Below, one piece after another: positions 1 to 64,000 of a stretch of DNA of 64,000 bases. The stretch comes from Planctomycetota bacterium (lineage in GTDB: Bacteria > Planctomycetota > Planctomycetia > Planctomycetales > Planctomycetaceae): the NCBI GenBank assembly GCA_003388505.1, contig QQVO01000004.1, positions 124,001 through 188,000 on the forward strand. The letters run 5' to 3'. The notes below the pieces were generated by a model. It did no database searches and was not told the origin of the DNA. It saw nothing but the letters and a program-made list of their open reading frames with translations. Each line of letters begins with the position of its first letter. Position 1 is the first letter of the stretch. The position numbers were made by a program, and so were the translations under genes.

Positions 1-445
1 CCAGGCTGCCGATGACTTCGGTCCGCCGACTCGCCGGAGCTCGATTCTGAATGTGCAGGATCGAACAGGCGAACATGCTGGCCAGACCGATCATGAAGAG
101 CACGCGCGCCGCGTAGACTGCGAACCCGAGATCGCGGCAGAAGACGAACAGCGATGTGCCGACGATGAACACCAGCGAACTCGCGATCCACACGCGACGC
201 ACGCCGAGGCCGTCCAGCGCCTGTCCGAGAAACAGACGGGCCAACAGCGACCCGATCAACCCGGCGCGAACAATTTCCCCGGTGATCGACTCAGTACCAC
301 CCAGAAACTGCACGAATTCCGCGAATCGGAACGTGAGCGCATTGGCCACCACGAGCAGCAGATTGGCCGTGTAGGCCAGCCAGAAGGCGCGATCGTAGAT
401 CTGCGGCGACTCCGTATCGGCCGGGACAGTCGGGAGGGTGGTCAT
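1..445 (-). CDS. MFS transporter, N-terminal part (runs off the window)
   Basis: Reading leftward from an ATG at 445, an open frame runs to the window edge, giving about 148 N-terminal residues. A polar leader of about 20 residues is followed by a hydrophobic helix (AFWLAYTANLLLVVANAL). Next come a second helix and the typical MFS loop between helices 2 and 3 (GQALDGLGVRRVW, matching the G-x3-D-R-x-G-R-R pattern), then a third and fourth helix. This is the N-terminal half-bundle of a 12-helix major facilitator protein of the inner membrane. The substrate cannot be told from this part. It lies downstream of the LysM gene on the same strand, separated by 484 bp. Fold assignment is fairly sure; the rest of the gene is not visible. 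Confidence 0.75.
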   Translation of the reverse strand, partial: MTTLPTVPADTESPQIYDRAFWLAYTANLLLVVANALTFRFAEFVQFLGGTESITGEIVRAGLIGSLLARLFLGQALDGLGVRRVWIASSLVFIVGTSLFVFCRDLGFAVYAARVLFMIGLASMFACSILHIQNRAPASRRTEVIGSL

Positions 446-929
446 TGTGTCGGCAGGTCTGCGCGCACTCCTCTCGGAGTGGCAGTCCCGGTTCCGCCCG
501 GCCGAGGCCGAGCCGTTGAGTCAGGAGGGAGTTCTGGCAGGATCCGAACGCAGGTGTCCTTACCAATTCGGTCGCAGTCGATTCTAGCAGACGAGCGAGC
601 CCCCGCCACCTGCGACTTGTCGCGTCGGGACACATTGGACCAGAGCCCACGCGCGACCGGAGGTTCGCCGCGTCCCTTGTCGATTTCGACACAGAGACGC
701 CAGGTCGCGAGGTCGATGCTGCAAGCTGCGCTGACGCCATCGGACCCGCGTTTCCGCGATTTGCAAAGGCGCACGTCATTCGATAGCCTGACTCGGCGGG
801 GAGTGAAAGGCTATCTCCCGTGCGGTGAGGCCGTATGAACCGGGTCAGGCGGGAAACCGAGCAGCCCTAAGTACCGTGCTTTCAGGTGTGCGTGGAGATA
901 GCCTTTCACTCCCTTCGCCGTGCGCGGAG
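446..929. other. 484-bp intergenic region
   Basis: This gap separates the leftward LysM gene from the leftward MFS gene. I see no convincing gene: the open frames on both strands here are arginine-rich and look like out-of-frame readings of GC-rich DNA. It holds a 20-bp perfect inverted repeat (799-913, listed separately), which begins just after the LysM stop codon. The 150 bases upstream of the MFS start presumably contain its promoter, but no clear -35/-10 pair stands out. Confidence 0.6.
799..913. repeat. 20-bp perfect inverted repeat, 75 bp apart
   Basis: Positions 799-818 read GGGAGTGAAAGGCTATCTCC and 894-913 are the exact reverse complement. A third related copy of the core (GATAGCCT, 782-789) can pair with 808-815, so two alternative hairpins compete. 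The block begins 17 bp past the stop codon of the leftward LysM gene. It may act as a transcript end or be a small non-autonomous element. No target-site duplication is obvious and there is no T-run. Confidence 0.7.
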
Positions 930-1769
930 TCACTTTTCCTGTTGTGCAGGAATGAAGGGTCGCGATCCGACCGGTCGAAACCGGCCCCGCGGCGGCTCGG
1001 AGTTCTGCGGACTGTCATCGCCGGCCTCCCGATCACTCTCCACCCGCCTCTCGATCGACGTTTCCTCTGCTGCGGAAACTTCCTTGGGGGCGGGTTCCAC
1101 CTCGATTTCCTCGGAGTCGGCGGCTTCTGATGGAATGACGAGCACCATCCCCGGTCTCAGGTCGTCCGGACTGGCCAGCAGATCACGATTGGCCGCGAAG
1201 ATCTCATCGAAGCGGCTGGTTTTGCCGAGCAGACGTCCCGCGATACGGCTCAAGGTGTCGCCGTTGCGGACGGTGTAGCGTTGCACAGCCGGCGCTTCGA
1301 CTGGTTCCGCTGCGACCGAGGAGAGTTCGACGAGAGAGGATGGCGGCGCAGCGGTGGCAGGATCGTGGGCTGCCTCCGCGACAGGTTCGGACGAATCGTT
1401 GATGCCGTGTTCTACAGGTTCAACGCTCGGCTCGCGTGCGAATGCTTCAGGGACGTCGGCCACGGTCGTGGGACGAATCGGCTCCACCGGGTCCGGGGAG
1501 GTGGTTGGAGCGTCCTTCCGGAAACTGGCCCCAGCAGCATCGACCGCGATTTGCCGGGGTTCTGCGTCCCGCGCGGAACTCGTGCCGGGCTCGTCGGATG
1601 ACGTATAGGGCCGAATTGGAAGCTGTTCGATGTCCGAATCAACTTCCGCGAGATCCTCGAGTTCGATCGCGGCCGTCTCGATGGGCGACTCTCTGGGAAA
1701 GCAGAGCGCCGCGGCGAAGCCGACGAGCATTACTCCCAAAGCCAGCCCGAGTTTGTGATCGCGTTGCAT
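930..1769 (-). CDS. Membrane-anchored LysM protein
   Basis: The predicted protein has 279 residues. The ATG at 1769 is preferred because a hydrophobic anchor (LGLALGVMLVGFAAALCF, residues 7-24) follows at once; a longer frame to 1970 adds an implausible Arg-rich leader. A long acidic, Pro/Ala/Glu-rich linker (about 30-160) leads to one LysM domain at about residues 165-213, starting YTVRNGDTLSRIAGRLLG and ending GMVLVIPS. The last 65 residues are charged and probably disordered. LysM binds N-acetylglucosamine polymers, so the likely role is peptidoglycan contact from an inner-membrane anchor. The layout (anchor, acidic linker, LysM) matches the larger two-LysM protein at 30425-32176. The precise function is unknown. 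Confidence 0.85.
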   Translation of the reverse strand: MQRDHKLGLALGVMLVGFAAALCFPRESPIETAAIELEDLAEVDSDIEQLPIRPYTSSDEPGTSSARDAEPRQIAVDAAGASFRKDAPTTSPDPVEPIRPTTVADVPEAFAREPSVEPVEHGINDSSEPVAEAAHDPATAAPPSSLVELSSVAAEPVEAPAVQRYTVRNGDTLSRIAGRLLGKTSRFDEIFAANRDLLASPDDLRPGMVLVIPSEAADSEEIEVEPAPKEVSAAEETSIERRVESDREAGDDSPQNSEPPRGRFRPVGSRPFIPAQQEK

Positions 1770-2056
1770 AAGGACTTCTGTCTGACATCGCGGGACGGAG
1801 AAAGCTCGGCCTCGGTGGGGCATGTCCCGCGGACGACAGTTCGCGGTTGTAAAAACATCGCCACACCTGTTTGCAGCCGATCGCGCCGTGTCCCTGGCAG
1901 CCAGCAGAACGTCTCGGGGTGTCCCGCTATCGAAGTATCGGCCCGATTGCGCGTCGGGCGTCACCCCCATGAGTGAAAGTTGGCCCCGGCCTGCGGATTG
2001 CCGTAGAACGTGTCAATCGCAACGATTCTCCCGCTCAGGTAATTTTCTTGATGAAG

Positions 2057-2407
2057 TCACCCGGCGATCGACTGGAATCGCCACCGCTGACCGGAGGGGC
2101 CGATTTCCAGGCTGGCTTCGACCATCCAGGCCGTTCCGTTCAGCCGGAGCGGTTGCTCTGCGGCGGCTGCCGGATCGCCGGAAAAGACGCCACTCTCGAC
2201 GCGCTTCACGACGCCACGGTCGCCGCTTACAGAACCTTCGTAGTCCAGATAGTGTTTGCGATGATCCGCCAGGGGTTCGGCGGCAACCACTCGGTCCGGG
2301 CCCGGTTCCTCCAGCAGCCTCCACGTCCGCAAAGCGTCTCCGCATTCGAACATGAGATCCCAATGAGGAAACGGGTGGTCGTGCGCGAGGATCACGAAAC
2401 GCGGCAT
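2057..2407 (-). CDS. Stand-alone LigD-type 3'-phosphoesterase domain protein
   Basis: The predicted protein has 116 residues. It opens MPRFVILAHDHPFPHWDLMF, whose HWDLMFE segment matches the H-x-D-x-R-x-E block of the phosphoesterase domain of bacterial DNA ligase D. A later block (HYLDYEGSV...GVVKRVESGVF) matches the D-Y-x-x-F-E-G stretch of the same family. In LigD this domain trims 3' ends during non-homologous end joining. Here it is a single-domain protein with no ligase, polymerase or Ku gene in the window. The Arg of the active-site block is replaced by Met, so activity is uncertain. It faces away from the secreted-protein gene at 2601, leaving a 193-bp divergent region. The family call is good; a repair role is inferred. 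Confidence 0.78.
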   Translation of the reverse strand: MPRFVILAHDHPFPHWDLMFECGDALRTWRLLEEPGPDRVVAAEPLADHRKHYLDYEGSVSGDRGVVKRVESGVFSGDPAAAAEQPLRLNGTAWMVEASLEIGPSGQRWRFQSIAG

Positions 2408-2600
2408 GGAAGCACCGGCTGCAGCGGCTGAGGCCGTCTCATTGGGGTGGGAGTCCGTTTTCTCTCGACGTCCGAAAACCCGAAGAAATGGCGGAAAAAT
2501 GCGTCAGATTCGGACTCGACTGGGATTCCGCGACTGCGGCGGTTATCCTGCACGTATGCCGTTTGTTCCACGTCAAGCTGTGAATTGCAAGGGGACGAGA

Positions 2601-3332
2601 ATGTCTTCCGCCCGAATCCGGAATCCATCGCACAATCTTTCTGCCGTATTGCCGACAGCTTTGACGGTGCTGTGCGCAACTCTTGTACTCAGTTCGCCGG
2701 CTGACGCTCAGCGGTCTCGTTCCAAGACGGAGACCAGGACGGGCAAGGTGATCGAAGTCCAGGAACAGGGCCGCGCGAAAAAACTGATCGTCGAGGTCGA
2801 CGGAGAACAAGTCGAATTCCTGATCAACGCCAACGTTAAACTGTCGGTCCAGGCGCCGGGAGACACGGGGTTCGTCCAGGAAGGTCAATTCGTTTCCGCA
2901 ACCGGCGTGCTCTCCAACGAGCAGATTTTCATCAAGGAGTTGACTGTGCATCTCGTCGGACGCGGGCAGAAACTCCCGGCCGGCAAGATCGTGAAAGCTC
3001 CTGCCCAGGTGGGAGAAAGCCAGAACGCCTACAACCTTGCCGGGCCCGTGCTGGGAACCAAACCGGACGAAGACTATCCCGATCACACCGTGCTTGGGCT
3101 GAAGGTCGCGGGTCGCGCTCCGAAAATCATGCTCGAGCCCGATTACAGCGTGACGGTCAGCAGTTCGGACGCTTCGATGATTCCGGCGGACGCGCCGATC
3201 GAAATGGAAGTCGCTCCGCTGCGCGGCGGACGGTTTCGTCTCGTCGCGGCCACGGTGACGCTTTCGGAACCGCTCAGTTCCGAGGAAGTTCTCGGCTCGG
3301 GGGCCGGTGAAGAGACTGGTCGCGAAGAATAG
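2601..3332 (+). CDS. Secreted protein of unknown function
   Basis: The predicted protein has 243 residues. The ATG at 2601 is chosen because AAGGGGACGAGA lies just before it and a signal peptide follows (NLSAVLPTALTVLCATLVLS, cleavage near PADAQR). An in-frame ATG at 2556 is the alternative. The mature protein carries an OB-like or small beta-rich segment (GKVIEVQEQGRAKKLIVEVDGE, FLINANVKLSV, GQFVSATGVLSNEQIFIKELTVHLVG), then a second beta-rich half ending in an acidic tail. The lengths and alternating hydrophobic pattern fit two beta-sandwich domains. No catalytic motif is visible. Similar exported proteins are common in planctomycetes. Function not recognised. Confidence 0.8.
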   Translation: MSSARIRNPSHNLSAVLPTALTVLCATLVLSSPADAQRSRSKTETRTGKVIEVQEQGRAKKLIVEVDGEQVEFLINANVKLSVQAPGDTGFVQEGQFVSATGVLSNEQIFIKELTVHLVGRGQKLPAGKIVKAPAQVGESQNAYNLAGPVLGTKPDEDYPDHTVLGLKVAGRAPKIMLEPDYSVTVSSSDASMIPADAPIEMEVAPLRGGRFRLVAATVTLSEPLSSEEVLGSGAGEETGREE

Positions 3333-3367
3333 TCCCTCCTGTGCCGCCTCAACTGAGTCGCCCGGCG

Positions 3368-4936
3368 CTATTCTTCAATCGCGGCCTCCGGAAACGCTGT
3401 AAGAAACGCCTCCGCCATTTCTGTGCGGATGCGTTGCCTGAGTTGCCGTGACATCAACGTGCTGTGGTCCTTGCCGGTGTGAATTTCGACCACCGCGTCG
3501 CTGCCCAGTTCCTCGAGGGTCTCCTTGAGCAATATCGTCGCTCCCTCCAGGTAAAACGTGTCTTTCTCTCCCATGAAGATGTGCAGTTTGCCGCGCAGTT
3601 TCGGGCCGAGAGATTCCCAGTTTTCCTGTAGCGTCAGGCGGATGTCGTAGGCTTTCCAGGCATCGGCGACTTCGCCGTCGATCTCGCCGGATTTCCGGTC
3701 CCACAGCAGCAGCGGCTTGCCATCGGAACCGCGCGGGCTGAAGACCGCTTCAAAGCTGTGGAGTTGTCCGCCATAGCCGTTGACGTGCTCCATCCAGGAG
3801 AAATCGTCGTACCAGACGGCGACCTCGTCCCCCCGCCGGGCCAGCGGACGACGGTTCCCATCGCGATCAGAGAACATGTTTTCTCCGTCCCGGTACAGAT
3901 CGATCCGCTGGAAGTCCTCGAAACAGACCGGATCGGGGGCGGTGCTCCACACTCCGCCGAACTGATCGGGATAGGCCACCTGCAGCCAGAGTGAACTCCA
4001 GCCACCTGACGAATGACCGGTGACAAATCTCGCCGCGGGATCTGGCACGCACCGAAACCGACTTTCGAACTCCGGAATCAGTTCTTCGATCAGTGCCCGG
4101 CCGACCGGGCCGTTGTTGGCCGAATCCGCGAACACGTGATGACCCAGCGGACAACTGGGATCGAGCATCACCCGCAGGAACTCGACTCCCCCGGGATTCG
4201 ATTCATCGACCGGCCTGTCCGATTGCCCCATGAAGTGCGTCCCACCGAAACCGGGAATCGTGAACATCGTGGGATAGCGCCGCGCGGGTTGATCGTAATA
4301 ACTGCCCGGCAGGATGACGGCGGCTGAGAGCGTGACGTCGCGCCCGTGAAACTCGCTCAGGAGTTTGGATCGCACGGTCAGCAATTTGGCCCATTTCGTT
4401 TCCCGGAATGACGGCGCCGTGACAACGCGGCTGATTCTGAGATCGATGACGCCCTTGTCCGGATCGACGGTGATGACGTCGCTGTAACCATTGCCGGCGC
4501 CGACGCCGACCTGCCGTTCATGAGGATTGAAGCGGGCGACCGCCTGGGCCTTGAATCCCGCCAGGTCAACGTCATCGAACTCTCGCGGATACGTCAGGAC
4601 GTCTTCGCCACCCGGAGCGACCTCCAACGCGGCGGCGGGCGCCCACTCTTCGACGTCGATCGACAGAAACGGCTCTGTTCCGAACCAGCGCGGTCCGAGT
4701 CTCGGCTCGGAGTTCGACGAGAAATAGACGTAAACCCGACCGGTGTAGGCTGTCTCATGCAGCGATTCGTCGAACGTCAAACGGAACGTCGGCTGCGCGG
4801 CGGTGGCCACCGGCGAGGAAGCCGGCAGGTTCAAGGTCAGCAGCCACAGCAAGACAAGTCGGCGACCCGCTTGTGCGGCTGTTCCGATTTTTCGATTCTG
4901 CAACGGGAGTATCGCGTTGATCATTCGTCTCGTCAT
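3368..4936 (-). CDS. Exported alpha/beta-hydrolase (putative esterase family)
   Basis: About 522 residues from the ATG at 4936. ATGs at 4924, 4984, 4987 and 5026 are also in frame. The longest would overlap the divergent slyX start, and 4984 has a GGGAGG about 17 bases upstream, so the start is not settled. A signal peptide is visible (LVLLWLLTLNLPASSPVATA). The catalytic core is late: the nucleophile elbow FVTGHSSGGWSS, then DPVCFED, and a C-terminal GKDHSTLM that supplies the likely histidine. The layout resembles the esterase D / putative esterase family (PF00756) with a long N-terminal beta-rich extension. It probably hydrolyses an ester in the periplasm; the substrate is unknown. It converges with the secreted-protein gene, with 35 bp between the stops. 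Confidence 0.8.
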   Translation of the reverse strand: MTRRMINAILPLQNRKIGTAAQAGRRLVLLWLLTLNLPASSPVATAAQPTFRLTFDESLHETAYTGRVYVYFSSNSEPRLGPRWFGTEPFLSIDVEEWAPAAALEVAPGGEDVLTYPREFDDVDLAGFKAQAVARFNPHERQVGVGAGNGYSDVITVDPDKGVIDLRISRVVTAPSFRETKWAKLLTVRSKLLSEFHGRDVTLSAAVILPGSYYDQPARRYPTMFTIPGFGGTHFMGQSDRPVDESNPGGVEFLRVMLDPSCPLGHHVFADSANNGPVGRALIEELIPEFESRFRCVPDPAARFVTGHSSGGWSSLWLQVAYPDQFGGVWSTAPDPVCFEDFQRIDLYRDGENMFSDRDGNRRPLARRGDEVAVWYDDFSWMEHVNGYGGQLHSFEAVFSPRGSDGKPLLLWDRKSGEIDGEVADAWKAYDIRLTLQENWESLGPKLRGKLHIFMGEKDTFYLEGATILLKETLEELGSDAVVEIHTGKDHSTLMSRQLRQRIRTEMAEAFLTAFPEAAIEE

Positions 4937-5024
4937 AAAGTATGAACAGATACAACGTCTATTTCGCGGAAGCGTCTTCCGCATCATCAGTTGATTTCCG
5001 GAATTCCTCCCGGCCGATCGCGTC

Positions 5025-5252
5025 ATGACGCCCCAAACGCATCCGAATGACGATCCGGACGCGCGAATCGTTCAGCTCGAGTCTCTTATTATGCACCTGC
5101 AGCGAGACATCGAACAGTTGAGCCGGGCGATTCTCGATCAGAACACGGAACTCGACCGACTCCGCGTCGACCTTTCTCGACTGGAAGCTCGATTCGATGA
5201 AGATGACGCGGAGGAGCGCGACCCCCTGAGCGAGCGGCCGCCTCACTACTGA
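5025..5252 (+). CDS. slyX: SlyX family protein
   Basis: A 75-residue protein that is almost entirely a coiled coil (RIVQLESLIMHLQRDIEQLS through DRLRVDLSRLEARF) and ends in the PPHY signature typical of SlyX. Length and tail agree with the family. SlyX is a small cytoplasmic protein of unclear role, named from its position next to slyD in enterobacteria; no slyD is seen here. The start lies in the divergent region shared with the hydrolase gene. The 95 bp to the convergent SNF2 gene contain a GC-rich stem (CCCC...GGGG) without a clear T-tract. Confidence 0.85.
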   Translation: MTPQTHPNDDPDARIVQLESLIMHLQRDIEQLSRAILDQNTELDRLRVDLSRLEARFDEDDAEERDPLSERPPHY

Positions 5253-5347
5253 GGACGGAGCGGGCGTCAGTCCCCTTTCCGGGGCGCGGGGCAGCCTTCG
5301 ATTCCGGCCGTTTCGGCGTACGAGTCGAGGCAAACCTTTGAGGCGCT

Positions 5348-7303
5348 TCACGCGGCCTCCGCCTCCTCTGGCGTGACCTTCCTCTCCCCTTTCCCCGTCC
5401 GCGCCTTCAAATCGAACAGGCCGAAAATCTCGCTCGCCGTCAGGCTCAGCGAAGCGTTCGAGTTGTCGCCGTCGCCCAGAATGCGGGCGAACAGTTCGCG
5501 CTTCTGCTGCAAGACCTGGTCGATCTTTTCCTCGATCGTGTCCTTGCAGATGAACTTGCTGACGATGATCTGCGACGCCGTTGCGCCGATGCGATGCGCC
5601 CGGTTGATCGCCTGGTCCTCCACAGCCGGATTCCACCAGCGATCGTAGAGAAAAACGTAACCTGCGAATTGGAGGTTCAAACCGACCGCCCCGGTGCCGT
5701 AGCTCATGAGCAGGATGTGCGCGTCGTCGTCTTCCTTGAACCGGGTGAGAATCGGCTCGCGTTTGCCGGTGGGAACGCCGCCGTGATAGATCAGCGGATT
5801 GAACTCCTTGAGCCGCGCATCGAGCCAGTCGAGCGTCTTGGTCCATTGGCTGAACAGGATCGCCTTGCCGCCCGAATCGGCGATTTCCTCCATGTCGGCC
5901 CGCAGGCGATCCAGTTTGGAGGACTCGCCGGTCAGCGGGTCGTAGTTGGAAATCTGTTTCAGCCGCAGGACAAGTTCGAACACGTGCTGGACGGAGATCG
6001 ACTCGCCCATTTCGTTGAGCTGGATGACGCCCTCCTGTTCAGCCTGCTGATAGGCGTGCTTCTGAGCCGGCGCGAGTTCGATGATCTCGTCCCGGTCGAA
6101 ACGGGGAGGCAGGTCGGTCATCACCAGGTCTTTGGTGCGGCGCAGCACGTACGACTCGCTGAGCTGCGTCAACTGACGAATGTCGGGCGCTCCCCGCGGA
6201 GGCACGACGCCCATAAACTCGAACAGCGACGCCATTTCCTCCGGCCGATTCTCGATCGGCGTGCCGGTCAGACAGACGCTGCGCTTCCTGGGAATCGAAC
6301 GGATGACCGTGCCGGTAAGGGAGTCCCGATTCTTGATCCGCTGCGCTTCGTCGAGAACCACGAGATCGAATTTCGGCGGCGCATGGACGTTCGCAGGATC
6401 TGCATCGGTGTTGATCGGCGGCTTCTCTTGCTGAACATGCTTGCGAGACCGAAGCGATCGCCCGAGTCCGTCGACGTCGAGAGAGAGGCCGGTCCGCCGG
6501 CCTTCAGCCCGCGCCTGATCGAGCAGCATTTCTTGAAAGTCACGAACGACAAGCTCGTAGTTTGCAAGAAAGACATGAGAGCCCGGCATCCGCCAGATCA
6601 GCCGCCTGCGGGCTGAGTCCCCCTCGATCGTTGTCACCGGGATTTCTTCGGCCCAGAGTTTGAACTCCCGTTGCCAGTTGGGAATCAACGGCTTGGGACA
6701 CACCAGGAGCACCCGCCGCACCTGTCCGGCCCGCAGCAGCAGGCGCACGGCGGTAATCATCTGCATCGTCTTGCCCAGTCCCATTTCGTCGGCGAGCAAT
6801 GCCGCGTTCTGGGAGAACAGCCAGGCAATCCCTTCAAACTGATAAGGGAACGGTTCGAAGGGCATGATCAGTTCCTGCCCCTGCAGCCACGATTCGAGCG
6901 GCGGCTGCAGCAGATAGAACAGCCGGTCTTCGAGCGAAAGCGCATCGGCCGGAGGTTTGATTCGCGTCGACTTGCGCGGCTTCTGCGATTCGGCGCGGGA
7001 CTCCGGGGCCGCGATCTTTTTCAGCTTCTCCGGGGAATCCTCTTTCTCAGGCTTCGGAGGAAGAAATTCGATGCCCTCGGGAAAGGTGAGCCCGGCGGTC
7101 TTCAGCCTGTTCCAGTACGGTTTCCAGCTCGGGACGAAGCCGGCCTTGCCAAGCAGAGAGGCAGCTTGCGTCTCGATTCGCGGGAGTCTCCGCAGCGCGC
7201 CGTTGACCCCGGTGACAGGCACATCAGGAGTTCCCACGCTCAGAGGGAGTGATGTCGTTTCACACCCTGCGGCGTCGCCTCTGGAGTGAGCGTCAGTTTC
7301 CAC
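5348..7303 (-). CDS. SNF2-family DEAD/DEAH helicase-like ATPase
   Basis: A 651-residue protein starting at a GTG (7303) with GGAGG six bases upstream. Residues 1-130 are a variable, charged N-terminal region. The SNF2 core follows: Q-motif region ([14 protein letters not shown]), Walker A DEMGLGKT (about 172-179), [13 protein letters not shown] (motif Ia), [11 protein letters not shown] (Walker B, about 316-324), [10 protein letters not shown] (motif III), and the C-terminal helicase lobe with [21 protein letters not shown] and NRAHRIGA (motif VI). It is a double-stranded DNA translocase of the bacterial SNF2/RapA-like type. Its target is not known. It sits 24 bp downstream of the 176-residue unknown protein, so the two are probably co-transcribed. 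No methyltransferase or nuclease partner of a known SNF2 defence system is adjacent. Confidence 0.88.
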
Positions 7304-7327
7304 AACAACCTCCGGTGATCTGCACGA

Positions 7328-7858
7328 TCAGGCGGCTGAGCCCGAACGGAGCGTCTCGCGCAGCGCCTCGGTGACGCGTTCGAGCGGTTCGAGCAGGTCG
7401 GCGTCGGCGGAGACTCTTTCGACCCCTGCGGCGGCGATGTCGCGGTCCTCGGGAAACTCCGTGTGAAATCGCAGCAGATTGCGGCCGACCTGCAGCCGGG
7501 TCACATCGGCAAGCTCGCTGCTTCGCGGATCACCGTCCACCAGGCAGGCCACAGGCGCCGGGACGTGCTCACGCAACTCGAGCAGGGCCGGCTGATCGAC
7601 GAGAATCAGTTGCGGCTTGACATCGACTCGAGCATGGAGAGTTTTTCCAATCAGCTCGCTCCACACGAATGGCTTGAGAGTCGGACCGTACAAGATGGCC
7701 TGGGTCCGGTTCGGACGAACGGGCGTTGTGCATTGGAATTCAAGCGGCCGGCCGAGGTGATTGGTGACAAGCAGACCGCCAGCGAACGCATCGTCTCCCA
7801 CCTCGACCACGCGCAAGAATCCCAGGTGAAATCCGGAGTTCGACTTTGGTCCGGCCAT
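7328..7858 (-). CDS. Conserved unknown protein upstream of the SNF2 ATPase
   Basis: A 176-residue protein from the ATG at 7858; a TTG at 7879 would add seven residues. It has no signal peptide or membrane segment. The N-terminal half is beta-rich and contains a hydrophobic, conserved-looking stretch (GFLRVVEVGDDAFAGGLLVT, then GRPLEFQCTTPVRPNRTQAI and LYGPTLKPF). The C-terminal half is helical. I know similar proteins only as planctomycete hypotheticals. Adjacency to the SNF2 gene suggests they work together, but nothing in the sequence states a function. Confidence 0.75.
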   Translation of the reverse strand: MAGPKSNSGFHLGFLRVVEVGDDAFAGGLLVTNHLGRPLEFQCTTPVRPNRTQAILYGPTLKPFVWSELIGKTLHARVDVKPQLILVDQPALLELREHVPAPVACLVDGDPRSSELADVTRLQVGRNLLRFHTEFPEDRDIAAAGVERVSADADLLEPLERVTEALRETLRSGSAA

Positions 7859-8074
7859 GCTGTTTTCTGCCGACTTCAATGACGCGTCAGAATTCTCTGC
7901 CGATGCGGGACGCGAACGCGTCGATCAGGCGGATCGGGGAGCCGAGCGCACGACTCCCCCCTGCAGACAACATCGACGTCACCACGCAGCGGACTTGAAC
8001 ACAACTGCGGCTGACGACATCGCTATGTCGCTCGCAACACGTTGTCCCACAATGAGTTGCATTGCAGGCGCGGT

Positions 8075-8449
8075 CTAAGATGCCTCCGCCGTCAGAGCAG
8101 AGACGGCGTCCTCGCGCGTTTCAAAGTACGGCCAGAGCTTGAAGAGGCTCATGTTCTCAAGCACCTTGTGCATGTGCGAGTTGGCTGAGCAAAAGGCGGC
8201 TTTTCCACCGCGGTTGCGCGTCTCGCGCAGCATGGAAATGAGCGAGCCGATGAATTCCGAACCGCAGTATTCCATCTGCTCCATGTCCATGATGACCACG
8301 GGAGACTTGGTCTTCAGCAAATGCGTGCGGACGGCGTTCGATTCCTGGTGCAGATCATGATAACGGAAGCCGCTGCCTTGCCCGAGCGGAGCGACAACCA
8401 GCGCGCCGTCCGACTCTTCGATCTTGAACAGCTTGAGATGCTTGACCAT
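8075..8449 (-). CDS. STAS-domain anti-sigma factor antagonist-like protein
   Basis: A 124-residue protein covering a single STAS domain: beta strands DGALVVAPLG and KSPVVIMDMEQMEYCG, the helix SEFIGSLISMLRETRNRGG, the strand KAAFCSANS, and the C-terminal helix HKVLENMSLFKLWPYFETRE. In SpoIIAA-type proteins a serine in D-x-x-x-x-D-S-S-G is phosphorylated. Here the equivalent stretch reads MEQMEYCGSEFIG, with a single serine and a cysteine before the glycine. It may still be a partner-switch component. No anti-sigma kinase gene is adjacent, but an FHA-GAF-PP2C phosphatase is encoded at 49967-51634. It lies 51 bp downstream of the methyltransferase gene on the same strand. Confidence 0.85.
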   Translation of the reverse strand: MVKHLKLFKIEESDGALVVAPLGQGSGFRYHDLHQESNAVRTHLLKTKSPVVIMDMEQMEYCGSEFIGSLISMLRETRNRGGKAAFCSANSHMHKVLENMSLFKLWPYFETREDAVSALTAEAS

Positions 8450-8500
8450 GCGGCAGATTCTATCAGCCGTGCTGTGCGATGGAAGGTGAAAATCAACGCA

Positions 8501-9469
8501 TCACCGGGGCGAATCGGCTGCCGGCTCTTGACGACGGCCGAGCATATTCACGCCGCTGCCGATCAGCAGATTGTGCTCGTAGGCCCAGAGATACACGCGG
8601 CCCTGTTTTTCCGGCGGGAGAACGACGAGATTCTCGAAGCCTGCTGCCTCAAACCATGTGGTCAATTCGCCCACCGTGTGATGGTGCTGGTAGGCAGGGG
8701 CGTACCAGTCGAACGTATCGCAGACGCGATTCTCGTAACTGGGGTGGGCGCTGAAGTTGAAGATTTTGTTCAGTGTGCGGTTGATGACGGGAACGCCGCC
8801 GAGTCGCGCGCCCCAGCGGCACCAGCGTTCGAGTCGCTCGGGCCGCATTCGGACCGTGCGCCGACGCAACGCCGTGTTCAGAAGCTCCTGCCACCATTGG
8901 TTTCTGCGGTAAAGCCACACGGCCAGCCGTCCTCCGGGCCGCACCATTTTCGCAACCGCATCGAAGACCTGCCTCGTATCAGCGTCATGGTGCATCACGC
9001 CGATCGAAAACACAAAGTCGAACGACTCCGGTTGCAGCGGCAATCGTTTCAGATCGGCCTGAATGAAATGTGCGTTCGGCAAGCCCTCGCACAGCGCAGC
9101 GGCTTTCTCGACGGCCCGGGTATGGTCAACGCCGATGACCTCGGCGCCCGCTGCGGCGGCGATCCGGCTGTAGCGCCCTCCCCCGCATCCGGCATCCAGC
9201 ACGCGAAGTCCCGCGAGTTCTTCCAACCGGACTCCGGTCTTCGCCTGGAACGTGGCCCGGTCTTCCTCGTCGTGGGCGACGTCGTACCGATTCCACTGTA
9301 GGCCGAACGTCTCCAGATGCTCATCCACAACGAATCGTGGAATCCCATCTCGGATGGGGATCAGTTCCGCGCCGCCCGGGAGGAACAGGGACGCTTTTTC
9401 CGCATCCCACTCCAGCTTTGCTCCGCTCGCGGGGCATCGGAGTTGAGCGATAAACTCTTGACTCGTCAA
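8501..9469 (-). CDS. Class I SAM-dependent methyltransferase with Trm112-like head
   Basis: About 322 residues from a TTG at 9469; the open frame continues to GTG codons at 9499 and 9556. Those 30 extra residues lie inside a copy of dispersed repeat A, so I prefer the TTG, after which a Trm112-like segment (AQLRCPASGAKL...IPIRDGIPRF) begins at once. The methyltransferase fold follows: motif I LRVLDAGCGGGRYS, VIGVDHT, ADLKRLPLQPESFDFVFSIG and MHHDADT. The C-terminal part (WYAPAYQHHHTVGEL, WFEAAGFENLVVLPPE) is typical of methyltransferases acting on small molecules or glycolipids. The substrate is unknown. Confidence 0.8.
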   Translation of the reverse strand: MTSQEFIAQLRCPASGAKLEWDAEKASLFLPGGAELIPIRDGIPRFVVDEHLETFGLQWNRYDVAHDEEDRATFQAKTGVRLEELAGLRVLDAGCGGGRYSRIAAAAGAEVIGVDHTRAVEKAAALCEGLPNAHFIQADLKRLPLQPESFDFVFSIGVMHHDADTRQVFDAVAKMVRPGGRLAVWLYRRNQWWQELLNTALRRRTVRMRPERLERWCRWGARLGGVPVINRTLNKIFNFSAHPSYENRVCDTFDWYAPAYQHHHTVGELTTWFEAAGFENLVVLPPEKQGRVYLWAYEHNLLIGSGVNMLGRRQEPAADSPR

Positions 9470-9573
9470 TTCAATCTTTTCGGGTTGGGCGGCGCTCACG
9501 GACGCACAAATTCCGCCGGGTTTCGTGCGGCTTTGCGGTCCAGCCAACCGGAACACAAGCCCCTGACAGGGCG
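9464..9573 (+). repeat. Dispersed repeat family A, copy 1
   Basis: A copy of the roughly 110-bp family defined by the copies at 27008 and 47807. It starts CGTCAATTC, carries the TTTCGTGCGG hairpin arm and GCGGTCCAGCCAACC, and ends CCCTGACAGGGC. The left hairpin arm is eroded (GCACAAATT instead of GCACGAATC). It overlaps the 5' end of the leftward methyltransferase frame. Confidence 0.8.
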
Positions 9574-9746
9574 CTCGGCGTTCACCGGTGTGGAAACTCT
9601 CTGGCGGCCGGCACGTGGAGACAACGCGGGCTGTCTCAATCTAACGGCTCACCCGGCGCGGCGAAACACCCGTCGGCGTTCCGGGAGGAGCAGACAGAGG
9701 GGGCAGTGTCGGCTACCGGCGGCGTGTGGCAGGCTGTGAAGCTGCT

Positions 9747-11063
9747 TCACGGAGTCCGCGTCCGGGCTGATTCCACAAAGACGATTACGACCCGGCGACG
9801 TTGATGGGACTTTCTTTCCGGCGATTTTGGCGAGGAACGGCGCGTATCCGCAGGAGCTTCCTCGGCCTCAATCGGAGCCGACTCGGTTTCGACCTGTTTC
9901 GCGGCGGTCGGCAGCTTCTCTGCCGGTTCCTGGTCCTCGACCATCTGCCGGACCACCTTGTCGCTCAACGGAACGGCAAGCTGATACGCTGCGGCATCGG
10001 AGTCGTCTTCGCCATCGGTCGATTCGGTCGCTGCCTGCTCCGCGGGCGGGGATCCCCGGTCGCGACGGGCCACCGCTTTCTCGGACTCACCCGGTGGCGC
10101 CGGCGAGTCGGCACGGGCCGCACGGTTCAAAGGCGCAGGGGCATCGGCGGGAGGCGGAGTTACGGAATCTGTGAGCCGGCCCCGACTGTCGGAAAGCAGG
10201 TCCGCGTCCGCGACAGAAGTGGTGACCACAGAGACGACGCCGTCAAGCGTTTCGATCGCGTCGAGCGCGGTCAGCAGGGTCTCGTCCGGCGCATCGACAT
10301 AAATGCCGTAAAGTGAACCGGACTCGTTGCGCACCAGTTCTGCTTCCGTCTCTTCAAAGCGTTCGATGCCGTTCTCGGCCAGAACGACCTGGACGCTGCC
10401 GAACATATTCTGCACGTCCACAACCGTGTACTCGACCAGAATAATCTCCTCGCCATTGTCAACGAGATCGTGGATCCGTTCTCCGGGGATCGGCAGGGAG
10501 CCGCTGTCGAGCATCGACCGCAAGCGCTCCGCATCCACCACAGAGGCCGTCTTGACGGGAGTCGGCTCACCTTCCGCCAATGTCGAATCCTGCAACTCGC
10601 GGGCGGTGCTTGAATCGCCGCCCGCCAGCGCTTCGTCTGCGATCGAAACGTCGTTCGCTGCGACGGCCATGGACTCCGGCGCCCCAGCGATCTCCCCACC
10701 TGCGAAGCGGTCGTCCGGTCCGTTCAAAGACTGGAACGAAACCACGGCGATCAGTAACCCTGCTGCGGATGCCGCGCTTGCAGCCCAATACAAACGCCGA
10801 GAGGGACGCGAAGGCGTTGAGGGCGGCTGCGCGGGCGAGACCGTCGCGGTTCGGATCTCCGTCAGCACCGAGTCGCGTAGATCCGTTGGCGCCGCCGGAC
10901 GCGGGAGTTCGCGGATCATCTGGGAGACTTCCGCGTATTCGTCGAGCATGTCCCGAGTCGACGCGTTGTCTTCGAGAAGCTTCTCGACCGACGCGCGCTC
11001 TTCGCCCGCCAACTCGCCGTCCAGATAGGCGGAGATCAATTCGTCCTTTGTTCGGTCGTTCAT
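9747..11063 (-). CDS. Anti-sigma factor with long extracytoplasmic region
   Basis: A 438-residue protein. The N-terminal 70 residues (LISAYLDGELAGEERASVEK, LPRPAAPTDLR) form an anti-sigma domain of the RskA/zf-HC2 type, but the zinc motif H-x3-C-x2-C is absent. A membrane helix follows (AASAASAAGLLIAVVSF, about 95-111). Outside is a domain at about 175-290 (HDLVDNGEEIILVEYTVVDV, GIYVDAPDETLLTALDAIE), followed by an Ala/Pro/Glu-rich low-complexity tail. It lies 43 bp after the ECF sigma gene, so it is very likely the membrane anchor that holds that sigma factor. The outer domain presumably senses an envelope signal; regulated proteolysis is the usual release step in this family. Confidence 0.82.
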   Translation of the reverse strand: MNDRTKDELISAYLDGELAGEERASVEKLLEDNASTRDMLDEYAEVSQMIRELPRPAAPTDLRDSVLTEIRTATVSPAQPPSTPSRPSRRLYWAASAASAAGLLIAVVSFQSLNGPDDRFAGGEIAGAPESMAVAANDVSIADEALAGGDSSTARELQDSTLAEGEPTPVKTASVVDAERLRSMLDSGSLPIPGERIHDLVDNGEEIILVEYTVVDVQNMFGSVQVVLAENGIERFEETEAELVRNESGSLYGIYVDAPDETLLTALDAIETLDGVVSVVTTSVADADLLSDSRGRLTDSVTPPPADAPAPLNRAARADSPAPPGESEKAVARRDRGSPPAEQAATESTDGEDDSDAAAYQLAVPLSDKVVRQMVEDQEPAEKLPTAAKQVETESAPIEAEEAPADTRRSSPKSPERKSHQRRRVVIVFVESARTRTP

Positions 11064-11075
11064 TACGTCACACGA

Positions 11076-11100
11076 CTGCCCTGTCAGGGCTATAATTTCG
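11076..11100. repeat. Terminal fragment of repeat family A
   Basis: The stretch CTGCCCTGTCAGGGC and the following bases match the outer end of repeat A as seen at 47805. They lie in the 43-bp gap between the ECF sigma and anti-sigma genes. Only the palindromic end is present, so this is a remnant or chance similarity to the palindrome. Confidence 0.45.
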
Positions 11101-11106
11101 AGTCTC

Positions 11107-11718
11107 TCAAGGGGAATCGGAGAATCCTTCCACTTCGCTCTTCAGTGTGCGGGCCAGCTTCTCTTTCATTTCCTTGCGGGCGCGATGAATCCGGCTGCGA
11201 ACGGTGCCGATCGGACAACCGACGACTTCCGCGATCTCGTCGTATTGCAGCCCCTCAATTTCCTTCAGCACCAGCGGCGTGCGGTAGATTTCGGCCAGTT
11301 CTCCAAGCGCCTGTTGAACGATCGCCTGCCGTTCCTGACTGTGCAGTGAGTCTCCCGGATCGGACCCGTCGCGATCATCAGCCGGTTCGGCGCCAGATTG
11401 CTCCTTGACCGCGTCCAGCGAGGCGTGGCGACGTCTCCGCTCCTTCCGTCGCCGCGTCATCGCGGCGTTGTATGCAATTCGAAACAGCCAACTGTAAAAG
11501 GCCGAATCTCCACGGAATGTACTCAGTTTGCGGAACGCCAGAACGAATGCATCCTGCGACACATCCCGGGCCTCCTCCAGAGAGCCCAGCATGTGCACGA
11601 GCGTGCCGTACAGACGATCCTGGTGCCGCGTGACGAGGTGTCCGAACGCTTCCACGTCCCCGTCCCGGCAGCGGCGGATCAATGCAAGATCAGATGCGTT
11701 CACGTCTTCTGAAGACAT
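11107..11718 (-). CDS. ECF (RpoE-type) RNA polymerase sigma factor
   Basis: 203 residues from the ATG at 11718; the frame extends three codons to a TTG. Region 2 is clear (DRLYGTLVHMLGSLEEARDV, SQDAFVLAFRKLSTFRGDSA, FYSWLFRIAYNAAMTRRRKE). A charged linker is followed by region 4 (LGELAEIYRTPLVLKEIEGL, QYDEIAEVVGCPIGTVRSRI), whose helix-turn-helix binds the -35 element. There is no region 1 or 3, as expected for the extracytoplasmic-function class. The anti-sigma gene follows 43 bp downstream, so the pair is probably one operon with the sigma factor held at the membrane. The regulon is unknown. Confidence 0.93.
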   Translation of the reverse strand: MSSEDVNASDLALIRRCRDGDVEAFGHLVTRHQDRLYGTLVHMLGSLEEARDVSQDAFVLAFRKLSTFRGDSAFYSWLFRIAYNAAMTRRRKERRRRHASLDAVKEQSGAEPADDRDGSDPGDSLHSQERQAIVQQALGELAEIYRTPLVLKEIEGLQYDEIAEVVGCPIGTVRSRIHRARKEMKEKLARTLKSEVEGFSDSP

Positions 11719-11846
11719 GGGACGCAAGAGTCCATGAAAGAGTTCCCGCCAAATGTGAAATCAGGTTCCTTGGGGGAGTCGCGGCCACAATCTGCGTTGT
11801 GAAGCCGACGCTCTGATTCAAGGCGTTGGTGTCAAAGGATTTGTGA

Positions 11847-13034
11847 TCACGTTCTGCCGTCGGCGTTGAAAGACGACTCGCGGCACAGCACATCGGGCAC
11901 GGGCACTTGCGTTCCTTTCACATGGACCACGAGCTTCGGCCAATCCTCCGGCCGGGTCACTTGCTCGGTGCTCTCGCCATGTACGACGATTGTATCGCCC
12001 AAAGCGGCCGTGTGGACCGACGGGTGCCAGTAGATCGGCGTTGCGGCACTGAGACGATACGGGCAATCCGGAACGACGCGCACCTCCTGCATTTCGTATC
12101 CGGTCACTTGCCCCTGATCCGAGGCGCGCCATTCATCTCCCACGCCGAACTTCTCGTAAATCCGCTGCACGCGCTGCCAGGTCTCGCGTAGTTCCCAGCC
12201 GGCCTGCGAAAAGTAGATCGCGCTCGCCATCACCAGCCCTGTCTGCTGGTGTTCATCAAGCAGTCCCGGCAACGGCTGCCCGAAGCAGACCGTCCGCGCA
12301 ACGCCGCAGTGCAGGCCGTCTCGTCGGCCGATGGCCGACACCACGCATGACCGCTCGACCGGCTGCTGGGAGAAGCCCCAATGCCTCAGCCTCCGTCCTC
12401 GTCCGTCGGCGATGACCTGAATCTGCACCGGGGTGATTCCATGCCGCAACAACCGATGGGCGACCTGGCCGGCCACTTCAGCCTCCGTCTCGCGATGGTC
12501 GAACGTCTTTGCCGTGGCTTCAACGGCGTGCGCCAGATGCCGGCCGAGTTGACGCAATTTGACCAGTTCCGAATCGACGAGCTGACACCGGAAGTCGCGC
12601 AGTTCAGGCATCGCATTCCGATGGTCGGGATGCGGCGTATCGCTCGCCACGCGACGCCCGCGACAGAGGTCGCGAATCAGCACTTCCGGATCCTCTTCCC
12701 ATGGCCGTTCCTTCGCCTGAAACCCAAGCCCCACAAGCTGATGCTCAAAGAGAAACGGCGCGTCAACGGCGTGGCAGAGAATGACTCTTGCTTCGCAGGT
12801 GACGAAAACGGCTGCAATCGGCTGGTCCGTTCCGGGACGCCTCACTTCACCGCCGCACGTCAGCCAGGCGATATTGGACGGCTGCCGCAGCAGCAGAGCG
12901 TCGTCCCCTCGGTTCTTCAAGTGGGCCGCCAGCAGTTGATGCCGCCGCTCGACCTCCTCGGCGCGCTCCAGGTCGATCGTGGGCATCTCACCCGACGAAT
13001 ACGGTCGCGGAAGAATCGTTGAAGTCGTTGGCAT
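11847..13034 (-). CDS. M24-fold (creatinase/aminopeptidase P-like) protein lacking metal ligands
   Basis: 395 residues from the ATG at 13034. The N-terminal creatinase-like domain runs to about residue 150 (RRHQLLAAHLKNRGDDALLL, NIAWLTCGG). The C-terminal pita-bread domain is recognisable by order (VEATAKTFDHRETEAEVAGQ, WGFSQQPVE, GLHCGVARTVCFG, GQVTGYEMQEVRVVP, IYWHPSVH). In active M24 peptidases, five Asp/His/Glu residues bind two metals. Here the first Asp block reads RRDGLHCGVARTV, with Gly-Val in place of Ser-Asp before the Thr-Arg-Thr-like turn, and the His and Glu blocks do not match either. It is therefore likely a non-catalytic member. It is divergent from the gene at 13277. Confidence 0.75.
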   Translation of the reverse strand: MPTTSTILPRPYSSGEMPTIDLERAEEVERRHQLLAAHLKNRGDDALLLRQPSNIAWLTCGGEVRRPGTDQPIAAVFVTCEARVILCHAVDAPFLFEHQLVGLGFQAKERPWEEDPEVLIRDLCRGRRVASDTPHPDHRNAMPELRDFRCQLVDSELVKLRQLGRHLAHAVEATAKTFDHRETEAEVAGQVAHRLLRHGITPVQIQVIADGRGRRLRHWGFSQQPVERSCVVSAIGRRDGLHCGVARTVCFGQPLPGLLDEHQQTGLVMASAIYFSQAGWELRETWQRVQRIYEKFGVGDEWRASDQGQVTGYEMQEVRVVPDCPYRLSAATPIYWHPSVHTAALGDTIVVHGESTEQVTRPEDWPKLVVHVKGTQVPVPDVLCRESSFNADGRT

Positions 13035-13276
13035 GTCACGAGAACCGTCGGACGGGGACAAACCGGCGCCGGCTCCAGCATAACATACGGCGTCGAGCGT
13101 GCGTACGATCTGCCGGGAGATTCGGTGCGTCCCCCGGAAATCGGATTGATCGCCGGAATATCCACCGAACAGACTGTACAATCCGAATCCGAGTCACCTC
13201 CGGCCACCACATTTCCGTGGAGTGGTGTCCAACTCTCAGCGTGTCGCTGCCGAACTCCGCGACGGATCGATTGCCC

Positions 13277-13759
13277 ATGTCTCGTCTGGAGTCTGACCGC
13301 GAAGATCTGATGAGAGAGGCGACCGCTCTTCGTTTGCGAGGCGAATTGCGGCTCACCGCGTCAGTCGAGCCGGTTGTCGCCGGTCGGCGCAGCGATGGTC
13401 GCTGGTCGATCTACTTCGGCGGCGACCCCTGCTACCACTTCGACGTGGACGGCCGATTGCGGCGGGCGTTTGTCGCCGGCTTGCTCTACCGCACCGAGGG
13501 AACGACCCTGGCCGCCCTGCAGAGAGTCCGAACCGGCGAGGAGACGGTTCTGAGGCGGCGCGACCTGGACGAACTGGAACTCGGAACGGTTCTCGATGCG
13601 ATGCAGGTCCGGTTGGCTGAACTGAGAGACGCGCTGCGCAACGGGTCCGCGCAACTCGTCCGCCAACATCCGCCGGAAGGGAATTTTTCCAAAACGCTGC
13701 TCGAACGGCTCAACGACCAGCTTTCACGCGGTCCGCGACTGGCGTCTGCCATCAAATAA
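13277..13759 (+). CDS. Conserved hypothetical protein
   Basis: 160 residues from the ATG at 13277. An upstream in-frame ATG at 13019 would read through the divergent promoter region. The N-terminus is charged and helical. A beta-rich middle (ELRLTASVEPVVAGRRSDGR, WSIYFGGDPCYHFDVDGRLR) is followed by a long helix (DELELGTVLDAMQVRLAELR). There is no signal peptide or membrane segment and no motif I recognise. It shares a 242-bp divergent region with the M24-like gene. Codon use looks like its neighbours. Real gene likely; function unknown. Confidence 0.7.
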   Translation: MSRLESDREDLMREATALRLRGELRLTASVEPVVAGRRSDGRWSIYFGGDPCYHFDVDGRLRRAFVAGLLYRTEGTTLAALQRVRTGEETVLRRRDLDELELGTVLDAMQVRLAELRDALRNGSAQLVRQHPPEGNFSKTLLERLNDQLSRGPRLASAIK

Positions 13760-13764
13760 GCCGC

Positions 13765-13796
13765 GCCGAACACGGTTCAAGGTTCTTGCGTTCGGC
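13765..13796. terminator. Inverted repeat between convergent genes
   Basis: GCCGAAC (13765-13771) and GTTCGGC (13790-13796) form a 7-bp stem between the convergent stops of the gene at 13277 and the DUF1571 gene. There is no T-run on either side, so it is at best a weak or factor-dependent end. Confidence 0.35.
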
Positions 13797-13826
13797 AGTC
13801 CCCGCGCCGCCCCGCGTGCACAGGAT

Positions 13827-14741
13827 TCAGAATGCGTATCGCGGATTCTTGCGGTCGAAATCAGCGTCGGTCAGGCCGACATTCGTCTTGATCTCCGAGT
13901 AGGTGTACTCTTCGACGAGCATCGGCTTGCCGCCTTGCCGCGGGAAGGCGTAGTTCTCCACCCGCATGGGGAGATTCGTTTCACGGTCGATAAACAGACG
14001 CGAAATGTGAAATTTGAATTGCCGGTGCGGCGTTGGATGTCTGCACTCGATGACCAGGCACTCCGAGTCATTGAGCTTCGCCTTGGGATAGTACTTCACT
14101 TCGCATTCGCCATACCGCGATTCTTCTTCCCAGCGGGTGATCATGTGATTCACCATGTTCCTCAGTCCGGCGTCGGTGATCGTATGCCGGTTCTCCTTCA
14201 GGATCTCCGGGCTCTCGGGAGAGAGTGAAACCGTACCCACCAGCGATTTCAACCCGGACCCTTCATGAGCCAGCAACATGTTCTGATTCTGTCCCTCGAC
14301 GTAGAGCACCTCGCGGCCGGCGTGCTCACCGCCGAACTTGAAGTAGACGCTGAACGGCTCCTCGCGGAACTTCATTGCCATCGTGTGGACCACAATCGTG
14401 CCGTTCACGTATTCCCGCGTCGAGAGCAGCGCGGTGTAATCCTCAATGTCCTCGAGCGTCTCGAGACACGCTTCCGCGAGGCGGATTGCCGGCTTGAGCG
14501 GATGCTCCGCCGGTCTGCTCTCGTTCGTTGAGGATGAAGGCCGCGCGGGAGTCGTCCCCCGCTCCCGTTGACTCGGAACGGTTTCGCGTCCGGGGACGGT
14601 TCGCGACAGCGGCCTCTCACGCGGTTCCTGCGCCTGTGCAGACAGGACGGTGAACAAAAGCAGGCCGATAACGCTGAGCCGCGGCATCCAGCGCAACCTG
14701 AGACATTGAGCAGCAGACTGGGTCATCTCGTGTTTCCTCAT
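13827..14741 (-). CDS. DUF1571 domain protein, exported
   Basis: 304 residues with a signal peptide (LSVIGLLLFTVLSAQAQ, cleavage near residue 38), then a 40-residue Arg/Pro/Ser-rich linker. The DUF1571 domain begins at about residue 85: ACLETLEDIEDYTALLSTRE, VNGTIVVHTMAMKFREEPFS, VYFKFGG, GREVLYVEGQN, NPRYAF at the end. This family of outer-membrane-lipoprotein-carrier-like beta structures is frequent in planctomycetes; its function is unknown. The protein is probably periplasmic. It is divergent from the lipoate ligase-like gene. Confidence 0.88.
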   Translation of the reverse strand: MRKHEMTQSAAQCLRLRWMPRLSVIGLLLFTVLSAQAQEPRERPLSRTVPGRETVPSQRERGTTPARPSSSTNESRPAEHPLKPAIRLAEACLETLEDIEDYTALLSTREYVNGTIVVHTMAMKFREEPFSVYFKFGGEHAGREVLYVEGQNQNMLLAHEGSGLKSLVGTVSLSPESPEILKENRHTITDAGLRNMVNHMITRWEEESRYGECEVKYYPKAKLNDSECLVIECRHPTPHRQFKFHISRLFIDRETNLPMRVENYAFPRQGGKPMLVEEYTYSEIKTNVGLTDADFDRKNPRYAF

Positions 14742-14969
14742 CAGGCAGCTTCCTGCGGGGCTGGGAAGCAGAATTTTCGCGGCAGTATACGGGGAGGCCG
14801 GGCGACGAGGTCAAGATGATTTCCCTGATGTTCCGGCGATTGGCGTCCGCTCGACCGGAGAAACGCCGCAAGTCGTCCGTGCCGTACGATCCGGGAGGTT
14901 TGCCTGGTTCGGACAATCCGCGTTCGCCGGTATCGAGAACCGATCAACCGACCGCTACACTCGACCCTG

Positions 14970-15722
14970 ATGAACGCCTGTCGCCTGATTCTCGATGAGC
15001 AACCCGGGTCCGGGCCGTGGAACATGGCGGTCGATGAGGCCTTGCTCCAGTCCGCCGTCGACGGAAACGATGTGACAGTCAGGATCTATCGTTGGAGCGA
15101 GGCCACGCTGTCTCTCGGCTATTTTCAGCCCGGGATCGCCGCAAACGACGATCCGAAATTCGCGAAGTTGCCCGCCGTTCGGAGACTCTCCGGCGGAGGC
15201 GCGATCCTGCATCATCACGAAATCACCTACTCGTGTGCCGTTCCCGCCGATCATCCGGCGTCTCAAGTTCCGACCGGCATTTACGTCCAGGCCCACACCG
15301 CCATCATCAAGGTCTTGAACGGTCTGGGAATCGCCGCGGCACTGCGCGGCGCATCTCATGGGTCGTCGGCGGATGCGTTTCTCTGCTTCAGCCGAGGCGA
15401 CCCGCACGATCTCCTCCTCTGCGGACACAAGATCGTCGGCAGCGCCCAGCGTCGCCGTCGAGGAGCCGTTCTCCAGCACGGCAGCCTGATTCTCCGCCGC
15501 TCGGAGTACGCCCCGGAGCATCCGGGAGTCCTTGATCTGACGGACCGGTTGAAAGTCGATGACCGCCTGCCTGCGGTCATCGGATCAAGCATCGCGGAGT
15601 TGCTTTCTGATCGCGTGGATGAAGGACCGTTGACGGCTTCCGAGCGGCAACTCGCGATTGCGCTGATGGTCGAAAAGTACAGTCGGTTGGAGTGGCGGCT
15701 CCGCACTCCCGCTCACTCGTAA
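14970..15722 (+). CDS. Lipoate--protein ligase A / LipM-like family protein
   Basis: 250 residues of the biotin/lipoate ligase (BPL_LplA_LipB) fold: GPWNMAVDEALLQSA at the N-terminus, LSLGYFQPG, the substrate-binding RRLSGGGAILHHHEITYSCA (R-x-S-G-G-G), and GHKIVGSAQRRRRGAVLQHG with the catalytic-type lysine K-I-V-G-S. It transfers lipoyl or octanoyl groups to carrier domains in the cytoplasm; which of these reactions applies cannot be decided here. There is no C-terminal LplA accessory domain, as in LipM/LipL-like members. It may be co-transcribed with mqnE, 137 bp downstream. Confidence 0.83.
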   Translation: MNACRLILDEQPGSGPWNMAVDEALLQSAVDGNDVTVRIYRWSEATLSLGYFQPGIAANDDPKFAKLPAVRRLSGGGAILHHHEITYSCAVPADHPASQVPTGIYVQAHTAIIKVLNGLGIAAALRGASHGSSADAFLCFSRGDPHDLLLCGHKIVGSAQRRRRGAVLQHGSLILRRSEYAPEHPGVLDLTDRLKVDDRLPAVIGSSIAELLSDRVDEGPLTASERQLAIALMVEKYSRLEWRLRTPAHS

Positions 15723-15859
15723 CGTGGTGCATGTCGGAGGGGCCCTCTACAATCTTTCCGGAATGCCAGTGATTTTCGGCGACAAACGTCGGTCATCCCC
15801 CTGCACAGGCTTCGTACGTCCCAGCCAACAACCGAACATTGAACGGAAAACGCACAACC

Positions 15860-16996
15860 GTGACGACTGAGCAGACACACACGCAGCGGCTCTCTGAGAT
15901 CGCCGAAAAGGTGGAGAGCGGAGAACGGCTCTCACCCGACGACGGCCTGTTTCTCGACGAACACGCCGATGTCCTCACGCTGGGACGGCTGGCGAACGTC
16001 GTTCGCGAGCGGAAGAACGGCAACATCGCTTGGTACAACACGAACGTGCACCTGAACCCGACGAACGTTTGCGTCTACCGCTGCACGTTCTGCGCGTTCC
16101 GTTCCGACCTGAAGGCCGAGAAGTCGTACGTTTTTACCGACGAGATGATCCGCGAAAGGGTTCTCGAAGCGAAGGAAAACGGTGCGACTGAAATCCACGT
16201 GGTCGGCGGCCTGCACCACCTGAAGAAGTTTGACTGGTACGTCAACGTCGTCCGCGTGATCCATGAGACGTGGCCGCAGATTCACATCAAGGCCTGGACC
16301 GGTGTCGAGATTAATTGGTTCTCGCACATCACGAAAAAGCCCTACGACTGGGTGCTGCGGGAACTGATCGACGCCGGCCTCGGCAGCCTGCCCGGCGGCG
16401 GGGCGGAGATCTTCGACGAGAGCGTCCGCTCGCAAATCTGCGAACACAAAGCAGACGCCGGCCACTGGATCGACATCCACCGCACGGCCCACCAACTCGG
16501 CCTGCGCTCCAACGCGACAATGCTTTACGGCCACGTCGAACAGGCGGAGCATCGAATCGATCATCTCTGCAAACTGAGGGAATTGCAGGACGAAACCGGC
16601 GGTTTTCAGACATTCATCCCGCTCGCGTTTCATCCGGAGAACACCGGCCTCAGCCACCTGCCGAAGCCCAGCGGGCAGATGGATCTCCGCATGATCGCCC
16701 TCTCACGCTTAATGCTGGACAACTTCGACCATATCAAGGCGTACTGGATCATGCTGGGCGAGCCGACCGCGCAGGTCGCGCTCAGCTTCGGCGCCGACGA
16801 CCTCGACGGCACCGTCGTCCACGAACTGATCTACCACGACGCCGGCGCGAAGACGCCGGAAGGCCTGACGGTCGAGCAACTGCACCGGCTGATTCGCGAG
16901 GCCGGACGGGACCCGGTGGAACGGGACACGCTGTATCGGCGGGTGATGCGAGACGGGAAAGACTGGACTGTGGAAGATCCCGTGCTCGTCGGCTGA
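15860..16996 (+). CDS. mqnE: Aminofutalosine synthase (radical SAM)
   Basis: 378 residues from the GTG at 15860; the frame extends to a TTG at 15839. The radical-SAM cluster motif is CVYRCTFCAF (C-x3-C-x2-C), preceded by NIAWYNTNVHLNPTNVC. Further family blocks are ATEIHVVGGLHH, LPGGGAEIF and GHVEQAEHRIDHL, and the length fits. MqnE joins 3-[(1-carboxyvinyl)oxy]benzoate to SAM to make aminofutalosine, a step of the futalosine route to menaquinone. Other mqn genes are not in the window. The related enzymes CofG/H and MqnC have different flanking motifs, so MqnE is the best fit. Confidence 0.92.
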   Translation: MTTEQTHTQRLSEIAEKVESGERLSPDDGLFLDEHADVLTLGRLANVVRERKNGNIAWYNTNVHLNPTNVCVYRCTFCAFRSDLKAEKSYVFTDEMIRERVLEAKENGATEIHVVGGLHHLKKFDWYVNVVRVIHETWPQIHIKAWTGVEINWFSHITKKPYDWVLRELIDAGLGSLPGGGAEIFDESVRSQICEHKADAGHWIDIHRTAHQLGLRSNATMLYGHVEQAEHRIDHLCKLRELQDETGGFQTFIPLAFHPENTGLSHLPKPSGQMDLRMIALSRLMLDNFDHIKAYWIMLGEPTAQVALSFGADDLDGTVVHELIYHDAGAKTPEGLTVEQLHRLIREAGRDPVERDTLYRRVMRDGKDWTVEDPVLVG

Positions 16997-17041
16997 GCCT
17001 GCGGAAATCAGCGCGCACCCGACCGGAGTCGCGGTGAAACT

Positions 17042-17828
17042 TCATGCTCTGCGATATTCCCGCAGCCTCGCGCGAATCCATTCGGCGTCTTCATCGTTGA
17101 GCGGCGGCAGCGGAAAGCGAGTGTGGGTCAAGCGATCGTAACCGCCGCTCTGCCAGGCGGTGTCGATCAGTTTCTGAACATCGAGCCGAACGTCGGCGTC
17201 GTCCGGCCGCAACGGGATGCGGATCACGGGCAGCCGCTCTTGCAGCGGCGCCTTGTAGCAAACGACTCGGAGCAGGTCGTCCGCCCGCCGGACGCAGACG
17301 CGGTACGGATACCGATAAGCGGCCGGCACGGCCCATTCAGGGGCCGACATGGCCCAACCACCGCCGACGATCAGATCGATTTCCACCAGGTTCACCCCCC
17401 CCCTCCAGCAGTTCCCTCTGCTTCCGGCGGAAACTGTCGCGCCCATCCGTCGTACCCTTGTTCCAGGGACTCAGGAACTCGATCGAGGTCACGACCCGCG
17501 CGTCGCTCGTGTTGTCGACGATGTGTACGTTGCGTTCGATTCGCGGGTCCGCGTCCAACTTGATGACCAACTCCTCCGAGATGTCAGCCAGGACAGCCGT
17601 TGCAGCGGTCTCGGATTCGCCCGCCGATTCCTCGACGACGCGAACGTCCGGCTTGCGCGGTTGCCACTCGTCATCGAACTGCACGGCGATGTACTCCTCG
17701 ACCAACGCTTGCAGCCCGTCGGGCAACTGCGGCTGCAACTGATCCCGCGCGTAGGTCGTCAGGCTGGTGTGCACGTCTCCCCAGCGGTTTTCAAGCCAGG
17801 GGTCCATTCCGGGAAAGGGGCCGGGCAT
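17042..17828 (-). pseudogene. DUF4058 family gene with a one-base frameshift in a homopolymer
   Basis: Two overlapping frames together make one DUF4058 protein of about 261 residues. The first starts MPGPFPGMDPWLE (ATG at 17828) and runs in frame to RRKQRELLEG; the second resumes with VNLVEIDLIVGGG and ends at 17042. The break falls at a run of nine C on the + strand (17395-17403); eight would restore a single frame reading ELLEGGVNLVEIDL. The total of 787 bases equals 262 codons plus one. DUF4058 proteins are common in planctomycetes and cyanobacteria and have no known function. This may be a sequencing slip, a recent mutation, or a slippage switch. Confidence 0.85.
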
Positions 17829-18130
17829 TGGTGAGTCTCCGACGCGGCGACGGCGGCGATTGTCTCTGGCGATTATCGCTTGATTTTCTCCCAATCGATC
17901 GCACAACAGACTGAGGCGGCGAAGCCGATTTTATTAAGATCATGACGCCGAGTCGTCTTGGCGAACAGCGATCGCTTGAAGGTTCCGGCGAAACTGCCAA
18001 GTCTGAAGATACACTCTTCAAATCGACTACAGCAATCAACTCTATCGGCCGCTTGCAAGACCGTGGCTGAAGACGCAAACTGCTCGCAGGAACTGCGCGA
18101 CCGAGAAATGCCATTGAACTGAACGGATGA
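17829..18130. other. 302-bp divergent intergenic region
   Basis: This region lies between the leftward DUF4058 gene and the rightward DUF1805 gene. It must hold promoters for both. I see AT-richer patches around 17930 (TTTTATTAAGATCATG) and 18010 but no confident -35/-10 pairs, and no RNA gene. Confidence 0.5.
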
Positions 18131-18478
18131 ATGGATCACCTCCCCTCCCACACCACCCGCGAACTTCAGTTCGTTCACGGTACGGCCATCGGGATGTCCA
18201 GCAAGTGGATCAAGGGGCAGTATTGCTCCATTTTGACGGCGGCGGGCATTGTCGGCTGCGGCATCTATGACATGCAGACGCCCGCCGAATTCGACCAGGC
18301 GATTGCCATCGCACGGGGAACTCCGGCCCATCCGCTCGTCGAACCGGAAGATCTGTTGGATGCGAAGATTGTGGACTGCACGCCGAAGGCGAAGCAGTAC
18401 GGAATTTCGATCGGAATGTCCGGCCGCGAGGCGGTGGAATTGATGCTACGGGTTAAGCCCCCCGAAGCGAACGAGTGA
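18131..18478 (+). CDS. DUF1805 (YunC-like) protein
   Basis: 115 residues. The start at 18131 lacks a strong ribosome-binding site; an internal ATG (MSSKWIKGQY) is an alternative. The core reads WIKGQYCSILTAAGIVGCGI, AEFDQAIAIARGTPAHPL, YGISIGMSGREAVELML, matching the small YunC/DUF1805 family including its G-I-x-x-G-M-x-G-x-E-A pattern. It is a cytoplasmic protein of unknown role. It lies 12 bp upstream of the VOC protein gene and is probably co-transcribed with it. Confidence 0.8.
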   Translation: MDHLPSHTTRELQFVHGTAIGMSSKWIKGQYCSILTAAGIVGCGIYDMQTPAEFDQAIAIARGTPAHPLVEPEDLLDAKIVDCTPKAKQYGISIGMSGREAVELMLRVKPPEANE

Positions 18479-18490
18479 GGAGCGACCAAC

Positions 18491-18910
18491 GTGACAACGA
18501 CAACCGCCTCCGCTCTCAAGGTTCGGCACATCGATCACGTCACGATTGTCGTGAAGGACCTGGAGGCCTCCCGGAAGTTCTATGTCGATGTCCTGGGGAT
18601 GGAGGAGGTCGAGCGGCCTGCCTTCGGGTTCCCCGGCCTCTGGTTTCAGGCGGGGCCGACGCAGATTCACTTGATTGAACAGAACGAAGAGTCCGGACCG
18701 GCCGGAAACCAGATCGCCGCGGACGCCAGCATCAGTCGCACCCGGCACTTTGCGTTCGAGGTCGAGGACGCGATTGCCGCTCAGGCCGTTCTTGAAGCGG
18801 CCGGACTCCGACTCGCCGCCGGACCCAAACAGCGGCCGGACGGACCGACCCAGATCTACGTGCAGGATCCGGACGGCCATCTGGTCGAACTGTTTTCCCG
18901 CAACGATTGA
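18491..18910 (+). CDS. VOC family (glyoxalase/dioxygenase-fold) protein
   Basis: 139 residues, GTG start with GAGGAG about five bases before it. It shows two beta-alpha-beta-beta-beta modules: KVRHIDHVTIVVKDLEASRK, FYVDVLGMEEV, GLWFQAGPTQIHLIEQ, then RHFAFEVEDAIAAQAVLEAA, GPTQIYVQDPDGHLVELFS. The candidate metal ligands of the fold are His near residue 16, His near 63 and the Glu of VELF. It could be a glyoxalase-like lyase or isomerase; the sequence does not say which. Confidence 0.85.
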   Translation: MTTTTASALKVRHIDHVTIVVKDLEASRKFYVDVLGMEEVERPAFGFPGLWFQAGPTQIHLIEQNEESGPAGNQIAADASISRTRHFAFEVEDAIAAQAVLEAAGLRLAAGPKQRPDGPTQIYVQDPDGHLVELFSRND

Positions 18911-18949
18911 CCGACGCACGGCACAATCGGTTTGGAATTCGATCGGCCA

Positions 18950-20167
18950 TCAGGGTTCGCCGGGATCATCGAGGCAACGTTCGATCGCGCTTCGTGCCGC
19001 TGGCGCGTCTTGTTGTTCAATTGCCTTCCGCGCGGCCTGGAGCAGTCGCATCTGACGGTCGGTCACGGGCAGCGGAGTTCCCGCGTCCGGGACGGTCGGA
19101 GCGATTCTGCGACCAATTTCCGATGCCAGTTCCTCAACCCCGTCGCCGATCAACGACGAGACTGCCATCGCATCGGATGGAAGTTTTCCGCCCCACGCAT
19201 CTTCCAGGTCGCATTTGTTGGCCACGCGGAGAGAATCGGGGAATGCCTCCAGCAGTCGGTAATCTTCATCGGTTGGAACGCGGCTGCGGTCGATGACGAT
19301 GATTGCCAGGTTGGCGCATTTCAGTCTCTCTCGCGCCCGTTCGACTCCGATTGTTTCTATTACGTCGCCGCCGTCGCGAAGCCCGGCGGTATCGGTAAGT
19401 TCGACCGGCCAACCGTCGAAGGCGGCGTTGGCGGTCAGCAAGTCGCGCGTTGTTCCGGGTTGATCGAATACAATCGAGCGCGTGTACCCCAGGAGCGCGT
19501 TGATCAGGCTCGACTTGCCGACATTCGGTCGCCCGCACAGGACGACCCGCCACGGTTCGGTCAGCTTCACACCGAATTCCGACCACCGGAGCAGGTTGTC
19601 CAACCGTTCCGGCAGTTGGTCAGGGTCAGCCTGCGGAAGATTGCGTAACTCCTCGACCAGCACGGTCTGCTGCTCAAGCAGAATCCCGGCGGTCCTGAGC
19701 GTGGCCGCCCGCGACAAGGCCTGTGTGACCTCAATCGCGGCCGTCGTTGCTCCTCGCGCTGCCAGTTGCGTCTCCCATGCTTCGGCGCGGCATCCCCGCT
19801 GCGCGAGGTCTCGCAGAATTCGATTCGCTGCCGCGCTGCCGCCGTGGCAGTGGATTTCGGTAGTCTGCTCACCTGTTCGGCATAGCACAACGTCCTCTGC
19901 TTCTGTCTCAGCCGCGCCCCACCGGCCGAAACAAATCCGGTCGATTGGCTGCTCCCGGACCGACCTGCGATTGGCTGCCATGAACAAACAAGGTTCGACG
20001 TCGAACAGTTCCGGCGAGCATTGGACGGCGATGGTTGCGACGGCCCCCCGCCCGGCAGGGGTGACGACAGCAGCCGTAGGGGCACCGTCTGACGTGCGTG
20101 CCGCCGCGCGTTCGTTCTCTCCCGTGCCGGTCGGCGCGGTGGGCTCGGGAATCGGGTTTTTGCTCAT
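18950..20167 (-). CDS. MnmE-like GTPase lacking the C-terminal catalytic motif
   Basis: 405 residues with the MnmE order: a reduced tetrahydrofolate-binding N-terminal domain (AAVVTPAGRGAVATIAVQCS, TEIHCHGGSAAANRIL), a helical middle, and a GTPase domain with G1 GRPNVGKSSLINALLG, G2 TRDLLT, G3 DTAGLRDGGDVIETIGVERA and G4 NKCD. True MnmE, about 450 residues, ends with C-[ILV]-G-K, whose cysteine is needed for tRNA U34 modification. This protein ends CLDDPGEP instead, and the N-domain is shorter. It may be a divergent paralogue. It overlaps coaX by four bases (ATGA), so the two are translationally coupled. Confidence 0.8.
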   Translation of the reverse strand: MSKNPIPEPTAPTGTGENERAAARTSDGAPTAAVVTPAGRGAVATIAVQCSPELFDVEPCLFMAANRRSVREQPIDRICFGRWGAAETEAEDVVLCRTGEQTTEIHCHGGSAAANRILRDLAQRGCRAEAWETQLAARGATTAAIEVTQALSRAATLRTAGILLEQQTVLVEELRNLPQADPDQLPERLDNLLRWSEFGVKLTEPWRVVLCGRPNVGKSSLINALLGYTRSIVFDQPGTTRDLLTANAAFDGWPVELTDTAGLRDGGDVIETIGVERARERLKCANLAIIVIDRSRVPTDEDYRLLEAFPDSLRVANKCDLEDAWGGKLPSDAMAVSSLIGDGVEELASEIGRRIAPTVPDAGTPLPVTDRQMRLLQAARKAIEQQDAPAARSAIERCLDDPGEP

Positions 20168-20988
20168 GGCTGATCGGACGAACTCTGCGAGGCTGCGACA
20201 ATCGCCAGTCCCTGCAAGGCCAGATGCGGTTCCATTCGCGCGTTCGCGCTCAAATGCGGATGCAGCAGCGGCGCCGCGCCGCCGGTCAGCAGCAAGAGCG
20301 ATTCCTGACCGGGCTCGTCATGCCCGGAGAGCCGTCCGACCAATTCCTTCACCGCTCCGACGTGCCCCCAGTAGAGACCGCCGGTAATCGCCGCTTCCGT
20401 GTTGCGGCCGAGTTCGGCGGGGGCGGCATCGCTTTGCAGGACCGAAGACATCTCGATCACCGGCAACAGGGCCGTGTATTGATGCAGGGCTCGCGCGCAC
20501 AAATCAAACCCCGGCAGAATCGCACCGCCGCAGAACCGCCCCTCGGCGTCGACGCAGTCGACCGTGGTCGCGGTTCCGCTGTCAACGATTACGACGCATT
20601 GACCGGATTCCCGCAAGCGATTGGCGGCGACGCCGTTCAGCAGCCGGTCGATGCCGACCTTGTCCGGAAAGTCGACGTCGATCTCGATCGGAAATGTCTC
20701 ACGGTCAGTCAGGACGACCGGCGGCGTTCGATCGGCCGGCCAGTCGCGGCAGATTCGTTCGATCTCTCCGGGGTTTGATCCCGTGATGAACGCGGGAGTG
20801 GACTGCTCACCCGGCAATTCCCTCCAGGGAATGGCCCCCCCGACCGCGATCGCCGCGTCCGCGAGGCATTGCGGCAACGCGAACGCCCCCGCACCTGCCC
20901 AATCAATCACGCCGAACTTGACGCGCGTATTGCCGGCGTCGATCGCGAGGAAGCGTTGCCAGGACGTGTCGACGACCGCGTCATCCAT
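20164..20988 (-). CDS. coaX: Type III pantothenate kinase
   Basis: 274 residues from the ATG at 20988; a longer frame would overlap the endonuclease gene. Motifs: N-terminal phosphate-binding LAIDAGNTRVKFGV, DKVGIDRLLNGVAA, VVIVDSGTATTVDCVD, GGAILPGFDLCARALH, and LLLTGGAAPLL. CoaX phosphorylates pantothenate in the first step of coenzyme A synthesis and needs a monovalent cation. Its start is only two bases past the endonuclease stop, and its end overlaps the MnmE-like gene. All four leftward genes from 22695 could thus share a transcript. Confidence 0.92.
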   Translation of the reverse strand: MDDAVVDTSWQRFLAIDAGNTRVKFGVIDWAGAGAFALPQCLADAAIAVGGAIPWRELPGEQSTPAFITGSNPGEIERICRDWPADRTPPVVLTDRETFPIEIDVDFPDKVGIDRLLNGVAANRLRESGQCVVIVDSGTATTVDCVDAEGRFCGGAILPGFDLCARALHQYTALLPVIEMSSVLQSDAAPAELGRNTEAAITGGLYWGHVGAVKELVGRLSGHDEPGQESLLLLTGGAAPLLHPHLSANARMEPHLALQGLAIVAASQSSSDQP

Positions 20989-20990
20989 CC

Positions 20991-21731
20991 CTATTTGTGC
21001 GTCCCCTTGCGACTTCTCGCACACGCGATGACATGCCCGCTCAATCCTGCGGCGAAATTCTCGAAGCCGAGTTCTTCAGAAGGAGTGGAGTAATGACCTT
21101 GGCTGCCCTTCGTATTCGAAGTGAGCAAGAGGCATGCGCCGTCGTAGAGCCGTTCTCGAAGGAGTTTCGTAAGCAGGGTCTCGTAGCGTTTTGCGTACGA
21201 GGCCCCCTTGAATTCGGGAAAGACGGGAAAGTGCGGTTCTTTGACCTGGACGGGACTTCTGGACTTTGGGCAATCCTCGAGTATGAAGAGATATCCCAAC
21301 CAAGGTCTCGCAGAAGGCGCGAACGCTCCTTCGCGGTACGCGGCCCAGAGATCGGTCGCATTGCCAAGCGCTTCCTCGGTTCGATTGTTGAAGTTGTTTC
21401 CGAACGACGGGCCAACCTGGGCCTTGAATTCGATCACCGCGAGCAATTGGTCGCCGGCGACGACAATCAGATCCCAGTTCTTCTCGGCGCGGTAATATCC
21501 CGGAAGTTCCTTCCGATTTTTCCAAAACACCTCGGCTTCGGGAACACCGCCTTCGACACACAGGTCGCGACAAATCTCAATGAATCCATCCATGTGCTTT
21601 CCAGCCGTGACCGCTGTCCGAAGCCCTGCATCGCGCTGACCGGTCTTCAACCCTTGCTGTCGACTCTGGCGGTCCCGAGTTTGCCAAAACGACTTGACGG
21701 CTTCGGCAACCCGTTTTTCAAGATCGCTCAT
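20991..21731 (-). CDS. PaeR7I/XhoI-family type II restriction endonuclease
   Basis: 246 residues from the ATG at 21731, the same length as XhoI and PaeR7I. Family features: VAEAVKSFWQTRDRQSRQQG at the N-terminus, the PD-(D/E)XK core NWDLIVVAGDQLLAVIEFKA with the E-x-K pair, FGNNFNNRTEEALGNATDLW, and WLGYLFILEDCPKSRSPV. Characterised members cut CTCGAG. The target here is inferred and not proven. CTCGAG occurs several times in this window, so the site is not avoided and must be methylated if cut. The gene overlaps the methyltransferase by 14 bases. Confidence 0.88.
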   Translation of the reverse strand: MSDLEKRVAEAVKSFWQTRDRQSRQQGLKTGQRDAGLRTAVTAGKHMDGFIEICRDLCVEGGVPEAEVFWKNRKELPGYYRAEKNWDLIVVAGDQLLAVIEFKAQVGPSFGNNFNNRTEEALGNATDLWAAYREGAFAPSARPWLGYLFILEDCPKSRSPVQVKEPHFPVFPEFKGASYAKRYETLLTKLLRERLYDGACLLLTSNTKGSQGHYSTPSEELGFENFAAGLSGHVIACARSRKGTHK

Positions 21732-22695
21732 GAACGGTGATCTCGGCTGATTGAAAGATGCGCTTGTCGTTGAGAATCCGCTTTCGTGCCAGAGCGGCGT
21801 ATGTCTCGTCGATTTCGAAGCCGATCGAATTCCGGCCGTTTTGCATGGCAGCGAGCATCGTTGTTCCCGTGCCGACAAACGGGTCGAGTACCGTGTCGCC
21901 CACGAAACTGAACATCCGGACAAGACGTTCAGCAAGCTCCAGCGGAAAGGGCGCCGGGTGTGTGCGCGTCGAGGCGCCGGTGAGGCCGGTCCAAATCTGT
22001 TGAAACCAGGCCTTGTGATTGGCGTCGCTAATCACGCTCAGGACGCGATTTGCAACAGAAGGGCTGCGATATCCTCCCGGCTTGCGCTCCATCAGGATGA
22101 ACTCGATGTCGTTCTTGATGACGGCGTTCGGCTCGTAGGGTTTCCCTAGGAATGACGACCCGTTCCCTTCAACTTCGTGGGTTGCGTTGGCGATCTTGTG
22201 CCAGATGATCGGCGCTAGATTGTCGAACCCAATGCGGCGGCAGTGCTCCTGGATCGAGGCATGCAACGGTACGACCGTATGTCGGCCTTTATTCTTTCGT
22301 CGGGAAAGGCAGACGTCACCGACGATGCAGATCAGTCGTCCGCCCGGAACCAGCGCAGAAAAACAATGCCGCCAGACCTTGCTCAACTCCACCAGGAAGG
22401 ATTCGTAATCGTCCACATGACCGAGTTGGCCTTCCGAATCACGGTACTTCTTGAGCGTCCAGTATGGCGGAGACGTGACCACCAATTGGACGGATTCGGG
22501 CTCGAGCCGCATCACGCGCGAGTCCGCGATATGGAGTTCGTGGCGAGTGGGTATGCGCTGGACCGCTTCGTCAATCAGTGCCACCAGATGCTCGTCTTTG
22601 GCGATCGCCGGGAGTGCGGTCTGATGCTGATCGAGCGAGGGGATCTCCGCCGGGAGATACTCGGCGAAGTCGACCGCACACGCGTTACTTGACAT
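21718..22695 (-). CDS. DNA methyltransferase of the restriction system (TSPPY, beta-order)
   Basis: 325 residues from the ATG at 22695, preceded by a strong GGGGAGGAGACA ribosome site. The catalytic motif IV is VVTSPPYW (residues 74-78) and motif I is DPFVGTGTTML (271 on), so the catalytic motif precedes the SAM motif, the beta-class order. This fits an amino methyltransferase making N4-methylcytosine or N6-methyladenine. Known PaeR7I/XhoI partners are larger enzymes of another class, so this pairing is noteworthy. The stop overlaps the endonuclease start, giving coupled expression with the methyltransferase made first. Confidence 0.9.
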   Translation of the reverse strand: MSSNACAVDFAEYLPAEIPSLDQHQTALPAIAKDEHLVALIDEAVQRIPTRHELHIADSRVMRLEPESVQLVVTSPPYWTLKKYRDSEGQLGHVDDYESFLVELSKVWRHCFSALVPGGRLICIVGDVCLSRRKNKGRHTVVPLHASIQEHCRRIGFDNLAPIIWHKIANATHEVEGNGSSFLGKPYEPNAVIKNDIEFILMERKPGGYRSPSVANRVLSVISDANHKAWFQQIWTGLTGASTRTHPAPFPLELAERLVRMFSFVGDTVLDPFVGTGTTMLAAMQNGRNSIGFEIDETYAALARKRILNDKRIFQSAEITVHERS

Positions 22696-22788
22696 TGTCT
22701 CCTCCCCGCGCCCCTTGCCCGTGCGGAGTTCTAGGAAGCAGAGTCGAGCGGCAGAATGCATCGAGAGATTGCAACCAGCCGTCCCCGC

Positions 22789-24165
22789 TCACCCTTCCTT
22801 CACCGCCGTCAGAATATCCAGCACCGCCTCTTTCCCGTCCGCGAACAGCATCAGCGTGTTCTCGGCGGCGAAGAGCGGATTCGGAATGCCGGCAAAGCCG
22901 GGGCTCAGGCTCCGCTTGATCACGACACACGTCTTCGCCTTGTCGACGTTGATGATCGGCATGCCGGCGATCGGGCTCTTGGGGTTGGTCCGCGCGTCGG
23001 GATTCACCGTATCGTTCGCGCCGATCACGAGACACACGTCCGTCTGCTCCATCGCCGAATTGGTCTCGTCCATCTCCTTCAGCAGATCGTACGGAATGTC
23101 GGCTTCGGCCAGCAGCACATTCATGTGGCCCGGCATGCGGCCCGCGACGGGGTGAATCCCGAACTGCACGTCGATGCCCTGATCCATGAGCGCGTGCATC
23201 AAATCGCGAACGGCGTGCTGAGCCTGCGCGACCGCCATTCCGTAACCCGGGACGATCATCACGCGTCGGGCGACGTCAAGCAGCATGGCGACTTCTTCGG
23301 CGGAGGTCGCTTTGACCGTCGTGTACACCTCGTCGGCCGATTTTGTGTCGCCGGTCGGTCCGAGCGTGCCGAAGAGGACGGCCGGGAGCGAGCGGTTCAT
23401 CGCATCGCACATCACCTTGGTCAGGATCAACCCCGATGCGCCCACCAGCGAACCGGCGATAATCAGCACGTTGTTCTGCAGCACGAAACCGGTCGCCGCC
23501 GCCGCCAGACCCGAGTAAGAGTTGAGCAGCGCGATCACCACCGGCATGTCCGCCCCACCGATGCTGATCGTGAGGAAGTATCCCAGAGCCAGCGCCACCA
23601 GCACTATCAGCCAATACAGCGCCACGTGCTGAGGATTGAGCACCATGAAGACCGCGAGCGCGACAACGCCGACGGCGACGAGACCGTTGACGGCGTTCTG
23701 CATCGGCAGCGGTTTGAGCGAGTTCATCACGTTCAGGCCGGCCAGTTTGCCGAAGGCGACCAGGCTCCCGGAAAGTGTGACCGCGCCGATCAACCCGGAC
23801 AGGCTTGTCGCGATCGACTGGTCGAGCGTTGGAAAGGCGCTGGCGGAGAATTCCGCTCCCGCCACGAGAAACGACGCCGCGCCGCCAAAGCCGTTGAACA
23901 GCGCCACCATTTCCGGCATCTGCTCCACCTTAACGCGGACCGCCAGCCAGCCGCCGATCCCCGCGCCGACCGCGAGTCCGGCTGCGATCATCCCGTAGGA
24001 CAGCACCCGCTGCTCAAACAGCGTGACGACAATCGCGATGAGCATCCCGATCGAGCCCATCAGGTTGCCGCGAACCGCCGTTCGCGGGCGCGTCATCCCG
24101 ATCAGTCCCAGGATGAACAGGGCGGCCGATAACAGGTAGGCGAGGTTGATCCAGGCTGCGGTCAC
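22789..24165 (-). CDS. pntB: NAD(P) transhydrogenase subunit beta
   Basis: 458 residues, GTG start. The N-terminal half is a bundle of membrane helices (INLAYLLSAALFILGLIGMT, NLMGSIGMLIAIVVTLFE, YWLIVLVALALGYFLTISIG). The C-terminal NADP(H)-binding domain III includes VPGYGMAVAQAQHAV, FGIHPVAGRMPGHMNVLLAE, CLVIGANDTVNPDAR, and VIKRSLSPGFAGIPNPLF. With PntAA and PntAB it couples hydride transfer between NADH and NADP+ to proton movement across the inner membrane. It is the last gene of the pnt set and is followed by the restriction genes, 93 bp on. Confidence 0.95.
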   Translation of the reverse strand: MTAAWINLAYLLSAALFILGLIGMTRPRTAVRGNLMGSIGMLIAIVVTLFEQRVLSYGMIAAGLAVGAGIGGWLAVRVKVEQMPEMVALFNGFGGAASFLVAGAEFSASAFPTLDQSIATSLSGLIGAVTLSGSLVAFGKLAGLNVMNSLKPLPMQNAVNGLVAVGVVALAVFMVLNPQHVALYWLIVLVALALGYFLTISIGGADMPVVIALLNSYSGLAAAATGFVLQNNVLIIAGSLVGASGLILTKVMCDAMNRSLPAVLFGTLGPTGDTKSADEVYTTVKATSAEEVAMLLDVARRVMIVPGYGMAVAQAQHAVRDLMHALMDQGIDVQFGIHPVAGRMPGHMNVLLAEADIPYDLLKEMDETNSAMEQTDVCLVIGANDTVNPDARTNPKSPIAGMPIINVDKAKTCVVIKRSLSPGFAGIPNPLFAAENTLMLFADGKEAVLDILTAVKEG

Positions 24166-24236
24166 AGGTCGATGGCGTCAATCTGGGGTGTGGACTGTGT
24201 GCGATCAGGTTGTGGTCGAGCGCGGTCGTCTGCCGC

Positions 24237-24575
<339 letters not shown>

Positions 24576-24586
24576 GAGGTTACTGC

Positions 24587-24690
24587 TTTTTCGGAGGTTC
24601 GCGTGCTTGAGTTTAGTTTCAGCGACCAACGGGAGCGGGCTCCCGTCGGCGAGCGCCAGCTCGCATGGTTCGAGGTGCTGCCTCGTGGGG
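24587..24690 (+). repeat. Dispersed repeat family C, copy 1
   Basis: Matches the reverse complement of 28920-29016 over about 95 bases, with shared blocks TTCAGCGACC, CAGCTCGCATGGT and CTGCC. It can form two hairpins: GGGAGC-gg-GCTCCC and GCGAGC-gcca-GCTCGC. In the other copy the first stem is GGGAA/TTCCC and the second keeps pairing through a G-U. It lies between pntAA and pntAB. Confidence 0.75.
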
Positions 24691-24718
24691 AGTTCATTCG
24701 TCCTGAAGTTTCAAACGC

Positions 24719-25966
24719 TCAATTCCCGTCCGAGATACGGTAAGTGTCCGATGACGAATCGTCGAGCGAGACGACCTCATCCGGGGAAGGCTTGACCGGA
24801 GTCGGTTCGTACGGGCCGAGGCCCGCCAGTTCACGGACGAACGGATGAACGAGGTCTCCACCCCGCGTGAGGAGTGTGCCCGTAATGACTTCATCCGACA
24901 GGTCCAGTACCACTTTGCCGTCCTTGATGAGCAGCTTGAGCAACGAGACCACGTTGTTCGAATACATCTGACTGGCGTGCTTCGGCACCGTCGACGGCAG
25001 GTTCTCCGGGCCGAGAATGGTCACTCCGTGCTCGCGACACGTTTCGCCGGCTTTGGTCAGCTCGCAATTGCCTCCGCGTTCGGCCGCCAGATCGACGATC
25101 ACCGAACCGGGCGGCATGGCGCGGACCATCTCCTCGGTCACCAGGATCGGCGCCTGCTTGCCGGGAATCGCGGCCGTGGTAATGACCACGTCACTCTCGG
25201 CGACCACCTTCAGCATCAACTCTCGCTGCTTGCGATAAAACTCCTCGTCCATCTCGCGGGCGTAGCCCCCCTCGCCCTCTGCGGTGTCCAGTTCCATTTC
25301 GACGAACCGGCCTCCCAGGCTCTCGACTTGCTCTTTCACTGCCGGGCGAACGTCGTAGGCATTCACCACGCCGCCCAACCGCTTGGCAGTCGCAATCGCC
25401 TGCAGTCCCGCGACGCCGGCCCCGACGATGAACACGCGGGCCGGTTTCAGCGTTCCGGCCGCCGTCATCAGCATGGGAAACAACTGTGGCAGCACCGAGG
25501 CGGCCAGCAACACCGCCTTGTAGCCGGCGATCGTCGCCATGGACGAAAGCACGTCCATGCTCTGGGCCCGCGTGATTCGCGGCACGAGTTCCAGGGCAAA
25601 GACGGCCGCCTTCCGCTCGGCCAGAGCCGACATGCCGGCGGGATCGCTGAGCGGATCGCATTGGGCGATCAGGAACTGACGTTCCCGCAAACGCCCAAGA
25701 TCCGCCGCGCCGTGCTCCGGATTCGCCGCGGCGGCCCGCACAAGAACGATCACCTCGGCGTCCCGAAAAATCTCGTCACGGTCGTTCGAGATGCGTGCGC
25801 CGGCTTGTGTGTACAGCTCGTCCGGGAATCCCGCCTCAGTCCCGGCGCCGGACTCAACCACCAACTCCGCCCCGAGACGAGCGAGCGACTTGACCGCGGA
25901 CGGAACGATCGCCACGCGACGCTCTCCTGCGCAATTCTCTTTCGGCACTCCGATGATCAACGGCAT
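24719..25966 (-). CDS. pntAA: NAD(P) transhydrogenase subunit alpha part 1
   Basis: 415 residues from the ATG at 25966 (MPLIIGVPKENCAGERRVAI), typical of the alanine dehydrogenase/PNT N-terminal domain. The NAD-binding Rossmann domain carries VFIVGAGVAGLQAIATAKRLG and later VVITTAAIPGKQAPILVTEE and VIVDLAAERGGNCELTK. This soluble domain I binds NAD(H). The membrane part is encoded separately by pntAB, as in many split transhydrogenases. First gene of the pnt set. Confidence 0.94.
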   Translation of the reverse strand: MPLIIGVPKENCAGERRVAIVPSAVKSLARLGAELVVESGAGTEAGFPDELYTQAGARISNDRDEIFRDAEVIVLVRAAAANPEHGAADLGRLRERQFLIAQCDPLSDPAGMSALAERKAAVFALELVPRITRAQSMDVLSSMATIAGYKAVLLAASVLPQLFPMLMTAAGTLKPARVFIVGAGVAGLQAIATAKRLGGVVNAYDVRPAVKEQVESLGGRFVEMELDTAEGEGGYAREMDEEFYRKQRELMLKVVAESDVVITTAAIPGKQAPILVTEEMVRAMPPGSVIVDLAAERGGNCELTKAGETCREHGVTILGPENLPSTVPKHASQMYSNNVVSLLKLLIKDGKVVLDLSDEVITGTLLTRGGDLVHPFVRELAGLGPYEPTPVKPSPDEVVSLDDSSSDTYRISDGN

Positions 25967-26146
25967 CGCCTCAACACGCCTCTCAATTCTCGCCAAGCGC
26001 TTCTGGTCGTCGGTCTCTCGTGGCGGCGCTTATGTTACTGATGGCGCCTGGCCGCGTCGACTCGGCGTGACAATTCCACGTCGCGGCGCTATAACGCCCT
26101 CAGCAGAACGCGCCTGCGACGACGCAGTCAGCCCTGACGAATCGTC

Positions 26147-26223
26147 CGTCGATTCGAAGTTTTCCAGGTTGAGCGGCTCTTGCGGAAGCACGAATCCCGT
26201 GGGCTTTCGTGCGGATGTGAAGC
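26147..26223 (+). repeat. Dispersed repeat family A, partial copy
   Basis: The left two-thirds of repeat A: CGTCGATTC start, GGTTGAGCGG, then the hairpin AGCACGAATCCCG/GGCTTTCGTGC. The right end with the CCCTGACAGGGC palindrome is missing. It lies just upstream of the membrane protein gene at 26271 and may carry or interrupt its leader. Confidence 0.7.
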
Positions 26224-26270
26224 CGACCAACTCGTCAACGCAACCCTCACAGAGCACCGGAAGATCCCCC

Positions 26271-26714
26271 ATGAACGGCCCTTTGATCGTTGATCTCATC
26301 TCCCGCTGGATTCATGTGGGGGCCGCAATCGTGCTGTTGGGGGGCAGCATCTTCATGCGGTTCGTGCTGATGCCCTCAGCGGCGGCGCTGACTGAATCCG
26401 AACACGAAAAGCTGCGCGAGAGAATTCTCCTGCGCTGGAAGAAGCTCGTGATGGCGGGGATCACACTGCTGCTCTTGACCGGCTTCTACAACTACCTCGC
26501 CGGTGATCCTCCGTCTCCCCGCTACCACATGCTGATGGGCATCAAGATTCTGCTCGCTCTCGCAGTCTTCTTTCTCGCCTCAGCTATCACCGGCAGATCC
26601 TCGGCCTTGCAGCCGATTCGGCAGAACAGGGCCTGGTGGCTGACCGTCCTGATCGCTCTGGCTTCAGTCGTGGTGGCGATCGCCGGCTATTTGAAAGTGG
26701 CGGCTGCAGGGTGA
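26271..26714 (+). CDS. Small four-helix membrane protein (CopD-like)
   Basis: 147 residues from the ATG at 26271. Four hydrophobic helices are visible: WIHVGAAIVLLGGSIFMRFV, KLVMAGITLLLLTGFYNYLA, LMGIKILLALAVFFLASAIT and WWLTVLIALASVVVAIAGYL. The N-terminal R-W-x-H-x-G pattern and the second-helix layout resemble the CopD/DUF2269 group of membrane proteins. That group is sometimes linked to copper or heme, but no copper genes are near. Function not assigned. Confidence 0.75.
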   Translation: MNGPLIVDLISRWIHVGAAIVLLGGSIFMRFVLMPSAAALTESEHEKLRERILLRWKKLVMAGITLLLLTGFYNYLAGDPPSPRYHMLMGIKILLALAVFFLASAITGRSSALQPIRQNRAWWLTVLIALASVVVAIAGYLKVAAAG

Positions 26715-26807
26715 CCACAATTTGATTCGCCGCTCTCGTTGCGCGTATCACTTTGCAGAAATGACATCTAGAAACGTGTCGTTTTTGCAGTCGATGGCTG
26801 TGCTTTT

Positions 26808-26837
26808 TTGCGACAAAGCCCCTCTGTTTTGTCGCAA
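26808..26837. promoter_or_regulatory. 10-bp inverted repeat, possible operator
   Basis: TTGCGACAAA (26808-26817) and TTTGTCGCAA (26828-26837) are exact reverse complements separated by ten bases. On the + strand the T-run precedes the stem and does not follow it, so it is not an intrinsic terminator in that direction; on the - strand the stem is followed by A's. A dyad of this spacing would suit a dimeric regulator. Confidence 0.45.
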
Positions 26838-27007
26838 GTGTAATTTCAGTGAGTAGTTGCGTGTGATTGTGCGCGATCTGTCCGCGTTGGCATGCGTTCT
26901 GCAATCCAGAGCGCCCGAATGGAAACAGGGAAAACTTTCTTGTAAAAATTCGATCGTATGCGAACTTTTTCTTAAACCGAACGTCTAATGGTGCGTACTA
27001 CTGAGTA

Positions 27008-27117
27008 CGTCAATGCATGGTTTTCGGGTTGAGCGGATCTCGCCCAGGCACGAATCCCGCAGGGTTTCGTGCGGATTCGCGGTCCAGCCAACCCGGGAAC
27101 AGAGCCCTGACAGGGCA
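27008..27117 (+). repeat. Dispersed repeat family A, copy 2 (well conserved)
   Basis: Best forward copy of family A. It shows CGTCAAT at the left end, the central hairpin GCACGAATCCC / GGGTTTCGTGC, the block GGATTCGCGGTCCAGCCAA, and the right-end palindrome GCCCTGACAGGGC. Its core is nearly identical to the inverted copy at 47807-47916. It lies 134 bp upstream of the sigma factor start. Confidence 0.85.
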
Positions 27118-27251
27118 CTACTCAGTCCATTGAGGGGTGGCAGGGAGAGAATCGTCTTCCCGAGGGGGAATGGCGGCGAGTCACCCCGTGGTTCACTGCG
27201 AGACTTGCTCACACGACGCTGTGCAACTCCAGGCGAACGCAGGAGTCCCGC

Positions 27252-28916
27252 ATGTCGACTTATAACCATCCAGCAATGAAGCAGCTCACCGAGCAGCAGG
27301 TCCGCTACGCTCCGGTTGATGTCCGCGTTGAGCAGATGGACCGGGCTGAACGGCTGATGCACGAGCTGGATCCTTCCAAGTCCTATCGTTATCAGGACTT
27401 GTGCGAGAAGATTACGTCCTTCCGGCCGTCAATGTATCCCGATCTGATCATCGACGGCGAAGACGCGGTCCATGATCTCCGCGTGTTCGTCGACGACATG
27501 TCCGGCAGCACGAACCTGCCCGTCGAGGAGGCGGGCGAGACGGTGTTTACGGTGGACGACTTGAGCGAGCGGTTCAGCGTCTCGACGAAGACCGTCGATC
27601 GCTGGCGGAAACGGGGACTGGTGGCCAGGCGTTTTAAGTTCGGCAATCGCACCCGCATCGGCTTTCTCAATTCCTCCGTGGACCGGTTCCTCAGCGACCA
27701 CCGCGACGATGTGAAGCGCGGCAGCCGCTTCAGCAAACTCTCCGACGCGGAGCGGGAAGACATCATCCGAAAAGCCCGGCGTCTCGCTCGCTACGGGGCC
27801 AGCCCGTCGGAAGTCAGCAAGCGGCTCTCAAGATCATACGACCGATCGTTTGAAACCATTCGTTACACGCTTCGTCAATACGACGACCAGCATCCGGAGA
27901 ACGCCGTGTTCCCCAAAGCCTCAGCCCAATTGTCCGACGCCCAGCGGCAGGAAATTTTCCAGCGATATCAGCGCGGGATCTCGGTCCAGTCGCTCGCTGA
28001 GACGTACAGCCGTGCGCGCACCAGCATCTACCGCATCATCTCGGAAGAGCGGGCGGCGCATCTGCTCGAACAGTCGATCGACTTCATGGACAGTCCCGAA
28101 TTCCACAAGGCGGACGCCGACCGGACGATTCTCGGTCCGCCTCCCGAGGTGGACAAGAAGGGCGGCCGCGTCAAGCCGCCGCCGGGATTGCCCCCCTATC
28201 TGGCGAGCCTCTATTCGATTCCCCTTCTCACCCGAGAAGAAGAGGCCTACTACTTCCGCAAAATGAACTATTTCAAGTTCAAGGCGTCGAGGGTTCGCGA
28301 CAAGATTGACGAGTCGCGGCCGCGGACGCGCGATCTCGACAAGCTGGAGGAACTGCTGACGAAGGCGGTTGAAGTGAAGAACTTCCTGATTCGCAGCAAC
28401 CTCAGGCTGGTGGTTTCGATCGCCAAGCGGCACATGACGCCCAACACGAACTTCTTCGAGATGGTCAGTGACGGCAATATGTCGCTGATCCGCGCCATCG
28501 AGAAGTTCGATTATACGCGGGGCAACAAGTTCTCGACCTACGCGACCTGGGCCATCATGAAGAACTACGCCCGGTCGATTCCGGCCGAGTACAAGGTTCT
28601 CGACCGGTTCCGAACCGGCAACGAGGAGGTGTTCCAGAGTTCGCACGACGATCGCGGGAACCCGTATGCGGAAGAGCTGGTGAACAGCCGCCAGCACCAG
28701 ATGATCATGTCCATTCTGGAGCAGCTTGACGATCGCGAGCGGTCGATCATCGTCCACCGTTACGGTCTCGAACAGGGTTCCGAACCGAAAACGCTGGAAC
28801 AGGTCGGAACAAAATTCGGCGTCACCAAGGAACGGATTCGCCAGCTCGAATCGCGTGCTCTGCAGAAGCTGCGCAAGATCGCGCACGAAGAGAAACTGGA
28901 CATTCCAGGTCTCTAA
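27252..28916 (+). CDS. Sigma-70 family sigma factor with N-terminal HTH segments
   Basis: 554 residues with a good AGGAG site. The C-terminal half is sigma-70: region 2 [59 protein letters not shown], and region 4 [38 protein letters not shown]. Region 3 is very short. The N-terminal half has a MerR/excisionase-like helix-turn-helix ([34 protein letters not shown], about 97-135). Two further HTH-like segments follow ([40 protein letters not shown]). A principal-type factor has region 1.1 instead. This looks like a lineage-specific alternative sigma factor with built-in DNA binding. A terminator follows at 29057. Confidence 0.9.
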
Positions 28917-28919
28917 CGG

Positions 28920-29016
28920 GGCAGGGCCGCGGACCATGCGAGCTGTCGCCCGAACGCGGGAAACCGTTCCCATCGGTCGCTGAATCCTGACTCAAGTGCA
29001 ACAACTTCTGAGAAGG
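28920..29016 (-). repeat. Dispersed repeat family C, copy 2 (inverted)
   Basis: Reverse complement matches 24587-24690. The first hairpin here is GGGAAC-gg-TTTCCC on the - strand, where the other copy has GGGAGC/GCTCCC. Both sides of the stem changed together, which supports selection on the hairpin. The copy begins four bases after the sigma factor stop codon. Confidence 0.75.
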
Positions 29017-29056
29017 GAGTCGCCGAACGCGGCGTGCGTGCTGTCAAGAGAGAATC

Positions 29057-29094
29057 GCGGGGTCCGGACCATGGCGTCCCGGCCCCGCTTTTTT
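29057..29094 (+). terminator. Intrinsic terminator of the sigma factor gene
   Basis: GCGGGG-T-CCGG (29057-29067) pairs with CCGG-CCCCGC (29079-29088) with one bulged T, followed immediately by six T. It lies 140 bp past the sigma factor stop. Confidence 0.88.
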
Positions 29095-29422
29095 CGTATT
29101 CCCGGTCAGGGCACATTGCCGTGATGCAAAATGACCTTTTCCGGGATTCCGGAATCGCATAGAAACAGCATGCACGGCCTCTGTGATGGCAGCCAACGTC
29201 GATCGCCTTTAGCTCTCGACATCGACTGCTTCTTTCTCCTCCCCTCGGCCGTCCATTCCTCAACCCATCCGAATCCAGACCAATCAACACGGGAACTGCC
29301 GCGCGCCTCAATCCAAGGCCGCAGTTCGGATCCTGTTTTTTCAGTATGCGCCACGACGCGTCCCCTCCACGGCGGCCCGAGCGGGTGAACCGTTCGCTCG
29401 CCGATCGATTTGTGCGTCAACA

Positions 29423-30325
29423 ATGAGCGACACGACGCCCGACGATTCCACCACAACTCCCCCGATCCACGTTCCGGTTCTTCCCCGGGAGGTGACCGAA
29501 CTCCTCGATCTGACTCCCGGACTGACCGTCGTCGATGGCACCGTCGGCGCCGGGGGACACGCCCGACTGATCCAGGAACTCATTCAACCTGCCGGACGGC
29601 TGATCGGACTCGACCGCGACCCCATGATGTTGAAGCATGCAGAACGCGCCCTGCGAGGCTCTGGTTCGACGCTGGTCCACGCCGGCTACACAGAGTTGCC
29701 GGACGTACTGGCAAGACTTCAAATCCCGGCCGTCGATCGCGTCCTCCTCGATCTGGGACTGTCGTCCGACCAACTCGCCGACAGCGAGCGCGGATTCAGC
29801 TTCGATTCGGAGGCAGCGCTCGACATGCGGTACGACACGACCGAAGGCGTCCCCGCCTGGGACATCGTGAACAGGGCGGCGGAGAAGGAACTGGCGCGGA
29901 TTTTTTACGAGTACGGAGAAGAGCGCTATTCTCGACGAATCGCGAGGCGAATCGTCAACCAGCGACCCGTTGCGACGGCCGTGGAACTCGCCCGGATCGT
30001 CCGCAGCGCGGTGCCGCACCCCAAAGGCAGGCAGCGAATCCACCCGGCGACGCGCGTTTTTCAAGCCTTGCGGATCGCCGCAAACCACGAATTGCAGCAA
30101 CTCGAAACCCTTCTCGATGAAGTCCTGCCCCGCTGCCTGAAACCGGGCGGCCGGGCTGTCTTCATCACGTTTCATTCGCTGGAGGACCGGCTCGTCAAAC
30201 AGGCGTTTCGCGACCGGAACCGTTGGAAAAACCTCACGAAAAAACCACTCAGAGCGAGTGCGAGCGAACAACGCGAAAATCCCCGCAGCCGGTCGGCCAA
30301 ACTTCGTGCCGCCGTGAAACTGTAA
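29423..30325 (+). CDS. rsmH: 16S rRNA (cytosine(1402)-N4)-methyltransferase
   Basis: 300 residues. Opens with IHVPVLPREVTELLDLTPG, the SAM motif VVDGTVGAGGHARLIQE, LIGLDRDPMML, VDRVLLDLGLSSDQLADSER, GFSFDSEAALDMRYD and the C-terminal AVFITFHSLEDRLVKQAFRD. All are hallmarks of RsmH/MraW. It methylates C1402 of 16S rRNA. It is usually the second gene of the division and cell-wall cluster. Here it is followed by a LysM protein, an FtsL-like protein and FtsI, while mraZ is not seen upstream. Confidence 0.95.
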   Translation: MSDTTPDDSTTTPPIHVPVLPREVTELLDLTPGLTVVDGTVGAGGHARLIQELIQPAGRLIGLDRDPMMLKHAERALRGSGSTLVHAGYTELPDVLARLQIPAVDRVLLDLGLSSDQLADSERGFSFDSEAALDMRYDTTEGVPAWDIVNRAAEKELARIFYEYGEERYSRRIARRIVNQRPVATAVELARIVRSAVPHPKGRQRIHPATRVFQALRIAANHELQQLETLLDEVLPRCLKPGGRAVFITFHSLEDRLVKQAFRDRNRWKNLTKKPLRASASEQRENPRSRSAKLRAAVKL

Positions 30326-30424
30326 AACTCAGTTCCCCCCCACTCCCGCCACGGACCGGTGGGATTGTCATCATCCATCTCAAGCAGGCCCTGCCGACGA
30401 CCTCAACAGGGAACGGATGCCGTT

Positions 30425-32176
30425 ATGAGTCAAGACAAGCCGTCGAACACCGATCAGTCCGCGTCGAAGGACAAGAATCAGGACTGGGGCCTCGCCGACC
30501 AGGACAGCGGCGGAAGTCCGGTCAAGGTTGCGCTGTTGCTCGTGGTGACCCTCATCGCCGGCCTGGGCTTCATCGTGTATCGCAAATACACAGCGCAGCA
30601 GAACCTGCAGGCCGCTCGGAGCGAAGACTTTCGGGATGCAGAAGGAGACGGCGACGGTGAAAAATCGCAGTCGACACCTGATGCGAACGCAATTCATGCG
30701 GACTCCGACGGGCACGGTACAGAGTTCATCGCCGAACACGAAACGGCGCACAGCAACCATTCCTTCGAGTTCGTCCAGACTTCCGGGGACGCTCCAGATC
30801 AGCAGGGGGAACCGCTCGTCACCGATTGGTCGGAGCCGGACGTGCAGGCGGACCCGCCGGAACAGGCGACATTCGCCTTCGAAGAGCCGCCGGATGCGGC
30901 TGTTGCGGAAGACTCCGTCCAGGGCGACGAACCCTGGAATCCCTTTGGGTCGGACGATCTGGAAAGCGTGGAGTCGGCAGACGTTGAGACCGCCGAAGTC
31001 GCGGAGGCGGAACCGTTCTTCGTGGTGGAAGAGTCGGAACCAGCCGATGCCGAGGCGTTCGTTCCGGAGTTCAATCGTGAGCCGGCCACGGCCGCAGTCG
31101 AAAGTGAGGGGGCGACGTGGGATCTCAGTGATGGCGAGACACTCGAGGAACGCCAGCCACCGCTCCTGGTCTCCGATGATCCGGTCGAGACTCAAGACAG
31201 CGAAGCGGCGATGGATCTGTTCGGCCGTGATGAAGCTCCGATCCAGGCAGAGCCCGCCGGCGAGACTCTCCCACCGGCCGGATCGCCGTTCTCGGTTGCG
31301 GAATCGAGTGAACCGGCCGATCGACCGCCTGAACTTCCCGATGTCAACAACGAGCCACTATTGATCGACGCGCCGGCCGCCGACGTGATTCGAGTCGCCT
31401 CCGAAGACGCCGCGAGCGACGACTCTTCCCTGGAAACGTGGGAGTCGGTCCCGGTGCGTCAGGAAAGCGGCCTGGCCGACGCCTCCGAAGAGAACTCATT
31501 CTTTTTCGAGGAACCGATCGACGATGCTCCTGCGGAATCGATCGACCAGGAGCCGGATTTCGTGGCGTTCCCCGGCGAAGTTCCGGAACCGCCGGCCGCG
31601 ACGGAGGCCCCGGTCGACGACTTCCTCCCGGACGTTTCATCGTCGACCGGCAGCGACCCCTTCTCTCCAGCGACGGCGACCTGGAACGGCGCGCCGGGCG
31701 GCGACCAGGTCACCCTGCACGTCGTCAAGCGGGGGGAGAACTTCTGGACGATTTCCCAACGGTATTACGCGGCCGGCCGTTATTTCTCGGCACTGGCGGC
31801 CTACAACAGCCAGCGCATCCCTGATCCGCAACGGATGCAACCGGGCATGAAGGTGCTCGTCCCCTCGCGCGAGGTGCTGCAACAGCGGTTCCCCAACCTC
31901 ACCGGAACCCCCTACGGACCGTCCTCCGCTGACGAACAGCGACCGGGATTCTTCGTCGACCGCACGGGACAGCCGATGTACCGCGTGGGAAAGAACGACA
32001 CGCTCAGCCGCATCGCGCAGAAGCATCTGGGACGATCATTCCGTTGGAAGCAACTCTACGGGATGAATCAGGACGTACTGACGAACTCCGACAGCCTCAA
32101 AATCGGGATGGTCTTGCGGCTTCCCGCCGACGCCGCACACGTGAGCGTGGCGCCGGCAGGGCAACTCTACCGATAA
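30425..32176 (+). CDS. Membrane-anchored protein with two LysM domains, in the division cluster
   Basis: 583 residues from the ATG at 30425. One membrane helix near residues 35-52 (VALLLVVTLIAGLGFIVYRK) is followed by about 370 residues of very acidic, Pro/Glu/Ala/Asp-rich sequence with repeated short acidic units. Two C-terminal LysM domains follow: about 431-482 (HVVKRGENFWTISQRYYAAG ... MKVLVPS) and 519-568 (YRVGKNDTLSRIAQKHLG ... MVLRLPA). The long acidic arm would let LysM reach peptidoglycan from the inner membrane. Its place between rsmH and the ftsL-like gene, where mraZ/ftsL normally sit, points to a cell-wall or division role. Confidence 0.85.
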   Translation: MSQDKPSNTDQSASKDKNQDWGLADQDSGGSPVKVALLLVVTLIAGLGFIVYRKYTAQQNLQAARSEDFRDAEGDGDGEKSQSTPDANAIHADSDGHGTEFIAEHETAHSNHSFEFVQTSGDAPDQQGEPLVTDWSEPDVQADPPEQATFAFEEPPDAAVAEDSVQGDEPWNPFGSDDLESVESADVETAEVAEAEPFFVVEESEPADAEAFVPEFNREPATAAVESEGATWDLSDGETLEERQPPLLVSDDPVETQDSEAAMDLFGRDEAPIQAEPAGETLPPAGSPFSVAESSEPADRPPELPDVNNEPLLIDAPAADVIRVASEDAASDDSSLETWESVPVRQESGLADASEENSFFFEEPIDDAPAESIDQEPDFVAFPGEVPEPPAATEAPVDDFLPDVSSSTGSDPFSPATATWNGAPGGDQVTLHVVKRGENFWTISQRYYAAGRYFSALAAYNSQRIPDPQRMQPGMKVLVPSREVLQQRFPNLTGTPYGPSSADEQRPGFFVDRTGQPMYRVGKNDTLSRIAQKHLGRSFRWKQLYGMNQDVLTNSDSLKIGMVLRLPADAAHVSVAPAGQLYR

Positions 32177-32241
32177 ATCCGAATGCGGCCGGCGACTGCG
32201 CCGGGTCACGATTTCGATACGCAACGTGGGTCAGTGGTCTC

Positions 32242-32505
32242 ATGTTCTTCCGGTTCGGCGCCGCACTCGTGCTGGTGATCCTGATCGCCCTGCTCGGCAT
32301 CGCCATCGAAAAACGCAACCTTGCGCTGCGGCGATCGATCAGCCTCCAGGACTACCGAAGGGAGCAACTCCTGGAGCAGCGAGCCCGGCTCCGCCTCGAA
32401 ACGGAACAACTTGGAGCGCCCGGGCGACTCCTGGACGAAGTCGAAGCGGGACGGCTGCCGCTGGAAGTTGCCGAAGAAGCCGAGTCCAGTTCCGTCGCGC
32501 GGTGA
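32242..32505 (+). CDS. FtsL-like small division protein
   Basis: 87 residues from the ATG at 32242. A short N-terminus, one membrane helix (FGAALVLVILIALLGIAIEK), then a heptad-like coiled coil rich in Arg, Leu and Glu (LALRRSISLQDYRREQLLEQ, RARLRLETEQLG). Size, topology and position directly before ftsI match FtsL, a bitopic protein that recruits FtsI/FtsW with FtsB. Sequence identity in this family is always low, so the call rests on layout and context. The start leaves 65 bp after the LysM gene stop. Confidence 0.65.
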   Translation: MFFRFGAALVLVILIALLGIAIEKRNLALRRSISLQDYRREQLLEQRARLRLETEQLGAPGRLLDEVEAGRLPLEVAEEAESSSVAR

Positions 32506-32574
32506 GAGTCTTACTCGCGAACGAATTCGTCGCATCACGCCGCTGTTCTTATCCGCGAACTCTCCCGTGAAACC

Positions 32575-34314
32575 GTGTCCGATGACTCGCACAAGCCTGT
32601 CCTGCTTCGCCGGGAACGGCTCGTCGCCGCCGGAGTCGTGTTGATCTGGACCATCCTGGCAGCGCGATTGGTCCAGATTCAGGGGCTGCAGCGGAAAGAG
32701 TTCGCCCATCGCGCACGGCGCCAGCAAACGATCGAGCAGACGATCCCTGCCCGTCCGGGAGACATCTTCGACCGGTCCGGCCGGTTGCTCGCCACCACCA
32801 CGCGTGCTGAGAGTTTGTTCGTCGACCCCAGCCGGATCGATGACCCGTGGGGCGTGTCGCTGAGCTTGAGCGAGGCGGTGCACATCGATTCCGATCGGTT
32901 GTATGAACGAATCGGAGCAAGTCGGAACAGCCGCTTTTTGTGGGTGAAGCGTCGTCTGTCGCGCGACGAAGCGGACGCGGTCCGCCGGCTCGATCTGCCA
33001 CGGCATTGCTGGGGGCTGCGGCGTGAGTATCTCCGTCAGTATCCGCAGGGGACGCTTGCGTCGCACGTGCTGGGGCTACGTGACATCGACGGGATCGGCC
33101 GGGGAGGCGTCGAACAGGCATTTGACGCCCTGCTCCGCGGCCGCGACGGAACACGTCGTCTGGTCCGCGACGCGCGCGGGTTTGTCCTCGACGAACTCGA
33201 CCAGGTCGCTCAACCGGTCGAACACGGTCAAGACATTCATCTGACTCTCGACGCGGTGGTTCAGACTCACGTCGAGCATCAGCTCGACCGGTTGATGGAA
33301 GAATGGAAGCCGGTCGCTGTGAGCGCAGTTGTTCTCGATCCGAATTCCGGCGAGATCGTGGCAATGGCGTCCCGGCCGACGTTCGATCAGAACGATCCGG
33401 GAGCCGGCGATGGCGAAGGCTGGGTCAACCGGGCGATCGCCGCCGTTTCCGAACCGGGGTCGACCTTCAAGCCGCTCATTGTCGCCTGGGCCCTCGACCG
33501 GGAACTGCTCCTCCGCGACGAGCCGTTCGATTGCGAGCAGGGGGAGTACCGCATGGGCGGCCGTCTGCTGCACGACCATCATCCCTATGGAGTTCTGAGT
33601 ACGGCCGATGTTCTTGTCAAATCGAGCAATATCGGGATGGCCAAGATCGGCGAACGGCTCGGAAATGAACGTCTGCACACAGCAGCGACGGCATTCGGAT
33701 TCGGACGGAAAACAGGCGTCGAACTGCCGGGCGAACTCTCCGGAACGCTCCGTCCACTTCCCCTGTGGACCGATTACTCACTCGGTTCGATCCCGATGGG
33801 CCAGGAACTTTCCGCCACGCCTCTGCAGGTCGTCACCGCGCACGCCGTGCTTGCCAACGGCGGACGGATGATCACCCCGCATCTGTTCGCGTCCGGACGA
33901 CACCCTGCCCCCTCTCCTCGAAACGTGGTGACGTCCAGAGTGATCGGCGAGGAGGCGGCGAATTGGGTCGTCCGTGTTCCACTCGTGCAAGTCGTCGAAC
34001 GTGGGACCGGCCGCAAGGCGGCCCTCGAAGATTTTCAGGTCTTCGGGAAATCGGGAACCGCCCAGAAGTTCGACGCCGCAACCGGGCAATACTCTCACAC
34101 GCGGCACGTCTGCTCGTTCGTCTGTGGCGCTCCGGCCGACGATCCCCGACTGCTGGTGCTTGTCACTGTTGACGAGCCCACCGTCGGAGGGCCGCACTTC
34201 GGGGGCACGGTGGCCGCGCCCGCGGCTGCACAAATCCTCCGGCGAGCGCTGTTATACAGAGAGAACCGCACGAGGTTCGCGGAAGACTTCGACGACGCTG
34301 TCCCTGCGCGATAA
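32575..34314 (+). CDS. ftsI: Peptidoglycan transpeptidase (FtsI/PBP3-like penicillin-binding protein)
   Basis: 579 residues, GTG start. N-terminal anchor (LVAAGVVLIWTILAARLVQI), then the dimerisation module (ARPGDIFDRSGRLLATTTRA), and the transpeptidase domain with SxxK at S296 (EPGSTFKPLIVAW), SxN at about 350-352 (VKSSNIGMAKIGERLG) and KSGT (FGKSGTAQK). It is a class B penicillin-binding protein that cross-links septal peptidoglycan; the context with rsmH and an FtsL-like gene supports FtsI. A C-terminal PASTA domain is absent. The downstream mur/ftsW genes that usually follow are not here; instead a convergent GH57 gene lies 42 bp on. Confidence 0.9.
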   Translation: MSDDSHKPVLLRRERLVAAGVVLIWTILAARLVQIQGLQRKEFAHRARRQQTIEQTIPARPGDIFDRSGRLLATTTRAESLFVDPSRIDDPWGVSLSLSEAVHIDSDRLYERIGASRNSRFLWVKRRLSRDEADAVRRLDLPRHCWGLRREYLRQYPQGTLASHVLGLRDIDGIGRGGVEQAFDALLRGRDGTRRLVRDARGFVLDELDQVAQPVEHGQDIHLTLDAVVQTHVEHQLDRLMEEWKPVAVSAVVLDPNSGEIVAMASRPTFDQNDPGAGDGEGWVNRAIAAVSEPGSTFKPLIVAWALDRELLLRDEPFDCEQGEYRMGGRLLHDHHPYGVLSTADVLVKSSNIGMAKIGERLGNERLHTAATAFGFGRKTGVELPGELSGTLRPLPLWTDYSLGSIPMGQELSATPLQVVTAHAVLANGGRMITPHLFASGRHPAPSPRNVVTSRVIGEEAANWVVRVPLVQVVERGTGRKAALEDFQVFGKSGTAQKFDAATGQYSHTRHVCSFVCGAPADDPRLLVLVTVDEPTVGGPHFGGTVAAPAAAQILRRALLYRENRTRFAEDFDDAVPAR

Positions 34315-34356
34315 ACCGCCGCGACAGGGTTGCGATAACCTGCTTGCGGCAAGTCG

Positions 34357-36549
34357 TTACGCCTGCCACATCTGCAAGTCGAAGTTGGCATGGGGAACCG
34401 TCAACTCGATTTCTCCCTCCGCCGGGGCCCGGTCAACGCTCTGCCCGTTGCGAATCAACTCGAGCGAGAACCGGATATGATCATTCTCAGCGACGCCGAG
34501 CACGGAGCGGGAAATCGCCAGTTCCAGCACATCCGCCGCAGCGACCTGTCCGCTGCCGGCCGGTGCAATCTCCCTGCCTCGACGCACAACGATCACAGGC
34601 GCAGCGTCCCGGGGAAGCTCAATCGTTGCTGTGACGTCATCCGGCTGATGAAACCGCACGAGAATTGCATCGAGCTCTGCCAACGTTTGATTGCCGGACG
34701 CACGCGCCGCTAGGTTGATGCAAAGGCGTTCCGCGTCGAATCCGAAACGCAATGCGCTGATCGCCCCTTCCGACACGCGCGTCATGGTGCCGCGCTCATT
34801 ACGCGGATCGTAATGGCCGGCGTTGAGCCATTCGAAGAACGTTTCTCGCCCATCGATGTTGACGTTCAACAAGGCGCGGGGCGTTGTGTGCAGCACACGG
34901 CGCACGACGCTCGTCACCGGTCGCAACAGCGTGTCCGGCGGCGCCTGTTCGAGCAACCGGTAGACGTTCTGCAAATGTTTGCGGAACAGTTGATCGAACA
35001 GCAGATCCTGCGCCGAGGAGTGGTCGTCGCCGAACCACCAGAACCAGTCGCTTCCTTCCGCGATATGAATCTCCCGCCACGCAGCCTCTACCTGCTTTAC
35101 GGAATATCCGCCCGCCGCCGTTTGCTCGATCAGAAACCGCCGCGTTTCGTGCAACAGATCCCAGGCGGTGCGGTCTTCCTCGTGGCCGATCCAGATCGCG
35201 AAGTTGTGCGAGATCCAGCTTCCGGCGAACAGGCGGGAGATGCGGTCTGCCGCAGGGAACGCCTGCAGATGGTCGATCATCCGGCAAGGGGCGATCCGCT
35301 TGTCGCTGACGGCGTCGCGATACAGCGTGCGGAGAAACTTCACCCCGCCGTCCGGGTAGTACTCCCAGCAGTTCTCGCCGTCGAGAATGATCGGAACGAG
35401 CGCCGGCCGGCCGGCGTTGTGCGGAGCCACCGCGTTTCCGATCGACGCGACTCGCCCGATGAGATCATTCGCGGCGGCCTGCGGATCGTTGCGCTGGTAG
35501 TGAAACCCGATCAGGTCGCTCAACCCGTGATCGCGAAACACGACCTGCAGCGCATTTTCACCGACGTCGACGTGCCAGGGACGATACAGCATTTCCGGAT
35601 GCCTGAGATGCCCGGCGGCGTCCCGCGACACGAAGCCGTCCGTCGAGTGCGAAAGAATCTCTTCATCGGTGGCGATCCAGCGGATTCCCGCCTGCGCTAT
35701 CGGTTCCACGAGGTCGTGCGACACAGAGCCTTCCGAGGGCCACATCCCCTGCGGGGCCGCGCCGAAGAGTTCGGTGTGAAACTCAACGGCCCGCTGAATC
35801 TGCACGCGGGCGTCTTCCGCGTACGATTCCAGGTAGGCCGGCAGCGGACAACCCGGCATCGCTTCCCGGGCGGACCGTTTGTCCCACAGGAGCGGCAGGA
35901 TCGGGTGGTAGAAAGGGGTTGTGGTGAGTTCCACCTGTCCGCCGGCGGCGAGTTCTCCGTGCAACGGGATGACGCGCCGGAGTGTCTCGAGTTGGCGGTC
36001 GAGCAGCCACAGCTTCTCGTCTTCGCTCCACCCCCTGCCCTTCTCTCGAAACGCCGCCAGCTCAGAGTCCTCTTCAAAGAGGAGGGGGTGCATCCAAGTC
36101 AGGTTGAACCAGACCTGCAGGTCGCGCAAGTCAGACGTCGAGAACTTTCGAATCGCTTTCTCACCGCGATCGGTCTGCGGCAGACGTTTCGCATGCAGTT
36201 CAAGGTAGCGCGGATAAGGGCGAATCATGCATTCGACGTTCGCCATGTAGAAGCTGTCGATCAGGAAGACCGCATCCTCTGCGGACAGAGCGTCCGCCGA
36301 CATTCGTGACACGTCGAGGTGCCGGTCGCTCCCCCGCCGCTCCGTGTACCTGAGGATCTGGTCCAGCAGGCTCGGTACGAGGTTGATCGTGCAGCGAAAC
36401 TCCGGAACCTCCTTGATGTGCAGCGCCATTCCGATGTAGTCCTTCACACCGTGCAGGCGGACCCAGGGAAACAGCGTCTGTCCCGAAACGTCGTCCGGAT
36501 AGTAGGGCTGATGTTGATGCCAGAAGAGGGCCAGAGAAGCGGGGGGCAT
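34357..36549 (-). CDS. Glycoside hydrolase family 57 protein
   Basis: 730 residues. GH57 features: the N-terminal LALFWHQHQPYYPDDVSGQT (HQP motif), the GMWPSEGSVSHDLVEPIAQA and GIRWIATDEEILS blocks, and the DGENCWEYYPDGGVKFLRTL region that includes acidic residues of the active site. The last 170 residues form a beta-rich domain. GH57 includes alpha-amylase, 4-alpha-glucanotransferase and branching enzyme; which activity applies cannot be decided from motifs alone. It lies upstream of nothing else on its strand, and glgA is the preceding leftward gene (131 bp), so a glycogen-metabolism pair is likely. Confidence 0.85.
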   Translation of the reverse strand: MPPASLALFWHQHQPYYPDDVSGQTLFPWVRLHGVKDYIGMALHIKEVPEFRCTINLVPSLLDQILRYTERRGSDRHLDVSRMSADALSAEDAVFLIDSFYMANVECMIRPYPRYLELHAKRLPQTDRGEKAIRKFSTSDLRDLQVWFNLTWMHPLLFEEDSELAAFREKGRGWSEDEKLWLLDRQLETLRRVIPLHGELAAGGQVELTTTPFYHPILPLLWDKRSAREAMPGCPLPAYLESYAEDARVQIQRAVEFHTELFGAAPQGMWPSEGSVSHDLVEPIAQAGIRWIATDEEILSHSTDGFVSRDAAGHLRHPEMLYRPWHVDVGENALQVVFRDHGLSDLIGFHYQRNDPQAAANDLIGRVASIGNAVAPHNAGRPALVPIILDGENCWEYYPDGGVKFLRTLYRDAVSDKRIAPCRMIDHLQAFPAADRISRLFAGSWISHNFAIWIGHEEDRTAWDLLHETRRFLIEQTAAGGYSVKQVEAAWREIHIAEGSDWFWWFGDDHSSAQDLLFDQLFRKHLQNVYRLLEQAPPDTLLRPVTSVVRRVLHTTPRALLNVNIDGRETFFEWLNAGHYDPRNERGTMTRVSEGAISALRFGFDAERLCINLAARASGNQTLAELDAILVRFHQPDDVTATIELPRDAAPVIVVRRGREIAPAGSGQVAAADVLELAISRSVLGVAENDHIRFSLELIRNGQSVDRAPAEGEIELTVPHANFDLQMWQA

Positions 36550-36680
36550 AGGCGGTTTTCAATCGAAGGAAACGCAATCCATGCTCAACCGAGGCCGCGC
36601 GAGATCGGCCGCACCGGCAAGACCTCTCGGCCCGGCGTCGCACGCGGCACTGCGGTCGCCGCCGATCGACGCTGGTCGCG

Positions 36681-38153
36681 TCAGTCCGGCAACTTTTCCA
36701 AAGCGCCGCGGTACACGTCAAGGTACTCGGCCGCGCTCCGCTCCCAGGAGCAGTCCCGTTTCATCCCCGCCTCCACCACGGACTGCCGGGTCGGCCGCGC
36801 GTCGTACAGCCTCAGCGACTCCCGGATCTTGCCTGCGAACGGTCCCGCGGCGTAGTCATGGAAAACGAAACCGGTCGCCCGGCCGTGCATGAGATTCGGG
36901 CCGCTGGCGTCGACGACTGAATCGGCCAGGCCCCCGACGGCGTGCACGATCGGGATCGTCCCGTACGCCATGCTGTACTGCTGATTGAGACCGCACGGCT
37001 CAAAACGGCTCGGCATCAGATAGATGTCGGCCCCGGCCTCAATGCGATGCGCCAACTGTTCGTCAAATCCGATGACGGCGGAGACTTTGTCCGGAGCCCG
37101 CAGCGCGAGCGAACGGACAAGCTGCTCGCAGTGCGCTTCGCCGGTCCCCAGAAACGCGATCTGCACGTCGTTTCGCAGAAAGTCGTCGGCGACGTCCGCG
37201 ATCAGATCGAGGCCCTTCTGGTCTGTTAACCGCGAGATCATCCCGAACAGCGGAACGTCCGGCCGCTCGGGCAAACCGGATTCTCGCTGCAATTCCCGCT
37301 TGCAGGCCGCCTTGCCCGCTTTCCACGATCCTGCGGAATATCGCTGCGGAATGTGCCGATCGACTGACGGGTTCCACTCGCTCGTGTCGACTCCGTTCAG
37401 GATGCCCACGAGATCTTCCGACCTGGAGGCGAGCACCGTATCCAGGCCGCATCCGAACTCCGGCTGGCAGATTTCCCGCGCATAAGTCGGACTGACCGTC
37501 GTTACCTTCTGCGCGAACACAATCCCCGTCTTCAGGAGGTTCAGATCTCCCCAGAATTCCATCTGCAGCCAATTAAAGTACTTCCAGTCCAGCCCGGTGT
37601 ACTTCATGCACCAGCCTGGAAAACGGCCCTGGAAAGCCAGGTTGTGCACCGTGATGATCGACGCTGTTTTTGAAAACGTCGGCGTTTGACGGTACTTGGC
37701 TTCCAGCAGCGCCGGGATCAAACCGGTCTGCCAGTCATTCGCGTGGATCACGTCCGGCGAAAGTTCCAGCTTCCGCGCCGCCTCCATCACGGCTCGGCTG
37801 AAAAACGCATACCGCTCGCAGTTGTCGCCGTAGTCGACGCCCGATTCGGTGTAGAGACCGCCGCGATCGAAATACGCCGGCTGATCGATCAGCAAGACGT
37901 CGACCGGCGTATTGGCGAGTCGGGCCCGCCATATTTCCGCCGAGACGTCGCGTTCATCCATGCGGATGGAAACTGAAGTTCCCGTCTCCTCGACGGGAAT
38001 CTCCGCAGGCACAAACCGGCGATGATACGGCAGCACCAGCGTGACTTCGTGGCCGAGGTCGCCCAGAGACCGGGCGAGCCCCGTCGCCACGTCCGCCAGC
38101 CCTCCCGTCTTTGCGAAGGGGACGGCTTCAGACGTGGCGATCAAAATCCGCAT
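36681..38153 (-). CDS. glgA: Glycogen synthase (ADP-glucose)
   Basis: 490 residues. Starts MRILIATSEAVPFAKTGGLA, with the K-T-G-G-L ADP-glucose-binding motif of the GT5 family. Further marks are FHANDWQTGLIP-type (VIHANDWQTGLIPALLEAKY), VHNLAFQGRFPG, GILNGVDTSEWNPSVD, the GT-B C-terminal block GADIYLMPSRFEPCGLNQQY and YGTIPIVHAVGGLADSV. It elongates alpha-1,4-glucan from ADP-glucose in the cytoplasm. It is placed before the GH57 gene on the same strand. Confidence 0.95.
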   Translation of the reverse strand: MRILIATSEAVPFAKTGGLADVATGLARSLGDLGHEVTLVLPYHRRFVPAEIPVEETGTSVSIRMDERDVSAEIWRARLANTPVDVLLIDQPAYFDRGGLYTESGVDYGDNCERYAFFSRAVMEAARKLELSPDVIHANDWQTGLIPALLEAKYRQTPTFSKTASIITVHNLAFQGRFPGWCMKYTGLDWKYFNWLQMEFWGDLNLLKTGIVFAQKVTTVSPTYAREICQPEFGCGLDTVLASRSEDLVGILNGVDTSEWNPSVDRHIPQRYSAGSWKAGKAACKRELQRESGLPERPDVPLFGMISRLTDQKGLDLIADVADDFLRNDVQIAFLGTGEAHCEQLVRSLALRAPDKVSAVIGFDEQLAHRIEAGADIYLMPSRFEPCGLNQQYSMAYGTIPIVHAVGGLADSVVDASGPNLMHGRATGFVFHDYAAGPFAGKIRESLRLYDARPTRQSVVEAGMKRDCSWERSAAEYLDVYRGALEKLPD

Positions 38154-38591
38154 GGAGGCTGGACTTCCGGTTGAGATCGGCCGCTGGGGAGCGGTCGCAT
38201 GGTAGGAACAAAACGCCGTTGCTCGTCGGCTCGGTGAACGCCGGTGGCATAGATCGAATCGCCGCGGGGCGGAATGCCGACGCTGAACACCTGCAAATTA
38301 CAGGCTATTCGGCAGTCTGCCAATCGAGCCCGATGAAATTGGCGTGAATAATGAGAAAGGACGGCGCGCTTCCGTCGTAGACGGCAGACCTGGCATAGAT
38401 TGAACCGCCGCCGCGTTGCGCAAGAAAACACCGGTGCGAGAAAGTCCCACACCGGTGTCCGACATAGCGCTTTGCAAATCAGTGTTGGCGATCTGTCTCG
38501 CGCTCGCGAATTCTCGTCCTCGGCAGTCCAAACACCGCTCGACGCGGACACATGGGAGAGCAATTTGCTCTGGTTGGATCAAGCCAGCAAA
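38154..38591. other. 438-bp intergenic region
   Basis: Between the leftward EF-hand gene and leftward glgA. It carries repeat B copy 1 (38464-38571). The remaining 300 bp presumably hold the glgA promoter; an AT-rich patch at 38330-38360 (AAATTGGCGTGAATAATGAG) is the best candidate. No coding frame is credible. Confidence 0.5.
38464..38571 (+). repeat. Dispersed repeat family B, copy 1
   Basis: Nearly identical to 44551-44652 from ATAGCGCTTTGCAAATCAGT through CCAAACACCGCTCGACGCGG to the closing hairpin AGAGCAA-t-TTGCTCT. It differs mainly by a 6-base insertion in the centre. The inner stem is CTGTC/GGCAG here, keeping pairing by a G-U, versus CTGTC/GACAG in the other copy. It starts 21 bp past the EF-hand stop codon. 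Confidence 0.82.
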
Positions 38592-39215
38592 TCAAACCGC
38601 GTCCGAATCACGTTCGACCTCTCGTTCGGGCCGATCGCCGTCGCGCTCTCCGCGCCGGTCCCCTTCCCGCGGCGGCCGGTCGCCATCACGCGGACGGTCT
38701 CCCTCTCGCGGCGGTCGTTCTCCGTCGCGCGGGCGGTCCCCTTCCCGGCGACGTCGATCGCCGTCACGGGGCGGACGCCGGCCTTCACGATCTCCCCGCT
38801 CAGGACGCAGTTCATCCCGCGTGAGTTTGCCGTCGCCGTTCTTGTCGAGCGCCTTCAGCGACGTGGCAGCCTGCTCAATCTCCTCTGCCGAGATCTCGCC
38901 GTCCTTGTTCAGGTCCAGTGCCCCGACGAGGGGAGGCGCAGGCCGGGGACGGTCGCCTTCCCGGCGCCGCCGATCACCGTCTCGCGGCCGATCCCCTTCA
39001 CGGGGCCGGTCTCCCTCGCGCTCCGGTCGGTCGCCGTCGCGAGGGCGATCGCGATCGCGTCGTCGTTCTCTCTCTCCCGGCCGGTCGCCGTCCTCGCGCT
39101 CTGCGCGCGGACGATCACGCTCTTCACGCTCAGCCGGTTCATCGTCGGCAAGCAGTCCGCCGCCGAACCAGACACAGATTCCGGTCAGGACGAGTCCCAG
39201 TGTCCACTTTTTCAT
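38592..39215 (-). CDS. Exported EF-hand protein with Arg/Asp/Pro-rich repeats
   Basis: 207 residues from the ATG at 39215, with AGGA eight bases upstream. A signal peptide (TLGLVLTGICVWFGGGLLA) is followed by about 65 residues of short degenerate repeats around GDRPRDGDR/REGDRP. Two EF-hand loops come next (DLNKDGEISAEE and DKNGDGKLTRDEL), then about 75 more residues of the same repeats. The EF-hands have the standard D-x-N/D-x-D-G spacing and should bind calcium. The flanks have extreme mixed charge and are surely disordered. Planctomycetes encode many exported EF-hand proteins, but these flanks are unusual. Function unknown. Confidence 0.82.
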   Translation of the reverse strand: MKKWTLGLVLTGICVWFGGGLLADDEPAEREERDRPRAEREDGDRPGERERRRDRDRPRDGDRPEREGDRPREGDRPRDGDRRRREGDRPRPAPPLVGALDLNKDGEISAEEIEQAATSLKALDKNGDGKLTRDELRPERGDREGRRPPRDGDRRRREGDRPRDGERPPREGDRPRDGDRPPREGDRRGERDGDRPEREVERDSDAV

Positions 39216-39395
39216 GTTCAATTCCTCGCTTGTTTTCAGGAGCGCTGTCACTGCAGCGACGGTGCCTCTCGGCCATTAAACCGGCCGCGACTGGTTCGGT
39301 TTCGGTCATTTTCGCGATTCGTGCAGAAACAGCAAATCTGCCGCTGCCGTGGCGAGAATTTCGTGAGACCCGCAACTCAAACCGACCGGTCTCCC

Positions 39396-40454
39396 TCAGA
39401 GCATCAGCATGCAATCCCCGTAACTGTAGAACCGGTATCGTTCGCCAATCGCGGATTTGTACGCCTGCATGACAAGGTCGCGGCCGGCGAATGCGCAAAC
39501 CAGCATCAGCAGCGTCGAGCGGGGAAGGTGGAAGTTGGTCAACAACCCGTCGACGACGCGAAACTCGTACGGCGGGCGAATGAAGATGTCGGTCTCTCCG
39601 CTCCACTCCCGGACCGGTCCCGAGGCGGCCACCGTCTCCAGCGTTCGCACGCAGGTTGTCCCGACCGCGATCACCCGCCCCCCGGTCGCCTTGCACGCTT
39701 GGATCGCTTCGGCGGCAGCCTTCGGAAGTTCACACCATTCCGAGTGCATCGCGTGCTCGGAGGTCCGGACGGTCTTCACCGGTCGAAACGTGCCGAGACC
39801 CACGTGCAGTGTCAGTCGTGCGATCGCCGCACCCTGCTTCCGGCACGAATTCAACAAGTCTTCGCTAAAATGCAACCCGGCCGTAGGCGCCGCAATCGCG
39901 CCCGGACTGCGGGCGAACACCGTCTGATAGCGATCCCTGTCCTCCGGTTTTGGCCGTCTCCGCTCGATGTACGGAGGCAACGGAACGCCGCCGAACCGGT
40001 CGAGCAGCACCAACGGATCATCGGCAGAGTCCGGCGCAACGAGCCATTCGCCGTCATCGAGCTTCTCCACGAGCCTCAATTCCAGAGAATCGTCCGCCGC
40101 ATCCGGTCCAGAAATGGTCAGGGTCTCGCCGGCTTGCAGCCGTCCCCGCGTCTGACCGATGATCCGCCAGTCGCCCGTCCCGGTCGCACCGAGAAACAGC
40201 CCCTCCCATTTCCCTCCGGTGGCGGTGCGGACGCCGCGCAGTGCGGCGGGGATCACCCGCGTTTCATTGAGCACCAGCACGTCATCTGGACGCAGCAGCG
40301 CAGGCAGGTCCGTTACGCTGCGGTGCGCGATATCGCCCGTCGTGCGGTCCACCGTCATCATCCGCGACGCGTCCCGTCGTTCGAGCGGAACGTCTGCGAT
40401 CAGTTCCGGCGGAAGCCGGTAGTCGTATGTGCTGACAAGGTCGAAATCACTCAT
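39396..40454 (-). CDS. queA: S-adenosylmethionine:tRNA ribosyltransferase-isomerase
   Basis: 352 residues from the ATG at 40454. Family blocks: YDYRLPPELIADVPLERRDA, LRPDDVLVLNETRVIPAALR, SPGAIAAPTAGLHFSEDLL, LTLHVGLGTFRPV, GTTCVRTLE, TNFHLPRSTLLMLVCAFAG and the C-terminal YRFYSYGDCMLM. It makes epoxyqueuosine in tRNA from preQ1-tRNA and SAM. No other queuosine genes are near. It is divergent from polA across 264 bp that contain two perfect hairpins (40470-40535). Confidence 0.95.
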   Translation of the reverse strand: MSDFDLVSTYDYRLPPELIADVPLERRDASRMMTVDRTTGDIAHRSVTDLPALLRPDDVLVLNETRVIPAALRGVRTATGGKWEGLFLGATGTGDWRIIGQTRGRLQAGETLTISGPDAADDSLELRLVEKLDDGEWLVAPDSADDPLVLLDRFGGVPLPPYIERRRPKPEDRDRYQTVFARSPGAIAAPTAGLHFSEDLLNSCRKQGAAIARLTLHVGLGTFRPVKTVRTSEHAMHSEWCELPKAAAEAIQACKATGGRVIAVGTTCVRTLETVAASGPVREWSGETDIFIRPPYEFRVVDGLLTNFHLPRSTLLMLVCAFAGRDLVMQAYKSAIGERYRFYSYGDCMLML

Positions 40455-40469
40455 GCCCGGTAACGATGT

Positions 40470-40535
40470 CAGCCCGATGACCGGGCTGCAAGCCATGCGC
40501 CTCGCCCGCCGGCAGTAGGGTCCGCTCTGCGGACC
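40470..40535. repeat. Two perfect hairpins upstream of queA
   Basis: CAGCCCG-atgac-CGGGCTG (40470-40488) and GGTCCGC-tct-GCGGACC (40519-40535) are exact stems of seven base pairs. They lie 15-80 bases upstream of the queA start on its template side and could be REP-like repeats or leader structures. No T-run follows. Confidence 0.55.
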
Positions 40536-40718
40536 ACCCGCGAAACACAGAATCCGGTCCGCGAAGTATCTTCATGTCCCCTCTCCCCCCCTTGTCCCCG
40601 CAGGCGGCAATCGGCAACATGCAGCCTGCGTGACGCACCGCGTCGCCGCACCGGTCGCTTCGCTCTCGTGCAGACGATGATGACCGCAACGTCGCACAGA
40701 CTGCTCAAGCCCCCACAG

Positions 40719-43409
40719 ATGCCCGACACCCTCTATCTCGTTGATACGTTCTCGCTGATCTTTCAGGTCTACCACGCCATCCGGCAGCCGATGCAGGGAG
40801 TGCGCGGCCAGCCGACCAACGCCGTCTTCGGATTCACCGGCGACCTGCAACATCTGATCAACGAGAAACGACCGACGCACCTCATCTGCGCCATCGACTC
40901 CGAAGGGCCGGGGGAGCGAAACGAGATCTATCCGGAGTACAAGGCCAACCGCTCCGAGATGCCGGACGATCTCAGGCCGCAAATTCCCATGATTGTCGAC
41001 GTCATCGAAGGCTACCGCGTGCCGGTCGTCGGATATCCCGGTTGGGAAGCCGACGACGTGATCGCCACCATCGCGCGACAGGCGGCCGAAGCCGGCATGG
41101 ACGTGCGGATCGTCACCAACGACAAAGACGCGCGGCAGTTGATCGGGCCCCGCGTCAGTCTGTACAGCATTCGCAAACGCCGGTTCATGAACGAGGAAGA
41201 ACTCCGGGAGGATTGGGGCATCCGTCCCGATCAGGTCGTGGACTTTCAGTCACTGGTCGGCGACAGCGTCGACAACGTTCCCGGCGTGCCGTTGGTCGGT
41301 CCCAAGAAGGCCGGCAATCTCCTGAATCAGTTCGGCAAGCTCGAGGAAGTTCTGGCGCACGCCGACGAAGCGCCCGGAAAGAAGCTGTCCGAGAATCTGA
41401 AGAAATTCGCCGATCAGGCGCTGACCAGCCGGGAACTCGTCCGGCTGAAGAACGACCTCCCCATCCCGATCGACTGGGACGCCGCCCGCCTGAAGGAGCC
41501 CGACCGGGAGCGGCTGCTGGAACTGTTTTCCGACTTCGGCTTCAGGCGCTACACCGACGATCTCCGCGCACAACTGGCGGACGCTGATCCGGATCGACCC
41601 GAAGAAGCCGAACGAACGTGGTCAAACGTCACCACAAAGCAGCAGTTCAAGAAGTTCCTCTCAGAACTCTCGGAGCAGTCCACATATTGCGTCGATCTCG
41701 AAACGACCAGCTTGAACCCGCTCCAGGCGGACATTGTCGGCTGGGCCTTCTGCTGGGAGTCGGGCAAATCGTATTACCTGCCGGTCGCCGGGCCGGAAGG
41801 CAGCGCCACGTTGGACGCCGACGAAGTTCTCAGCGCCCTCAAGCCGATTCTGGAAGACCCGCAGCGCGAGATCGTCAACCAGAACATCAAGTACGACATG
41901 TTGGTTCTGCGTCGAGCGGGCGTCCGCATCGGCCGCATCGGCGTCGATCCGATGGTCGGCGACTACCTGCTCGACGCCGGCGCCCGCAGTCACGGTCTCG
42001 ACGATCTGGCCAAACGGTATCTGCAACACGAGATGATTCCGATCAGCGATCTGATCGGGAAAGGCAAACAGCAGTTGAAGATGTTCGAGGTCGACGTCGA
42101 CCGCGCCGCCGAATACGCATCAGAAGACGCAGACATCGCCTGGCAACTGGCGGAGATTATCCGCGGCAGGCTGGACGACGAAGGACTGTGGGAACTGTAC
42201 CGCGACCTCGAAGGACCACTCATCCCGGTCCTGGCCGAGATGGAGTTCACCGGGGTCAGAGTCGACGTCGACGAGTTGAAGCGGCAGAGCGTGGACGTCT
42301 CCTCCCGGCTCGACGCTCTCATGCACGAGATCTACGAGATCGCCGGACGCGAGTTCAACATCGCCTCTCCCAAGCAACTTGGAACTATTCTCTTCGATGA
42401 ACTCGGATTGCCCGTCCTCAAGCGAACCAAGACCGGAGCCAGCACAGCCGAGGACGTCCTCGAACGGCTCGCGCTCCAGCACCCCCTGCCCGCCAAAGTC
42501 ATCCAGCACCGCCAACTCGCCAAGCTGAAGGGAACCTACCTCGACGCGCTCCCCGAACTGGTCAATCCCGAGACGGGCAAGCTCCATACGTCTTTCAGCC
42601 AGGTGACGGCCGCGACCGGACGGCTCAGTTCCAGCGACCCGAACCTTCAGAACATCCCCATCCGCCGGGAGGAAGGACGACGCATCCGGCGGGCGTTCAT
42701 CCCCTCCGAACCAGGTTGGAAACTGGTCTGCGCCGACTACTCGCAGATCGAACTGCGAATGCTGGCCCACTTCAGCCAGGATCCGGCCCTCGTCGAGGCC
42801 TTTGCACAGAATGTCGACATTCACGCCGCCGTCGCAGCCGAGGTGTACGGGGTCGCGCCCGGCGACGTCGATGCCGACATGCGGCGCGTCGCCAAAGCGG
42901 TCAACTTCGGCGTCATTTACGGACAAACCGCCTACGGCCTGGCAGCGGCGCTGGGGATTCCCCAGGAGGAAGCGGCCGGCTTCATCGGTGATTACTTTCA
43001 GAAATACGCCGGAGTCACCGCCTTTATCGAGCAGACCCTGGAAGAGTGCCGTCAGCGCGGCTATGCCAGGACGATCCTCGGCCGCCGTCGTGAGATCACC
43101 GGAATCCGCAGCGACCGGCCGGAGAACCTGAATCTCCCCGAACGCACCGCCGTCAATACCGTGCTTCAGGGATCGGCAGCCGATCTGATCAAGAAAGCCA
43201 TGATCGGCGTCCATCACCGGATTGCCGAGGAGAATCACCCCGCTCGCATGCTGCTGCAGATCCACGATGAACTGGTGTTCGAAGTTCCCGAAGACAACGT
43301 CGAATCGATCATCGCCCTCGCCCGGGAAGAAATGACCACGGCGGTCCTGTTGAAAGTCCCGCTCGTGGTGGACGTCAAATCAGGCGACAACTGGCTCGAC
43401 GCCGAGTAA
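40719..43409 (+). CDS. polA: DNA polymerase I
   Basis: 896 residues from the ATG at 40719 (MPDTLYLVDTFSLIFQVYHA), the position where family members start; the frame extends to 40668. The 5'-3' exonuclease domain includes GWEADDVIATIA and SLVGDSVDNVPGVPLVGPKK. The 3'-5' exonuclease domain keeps the acidic pair in YCVDLETTSLNP and NQNIKYDM, so proofreading looks intact. The polymerase domain has motif A VCADYSQIELRMLAHFS, motif B RRVAKAVNFGVIYGQTAYGL and motif C LLQIHDELVFEVPE. It works in Okazaki fragment processing and repair. Confidence 0.96.
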   Translation: MPDTLYLVDTFSLIFQVYHAIRQPMQGVRGQPTNAVFGFTGDLQHLINEKRPTHLICAIDSEGPGERNEIYPEYKANRSEMPDDLRPQIPMIVDVIEGYRVPVVGYPGWEADDVIATIARQAAEAGMDVRIVTNDKDARQLIGPRVSLYSIRKRRFMNEEELREDWGIRPDQVVDFQSLVGDSVDNVPGVPLVGPKKAGNLLNQFGKLEEVLAHADEAPGKKLSENLKKFADQALTSRELVRLKNDLPIPIDWDAARLKEPDRERLLELFSDFGFRRYTDDLRAQLADADPDRPEEAERTWSNVTTKQQFKKFLSELSEQSTYCVDLETTSLNPLQADIVGWAFCWESGKSYYLPVAGPEGSATLDADEVLSALKPILEDPQREIVNQNIKYDMLVLRRAGVRIGRIGVDPMVGDYLLDAGARSHGLDDLAKRYLQHEMIPISDLIGKGKQQLKMFEVDVDRAAEYASEDADIAWQLAEIIRGRLDDEGLWELYRDLEGPLIPVLAEMEFTGVRVDVDELKRQSVDVSSRLDALMHEIYEIAGREFNIASPKQLGTILFDELGLPVLKRTKTGASTAEDVLERLALQHPLPAKVIQHRQLAKLKGTYLDALPELVNPETGKLHTSFSQVTAATGRLSSSDPNLQNIPIRREEGRRIRRAFIPSEPGWKLVCADYSQIELRMLAHFSQDPALVEAFAQNVDIHAAVAAEVYGVAPGDVDADMRRVAKAVNFGVIYGQTAYGLAAALGIPQEEAAGFIGDYFQKYAGVTAFIEQTLEECRQRGYARTILGRRREITGIRSDRPENLNLPERTAVNTVLQGSAADLIKKAMIGVHHRIAEENHPARMLLQIHDELVFEVPEDNVESIIALAREEMTTAVLLKVPLVVDVKSGDNWLDAE

Positions 43410-43437
43410 ACAGGACCACACGCTGTCCTGAGTAATC

Positions 43438-43484
43438 CTCGTTCCCAGACTCATCGTCGTTCCCAAACTTCCGTTCGGGAAGGC
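43438..43484. repeat. Remnant of a CGTTCCCA-type palindromic repeat
   Basis: The units CTCGTTCCCAGACTC and CGTTCCCAAACTTCCGTTCG followed by GGGAA form a short imperfect palindrome. I recognise the CTCGTTCCCA...CTGGGAACG pattern as a dispersed repeat of many bacterial genomes; this would be a decayed copy. It sits between polA and the dehydrogenase gene. Confidence 0.5.
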
Positions 43485-43555
43485 GCTTCAAGCAGTTCAA
43501 TAGACTTCCGCAAAAACACAAAACCGATTGTTCGCAGGACGAGAAAGAAGACCGC

Positions 43556-44539
43556 GTGAAACCGAAAGTTCGCATCTGTGCACTGGGTTCCGACGAAGGA
43601 CCGCACGTGGCCATCCTGGAGTCGGCTGGCTTCGAAGTCCTGCCGGGACGCCGCGAGGTCGCCGGCTGGACCCAGGCAGAAATCATCGAGGCCTTGCAAG
43701 GCTGCAGCGCCGTCATCGCCGGCGCTGAACCTTATCCCCGTAGCGTCTTGGAATCGCTCCCGAATTTGCGCGTCATCGCACGCACCGGCGTCGGCTTCGA
43801 CTCCATCGACATTCCCGCTTGCGACGAACTCGGAATCGTCGTCTGCACGACTCCCGGCGTGAACCACGAGTCGGTCGCCGAACACGCCCTCGCCCTGCTG
43901 CTCGGCGTCGGCCGCGGATTTCCCGCTCTCGATCAACGCGTCCGCCAGGGCGACTGGAAGCGCGTGTACCTTCCGCGCGTCGCAGGATCGACGCTCGGCA
44001 TCGTCGGTCTGGGACGGATCGGCAAGGCCCTAGCCAGCCGCGCCGTCGGCATCGGCATGACGGTCATCGCCAGCGAACCGTTTCCCGACGAAGACTTCTG
44101 CCGCCAACGGAATATTGAACTGGTCGAGATCGACGACCTGCTCCGGCGCTCCGACTTCGTGTCGCTCCACAACCCGCTGACTCCGGAAACGCAGCACTTC
44201 ATGAACGCCGATCGCTTCGCCCGGATGAAACAGGGGTCCGTGCTGATCAACACGTCGCGCGGCGGACTGGTCGACGAGCAGGCTCTCATTGCCGCGCTCC
44301 GGTCCGGCCGCCTGCGCGGCGCCGGTCTGGATGTCTTTGAAGTCGAACCGCTGCCAATGGACAGCCCGCTGCTGGGAATGAGCAACGTCCTGCTCTGCGG
44401 TCACATCGCCGGGAACGACCTGGAGGCCCGGCACGACTCGCAAACCATGGCCGCCGAGTGCATCGTCGCCCTCAGAAACGGCGAGTGGCCCGCGCACGCC
44501 GTTCAGAATCTCCCCGGCGCGACCGATTGGAGTTGGTAA
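43556..44539 (+). CDS. D-isomer-specific 2-hydroxyacid dehydrogenase (phosphoglycerate dehydrogenase-like)
   Basis: 327 residues, GTG start. NAD-binding motif TLGIVGLGRIGKALASRAVG, substrate-side R-T-G-V-G-F-D at about 80 and TPGVNHESVAEHALALLLG. The catalytic triad is Arg in INTSRGGLVDEQALIAAL, Glu in GLDVFEVEPLP and His in LLCGHIAGND. It resembles the short phosphoglycerate dehydrogenases that lack ACT domains; other 2-hydroxyacids are equally possible. A cysteine-glycine replaces the usual T-P before the catalytic His. Twelve bases after its stop begins repeat B copy 2. Confidence 0.88.
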   Translation: MKPKVRICALGSDEGPHVAILESAGFEVLPGRREVAGWTQAEIIEALQGCSAVIAGAEPYPRSVLESLPNLRVIARTGVGFDSIDIPACDELGIVVCTTPGVNHESVAEHALALLLGVGRGFPALDQRVRQGDWKRVYLPRVAGSTLGIVGLGRIGKALASRAVGIGMTVIASEPFPDEDFCRQRNIELVEIDDLLRRSDFVSLHNPLTPETQHFMNADRFARMKQGSVLINTSRGGLVDEQALIAALRSGRLRGAGLDVFEVEPLPMDSPLLGMSNVLLCGHIAGNDLEARHDSQTMAAECIVALRNGEWPAHAVQNLPGATDWSW

Positions 44540-44550
44540 GGTCGGCGGCT

Positions 44551-44652
44551 ATAGCGCTTTGCAAATCAGTGTTGGCGATCTGTCTCGCGGATTGTCGTCC
44601 TCGACAGTCCAAACACCGCTCGACGCGGACACATGGCAGAGCAATTTGCTCT
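44551..44652 (+). repeat. Dispersed repeat family B, copy 2
   Basis: Second copy of the element at 38464-38571, in the same orientation relative to the window. Outer segments GTGTTGG and CCAAACAC can pair around the CTGTC/GACAG stem. The element ends with the perfect palindrome AGAGCAA-t-TTGCTCT. It lies between the dehydrogenase stop and the terminator of the TadG gene. Confidence 0.82.
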
Positions 44653-44664
44653 AAGCCGCGGACG

Positions 44665-44700
44665 AAAAACGGGGCCCGGCGAAACTCCGCCAAGCCCCGT
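44665..44700 (-). terminator. Intrinsic terminator of the tad-like genes
   Basis: On the - strand, ACGGGGC (from 44700) pairs with GCCCCGT (ending 44669), with an inner GGCGGA/CGCC extension, followed by TTTTT. It lies about 45 bp past the TadG/vWA stop codon. Confidence 0.85.
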
Positions 44701-44743
44701 GACCGATGGGCCGCCCTGCCCTGATTGCACCCTGTCCGATCGC

Positions 44744-46663
44744 TTACTCTTCAGAACTCAGCAACTTGGCCGGCGGCACGAAGGCGGCGATCCGGCGGAA
44801 CGCTTCTTCGATCTCCGTTTGCATGCCGGCGACCGTCGCCCCGCCCGGCACGTCGATCCAGATCCCCTCGCTGAGCCAGGCGATCGCCTGCATCAACTCG
44901 CGGTCGGCGTCCGCTCCCACGCTCATCGTGTGGATTGTGTAACCCGCGTCGACGGCCTCTTTCGCCACCCGCAGGGCGTACCGCTTCTGCGAATTGTCCG
45001 TGTAATAGTCCCCGACGCCGTTGCCGTCGAAGTCGAACATCGTGTCCCAGTTCCAGTCTCCCGGCAGATCGCTCGATTCCCCGCTGTCCATGGTGTTGGT
45101 GTTTCCGTCGGTCATCAGCAGGATCGTCGGCCTGGCGCCCTCCCGGCCGTAATTGTCGAGCAGCCACTTCGCGTCCTTCAGCCCGCCGCCCATGTTGGTC
45201 GCGTAACTGTAGTGGGCCGCCTGCTTGTACTGGATGATCGTGCGGATCGCGTCGTAGTCGTTGGTCAGCGGGTTGCCGCTGATGTCGACGGCCGGCATGC
45301 CCGATTCACTGAGCTGGTCCTCGATGCGGTGCGACGTGTCGTAGCTCACGAGCCCGAGATGATCGTCAAACGCGAGGTTCTCCAGGAAGTCGCAGAACAG
45401 TTGCTCGCCCGACTTCACCGAATGGAACGGGTAGTGCCGCGTCATGTACAGATCGGGCGTCTCCCAGTGGCCCGACTCGAACCGCATGATGTAGTGGATG
45501 AAGCATAGCATGCCGAACTTGCGGCGGTAGCCCTTGGCGTAAATTTCATACTGATAGTATGAGGTCGAAGAACTGCTGTGCTCGCGGCACATGTTGATGA
45601 AGCGGTCCCAGTTCCCGACGGGATACGGGTACGAGACGTTGGTGAGCCCCAGCCCCCGCTTGATCGTGTCGTTGTCGTAGAAGTCGAACTCCTCCCACAC
45701 CCCGTCGTCCTTCACCCACGCGGTTACCACGCGCTGGCCGCTGTTCGACCCCGACCCGGAGAACGTCTCCGTACTGTTGTCGGGATAAAAGTACTGGCCG
45801 TTGCCGTTCGCGTACTTCAGGTAGACAACAGCGAAGTCGGTGCTGTCGTCATAGTCGTGAGCGACAAAATCGACTTCGCTGGTCCGCCAGGTGACGTCCA
45901 CCTCGCCGTTGTCAACGCTGGGGATGGTGACCCAGTCGGGGGTCCAGCCCATGTTGCCGTAGGTCGGGTAACCGAGATCCTCCCAGACCTTGTACATGTT
46001 CGACTCGATTTCCACCTGCGACATCTGGGAAGTGGGATCCTCGTACTCCTCGGCGAAGTAACTGTCAAAGTTCATTGACCGCGAGAAGTCGAGCACCGTC
46101 ACGATGTCCCGCGCTTCCACGTAAGCGACCGCCGAGACGACGATCTCGACGGACGCCGTCCCGTTCACCCCGGCGAACAGCGTGGGAAGTTTCCCGTCCG
46201 GCGCCGACAGATCGTCGTTGTCGCGGCGGGCCCTCACTTTCACGACGTTGGACGGACTGGCCCCCCACTCGATCTCGAACTGGCCGGTGCCGTCGTTGTA
46301 CGACCGGTGCCCGAACTCGACGTCGCTGTTCGGATCGACGTACACTCCGTTCAGCCCCGCCACTTCAGCGGCCTTGGCGGCAGACGCAGCTTGGGCGAAC
46401 GCGATGACATCTTCCACTTCCGGCCCGGCGTTCTCGACGGCGAACGTAATCTCCATCGCCGCGGCGAGCGCCGCCGAGTCGACCGCATTCTGCATCCGCG
46501 TCTGCGTCAGCGAGATCAAGCCGACGTCGACCGAGAAGGCCACAAACGTCGTGCACGCCACAAGGCAGAACAGCGCCAGCACCATGAACGCACCGCGCCT
46601 CTGTTGGCCGGTCTCTTCGTCAAACCAGAATTGTTTCGGACTCGGGATCTTGATGCGCGTCAT
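44744..46663 (-). CDS. TadG-like protein with von Willebrand factor A domain
   Basis: 639 residues. The N-terminus has the Tad pilin-like helix (RRGAFMVLALFCLVACTTFV, AFSVDVGLISLTQTRMQNAV, DSAALAAAM). About 110 residues of beta-rich sequence follow. The vWA domain starts near residue 190 with the metal-site motif DIVTVLDFSRSMN (D-x-S-x-S) and is split by a long insertion of about 200 residues. It resumes at LAFDDHLGLVSYDTSHRIED, TNMGGGLKDAKWLLDNYG, ILLMTDGNTNTMDSG and TIHTMSVGADADRELM. It is probably anchored in the inner membrane with the vWA domain outside. It is the last of three leftward tad-like genes. Confidence 0.88.
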   Translation of the reverse strand: MTRIKIPSPKQFWFDEETGQQRRGAFMVLALFCLVACTTFVAFSVDVGLISLTQTRMQNAVDSAALAAAMEITFAVENAGPEVEDVIAFAQAASAAKAAEVAGLNGVYVDPNSDVEFGHRSYNDGTGQFEIEWGASPSNVVKVRARRDNDDLSAPDGKLPTLFAGVNGTASVEIVVSAVAYVEARDIVTVLDFSRSMNFDSYFAEEYEDPTSQMSQVEIESNMYKVWEDLGYPTYGNMGWTPDWVTIPSVDNGEVDVTWRTSEVDFVAHDYDDSTDFAVVYLKYANGNGQYFYPDNSTETFSGSGSNSGQRVVTAWVKDDGVWEEFDFYDNDTIKRGLGLTNVSYPYPVGNWDRFINMCREHSSSSTSYYQYEIYAKGYRRKFGMLCFIHYIMRFESGHWETPDLYMTRHYPFHSVKSGEQLFCDFLENLAFDDHLGLVSYDTSHRIEDQLSESGMPAVDISGNPLTNDYDAIRTIIQYKQAAHYSYATNMGGGLKDAKWLLDNYGREGARPTILLMTDGNTNTMDSGESSDLPGDWNWDTMFDFDGNGVGDYYTDNSQKRYALRVAKEAVDAGYTIHTMSVGADADRELMQAIAWLSEGIWIDVPGGATVAGMQTEIEEAFRRIAAFVPPAKLLSSEE

Positions 46664-46725
46664 GATGTGTCTCTCAGAAGTGAGCCTGGATGGGTGTTTC
46701 GGTCAACGGCCCGGAGTCCCGCCCG

Positions 46726-47226
46726 TCAATTGGACAATGCCACGCGGCCCATGCGGAAAATCATTGATTCCTCGAGGGTTTGGCCCGCCATGTACTCCAG
46801 CGGGAACGAGCCGACCGACTCATAGTCGGTCGACACGGTGATTCGGAACAGTTCCAGGTAGTTGTCGGGATCCTGCAGATCGAAAGGACTCCCGGCCGAT
46901 GCCCCGTCGGCGTGCGTGATCGAAACGGTCACGTTATCCCCCGGAATTCCCGACGCCGTCAGAAAGTTCTTGATGTCCGCCTCCACTTTTTCGTTCGCCG
47001 TCTGCCCGGGCGCGAGCGACTTCTCAAAGTCCATCGACGCCAACCGGCCTCCTTCGCGCACCGCAGCCGCCATCTTCGTCCCCGCCGTCAGCGCCGTCCC
47101 CATCTCCCAGGTTCCGAGCACCAGCATCAGAAACAGGGGCATCATCACCGCAAACTCAACGGCGGCTGTCCCGCGCCGACTGTCGTCGCGACGATCAGGT
47201 TGGTTCCGGTTGCAATAGGGTCGCAT
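46726..47226 (-). CDS. TadE-like minor pilin-type protein
   Basis: 166 residues. Arg-rich N-terminus, then RRGTAAVEFAVMMPLFLMLV, the TadE signature (R-x-G-x-A-x-V-E-F-A), with the helix running to about residue 45. The exported part is helical then beta-rich (VTVSITHADGASAGSPFDLQ). TadE-like proteins are processed by a prepilin peptidase in Tad pilus systems. It lies 62 bp before the TadG/vWA gene and 46 bp after the second TadE-like gene. No tadA/B/C ATPase or secretin genes are in the window. Confidence 0.85.
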   Translation of the reverse strand: MRPYCNRNQPDRRDDSRRGTAAVEFAVMMPLFLMLVLGTWEMGTALTAGTKMAAAVREGGRLASMDFEKSLAPGQTANEKVEADIKNFLTASGIPGDNVTVSITHADGASAGSPFDLQDPDNYLELFRITVSTDYESVGSFPLEYMAGQTLEESMIFRMGRVALSN

Positions 47227-47272
47227 GGTGAGGTCCTGTCTCGATGTCGTTTCGCTCGAACGGCCCTGTTCT

Positions 47273-47746
47273 CTATTCGTGACGCATGACCGACTGGCCC
47301 ACCAGTGTCAGATCCTTGGCCCAGAACGGCGGCATGATCGCCACGTCGTTGTAGGGAATCTCGATGCGGACCACGTAAAGCTGCCGCCGCTCCGCATTCA
47401 GCAGTTCGATATCGGGCAGTCCCTCGTAATCGAGTGACTCCGGCACCGATCCGCTGTCGAAGATGCTGGCGTCCTTGACCAGATAGGTCGCGGACGTCGT
47501 GTCGACGGCGCTGGACAGGATGGATTCGGCTCGGGACTCGACGTCCGCGGTGGAAACGCCCTCCACGGCGCCATAGCGGGCCGCCTGCTTCGCGGCCGCG
47601 TTCAGCGTGCCGACGGTCAGAAACGCATGCCCGAACTCCATGATCCCCGCCAGGAAGATCCCGAACACCGGAGCGACAACCGCCAGTTCCACTGTCGTCG
47701 TTCCGCTCCGGCGCTCAGACCGGCCGCGTCGCTTGTGCCGTAACAT
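47273..47746 (-). CDS. TadE-like minor pilin-type protein
   Basis: 157 residues. RRSGTTTVELAVVAPVFGIF is the TadE signature (V-E-x-A-x-x-x-P-x-F), and the helix continues AGIMEFGHAFLTVGTLNAAA. The rest is an exported beta-rich domain (YVVRIEIPYNDVAIMPPFWA). First gene of the three-gene leftward group. Together they likely form a small cell-surface assembly anchored like Tad pilins. Confidence 0.86.
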   Translation of the reverse strand: MLRHKRRGRSERRSGTTTVELAVVAPVFGIFLAGIMEFGHAFLTVGTLNAAAKQAARYGAVEGVSTADVESRAESILSSAVDTTSATYLVKDASIFDSGSVPESLDYEGLPDIELLNAERRQLYVVRIEIPYNDVAIMPPFWAKDLTLVGQSVMRHE

Positions 47747-47806
47747 GATGTCACTCTCGGTTGCGCTGTGCCTTTGGTCACATGGCGGTCTTACGACAAG
47801 ACCTGC

Positions 47807-47916
47807 TGCCCTGTCAGGGCGATATTTTCGGGTTGGCTGAACCGCGAATCCGCACGAAACCCTGCGGGATTCGTGCTTCCGGGCGAGCCGCTCTCTGCGA
47901 AAAGTTGCGATTGACG
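47807..47916 (-). repeat. Dispersed repeat family A, copy 3 (inverted, well conserved)
   Basis: Inverted copy. It starts GCCCTGTCAGGGC, then the block TTGGCTGAACCGCGAATCCG, the hairpin GCACGAAACCC / GGGATTCGTGC, and ends ATTGACG. Its reverse complement matches 27008-27117 nearly base for base over the central 45 bases. Confidence 0.85.
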
Positions 47917-48117
47917 AACCACGACGACATTGCGCCCCTGTCTCCCGGCAGGTTCGCCCTTTTCGTGCCCCTCGTCACCGGAGATGCGTCGGCCGGAGTC
48001 GGCGCCGCGTCACACGATGACTTGTGTCACGCAGACATGGTTCAGCAGGCGTCGATCCCTCTTTGACCGCCCTCGGCAGTTCCGATCGATCTTCCTGCCT
48101 ATTCGATACACTAGGTC

Positions 48118-48216
48118 ACGAAATCGGGAGAAGCGGAAAAATTCTGAGAGTTTTCCCTCATCAGGAGAAGTCTCCCGGTTGCCCATGCCCGTCAACGGCC
48201 GTCCCCGCCGTTTTTT
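48118..48216 (+). ncRNA. Candidate structured small RNA or leader ending in a terminator
   Basis: An outer stem CGGGAGA (48125-48131) / TCTCCCG (48171-48177) encloses an inner stem GGAAAA (48135-48140) / TTTTCC (48151-48156). Downstream, AACGGC (48194-48199) pairs with GCCGTT (48207-48212) followed by TTTT, an intrinsic terminator on the + strand. No + strand gene lies upstream that needs it. A possible -10 (TACACT, 48107-48112) precedes the structure. It could be a free small RNA or an attenuator for the gene at 48550. No known RNA family is recognised. Confidence 0.4.
48194..48216 (+). terminator. Intrinsic terminator
   Basis: Six-base-pair stem AACGGC/GCCGTT with a seven-base loop, followed by a T-run. 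It closes the candidate RNA at 48118. Confidence 0.6.
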
Positions 48217-48274
48217 CCGTACGACCGCGTCATCTCGGAGAACGTGCTTTCCGACGCTTGACTGGGGAAACCTT

Positions 48275-48351
48275 GGGAGGGCGAAGCTCCGGCTGAGCCG
48301 CGCAGCAAGTTGAACGCTGCATGGAAATTCCGGCTCGGCGGGAGCCCTCCC
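48275..48351. repeat. Long hairpin repeat (GGGAGGGC type)
   Basis: Left arm GGGAGGGC-gaa-GCTCC...AGCCG (48275-48300) pairs with right arm CGGCT...GGAGCCCTCCC (48331-48351). The loop itself contains GCAGC/GCTGC (48302-48320). The whole 77-bp unit is one near-continuous hairpin. I recall similar GGGAGGGCGAAGCTCC palindromes as dispersed in planctomycete genomes; here there is one copy. Confidence 0.7.
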
Positions 48352-48549
48352 GTGAACAGGTCTACCCAGAGTGAAACAACCGATCACACTGGGGCAGTCG
48401 CTTGCGGGGCTTGTTTCGCACGCGGTACAACACAAAGGTCGGCTGCGACGACTCCCACCGGCCTCGCGCTCGACCGGGAACGTCGTACGGCGGCATCGAC
48501 CGGCAGAGCGCCGGCCAATTCCTTCACCTCCCAACCAACGGGCACTCCG

Positions 48550-49833
48550 ATGAGCGACGAACTCAGGGCTCGCATCTTTGCGGAACTCGAGCGATTGCCG
48601 CTGATCGATCCTCACACGCACATCAATCCCCACGCGGCCGCTTCGACGACGCTCGCCGACATCCTCGGATATCACTACTACACCGAACTCGCTCATTCGG
48701 CCGGCCTGCCGCGAGAACAGATCGAAGAGCCGGACCTGCCGCCGAAAGAGAAGGTCGCCCGCCTGATTCCCAAACTGGCCGACCTCGACAACACGATTCA
48801 GGTCAGTTGGCTGGTTGAAATGTGTCGCGAATTCTTCGGATTCACCGGAGAACGGATCACTGAAGACAACTGGGAGTCGGTCTACGACGCGGCCGAGAAC
48901 AAGATGGCCGAAACCGACTGGGAGCAGCAGGTGCTCGAGCAGAGCGGGCTCGAACAGGTCTTCCTCACCAACGACTTCGACGATCCGCTCGACGGCTTCA
49001 ATACGGACGTGTACATCCCCTGTCTGCGCACCGACGACCTCGTCTTCGCGCTGCAGAAACCCGAAGTTCGCGAGCGGTTGAATCGGGCGACCGACATGGA
49101 ACTGGGCGATGCCGCCTCGCTCGTCCTGCAAATCGGCCGGCTGTTTCAACACTTCAAGAGCCGCGGCGCGAGAGCCTGCGCCATCTCCCTGCCGCCCACC
49201 TTCTCACCGGAACGCATCGAAACGTCAACGGCCGATCCCGTATTGAGCAAGCTGTCCTCCGGCGATTCCCTGTCCGCCGACGAGGCGACCTGCCTCAGCC
49301 GCTACGTCTTCTGGACGCTGGCGGAAATGTGCGTCGAATACCGGTTGCCGTTCGACTTGATGATCGGGGTGAATCGCGGCGTCTATCCGGCGGGCGTTCA
49401 TCAGGGACAGGACCTCTTTGACAGTCGCGTCTCGCTGATCCAGTACAAGCAACTCTTCAACGCCTTTCCGCAGGTCATGTTCCCCATTTCAGTCCTGGCC
49501 CAGACCAGCAACCAGGAACTCGTCAGCTACAGTTGGATTTTTCCCAACGTCGTGACCAACGCTCACTGGTGGTATTCGAACATCCCGACGTACATCGAAC
49601 TCGACACCCGCGCCCGGCTCGAGGCGGTCCCACGAACCAAGCAAATCGGCTACTACAGCGACATGTACAAACTCGAATTTGCACTCCCGAAGTTCCGTAT
49701 GTACCGTCGGGTGCTGTCCTCCGTCCTGGCCGGCGATTTCGTGATGGGACGGGGATGGAGCGAGGAGCAGGCGATCGACCTGGGCAAACAGGTTCTTCGA
49801 GGAAACGTCGAGCGGATTTTCGCAGCACAGTAG
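48550..49833 (+). CDS. Uronate isomerase-like amidohydrolase
   Basis: 427 residues from the ATG at 48550; the upstream frame to 48310 is Arg-rich leader. The N-terminal metal motif is LIDPHTHINPH (H-x-H), and later parts include RACAISLPPTF, LPFDLMIGVNRGVYPAGVHQ, SWIFPNVVTNAHWWYSNIPT and GDFVMGRGWSEEQAIDLGKQ. This layout matches the glucuronate isomerase (UxaC)-type amidohydrolases common in planctomycetes. The substrate is uncertain and no other uronate genes are near. Confidence 0.8.
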   Translation: MSDELRARIFAELERLPLIDPHTHINPHAAASTTLADILGYHYYTELAHSAGLPREQIEEPDLPPKEKVARLIPKLADLDNTIQVSWLVEMCREFFGFTGERITEDNWESVYDAAENKMAETDWEQQVLEQSGLEQVFLTNDFDDPLDGFNTDVYIPCLRTDDLVFALQKPEVRERLNRATDMELGDAASLVLQIGRLFQHFKSRGARACAISLPPTFSPERIETSTADPVLSKLSSGDSLSADEATCLSRYVFWTLAEMCVEYRLPFDLMIGVNRGVYPAGVHQGQDLFDSRVSLIQYKQLFNAFPQVMFPISVLAQTSNQELVSYSWIFPNVVTNAHWWYSNIPTYIELDTRARLEAVPRTKQIGYYSDMYKLEFALPKFRMYRRVLSSVLAGDFVMGRGWSEEQAIDLGKQVLRGNVERIFAAQ

Positions 49834-49966
49834 ATCAGGAACGGCCACGTCCCACACGGCCCGGTGATCGCTGGCGACCTCCGCCATCGTCACTCTGTCC
49901 ATTGTTGTCGGCGGCCCTCGGTTGGAGTTCCGGGGGCTGGCGAGTTCAGACGAGGATCGGCGAATT

Positions 49967-51634
49967 ATGTCCAGGTTGGTCATGCTGCAGGGCGGAGAGG
50001 CGACTCCGTACGAACTCGACGGCGAAGAGGTCGTGCTGGGCCGGTTGCCCGAGTGTGATATCCAGCTCCAGTCCAACATGGTCTCGCGCAAGCACGCCCG
50101 CGTCGTCCGCAGCGCGAACAGCTTCGTCTTGGAAGATCTTGGCAGCGGAAACGGTTCGTTCGTCAACGGGAAGCGGATCAGCGAACCGGTGACCCTGCAG
50201 CATGATGATCGCATCAAGCTCGGCCCCGTTCTCTTGCGCTTCGAGACCGACGACGGCGAGGACAGTTCCGCCGTCAAGGAGGTCGTGGACGACGCCTTCC
50301 GCTTCGACGTCACGGCTGACGACGCCAGTTCAACCATTATGGGCACCGTCGGCGCGACCGGCGGCTTCGGACTGCTCGACGTCCAACCCCAGGCCAAGCT
50401 CAAGGCCGTCCTCGATATCAGCCGTTCGCTGGTCGGGACGCACGACATCGACTCCCTCTTGCCGAAGGTCCTCGACTCCCTCTTCGAGATCTTTCCGCAC
50501 GCCGACCGAGGTTGCATCCTGCTCAAGGAGGAATCGTCCGGAAAGATGGTCCCCCGCGTGATCAAGCATCGACGGGAAAGCGACGACGACTCCGTCAAGG
50601 TCAGCCGCACCATTCTCAAGCAGGTGCTCGAGCAGAAACAGGCGATCCTCTCTGCCGACGCCGCCAGCGACGCCCGGTTTCAGGCGAGCGAGTCCATTTC
50701 CGCCCTCACCATCCGCTCCATGATGTGCGTCCCGATGCTCAGCCTGGAGGGAGAACCGACCGGCGTCATCAACATCGACACCCAGAACCCCATGGCGCAG
50801 TTCAAACCCGACGATCTCGACCTGATGGTCGCCGTCGCCGGTCAGGCCGCCATGAGTTACGAGAGCGCCCGCCTGCTCGCCTCGCACGTCGAGAAGCAGA
50901 AGCAGGACGCCGAAATGGACATCGCGCGGAGCGTCCAACGCGCCCTGTTGCCCGAGGAGATGCCGCACTGCGACGGCTACGAGTTCTTCGCCTCGTACGA
51001 AGCCGCTCAGGCCGTCGGAGGCGATTACTACGACGTCATCGAGCTTCCCGACGGACGCATCGTGCTCGCCTTCGGCGACGTGGCCGGCAAAGGCGTCCCC
51101 GCCTCACTCGTCATGTCGAGGCTTTCCAGCGCCGTTCGCAACATTGTGGAATACGTGGAAGATCCGGCGGAGGCCGTGGCCCGGATCAACGACCACATGT
51201 GCGCCAAGGCCGTCGAAGGCCGTTTCGTGACATTCGTGCTAGTCGTCCTCAATCCCGCCCAACACACCTTCTCCATCGTCAACGCAGGCCACATGTCCCC
51301 CATGATTCGCAGGGCCTCGGGTGAAGTTGAAGAACTGGACGAGAGCACTGTCGGCGTCCCCGTGGGCGTCGTCGAAGGATTTCCTTTCGAGGCGGCCGAA
51401 TGTTCACTCGGTCCCGGAGATTGCGCCGTCATCTACACCGACGGCGTCAGCGAGGCCATGAATCACGAAAGCGAACTCTACGGCCTCGAGCGTCTGCGGG
51501 AGTTCGTCGCCGCTTCCTCGGGGCGCGTCCTCGAACTCGGACCGGCGCTCCGGGAAGACGTCCGCCGCCATGCGGCCGGCCGCCCGCAGAACGACGACAT
51601 CACCGTCATGATTTTCGGGCGGACTCCCGCTTGA
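49967..51634 (+). CDS. FHA-GAF-PP2C (SpoIIE/RsbU-type) serine phosphatase
   Basis: 555 residues from the ATG at 49967, with AGGA upstream; a TTG at 49922 is in frame. FHA domain at about 20-80 ([41 protein letters not shown]), which binds phosphothreonine. GAF domain at about 150-310 ([40 protein letters not shown]). PP2C/SpoIIE domain at about 330-553: [63 protein letters not shown], with the metal-binding aspartates present. It could dephosphorylate a STAS protein such as the one at 8075-8449; the link is inferred. Confidence 0.92.
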
Positions 51635-52007
51635 GGCGCCCCGCCCGCGCCTGCTCGTGAATCCGTGGCGTCGCGCGTTCGATGTCCGTGTCGCGTTGTT
51701 TGTGGGGAATCGGGCCTCACTCAAACACTCGAACTCGGGCGGACGGAATCCCCTCTTTCCTGATTCTCACGCCCTGTGCTAGATTCCCGCCCCTTTCCGG
51801 GCTCCGCCTTCGGACCTTTGCGTTCCGGCGGAGCGCGTCCGTCGAGTCCCCTGTCAGAGCCTGTTTCAGACCATTTCCATTGAGCGCGGCGTTTCCGGCA
51901 GCGCGAATACCTGTCTGCACAGGAAAAAACGCGACCAGGCCGCGACACGACTCCGTGTCACTGGCTCCAGTCTCCCACCGCTGCGACGGTCCCGTCGCGA
52001 GGCCCCC
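51635..52007. other. 373-bp intergenic region
   Basis: Between the phosphatase and the TIGR03009 gene. A possible promoter lies near 51750-51785 (TTTCCTGATTC, then TAGATT), unproven. No RNA gene or repeat copy is recognised. Confidence 0.4.
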
Positions 52008-53315
52008 ATGCATCAGAAAACTTTGCGAATCGCCACGTTGTGTTTGCTGTGTTGCGCGACGACAACCACAGGCTGGGGCGGCGACCCTGCCGAACAGATT
52101 GTGGTCCGACTCGCCGCCTGGGAACGCGCCTCGGCTGAGAGAAGTCCGCTGCGACCGGATGTCGACTTCACCGGGATCGAGGAAAAGTATACGGCCCATG
52201 AACTGCAGACCGCGGCGGACCTCTACGGCCCGGTGCAGGCCGATCAGTTGATTCGTCGATTCACATGGGTCGACCGCTCCGGATCGTTCGGTCGCGTCGT
52301 GATGCGAGGCGTTCCGCGGGATGAACTCACGCGGCTGTTCTACTCAGCCGTCGACGTGCAATTCGACGCGGCAACCTGGGAAGTGCAGTCGGTCGTTTTC
52401 TTCGACCGCGAAGGGCGGCCAAGACCGCATGCAATTCAACCGCCCGCCGCGCCGTCCGCAGGCGGCGGAATCGTCACCACGGCCGGGTTCCGGTCGACAG
52501 ACTCGCAGATCCGGCTTGCGGCCAACTTTGTTGAACCGGCCGATCTACTGGAAGTTCCCGCGGCAAGCGACGTGCAGGTGATTCTGGATCGTTGGGCGCA
52601 GGCGATGCACGACGTCCGCGCCGTCGACGGAACATTCAAACGCTTCACATATGATTCGGTGTTCCTGACCGAACAGCGCGCTGTCGGCCGCTTTCACTTT
52701 GAGGCGCCCAACCGTGGGTTGTACGTCGTCGAACCGGTGAAGGCCGGCCTCGGCGGCCCCTCGCAGAAACTCGACAAACAGGGGCGGCCCTATGCCATCG
52801 TCGCCGACGATCCAGTCGCCTACTATTGGAACGGCACGCATGTCGTCTGGCTCGACGAACAGGCGCGGACCTATCAGATGGTCCCGGTTCCCGAGTCGCT
52901 CGACAGCGAAGTTCGGACGGTCGGCTCCTGGGATTTCGTCTGGGCGCGGATGGCGGCGCCCCAGCGGGTGCTGCCCGGCGTGGTCGACGTCCACAATGAG
53001 GACTTTCTCTCTCGTTACCACTGGTCAATTCTCAGGCAGAGTCCTCGTCAGATCATCCTGCAGGGACAACCCGCGACGCAGGAATCACGCTATAATCTGT
53101 CGAGGTTGCAGGTGATCCTCGATCCTGAGACCTTCAGGACGACCGCCACGCGCGTCATCGACGCCGGCGCAAGCCGCGAAATCGTGCATGTCTTCGAGTA
53201 TGGAACGTTCCACCGGGCCCTCCAACCGGCGGAAAGCAAATGGGAGCCGGATCTCACCCGATACCGCCGCGTGGAGCACTTGCAGCAGGCGCCCCCGGTG
53301 TCCCCGGCCGAATGA
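52008..53315 (+). CDS. TIGR03009 family exported protein
   Basis: 435 residues. Signal peptide (LRIATLCLLCCATTTTGWGG, a Cys-Cys near the end). The region to residue 160 is poorly conserved. The TIGR03009 domain follows: VILDRWAQAMHDVRAVDGTF, KRFTYDSVFLTEQRAVGRFH, FEAPNRGLYVVEPVKAGLGG, YYWNGTHVVWLDEQARTYQM, RLQVILDPETFRTTATRVID. This is an outer-membrane-lipoprotein-carrier-like beta fold restricted mostly to planctomycetes, function unknown. Repeat A copy 4 follows 15 bases after the stop. Confidence 0.85.
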   Translation: MHQKTLRIATLCLLCCATTTTGWGGDPAEQIVVRLAAWERASAERSPLRPDVDFTGIEEKYTAHELQTAADLYGPVQADQLIRRFTWVDRSGSFGRVVMRGVPRDELTRLFYSAVDVQFDAATWEVQSVVFFDREGRPRPHAIQPPAAPSAGGGIVTTAGFRSTDSQIRLAANFVEPADLLEVPAASDVQVILDRWAQAMHDVRAVDGTFKRFTYDSVFLTEQRAVGRFHFEAPNRGLYVVEPVKAGLGGPSQKLDKQGRPYAIVADDPVAYYWNGTHVVWLDEQARTYQMVPVPESLDSEVRTVGSWDFVWARMAAPQRVLPGVVDVHNEDFLSRYHWSILRQSPRQIILQGQPATQESRYNLSRLQVILDPETFRTTATRVIDAGASREIVHVFEYGTFHRALQPAESKWEPDLTRYRRVEHLQQAPPVSPAE

Positions 53316-53329
53316 CCGACAGGGCATAG

Positions 53330-53439
53330 TGCCCTGTCAGGGCTGTTTATGCGGGTGGGCCAGACTGCAGAACCGCACGAAACCATGCGGGATTCGTGCT
53401 CCCGTGAGAACCCCTCAAGCCCAAGAATCTGAATTGACG
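53330..53439 (-). repeat. Dispersed repeat family A, copy 4 (inverted)
   Basis: Inverted copy: GCCCTGTCAGGGC, GGGTGGGCCAGACTGCAG, the hairpin GCACGAAACCATGCGGGATTCGTGC read in two arms, and the terminal GAATTGACG. It lies between the TIGR03009 stop and the GTG start of the MobA-like gene, which begins 13 bp later. Confidence 0.82.
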
Positions 53440-53451
53440 GACCACTAGATT

Positions 53452-54081
53452 GTGACGGCTTCTCCCCGGCCACGGCGAGTTTTCGCGGTCATTCCCGCAG
53501 CCGGTCTTTCCAGGCGGATGGGCCGTCCCAAACTGATGCTTCCGCTCGGTGAGACCACCGTCATCGCCCGCGTGTTGCAGGCACTGGCCGCCTCCGGCGT
53601 TGCCGCGACTTATGTGCTCGTCCGTGCCGACGATCAAGCCCTCATCGATGAGGTGCAAAAACATTCCGGACGGGCGGTCATCACTCCGGAAGCGACGCGC
53701 GACATGCGGCAGAGCGTCCAGAAACTGCTCGATGCGATCGTCGATGAGTCCTTCCCGCAGGAGACAGACGGCTGGCTGCTCTGCCCTGCCGATCATCCCC
53801 TGCTCGACTCCGAGATTGTCTCTGCATTGCTCAGAGAATTTGCAGCGAACCCCACGGGAATCGTCGTCCCGTCCCGTCATGGACGACGGGGTCATCCCAC
53901 GGTTTTCAGTTGGCCCCTCGCCCGCGAAGTCGAACGGATTCCCGCCGATCAAGGCGTCAATTGGTTGCTCAGGCAGTTCTCGGGCCACGTCCGTCAGGTG
54001 GACGTTGATTCAACCGACATCTTTGTCGATCTCGACACTCCCGACGACTACGAGCGATTGAAAAAACGCTGCGGCAGTTGA
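53452..54081 (+). CDS. MobA-like nucleotidyltransferase
   Basis: 209 residues, GTG start. NTP-binding signature VIPAAGLSRRMGRPKLMLPL (G-x-S-x-R-M-G-x-x-K), then GETTVIARVLQALAASGVAA, LLCPADHPLLDSEIVSALLR (metal-binding Asp), GRRGHPTVFSWPLA and VDLDTPDDYERL. This matches the MocA/MobA-like group that attaches nucleotides to cofactors such as molybdopterin, but no molybdenum genes are near. Ribosome site weak, sequence before the start belongs to repeat A. Confidence 0.87.
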   Translation: MTASPRPRRVFAVIPAAGLSRRMGRPKLMLPLGETTVIARVLQALAASGVAATYVLVRADDQALIDEVQKHSGRAVITPEATRDMRQSVQKLLDAIVDESFPQETDGWLLCPADHPLLDSEIVSALLREFAANPTGIVVPSRHGRRGHPTVFSWPLAREVERIPADQGVNWLLRQFSGHVRQVDVDSTDIFVDLDTPDDYERLKKRCGS

Positions 54082-54343
54082 GCCCGCCCAGTTTACGGGA
54101 CCGCTGCTCGATTCGGCGTTTGACAAGTCGAGTCGAACGCCATCTTGACGCCCGAAGACTGGCCGCAATCGCCCAACGGCGAATTCTGCATCCATTTGCG
54201 GCGACTTGTCCGGTTCGCTACGCTGCCGCTTGCGCGTCGGTCGACTCAACTGCTGACGCCGCCGAAGGTTCGCGCTCCGGCCAGCCGTCCGATGGGTGTC
54301 CCGTGGTGCGTGAGGGAGCGACTGACAGAGAGCCGGAGAAAGC

Positions 54344-56350
54344 ATGGCCGACGACCACGAGACGTTGCATTCGGAAGCGCCCGATCAATCCGACGGCGGA
54401 GAGCGTCCGGTCGATCGATCGGGAGGCGCCCGATCTCCCGAAGACGCCCCGGCCCGCAGCGGTCCCCCCACCGTCTGGTTGCTCGTCCTCCTGGGAATAC
54501 TGCTGCTCTTCGTCTGGCAATACTTCAAGTCTCCCAAAAACTTCGGCTCGACCGTCGACTACAGCTTCTTTCTTGACCAGCTCGAAGCCGGAAACGTGAA
54601 GGAAGTCGAGATCATTGCCCCCGATCTCATCGGTCGCTGGAAAAAGGTGCCGGAGAACCCGAAACAGGCGGAGGACAAAGAGGCCCCCCCGCTTGAGGAG
54701 CGGTTCAATACCGTCATCTCCACCCTCGAAGACCGCACGCTCATCGACTTGCTGCACGAAAAAGACGTGTCGATGTCCGAGGAGAACCAGAGCGTCGGCC
54801 TGATGGGACAGATGCTGATCTACCTGTTTCCGCTACTGATTATTCTCGCGGTCTTCTTCTTCTTCATGCGCCGTTCGGCGGACCCGTTTTCGTCGGGCAT
54901 GTTCGGAAACTTCGTACGCAGCCCGGCCAAACGCTTTCGCCCCACCGAAAATCGGACCAGCTTCGACGACGTCGCCGGCATGGAGCACGCCAAACGCGAA
55001 CTGCAGGAAGTGGTCGAATTCCTCAAGGATCCCGCGAAATTCCAGCGGCTGGGGGCCCAGATTCCCAAAGGCGTCCTTCTCAACGGCGCGCCCGGCACAG
55101 GCAAGACGCTGATGGCCCGCGCCACCGCCGGCGAAGCCGACGTGCCCTTCTATTCGATCAACGGCTCGGAGTTCATTCAGATGTTCGTCGGCGTCGGCGC
55201 CAGCCGGGTCCGCGACATGTTCCGCACCGCCAAGGAGAACGCGCCGAGCATCCTGTTCATCGACGAAATCGACGCCGTCGGCCGCGTCCGCGGCGCCGGC
55301 CTCGGCGGCGGGCACGACGAACGGGAGCAGACGCTCAACCAGATCCTCAGCGAGATGGACGGTTTCCAGCAGAGCGAAGCCGTCATCGTGATCGCCGCCA
55401 CCAACCGCCCGGACGTCCTCGATCCTGCCCTGCTCCGCCCCGGACGATTCGATCGTCACGTTTCGGTCGACCTCCCCACTCGCGAAGGACGCCTCGGGAT
55501 TCTCAAGGTTCACAGCCGCAAAGTCCCGCTCGCCGACGACGTCAACCTGGAAGAAGTCGCCGCCGGAACGATCGGTCTTGCCGGCGCCGACCTCCGGAAC
55601 CTCGTCAACGAAGCGGCTCTCAACGCCACGCGCGAAGGCCGCGACGCCGTAACGCGAGAAGACTTCGACGTTGCCCGCGACCGCGTCTTGATGGGCGCCA
55701 AGCGCGAAGAAGTTCTCAGTCCGCATGAGAAGCAGATGACCGCCTACCACGAAGCCGGTCACGCGCTCCTCGCCTGGCTTCTGCCCGACGTCGATTCCGT
55801 CCACAAGGTGACGATCATCCCCCGCGGCCGCGCGCTGGGAGTGACTCAATTGCTGCCGGAGGAGGAACGCTACAGCATCGGCGAGAAGCGGCTGCATTCC
55901 GAACTTGTCGTCATGCTCGGCGGTCGCGCCGCCGACAAACTGGTCTTCGACGAATACTCCGCCGGTGCGGAAGACGACCTCAAGCGCGCCACGGGACTTG
56001 CCCGCCGCATGGTCGGACATTGGGGCATGAGCGAAGTCATCGGCCCCGCCGCCTTCCGCAACAGCGAGGACCATCCCTTCCTCGGCAAGGAAATCCACGA
56101 GAGTCGCCAGTTCAGCGAGGAAACGGCCCACCTCATCGATCAGGAAATCCAGCGGTTCCTCAACGCCGCACACGAACGCGCCACCGAAATCCTGAACACT
56201 CACCGGGACAAACTCGATCGCATTGCCCAGGGCCTGCTCGAAAACGAGATGCTCGGCAAGGACGAACTGACCGAACTCATCGGCCCCGCAACCGAACGCA
56301 GCTACGTCACAACCTCCGCCGAAAACGGCAACGGCCAGGCAGGTGCGTGA
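54344..56350 (+). CDS. ftsH: ATP-dependent zinc metalloprotease FtsH
   Basis: 668 residues with GGAGAAAGC before the ATG. Two membrane helices (about 44-60, [17 protein letters not shown]; about 155-174, [19 protein letters not shown]) flank a 95-residue periplasmic part. AAA domain: Walker A GAPGTGKT (248-255), pore loop [12 protein letters not shown], Walker [36 protein letters not shown]. Peptidase domain: zinc site HEAGH (470-474). It degrades membrane and some soluble proteins. The end lies two bases from the convergent glyQS stop. Confidence 0.96.
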
Positions 56351-56352
56351 AC

Positions 56353-57915
56353 CTACCCCATCATCCGCTGATGGATCTCGCCCACGATCTCCTCGGCCGG
56401 CAACCGGATCTGCTCCAGGGAATCGCGGTCGCGAAGCGTTACGGTCCCGTCCGACATCGTGTCGCCGTCGACGGTGATGCACCACGGCGTGCCGATTTCA
56501 TCCTGCCGGCGATACCGCTTCCCGATCGCCGCCTGCTCATCGTACGTGCACGCGACTCCCACCTGCTTGAGCGCCGTGTAGATCTCTCGCGCCTTCTCCG
56601 GGTGGCCATCCTTCTTGAGCAAGGGAAACACGGCCACCTTGATCGGCGCAAGACGCGGGTGCAGCCGCATCACAACCCGCTGCTGCATCTTCCCTTTGTC
56701 GTCCGGCTGTTCGTCCTCATGATACGCTTCGCAGAGAAACGCCAGCGTCGCCCGGTCAGCACCCGCCGCCGGCTCGATCACATGCGGAATAAACCGGTAC
56801 GGCGCTCCCGGGTCCGCTTCACCCGCTCGCCCTTCCGCGTACTTCTTGAAGGACGACACGCCAAGCCGTTCCTTGTCCCGCTCGAACGCTTCGTCGTCGA
56901 AATACGTCAGGTCTTTGCCTGATCCCCGATACTTCGGCTGGCCGTTTTCGTCTTTTTCGACAACGAGGCATCCAGTTTCGTCAGTTGTCAGTTTACCTTC
57001 CATGTGCGACCGCAGATCGAAATTCCCGCGATGCGCGATCCCCTCCAGTTCCCCGTATTCGCCTTCGGGAAGGAACGGGAACGCATACTCGACATCAGCC
57101 GTTCCTACCGAGTAGTGGGACAGTTCGTCCTCATCATGGTCGCGCAGAATCAGGTTGTCGCTGCCGATCCCCAGGTTGACGTACCACTGCATCCGCCGGT
57201 CGCGCCAGTACTCGTACCATTTGCGCGACTCGTCCGGATGACAGAAGAACTCCATCTCCATCTGCTCGAATTCCCGCGAGCGGAATGTATAGTTCCGCGG
57301 CGTGATCTCGTTACGGAAGCTCTTTCCAATCTGCGCAACGCCGAACGGCAGCTTCACGCGGGTCGAGTCAAGAATGTTCTTGAAGTTGACAAACATCCCC
57401 TGTGCCGTCTCCGGCCGCAGAAAAGCCTTGTTCTCCTCATCTTTGAGCGCCCCGATGTACGTCTCGAACATCAGATTGAACTCGCGCGGTTCAGTGAGGC
57501 TGCACTTGTCGTGTTCGCCGACCATCTTGCTCGGCTTGAGCGGGCACGGGGTCGATGGAATGTGATCCGCCCGGAAGCGGCTTTTGCATTCCCGGCAGTC
57601 GACCATCATGTCGGAAAAGAGATCAAAGTGCCCGCTGCACTTCCACACCTGCGGATGCATGACGATCGACGTCTCAACTCCCACCATGCCGAACGGCCGC
57701 GGCGCTCCCTCCGGTGCAAAGAGCGGGTCGTTGCTGGAGACCATCTCCCGCCACCACGCCTCCCGAACATTGCGCTTCAGTTCCACGCCCAGGGGGCCGT
57801 AATCCCAGAAACCGTTCTGGCCGCCGTAAATCTCCGAGTTCTGAAAGATAAATCCCCGCCGCTTGCAAAGAGCGACAATCTTCTCCATCCGGTCCGACCG
57901 GTCCGTCTCAGGCAT
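56353..57915 (-). CDS. glyQS: Glycyl-tRNA synthetase (single-chain, class II)
   Basis: 520 residues. N-terminus VALCKRRGFIFQNSEIYGGQ, NGFWDYGPLGVELKRNVREA, then zinc-finger-like CRECKSRFRADH, FNLMFETYIGALKDEENKAF, LRPETAQGMFVNFKNILDST (motif 2 region), QIGKSFRNEITPRNYTFRSR, FEQMEMEFFCHP, and the C-terminal anticodon-binding part (KDGHPEKAREIYTALKQVGV). This is the dimeric type found in archaea, eukaryotes and some bacteria, as opposed to the alpha2beta2 type. It charges tRNA-Gly. Confidence 0.96.
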   Translation of the reverse strand: MPETDRSDRMEKIVALCKRRGFIFQNSEIYGGQNGFWDYGPLGVELKRNVREAWWREMVSSNDPLFAPEGAPRPFGMVGVETSIVMHPQVWKCSGHFDLFSDMMVDCRECKSRFRADHIPSTPCPLKPSKMVGEHDKCSLTEPREFNLMFETYIGALKDEENKAFLRPETAQGMFVNFKNILDSTRVKLPFGVAQIGKSFRNEITPRNYTFRSREFEQMEMEFFCHPDESRKWYEYWRDRRMQWYVNLGIGSDNLILRDHDEDELSHYSVGTADVEYAFPFLPEGEYGELEGIAHRGNFDLRSHMEGKLTTDETGCLVVEKDENGQPKYRGSGKDLTYFDDEAFERDKERLGVSSFKKYAEGRAGEADPGAPYRFIPHVIEPAAGADRATLAFLCEAYHEDEQPDDKGKMQQRVVMRLHPRLAPIKVAVFPLLKKDGHPEKAREIYTALKQVGVACTYDEQAAIGKRYRRQDEIGTPWCITVDGDTMSDGTVTLRDRDSLEQIRLPAEEIVGEIHQRMMG

Positions 57916-57935
57916 TTCTGATTCGTTTCGCGTGC

Positions 57936-58262
57936 TTAAAGGAATTCGACTCGCCCCGCCATTTCCTCGGCAGAATAGCAGGTATTCATGAGGAGCAGCA
58001 AAGGCAACAGTTCACCGATGGAATACTTGTCCTGATGGCAGTAAGCAATGCCGGAGTGTTCCGCGCCGGCGGCGTGGAGTCGCAGAAAGTCGTGGTCGTG
58101 GGTCACGATGACGCGCTGCTCGGCAATTGAGTAAGCGAGATGCGCCGCGTCGTCGCTCCCCAAGAGATCAACCTCGGCAGATGTCGTGACATCGATGCCA
58201 TGGCGGCGCAGGCCGACCGCGACGGCAAGCGGCAGATGCTCATCCAGGTGATACTTCAGCAT
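57936..58262 (-). CDS. DUF5615 (PIN-like) protein
   Basis: 108 residues. KYHLDEHLPLAVAVGLRRHG, IDVTTSAEVDLLGSDDAAHL, VIVTHDHDFLRLHAAGAEHS: the acidic pattern D-E-H, D-D and T-H-D-x-D matches the DUF5615 group of PIN-like fold proteins, probable toxin or nuclease components. It overlaps the DUF433 gene by 23 bases, so translation is coupled. DUF433-DUF5615 pairs are seen in many genomes and are thought to be toxin-antitoxin-like. Confidence 0.85.
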   Translation of the reverse strand: MLKYHLDEHLPLAVAVGLRRHGIDVTTSAEVDLLGSDDAAHLAYSIAEQRVIVTHDHDFLRLHAAGAEHSGIAYCHQDKYSIGELLPLLLLMNTCYSAEEMAGRVEFL

Positions 58263-58566
58263 CCGCGCGATCCTGATCGCGAACCCGTTGCAGTGGGGAC
58301 AGCTCGGTCGCCGATTTCATCACTTCAACGAACTCCCGCGCCTCCTGCATCTGGCCGTCGATCTCGTCACGATGATCGTGGTAATAGGCGAGGGCGGCGT
58401 GGACGTCCGCCAGACTCAGTTGCGGGAATTGGGTGACGATCTCTGACGGAGACCAGCCACGCAGATCGTGCCACACATGAACGTCCCACACGCGAACGCG
58501 CGTTCCCGCGACACAGGCCCGGCCGCCGCAGCGTCCCGGCACGGCGTCGATGTGCTTGTTCTCCAT
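58240..58566 (-). CDS. DUF433 protein, putative antitoxin
   Basis: 108 residues from the ATG at 58566, which has GGCGGAG just before it; a longer form starts at 58608. Core: RCGGRACVAGTRVRVWDVHV, WSPSEIVTQFPQLSLADVHA, ALAYYHDHRDEID. This is the DUF433 helix-turn-helix-like domain that usually precedes a PIN-like toxin. It is first in the operon, as antitoxins normally are. Confidence 0.86.
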   Translation of the reverse strand: MENKHIDAVPGRCGGRACVAGTRVRVWDVHVWHDLRGWSPSEIVTQFPQLSLADVHAALAYYHDHRDEIDGQMQEAREFVEVMKSATELSPLQRVRDQDRADAEVSPG

Positions 58567-58746
58567 GACTCCGCCCGAGATATCCGACTTGCGGTTTTGC
58601 TCAGTCATAATAAACGAATTGTAGTTGTTCGCCGGACCGGCAGGAACGCGGATCGCGTCCGCGAAACGGCGCCTCGCGAATGCAACATGAGGAACTCCGG
58701 CGTCATGCCTTCACCCATCGCGACGGCGTCGAAGCTCACGAGATCG

Positions 58747-58959
58747 CTACCCCGGCCCGACCGTGTGAAACACATCCACCACCCACCACTCGACGTACGC
58801 CATGATCGGGCTGTCGTGACCGAGCGCCAGCAGCGGATAGTACACCAGCATCGCGCCGTAAAACCCGTCCCAACCGGTCGCCTCACGCAGCCGGAACGCA
58901 ATCGCCAGCACCGGCCCGCTGCTCAGTACATACAGCAGCGACAGGTAGATGACACTCAT
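58747..58959 (-). CDS. Small membrane protein
   Basis: 70 residues from the ATG at 58959; the frame extends to 59082 with a Gly/Arg-rich, non-coding-looking leader. Two hydrophobic stretches (VIYLSLLYVLSSGPVLAIAF and FYGAMLVYYPLLALGHDSPI) suggest two membrane passes. No motif recognised. It could be a real small gene; support is its hydrophobicity pattern and codon use only. Confidence 0.5.
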   Translation of the reverse strand: MSVIYLSLLYVLSSGPVLAIAFRLREATGWDGFYGAMLVYYPLLALGHDSPIMAYVEWWVVDVFHTVGPG

Positions 58960-59304
58960 GCCACACCCGCTGAGTCGCGTTGGCGGTCCGCGTCGCTCGG
59001 TATCCACGTTGAGTCCTCCCCCGCCATTCTCGCCTGCCCGTCGTTCCTCAAGCAACCCGGCGTGATCGCTCCGCAAAAACAACCATCATTCAATCAAAGA
59101 ATCTCGCAGAGTCGCTGAAGCCGCGGAATACCGGGCATTGAACTACAACCCCCTTGGCGTCTTTGCGACTTCGCGTGAAATCCCCCTTCGATTCAACGCG
59201 CTCCCACAATGGAGCTTTTCCGGGTGTCGCAGTAAGCTGAATCGACCGTAGCGTCCAACATGCCTGCAACGGCATCCGGGCCAGCTATTTCTGAGTGGAA
59301 TCGC
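58960..59304. other. 345-bp intergenic region
   Basis: Divergent region between the small membrane protein and the SGNH hydrolase. It contains a short piece (59153-59180, TTGGCGTCTTTGCGACTTCG) resembling a dispersed GCAAAGACGCCAAG-type repeat of many bacterial genomes. No RNA gene seen. Confidence 0.45.
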
Positions 59305-60267
59305 ATGCGAAATATCCTCGGCTGTCTGCCGGTCATCCTCTGTCTCTGCACGGCACAACCAGCCGCGGCCGAGTTCGAATTCCGCGACGGCGACCGCGTC
59401 GTCCTCCTCGGAGGAACGCTCATCGAACGTGAACAACGCTACGGCTACTGGGAGACCGCGCTCACCGCAGCACATCCCGAGCGAAGCATCACGTTCCGCA
59501 ACCTCGGCTGGAGCGGCGACACCGTCTGGGCCGAGTCCCGCGGCATCTTCGATCCGCCCGCACAGGGCTACGCCCGCATGCTGGAACTGGTGGGGGAACT
59601 CGACCCGACGGTCATCATCGTCGGCTACGGCAACAACGAAGCCTTCGCGGGCGAGAGCGGTCTCGAATCGTTCGTCGCACAGTACAACAAACTCCTGGAC
59701 GACATCGACGGCGAGCAGATTCGATTCATACTGCTCGCTCCGCTGCCGATGGAGCAGGCAAGTTCCCCCCTCCCCGATGTCTCTCCCTACAACGACAATG
59801 TCCAGCTCTACGCCGCCGCCATCGAATCGATCGCCGCCGAACGCGACGCGACCTTCGTCCCACTCACGATGCCGCAGCGGGAGAGCGACTCCGAGCGCGG
59901 TCCGACAGACAACGGGCAGCACCTGACCGCTTACGGCTACTGGTCGACCGCGCCCCAGCTTCGTGCCGCACTGTGCGGGGGCGCCGACGGACCTGCACTC
60001 GACCCGATTCGACCGACGCCCACCGGCCGGCCCCCAACCGATCTCGAAGGCTCGGCGGCGACGCTGGAAGACCTTCGCACGACGATCGTCAGGAAGAACG
60101 AACTTTTCTTCCACCGCTGGCGGCCGCAGAACATCACCTATCTCTTCGGCTTCCGCAAGCACGAACAAGGCAACAACGCCGTCGAAATCGCCCAGTTCGA
60201 CCCCCTTATCGCGGAGCAGGAACAACACATCGCCAAACTCCGCTCTTCGCTCGCGGTTTCGCAGTAG
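59305..60267 (+). CDS. SGNH-hydrolase-like protein, exported
   Basis: 320 residues from the ATG at 59305. Signal peptide (ILGCLPVILCLCTAQPAAAE). Block I reads VVLLGGTLIEREQRYGYWET, where the usual G-D-S serine is replaced: G-G-T. Block II is FRNLGWSGDTVWAESRGIFD; block III VIIVGYGNNEAFAGESGLES (G-x-N-x); the final His is in GQHLTAYGYW. Planctomycete neighbours of PVC cytochrome proteins often have this form. If the threonine acts as nucleophile it may still be an esterase; otherwise it binds a glycan. It lies directly upstream of the large cytochrome gene. Confidence 0.82.
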   Translation: MRNILGCLPVILCLCTAQPAAAEFEFRDGDRVVLLGGTLIEREQRYGYWETALTAAHPERSITFRNLGWSGDTVWAESRGIFDPPAQGYARMLELVGELDPTVIIVGYGNNEAFAGESGLESFVAQYNKLLDDIDGEQIRFILLAPLPMEQASSPLPDVSPYNDNVQLYAAAIESIAAERDATFVPLTMPQRESDSERGPTDNGQHLTAYGYWSTAPQLRAALCGGADGPALDPIRPTPTGRPPTDLEGSAATLEDLRTTIVRKNELFFHRWRPQNITYLFGFRKHEQGNNAVEIAQFDPLIAEQEQHIAKLRSSLAVSQ

Positions 60268-60279
60268 GTCAATTCTTGT

Positions 60280-60371
60280 AACCACCAAGACACGAAGAGC
60301 ACGAAGACGAAAGCAGACCTGCAACACCAGACTTCCCATCTTCTCTTCGTGTCCTTCGTGCCTTTGTGGTT
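60280..60371. repeat. Imperfect inverted repeat (ACCACNAAGRCACGAAG type)
   Basis: Left arm 60280-60307 (AACCACCAAGACACGAAG...) and right arm 60344-60371 (...TTCGTGCCTTTGTGGTT) are reverse complements at about 24 of 28 positions, with a 36-base loop. The tandem CACGAAG units within the arms are typical of a repeat widespread in bacterial genomes that yields spurious frames containing HEGHEE. It lies between the SGNH and cytochrome genes. Confidence 0.75.
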
Positions 60372-60429
60372 CCCAAATCAACCTTATCCGGTAATCGGGA
60401 TTCGGCTTCTTCCAGCAATCGACAAGATC

Positions 60430-63400
60430 ATGCTCAACCGTCTCATCGCGCTCTCACTTTTCGTGTCTCTCATCGGCGCGCCGCAGACCGCCCACGCGCA
60501 GCGGGATCTGAAGGTCATTCCCCCGCCAGATCCGGAACTTGAGCGGGAGACGTTCATCCTGCCGGAAGGGTTCGAGGTCAACCTATTCGCGGCCGACCCG
60601 GTGATCGCCAAGCCGATCCAGATGAACTTCGATCCGCAGGGCCGGCTGTGGATCGCCAGCAGCGAGGTCTATCCGCAGATCAAGCCGGGCCAAGAGGCGA
60701 CCGACCGCATCCTCGTCCTCGAAGACCTCGACGGCGACGGCGTGAGCGACAAAACGCACGTCTTCACCGAAGGTCTCCTGATCCCAACCGGCGTCGCGCC
60801 GGGCGACGGAGGCTGCTACGTCGGCGCCAGCACCGAGCTGCTGCATTTCCGCGACAACGACGGCGACCTCAAGGCTGATGAAGAGCGCGTCGTCCTCTCC
60901 GGCTTCGGCACCGAGGACACGCACCACATCCTGCACACCCTCCGCTGGGGACCGGCGCAACTGCTCTACTTCAGCCAGTCGATCTACATCCACAGCCACA
61001 TCGAAACGCCCTGGGGCGTCCGCCGCCTCAATGCGGGCGGCATCTGGCAGTTCCGTCCGGAGAACCTCCAACTCCAAGTCTTCGCCCGAGGCCTCGTCAA
61101 TTCCTGGGGCACCGACTTCGACGATTACGGCACGACCTTCGCCACCGACGGCGCCGGCGGAGAGGGAATCAACTACATCGTGCCGGGCGCGTCCTATCTG
61201 ACCGCCTTCGCCGCGCCGAGAATTCTGCACGGTCTCAACCCCGGCAGCCCCAAACACTGCGGCCTTGAAATCGTCGGCGGCAGGCACCTTCCCGAAGACT
61301 GGCAGGGCAGCTTCATTACCAACGATTTCCGCGGACACCGCGTCTGCCGGTTCGTCCTCACCGAGCAGGGTTCCGGGTTCTACTCGCAGGAGCAGCAGGA
61401 GGTCATCAAGTCCGACCACGTCGCGTTCCGCCCGGTTGATGTCAAACTCGGTCCCGACGGAGCGATCTACATCGCCGACTGGTACAACCCGATCATCCAG
61501 CATGGCGAAGTCGACTTCCGAGACCCTCGCAGAGACCACACCCACGGCCGCATCTGGCGGGTCACTTACACCGGGAATGAGACGCTTGATCGTCCCGACC
61601 TCGTCAACATGGAGACGCCGGAACTGCTCGACCAGCTTCGTTCGCCCGAACCATGGACCCGGCGACAGGCGAAACGAGTCCTCAAGGAGCGCGGCCCCGT
61701 GATTCTCCCCAACCTGAAGGCCTGGGCCCACCGCCTCGACAACACGCAGTACGACGACCATCGCCACCGACTCGAAGCGCTCTGGATGTACCAAGCGCTC
61801 GACGTCGTCGAACCGGAGTTGCTGTATTCCCTGCTCAATTGTTCAACCGCCGACGCCCGTGCGGCCGCCGTCCGCGTCATCGGGCACTGGCAAGACCGGC
61901 TCGACAACCCGCTCGGTTTACTGGAGACAGCCGTCTCAGACGAGCATCCCCGAGTCCGTCTGGAGGCGGTGCGGGTTCTCGGCGAGATCGCCCGCCCCGA
62001 GTCGGTCGAGATCGCCATGCAGGCACTTGATGCCGAAGTCGACGAATGGCTCGATTACTCCCTCTGGCTCACCGCCCGTGATCTGGCCCCGGTCTGGCAG
62101 CCGGCTCTGCAAGACGGGCAGATCGACTTCGGCGGCAACGCCCGCCACCTCGCGTTCGCACTCAAATCGGCCGGGTCGACGGCGGCGGTCCCCAGTCTCA
62201 CCAGACTCCTCGTCGCGGGCGAAGTGAGCGACGCCGATCTGCCGGGTGTGCTCGACGTCATTGGCGAATTCGGAAGCCCCGACGATTTGCGCATCGTTTT
62301 CGAGCAGGCTCTCTCTGCTGCGGAGCAGTCGCCCGGCATCTCCGCTGCCTGTCTGCAGTCTCTCCTGAATGCTCACGCCCGGCGCAGCGTCACTCCGGCC
62401 GGCGATCTGACGCCTCTGTCAACCGCGATCGATTCCCAACACCCGAACGTCAGCAGCGCCGCCGTCCGATTGGCGGGCGCGTGGCGTATCGCCGACCTGT
62501 GGCCCAAGGTTGTCGCGATCGCAGAAGATGCTCAGACCAACGGGTCGCGCCCCGCAGCCGCCATGCAGGCCATTGCCGCCTACGGATCGGATGAGGCGGC
62601 CGACTTGCTTCAAACGATTGCTGAATCAGATCGCCCGCCTCCGGTCCGTCAGGCCGCCATCGTGAATCTGATTGCGATCCGTCCACAGGCCGCTGCGGCT
62701 GCCGCCGTCAACTTTGTCGAGTCGCTCCAGCGCGGCGAAGGCGCCGAACCGCTGTTCCGCGCATTTCTCGCCCGTCAGGACGGAGCGAACCGGCTGACCG
62801 CTGCGCTCGCTGACAAGACGATCCCCGAAGACGTCGCCGTCATCGCCCTGCGAACCGTCACTGCCTCCGGGCAACAGTTTCCCGAACTCGTCGCCGCGCT
62901 CACGGCCGCCGGCAATATCACCAGCGGACCGCGCAAACTCTCGGCTGAAGAAATGCAGGCTATGGTGGAGTCGGTCCAGAACATCGGCGACCCGGCGCGC
63001 GGCGAAGCGGTCTTCCGCCGCGCCGAGCTGGCCTGTTTCAAATGCCATGCCATTGGCAACGCGGGCGGAGTCGTCGGTCCGAATCTCGTCAGCCTCGGCG
63101 CGACGGCCCAGTTAGATTACCTGATCGACTCCATCCTCGACCCCAACAAGGCCGTCAAGGAGAACTACCACACCGTCGTCGTCCTCACCGATGAGGGCCA
63201 GGTATTCTCCGGCATCAAGGTCCGCCAGAGCGATACGGACCTCATCCTCCGGGACGCCGAAGACAAGGAGATCGCCGTCCCGCTCAATCAGATCGAAGAG
63301 CAATCGCCCGGCGTCTCTCTCATGCCGACCGGCGTTGTGGACAAGCTCACGCAGCAGGAGTTGTCGGACCTCATCGCGTTCCTTTCCGCGCTGGGGCGTC

Positions 63401-63882
63401 TGCCGGAGTACACCATCGGCCAGAACCAGGTCGCGCGCCGCTGGGATGTCTTGCTGCCGACCGACCAGACTGTCTTTCGGCTCCGTCGCACCAGCTACGC
63501 CGCAGCCGCGAGCGATCATCCCGAACTCGCCTGGCAGCGGATCTACAGCCGGGTCTCGGGCGACGTGCCGCTCGCGGAACTCCCGGAGATCCGCGTTCCC
63601 GGCCGCGTCCCGCCCGACGGCCGGGGCATGTCGTTCCTCCGCTGCGAGATCGAAGCCGCGGGGGCGAACAACGCTCGGCTTCTTCTCAATTCCCCCGACG
63701 GTCTCTCCGCCTGGCTCGACGAGCAACCGCTCGATCTCGCAGCCGAAACGGAAATCATGCTCACCCCCGGCCGCCACCGCCTCACCATCGGGATCGATCG
63801 TTCCGTGCGAACCGACGACCTGCGCGTCGAACTCAAAACCCCAGCCGGCGCACCCGCCGTCCAATTCGTCGGCGGCAAATGA
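60430..63882 (+). CDS. PVC-type heme-binding CxxCH protein with HEAT repeats
   Basis: 1150 residues from the ATG at 60430. Signal peptide (LIALSLFVSLIGAPQTAHAQ). Residues 40-420 are the membrane-bound dehydrogenase-type beta-propeller (LPEGFEVNLFAADPVIAKPI, LDGDGVSDKTHVFTEGL, DVKLGPDGAIYIADWYNPII). About 430-830 are HEAT-like helical repeats. A cytochrome c module follows with CFKCH at 869-873 (GEAVFRRAELACFKCHAIGN) and a distal ligand region. The last 160 residues are a beta-rich domain (RHRLTIGIDRSVRTDDLRVE). Such proteins are a hallmark of planctomycetes and are thought to oxidise sugars or other substrates in the periplasm, passing electrons to the heme. Confidence 0.92.
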   Translation: MLNRLIALSLFVSLIGAPQTAHAQRDLKVIPPPDPELERETFILPEGFEVNLFAADPVIAKPIQMNFDPQGRLWIASSEVYPQIKPGQEATDRILVLEDLDGDGVSDKTHVFTEGLLIPTGVAPGDGGCYVGASTELLHFRDNDGDLKADEERVVLSGFGTEDTHHILHTLRWGPAQLLYFSQSIYIHSHIETPWGVRRLNAGGIWQFRPENLQLQVFARGLVNSWGTDFDDYGTTFATDGAGGEGINYIVPGASYLTAFAAPRILHGLNPGSPKHCGLEIVGGRHLPEDWQGSFITNDFRGHRVCRFVLTEQGSGFYSQEQQEVIKSDHVAFRPVDVKLGPDGAIYIADWYNPIIQHGEVDFRDPRRDHTHGRIWRVTYTGNETLDRPDLVNMETPELLDQLRSPEPWTRRQAKRVLKERGPVILPNLKAWAHRLDNTQYDDHRHRLEALWMYQALDVVEPELLYSLLNCSTADARAAAVRVIGHWQDRLDNPLGLLETAVSDEHPRVRLEAVRVLGEIARPESVEIAMQALDAEVDEWLDYSLWLTARDLAPVWQPALQDGQIDFGGNARHLAFALKSAGSTAAVPSLTRLLVAGEVSDADLPGVLDVIGEFGSPDDLRIVFEQALSAAEQSPGISAACLQSLLNAHARRSVTPAGDLTPLSTAIDSQHPNVSSAAVRLAGAWRIADLWPKVVAIAEDAQTNGSRPAAAMQAIAAYGSDEAADLLQTIAESDRPPPVRQAAIVNLIAIRPQAAAAAAVNFVESLQRGEGAEPLFRAFLARQDGANRLTAALADKTIPEDVAVIALRTVTASGQQFPELVAALTAAGNITSGPRKLSAEEMQAMVESVQNIGDPARGEAVFRRAELACFKCHAIGNAGGVVGPNLVSLGATAQLDYLIDSILDPNKAVKENYHTVVVLTDEGQVFSGIKVRQSDTDLILRDAEDKEIAVPLNQIEEQSPGVSLMPTGVVDKLTQQELSDLIAFLSALGRLPEYTIGQNQVARRWDVLLPTDQTVFRLRRTSYAAAASDHPELAWQRIYSRVSGDVPLAELPEIRVPGRVPPDGRGMSFLRCEIEAAGANNARLLLNSPDGLSAWLDEQPLDLAAETEIMLTPGRHRLTIGIDRSVRTDDLRVELKTPAGAPAVQFVGGK

Positions 63883-64000
63883 CCCCGGCGAACGGCCTGC
63901 CCAGCACCATCCAGGCGAGCGGCGCGGCGTCAGCCCGCCGATCCCTGCTGAGGTAACATCGTTGTCTCAGTCGTGTTTCCCGCGCAAATGACGGATTCCC

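Follow-up and report, generated by a model that had tools for sequence, protein, structure and literature searches.

The window (the whole 64-kb stretch of DNA that was analysed) contains five full-length copies of a short palindromic repeat and one doubtful remnant. The query copy, placed by the alignment of 57 copies and checked against the sequence, lies on the plus strand at 27002–27117 (116 bp) and is flanked by a perfect 4 bp duplication, CTAC at 26998–27001 and CTAC again at 27118–27121. A 25 bp palindrome (GCACGAATCCCGCAGGGTTTCGTGC, 27048–27072, plus strand) forms its fold-back centre, and a hairpin (GCCCTGACAGGGC, 27104–27116, plus strand) its right end. The other copies are at 9459–9573 (plus strand, flanks CTCT/CTCG), 47807–47921 (minus strand, flanks GTCG/GCAG), 53330–53444 (minus strand, subfamily B, flanks CTAG/CTAT) and 26142–26256 (plus strand, flanks CGAA/CCGG). 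A minus-strand match at 11075–11103 (GCCCTGACAGGGCA; a score of 13.5 bits and E = 0.022 over 850 kb) is a candidate remnant and, from its sequence, plausible as the right end of the element. Elsewhere in the window, positions 809–906 match the bacterial small SRP RNA (RF00169, 53 bits).

The original prediction described four full copies with common ends and a common hairpin, and a check of the sequence confirms both their positions and these features. The sharp ends that it reported also stand, but its length of 110 bp is too short, as the element extends 5–6 bases further to the left (TGGTY) and one further to the right (A). The match that it took for a partial copy at 26147–26223 proves, by profile and alignment, to be the diverged but full-length copy at 26142–26256, and its terminal remnant at 11076–11100 survives only as the plausible right-end remnant described above.

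When the copies are aligned with their flanks the consensus is about 115 bp long, running from TGGTYCGTCAATT to GCCCTGACAGGGCA, and reads TGGTYCGTCAATT...TTTTCGGGTTG...GCACGAATCCCGCAGGGTTTCGTGC...CAACCCGAAAACAAAGCCCTGACAGGGCA between two CTAG flanks. Among the 57 aligned copies the ends are abrupt and the flanks unrelated. The terminal inverted repeats are TGGTYCGTCA and TGCCCTGTCA, and the element folds back end to end as an imperfect palindrome with the 25 bp hairpin at its centre. Single copies mostly fold in this shape (z of about -2.7 to -6.1 for copies from the element's own genome), and they do so on both strands. The signal of compensatory pairing is weak (paired cells 80.2% versus 79.3% in shuffles) and small inside the central palindrome, with paired changes seen at the subfamily level in the arms (for example TTCCTGGGGTTG/CAACCCCAGGAA in L026); the RNAalifold consensus is poor, with 11 pairs. 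The stable fold would also suit a family of riboswitches or of non-coding RNA genes dispersed in the genome, but folding on both strands, covariation barely above shuffles, the absence of any Rfam match, target duplications and copies in both orientations relative to genes make an RNA family highly improbable. A tRNA-like cloverleaf was dropped because most copies fold as a single fold-back.

Copy number and genomic placement

A profile search (E < 1e-3) of an 850.5-kb sample of the element's own genome (G000) recovered 39 copies, and the reversed sequence gave no match at that threshold, the best control having E = 2.6. Extrapolated from this sample to the 6.78 Mb of the 78-contig assembly, the estimate is about 310 copies (Poisson range about 220–425), or roughly 0.5% of the genome; the hundreds of copies that were predicted from the window are thus borne out. 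An independent genome-wide search with a right-end pattern gave 57 hits, and a control pattern none.

The element is also non-coding, as predicted, with 37 of the 39 copies (about 95%) intergenic or at a gene edge, according to a simple in-house gene caller that assigns 84–86% of the sequence as coding. Neighbouring genes are tandem, divergent and convergent in 23, 12 and 3 cases, which roughly tracks the intergenic length available (62, 47 and 21 kb), and within tandem pairs nine copies have the same orientation as the genes and 14 the opposite. No clear bias in gene orientation or toward convergent or divergent neighbours is therefore seen in the 39-copy sample, and a role as a terminator was rejected for lack of a convergent bias.

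We note that several copies (C1:63752, C7:86815, C7:164822 and C7:113272) have a member of a second repeat family (GCCAGTGGCACCCGTCAA-like) in their flanks. At C7:132930–133280 (L099) the left and right ends of the element enclose unrelated sequence at a distance of about 215 bp from each other, representing either an interrupted copy or a longer relative.

Target duplications and a candidate IS630-type partner

The element is flanked by a 4 bp target duplication centred on NTAN (CTAG, CTAC, GTAG and others), which the original prediction had proposed to look for and which emerged on aligning the ends. Among the 57 copies the four flanking bases match exactly in 13, compared with 2.0 by permutation (maximum 8 in 5000 permutations), and at least three of the four match in 31, with 14.6 expected; these counts are slightly conservative since the anchor is off by a base in at least one copy, that at 27002, whose flanks are CTAC/CTAC. 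The inner two bases are mostly TA in all copies and so carry little information on the duplication. The outer bases are informative, with base -1/+4 matching in 36 copies (18.4 expected, p = 5e-5) and base -4/+1 in 42 (34 expected, p = 5e-4), and neighbouring control positions are flat. Relatives in other genera have the duplications CGAG/CGAG, CTAC/CTAC (three) and ATAG/ATAG, as well as CTAG/CTAG, and near-identical relatives in the genome G250 are every one flanked by CTAG or CTAC. Because the outer bases correlate and other genera show 4 bp pairs other than CTAG, the duplication is 4 bp in length, and the outer-base correlation rules out a duplication of TA only for this repeat. Base counts in the flanks show the preference for NTAN, and CTAG in particular. 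No empty site was found, either among repeat-in-repeat insertions in the same genome or at one sister-family locus, which lacked synteny.

The original prediction had also proposed to look for a linked transposase, and the probable partner is an IS630-type insertion sequence that is known in the same genome from partial copies, with further ones at contig ends; no intact cognate transposase is present in the 78-contig assembly. A fragment on contig C17 (L034:1374–2119) matches NF033545 with E = 4.7e-14; being partial, it scores 52.5 bits and falls short of the 100-bit cut-off. It sits between two CTAG sequences with the ends TGGTCTGTCACAGCTTGATTTTGGGG and TGGTCTGGTCCAGATGGATTTTGGGG, one of which reads as CTAG followed directly by TGGTCTGTCA, and the end of another IS630-type copy in this genome is flanked by CGAG. 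The ends of the repeat match the terminal inverted repeats of these insertion sequences, TGSYYYGTCA adjoining CTAG, and only 3–21 of 20000 random 31-mers, a set that includes some copies of the repeat itself, score equally well. Two other IS630-type copies, on C73 and C9, were rejected as an end match since their ends differ (AGAGCGCT...).

A related transposase (L194/L199) is encoded by two ORFs. Of 170 genomes from the same family, 45 contain its subgroup. Where the ends can be placed, the IS630-type elements are about 1210–1270 bp long with TG[CG]...GTCA-like ends and mostly CTAG on both sides. Three copies in G236 are flanked by CTAC/CTAC, compatible with a 4 bp duplication by IS630-type elements themselves; an exception is L246, flanked by GTAG/CTAC, which TA-only duplication fits better. 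The near-identical IS630-type copies L187, L193 and L196 of G236 are each inserted precisely where a REP-like palindrome, GTCATGC/GCATGAC, ends in CTAC, so that REPs act as their insertion targets. Ten near-identical 1232 bp IS630-type copies in G322 (L229–L238), nine with CTAG on both sides, are a recent amplification.

From its sequence the repeat is probably (at about 0.85) a non-autonomous MITE mobilised by an IS630-type transposase. It is shorter than 300 bp, non-coding and multi-copy, with terminal inverted repeats, a target duplication and ends in common with an insertion sequence. In a plausible scenario, two ends of an IS630-type element would have been joined around a short palindromic centre, and a two-ORF transposase would recognise the TGSYYYGTCA ends together with a subterminal block around TTTTGGGG, excise the MITE and integrate it at NTAN, with a preference for CTAG, so that 4 bp are duplicated. 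Mobility and a cut-and-paste mode of movement are what we infer from these features. According to Tenzen and Ohtsubo (1991; cited in PMC2170065), IS630 favours a TA that lies in CTAG, and the MITE has both the ends and the CTAG preference in common with the IS630 family and ISY100, although it lacks a transposase. A point against the assignment is that IS630 and ISY100, like published IS630/Tc1/mariner elements generally, duplicate TA only (PMC2170065), whereas the MITE duplication is 4 bp.

The 4 bp length would be accounted for if the same MITE were moved by another DDE transposase and its likeness to IS630 ends were convergent. A 4 bp duplication at YTAR-like targets is usual for elements of the IS5 and IS701 types. 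We regard such a mover as unlikely, as the DDE_Tnp_1 (PF01609) loci of the genome, the IS5/IS4 candidates covered by the search, lack matching ends, as IS630-type elements across the family have matching ends next to CTAG, and as the CTAC/CTAC copies in G236 fit a 4 bp duplication by IS630-type elements. If the 4 bp duplication is a property of the IS630-type transposase, it is an exception to the TA-only duplication reported for the IS630/Tc1/mariner superfamily. Searches of open-access literature found neither a 4 bp duplication by IS630 elements nor a planctomycete MITE; a 4 bp IS630 subgroup may already be catalogued in IS databases.

The closest precedent is RUP, a 107 bp repeat with 108 intergenic copies whose ends match IS630-Spn1 of the IS630 family (PMC2229807), but which is unrelated in sequence, has targets containing a TA dinucleotide rather than 4 bp NTAN, and is set apart by the conserved central palindrome of the MITE. 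ERIC/IRU elements are likewise intergenic with short inverted ends, a target duplication and base-paired stem-loop transcripts, in 30–711 copies depending on the species, but have TA termini, an unrelated sequence and no partner transposase reported in review (PMC2229807, PMC10969869). Correia/NEMIS elements (about 107/155 bp) also have inverted ends and terminal TA, and an internal segment that is present or absent and so resembles the variable centre of the MITE (PMC2229807); they differ in their 24 bp inverted repeats and unrelated sequence. The MITE is an ordinary kind of element, of which the 4 bp duplication and swappable hairpin centre are unusual for IS630, and it is a clear example, in Planctomycetes, of a MITE family in high copy number whose partner is probably of the IS630 type.

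Uneven conservation and exchangeable centres

Between the closest independent copies, 7.1% of sites differ in the centre and 6.0% in the right hairpin, compared with 16.8% in the arms and 16.3% at the left end (Fisher p = 6e-11, treating sites as independent), such that the rate of change in these two parts is 2–3 times lower than elsewhere in the element, and copies from unbiased stretches show the same direction. A count of singletons per site gave no sign of fewer private mutations in the centre, but this count is insensitive at high divergence and is superseded by the pair-based test. Conservation of the left end does not exceed that of the arms, which counts against mobilisation by a transposase, since a transposase should need this end.

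The constraint on the centre could reflect either mobility along master lineages or use by the host. Under the latter, host selection for dimeric protein binding or transcript processing would keep the centre and right hairpin, in keeping with the substitution differences above, with a symmetric change in the centre of the relative in G283 (GCCCGAA...TTCGGGC) and with the occurrence of the same centre in a Pirellulales MAG amid otherwise different surroundings. We consider host use rather improbable, given the little pairing-preserving signal in the centre, the lack of clear orientation or neighbour bias relative to genes, the finding that the centre never occurs without the MITE ends in 850 kb of its own genome, and its complete replacement in other genera; constraint along mobile master lineages would also yield an identical pattern. 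We tentatively favour the centre being an internal mobility determinant of the MITE.

A DNA search of 20 relatives gave no match, and relatives were detected by profile alone. The model R1, built on the 11-pair consensus and detecting mainly by sequence, found them in 18 of 297 genomes of the class, most strongly in G283 and G203, though its E-values are rough and some weak relatives, such as ones in coding sequence, may be chance. Relatives in other genera have the ends in common, often with CTAG flanks, but different central palindromes, some REP-like. The GCACGAA...TTCGTGC centre is found in G000, in G203, as the variant in G283, and on the MAG contigs JAFGIR010000157 and JANQPT010000014, the last probably the same genome as G203. 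Centres are of the type GGAGCGACAACGGAGCGG in G083, G289 and G224, ACGGACTTCCAGTCCGT pairs in G168 and G250, and GTAG-tagged hairpins in G227 and G185.

It is possible, although we hold this tentatively, that a family-wide planctomycete IS630-type lineage duplicates 4 bp at NTAN and gives rise to MITE shells that swap centres, REP hairpins included, with the centre selected independently of end recognition. An exchangeable centre offers a test of recombination between REP hairpins and MITEs. At L097:19378–19650 (C7:99378–99650) a MITE centre is interrupted by about 150 bp with two REP/BIME-like hairpins, CGCACGC/GCGTGCG, as a GTAG...CTAC pair. This hints at how one centre might be replaced by another.

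The original prediction offered a MITE or a REP element as examples of a mobilised unit, and the IS630-type inverted repeats and 4 bp duplication settle the choice in favour of the former and against the latter. GTAG/CGTC REPs (PMC3733652) are palindromic like the MITE, and GTAG hairpins form the centres of some sister elements, but these REPs are 20–40 bp long and lack the MITE shell. That the repeat itself belongs to the GTAG or CGTC superfamily of REP/BIME elements and is moved by a RAYT might be argued from its palindromic form, its hundreds of intergenic copies, the CGTC near one end and ten Y1_Tnp matches in the genome. REP/RAYT elements, however they move, are not known to generate target duplications like the 4 bp seen here. 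Moreover, the element is about 115 bp with inverted ends rather than a 20–40 bp tagged hairpin, its CGTC lies inside the left end apart from the main stem rather than as an unpaired tag at the end of a palindrome, and REP-like units insert on their own, as at L097, so that we give a RAYT-mobilised REP almost no weight. Three strong Y1_Tnp (PF01797) transposase genes in this genome (L250–L252) are possible RAYTs for REP-like repeats.
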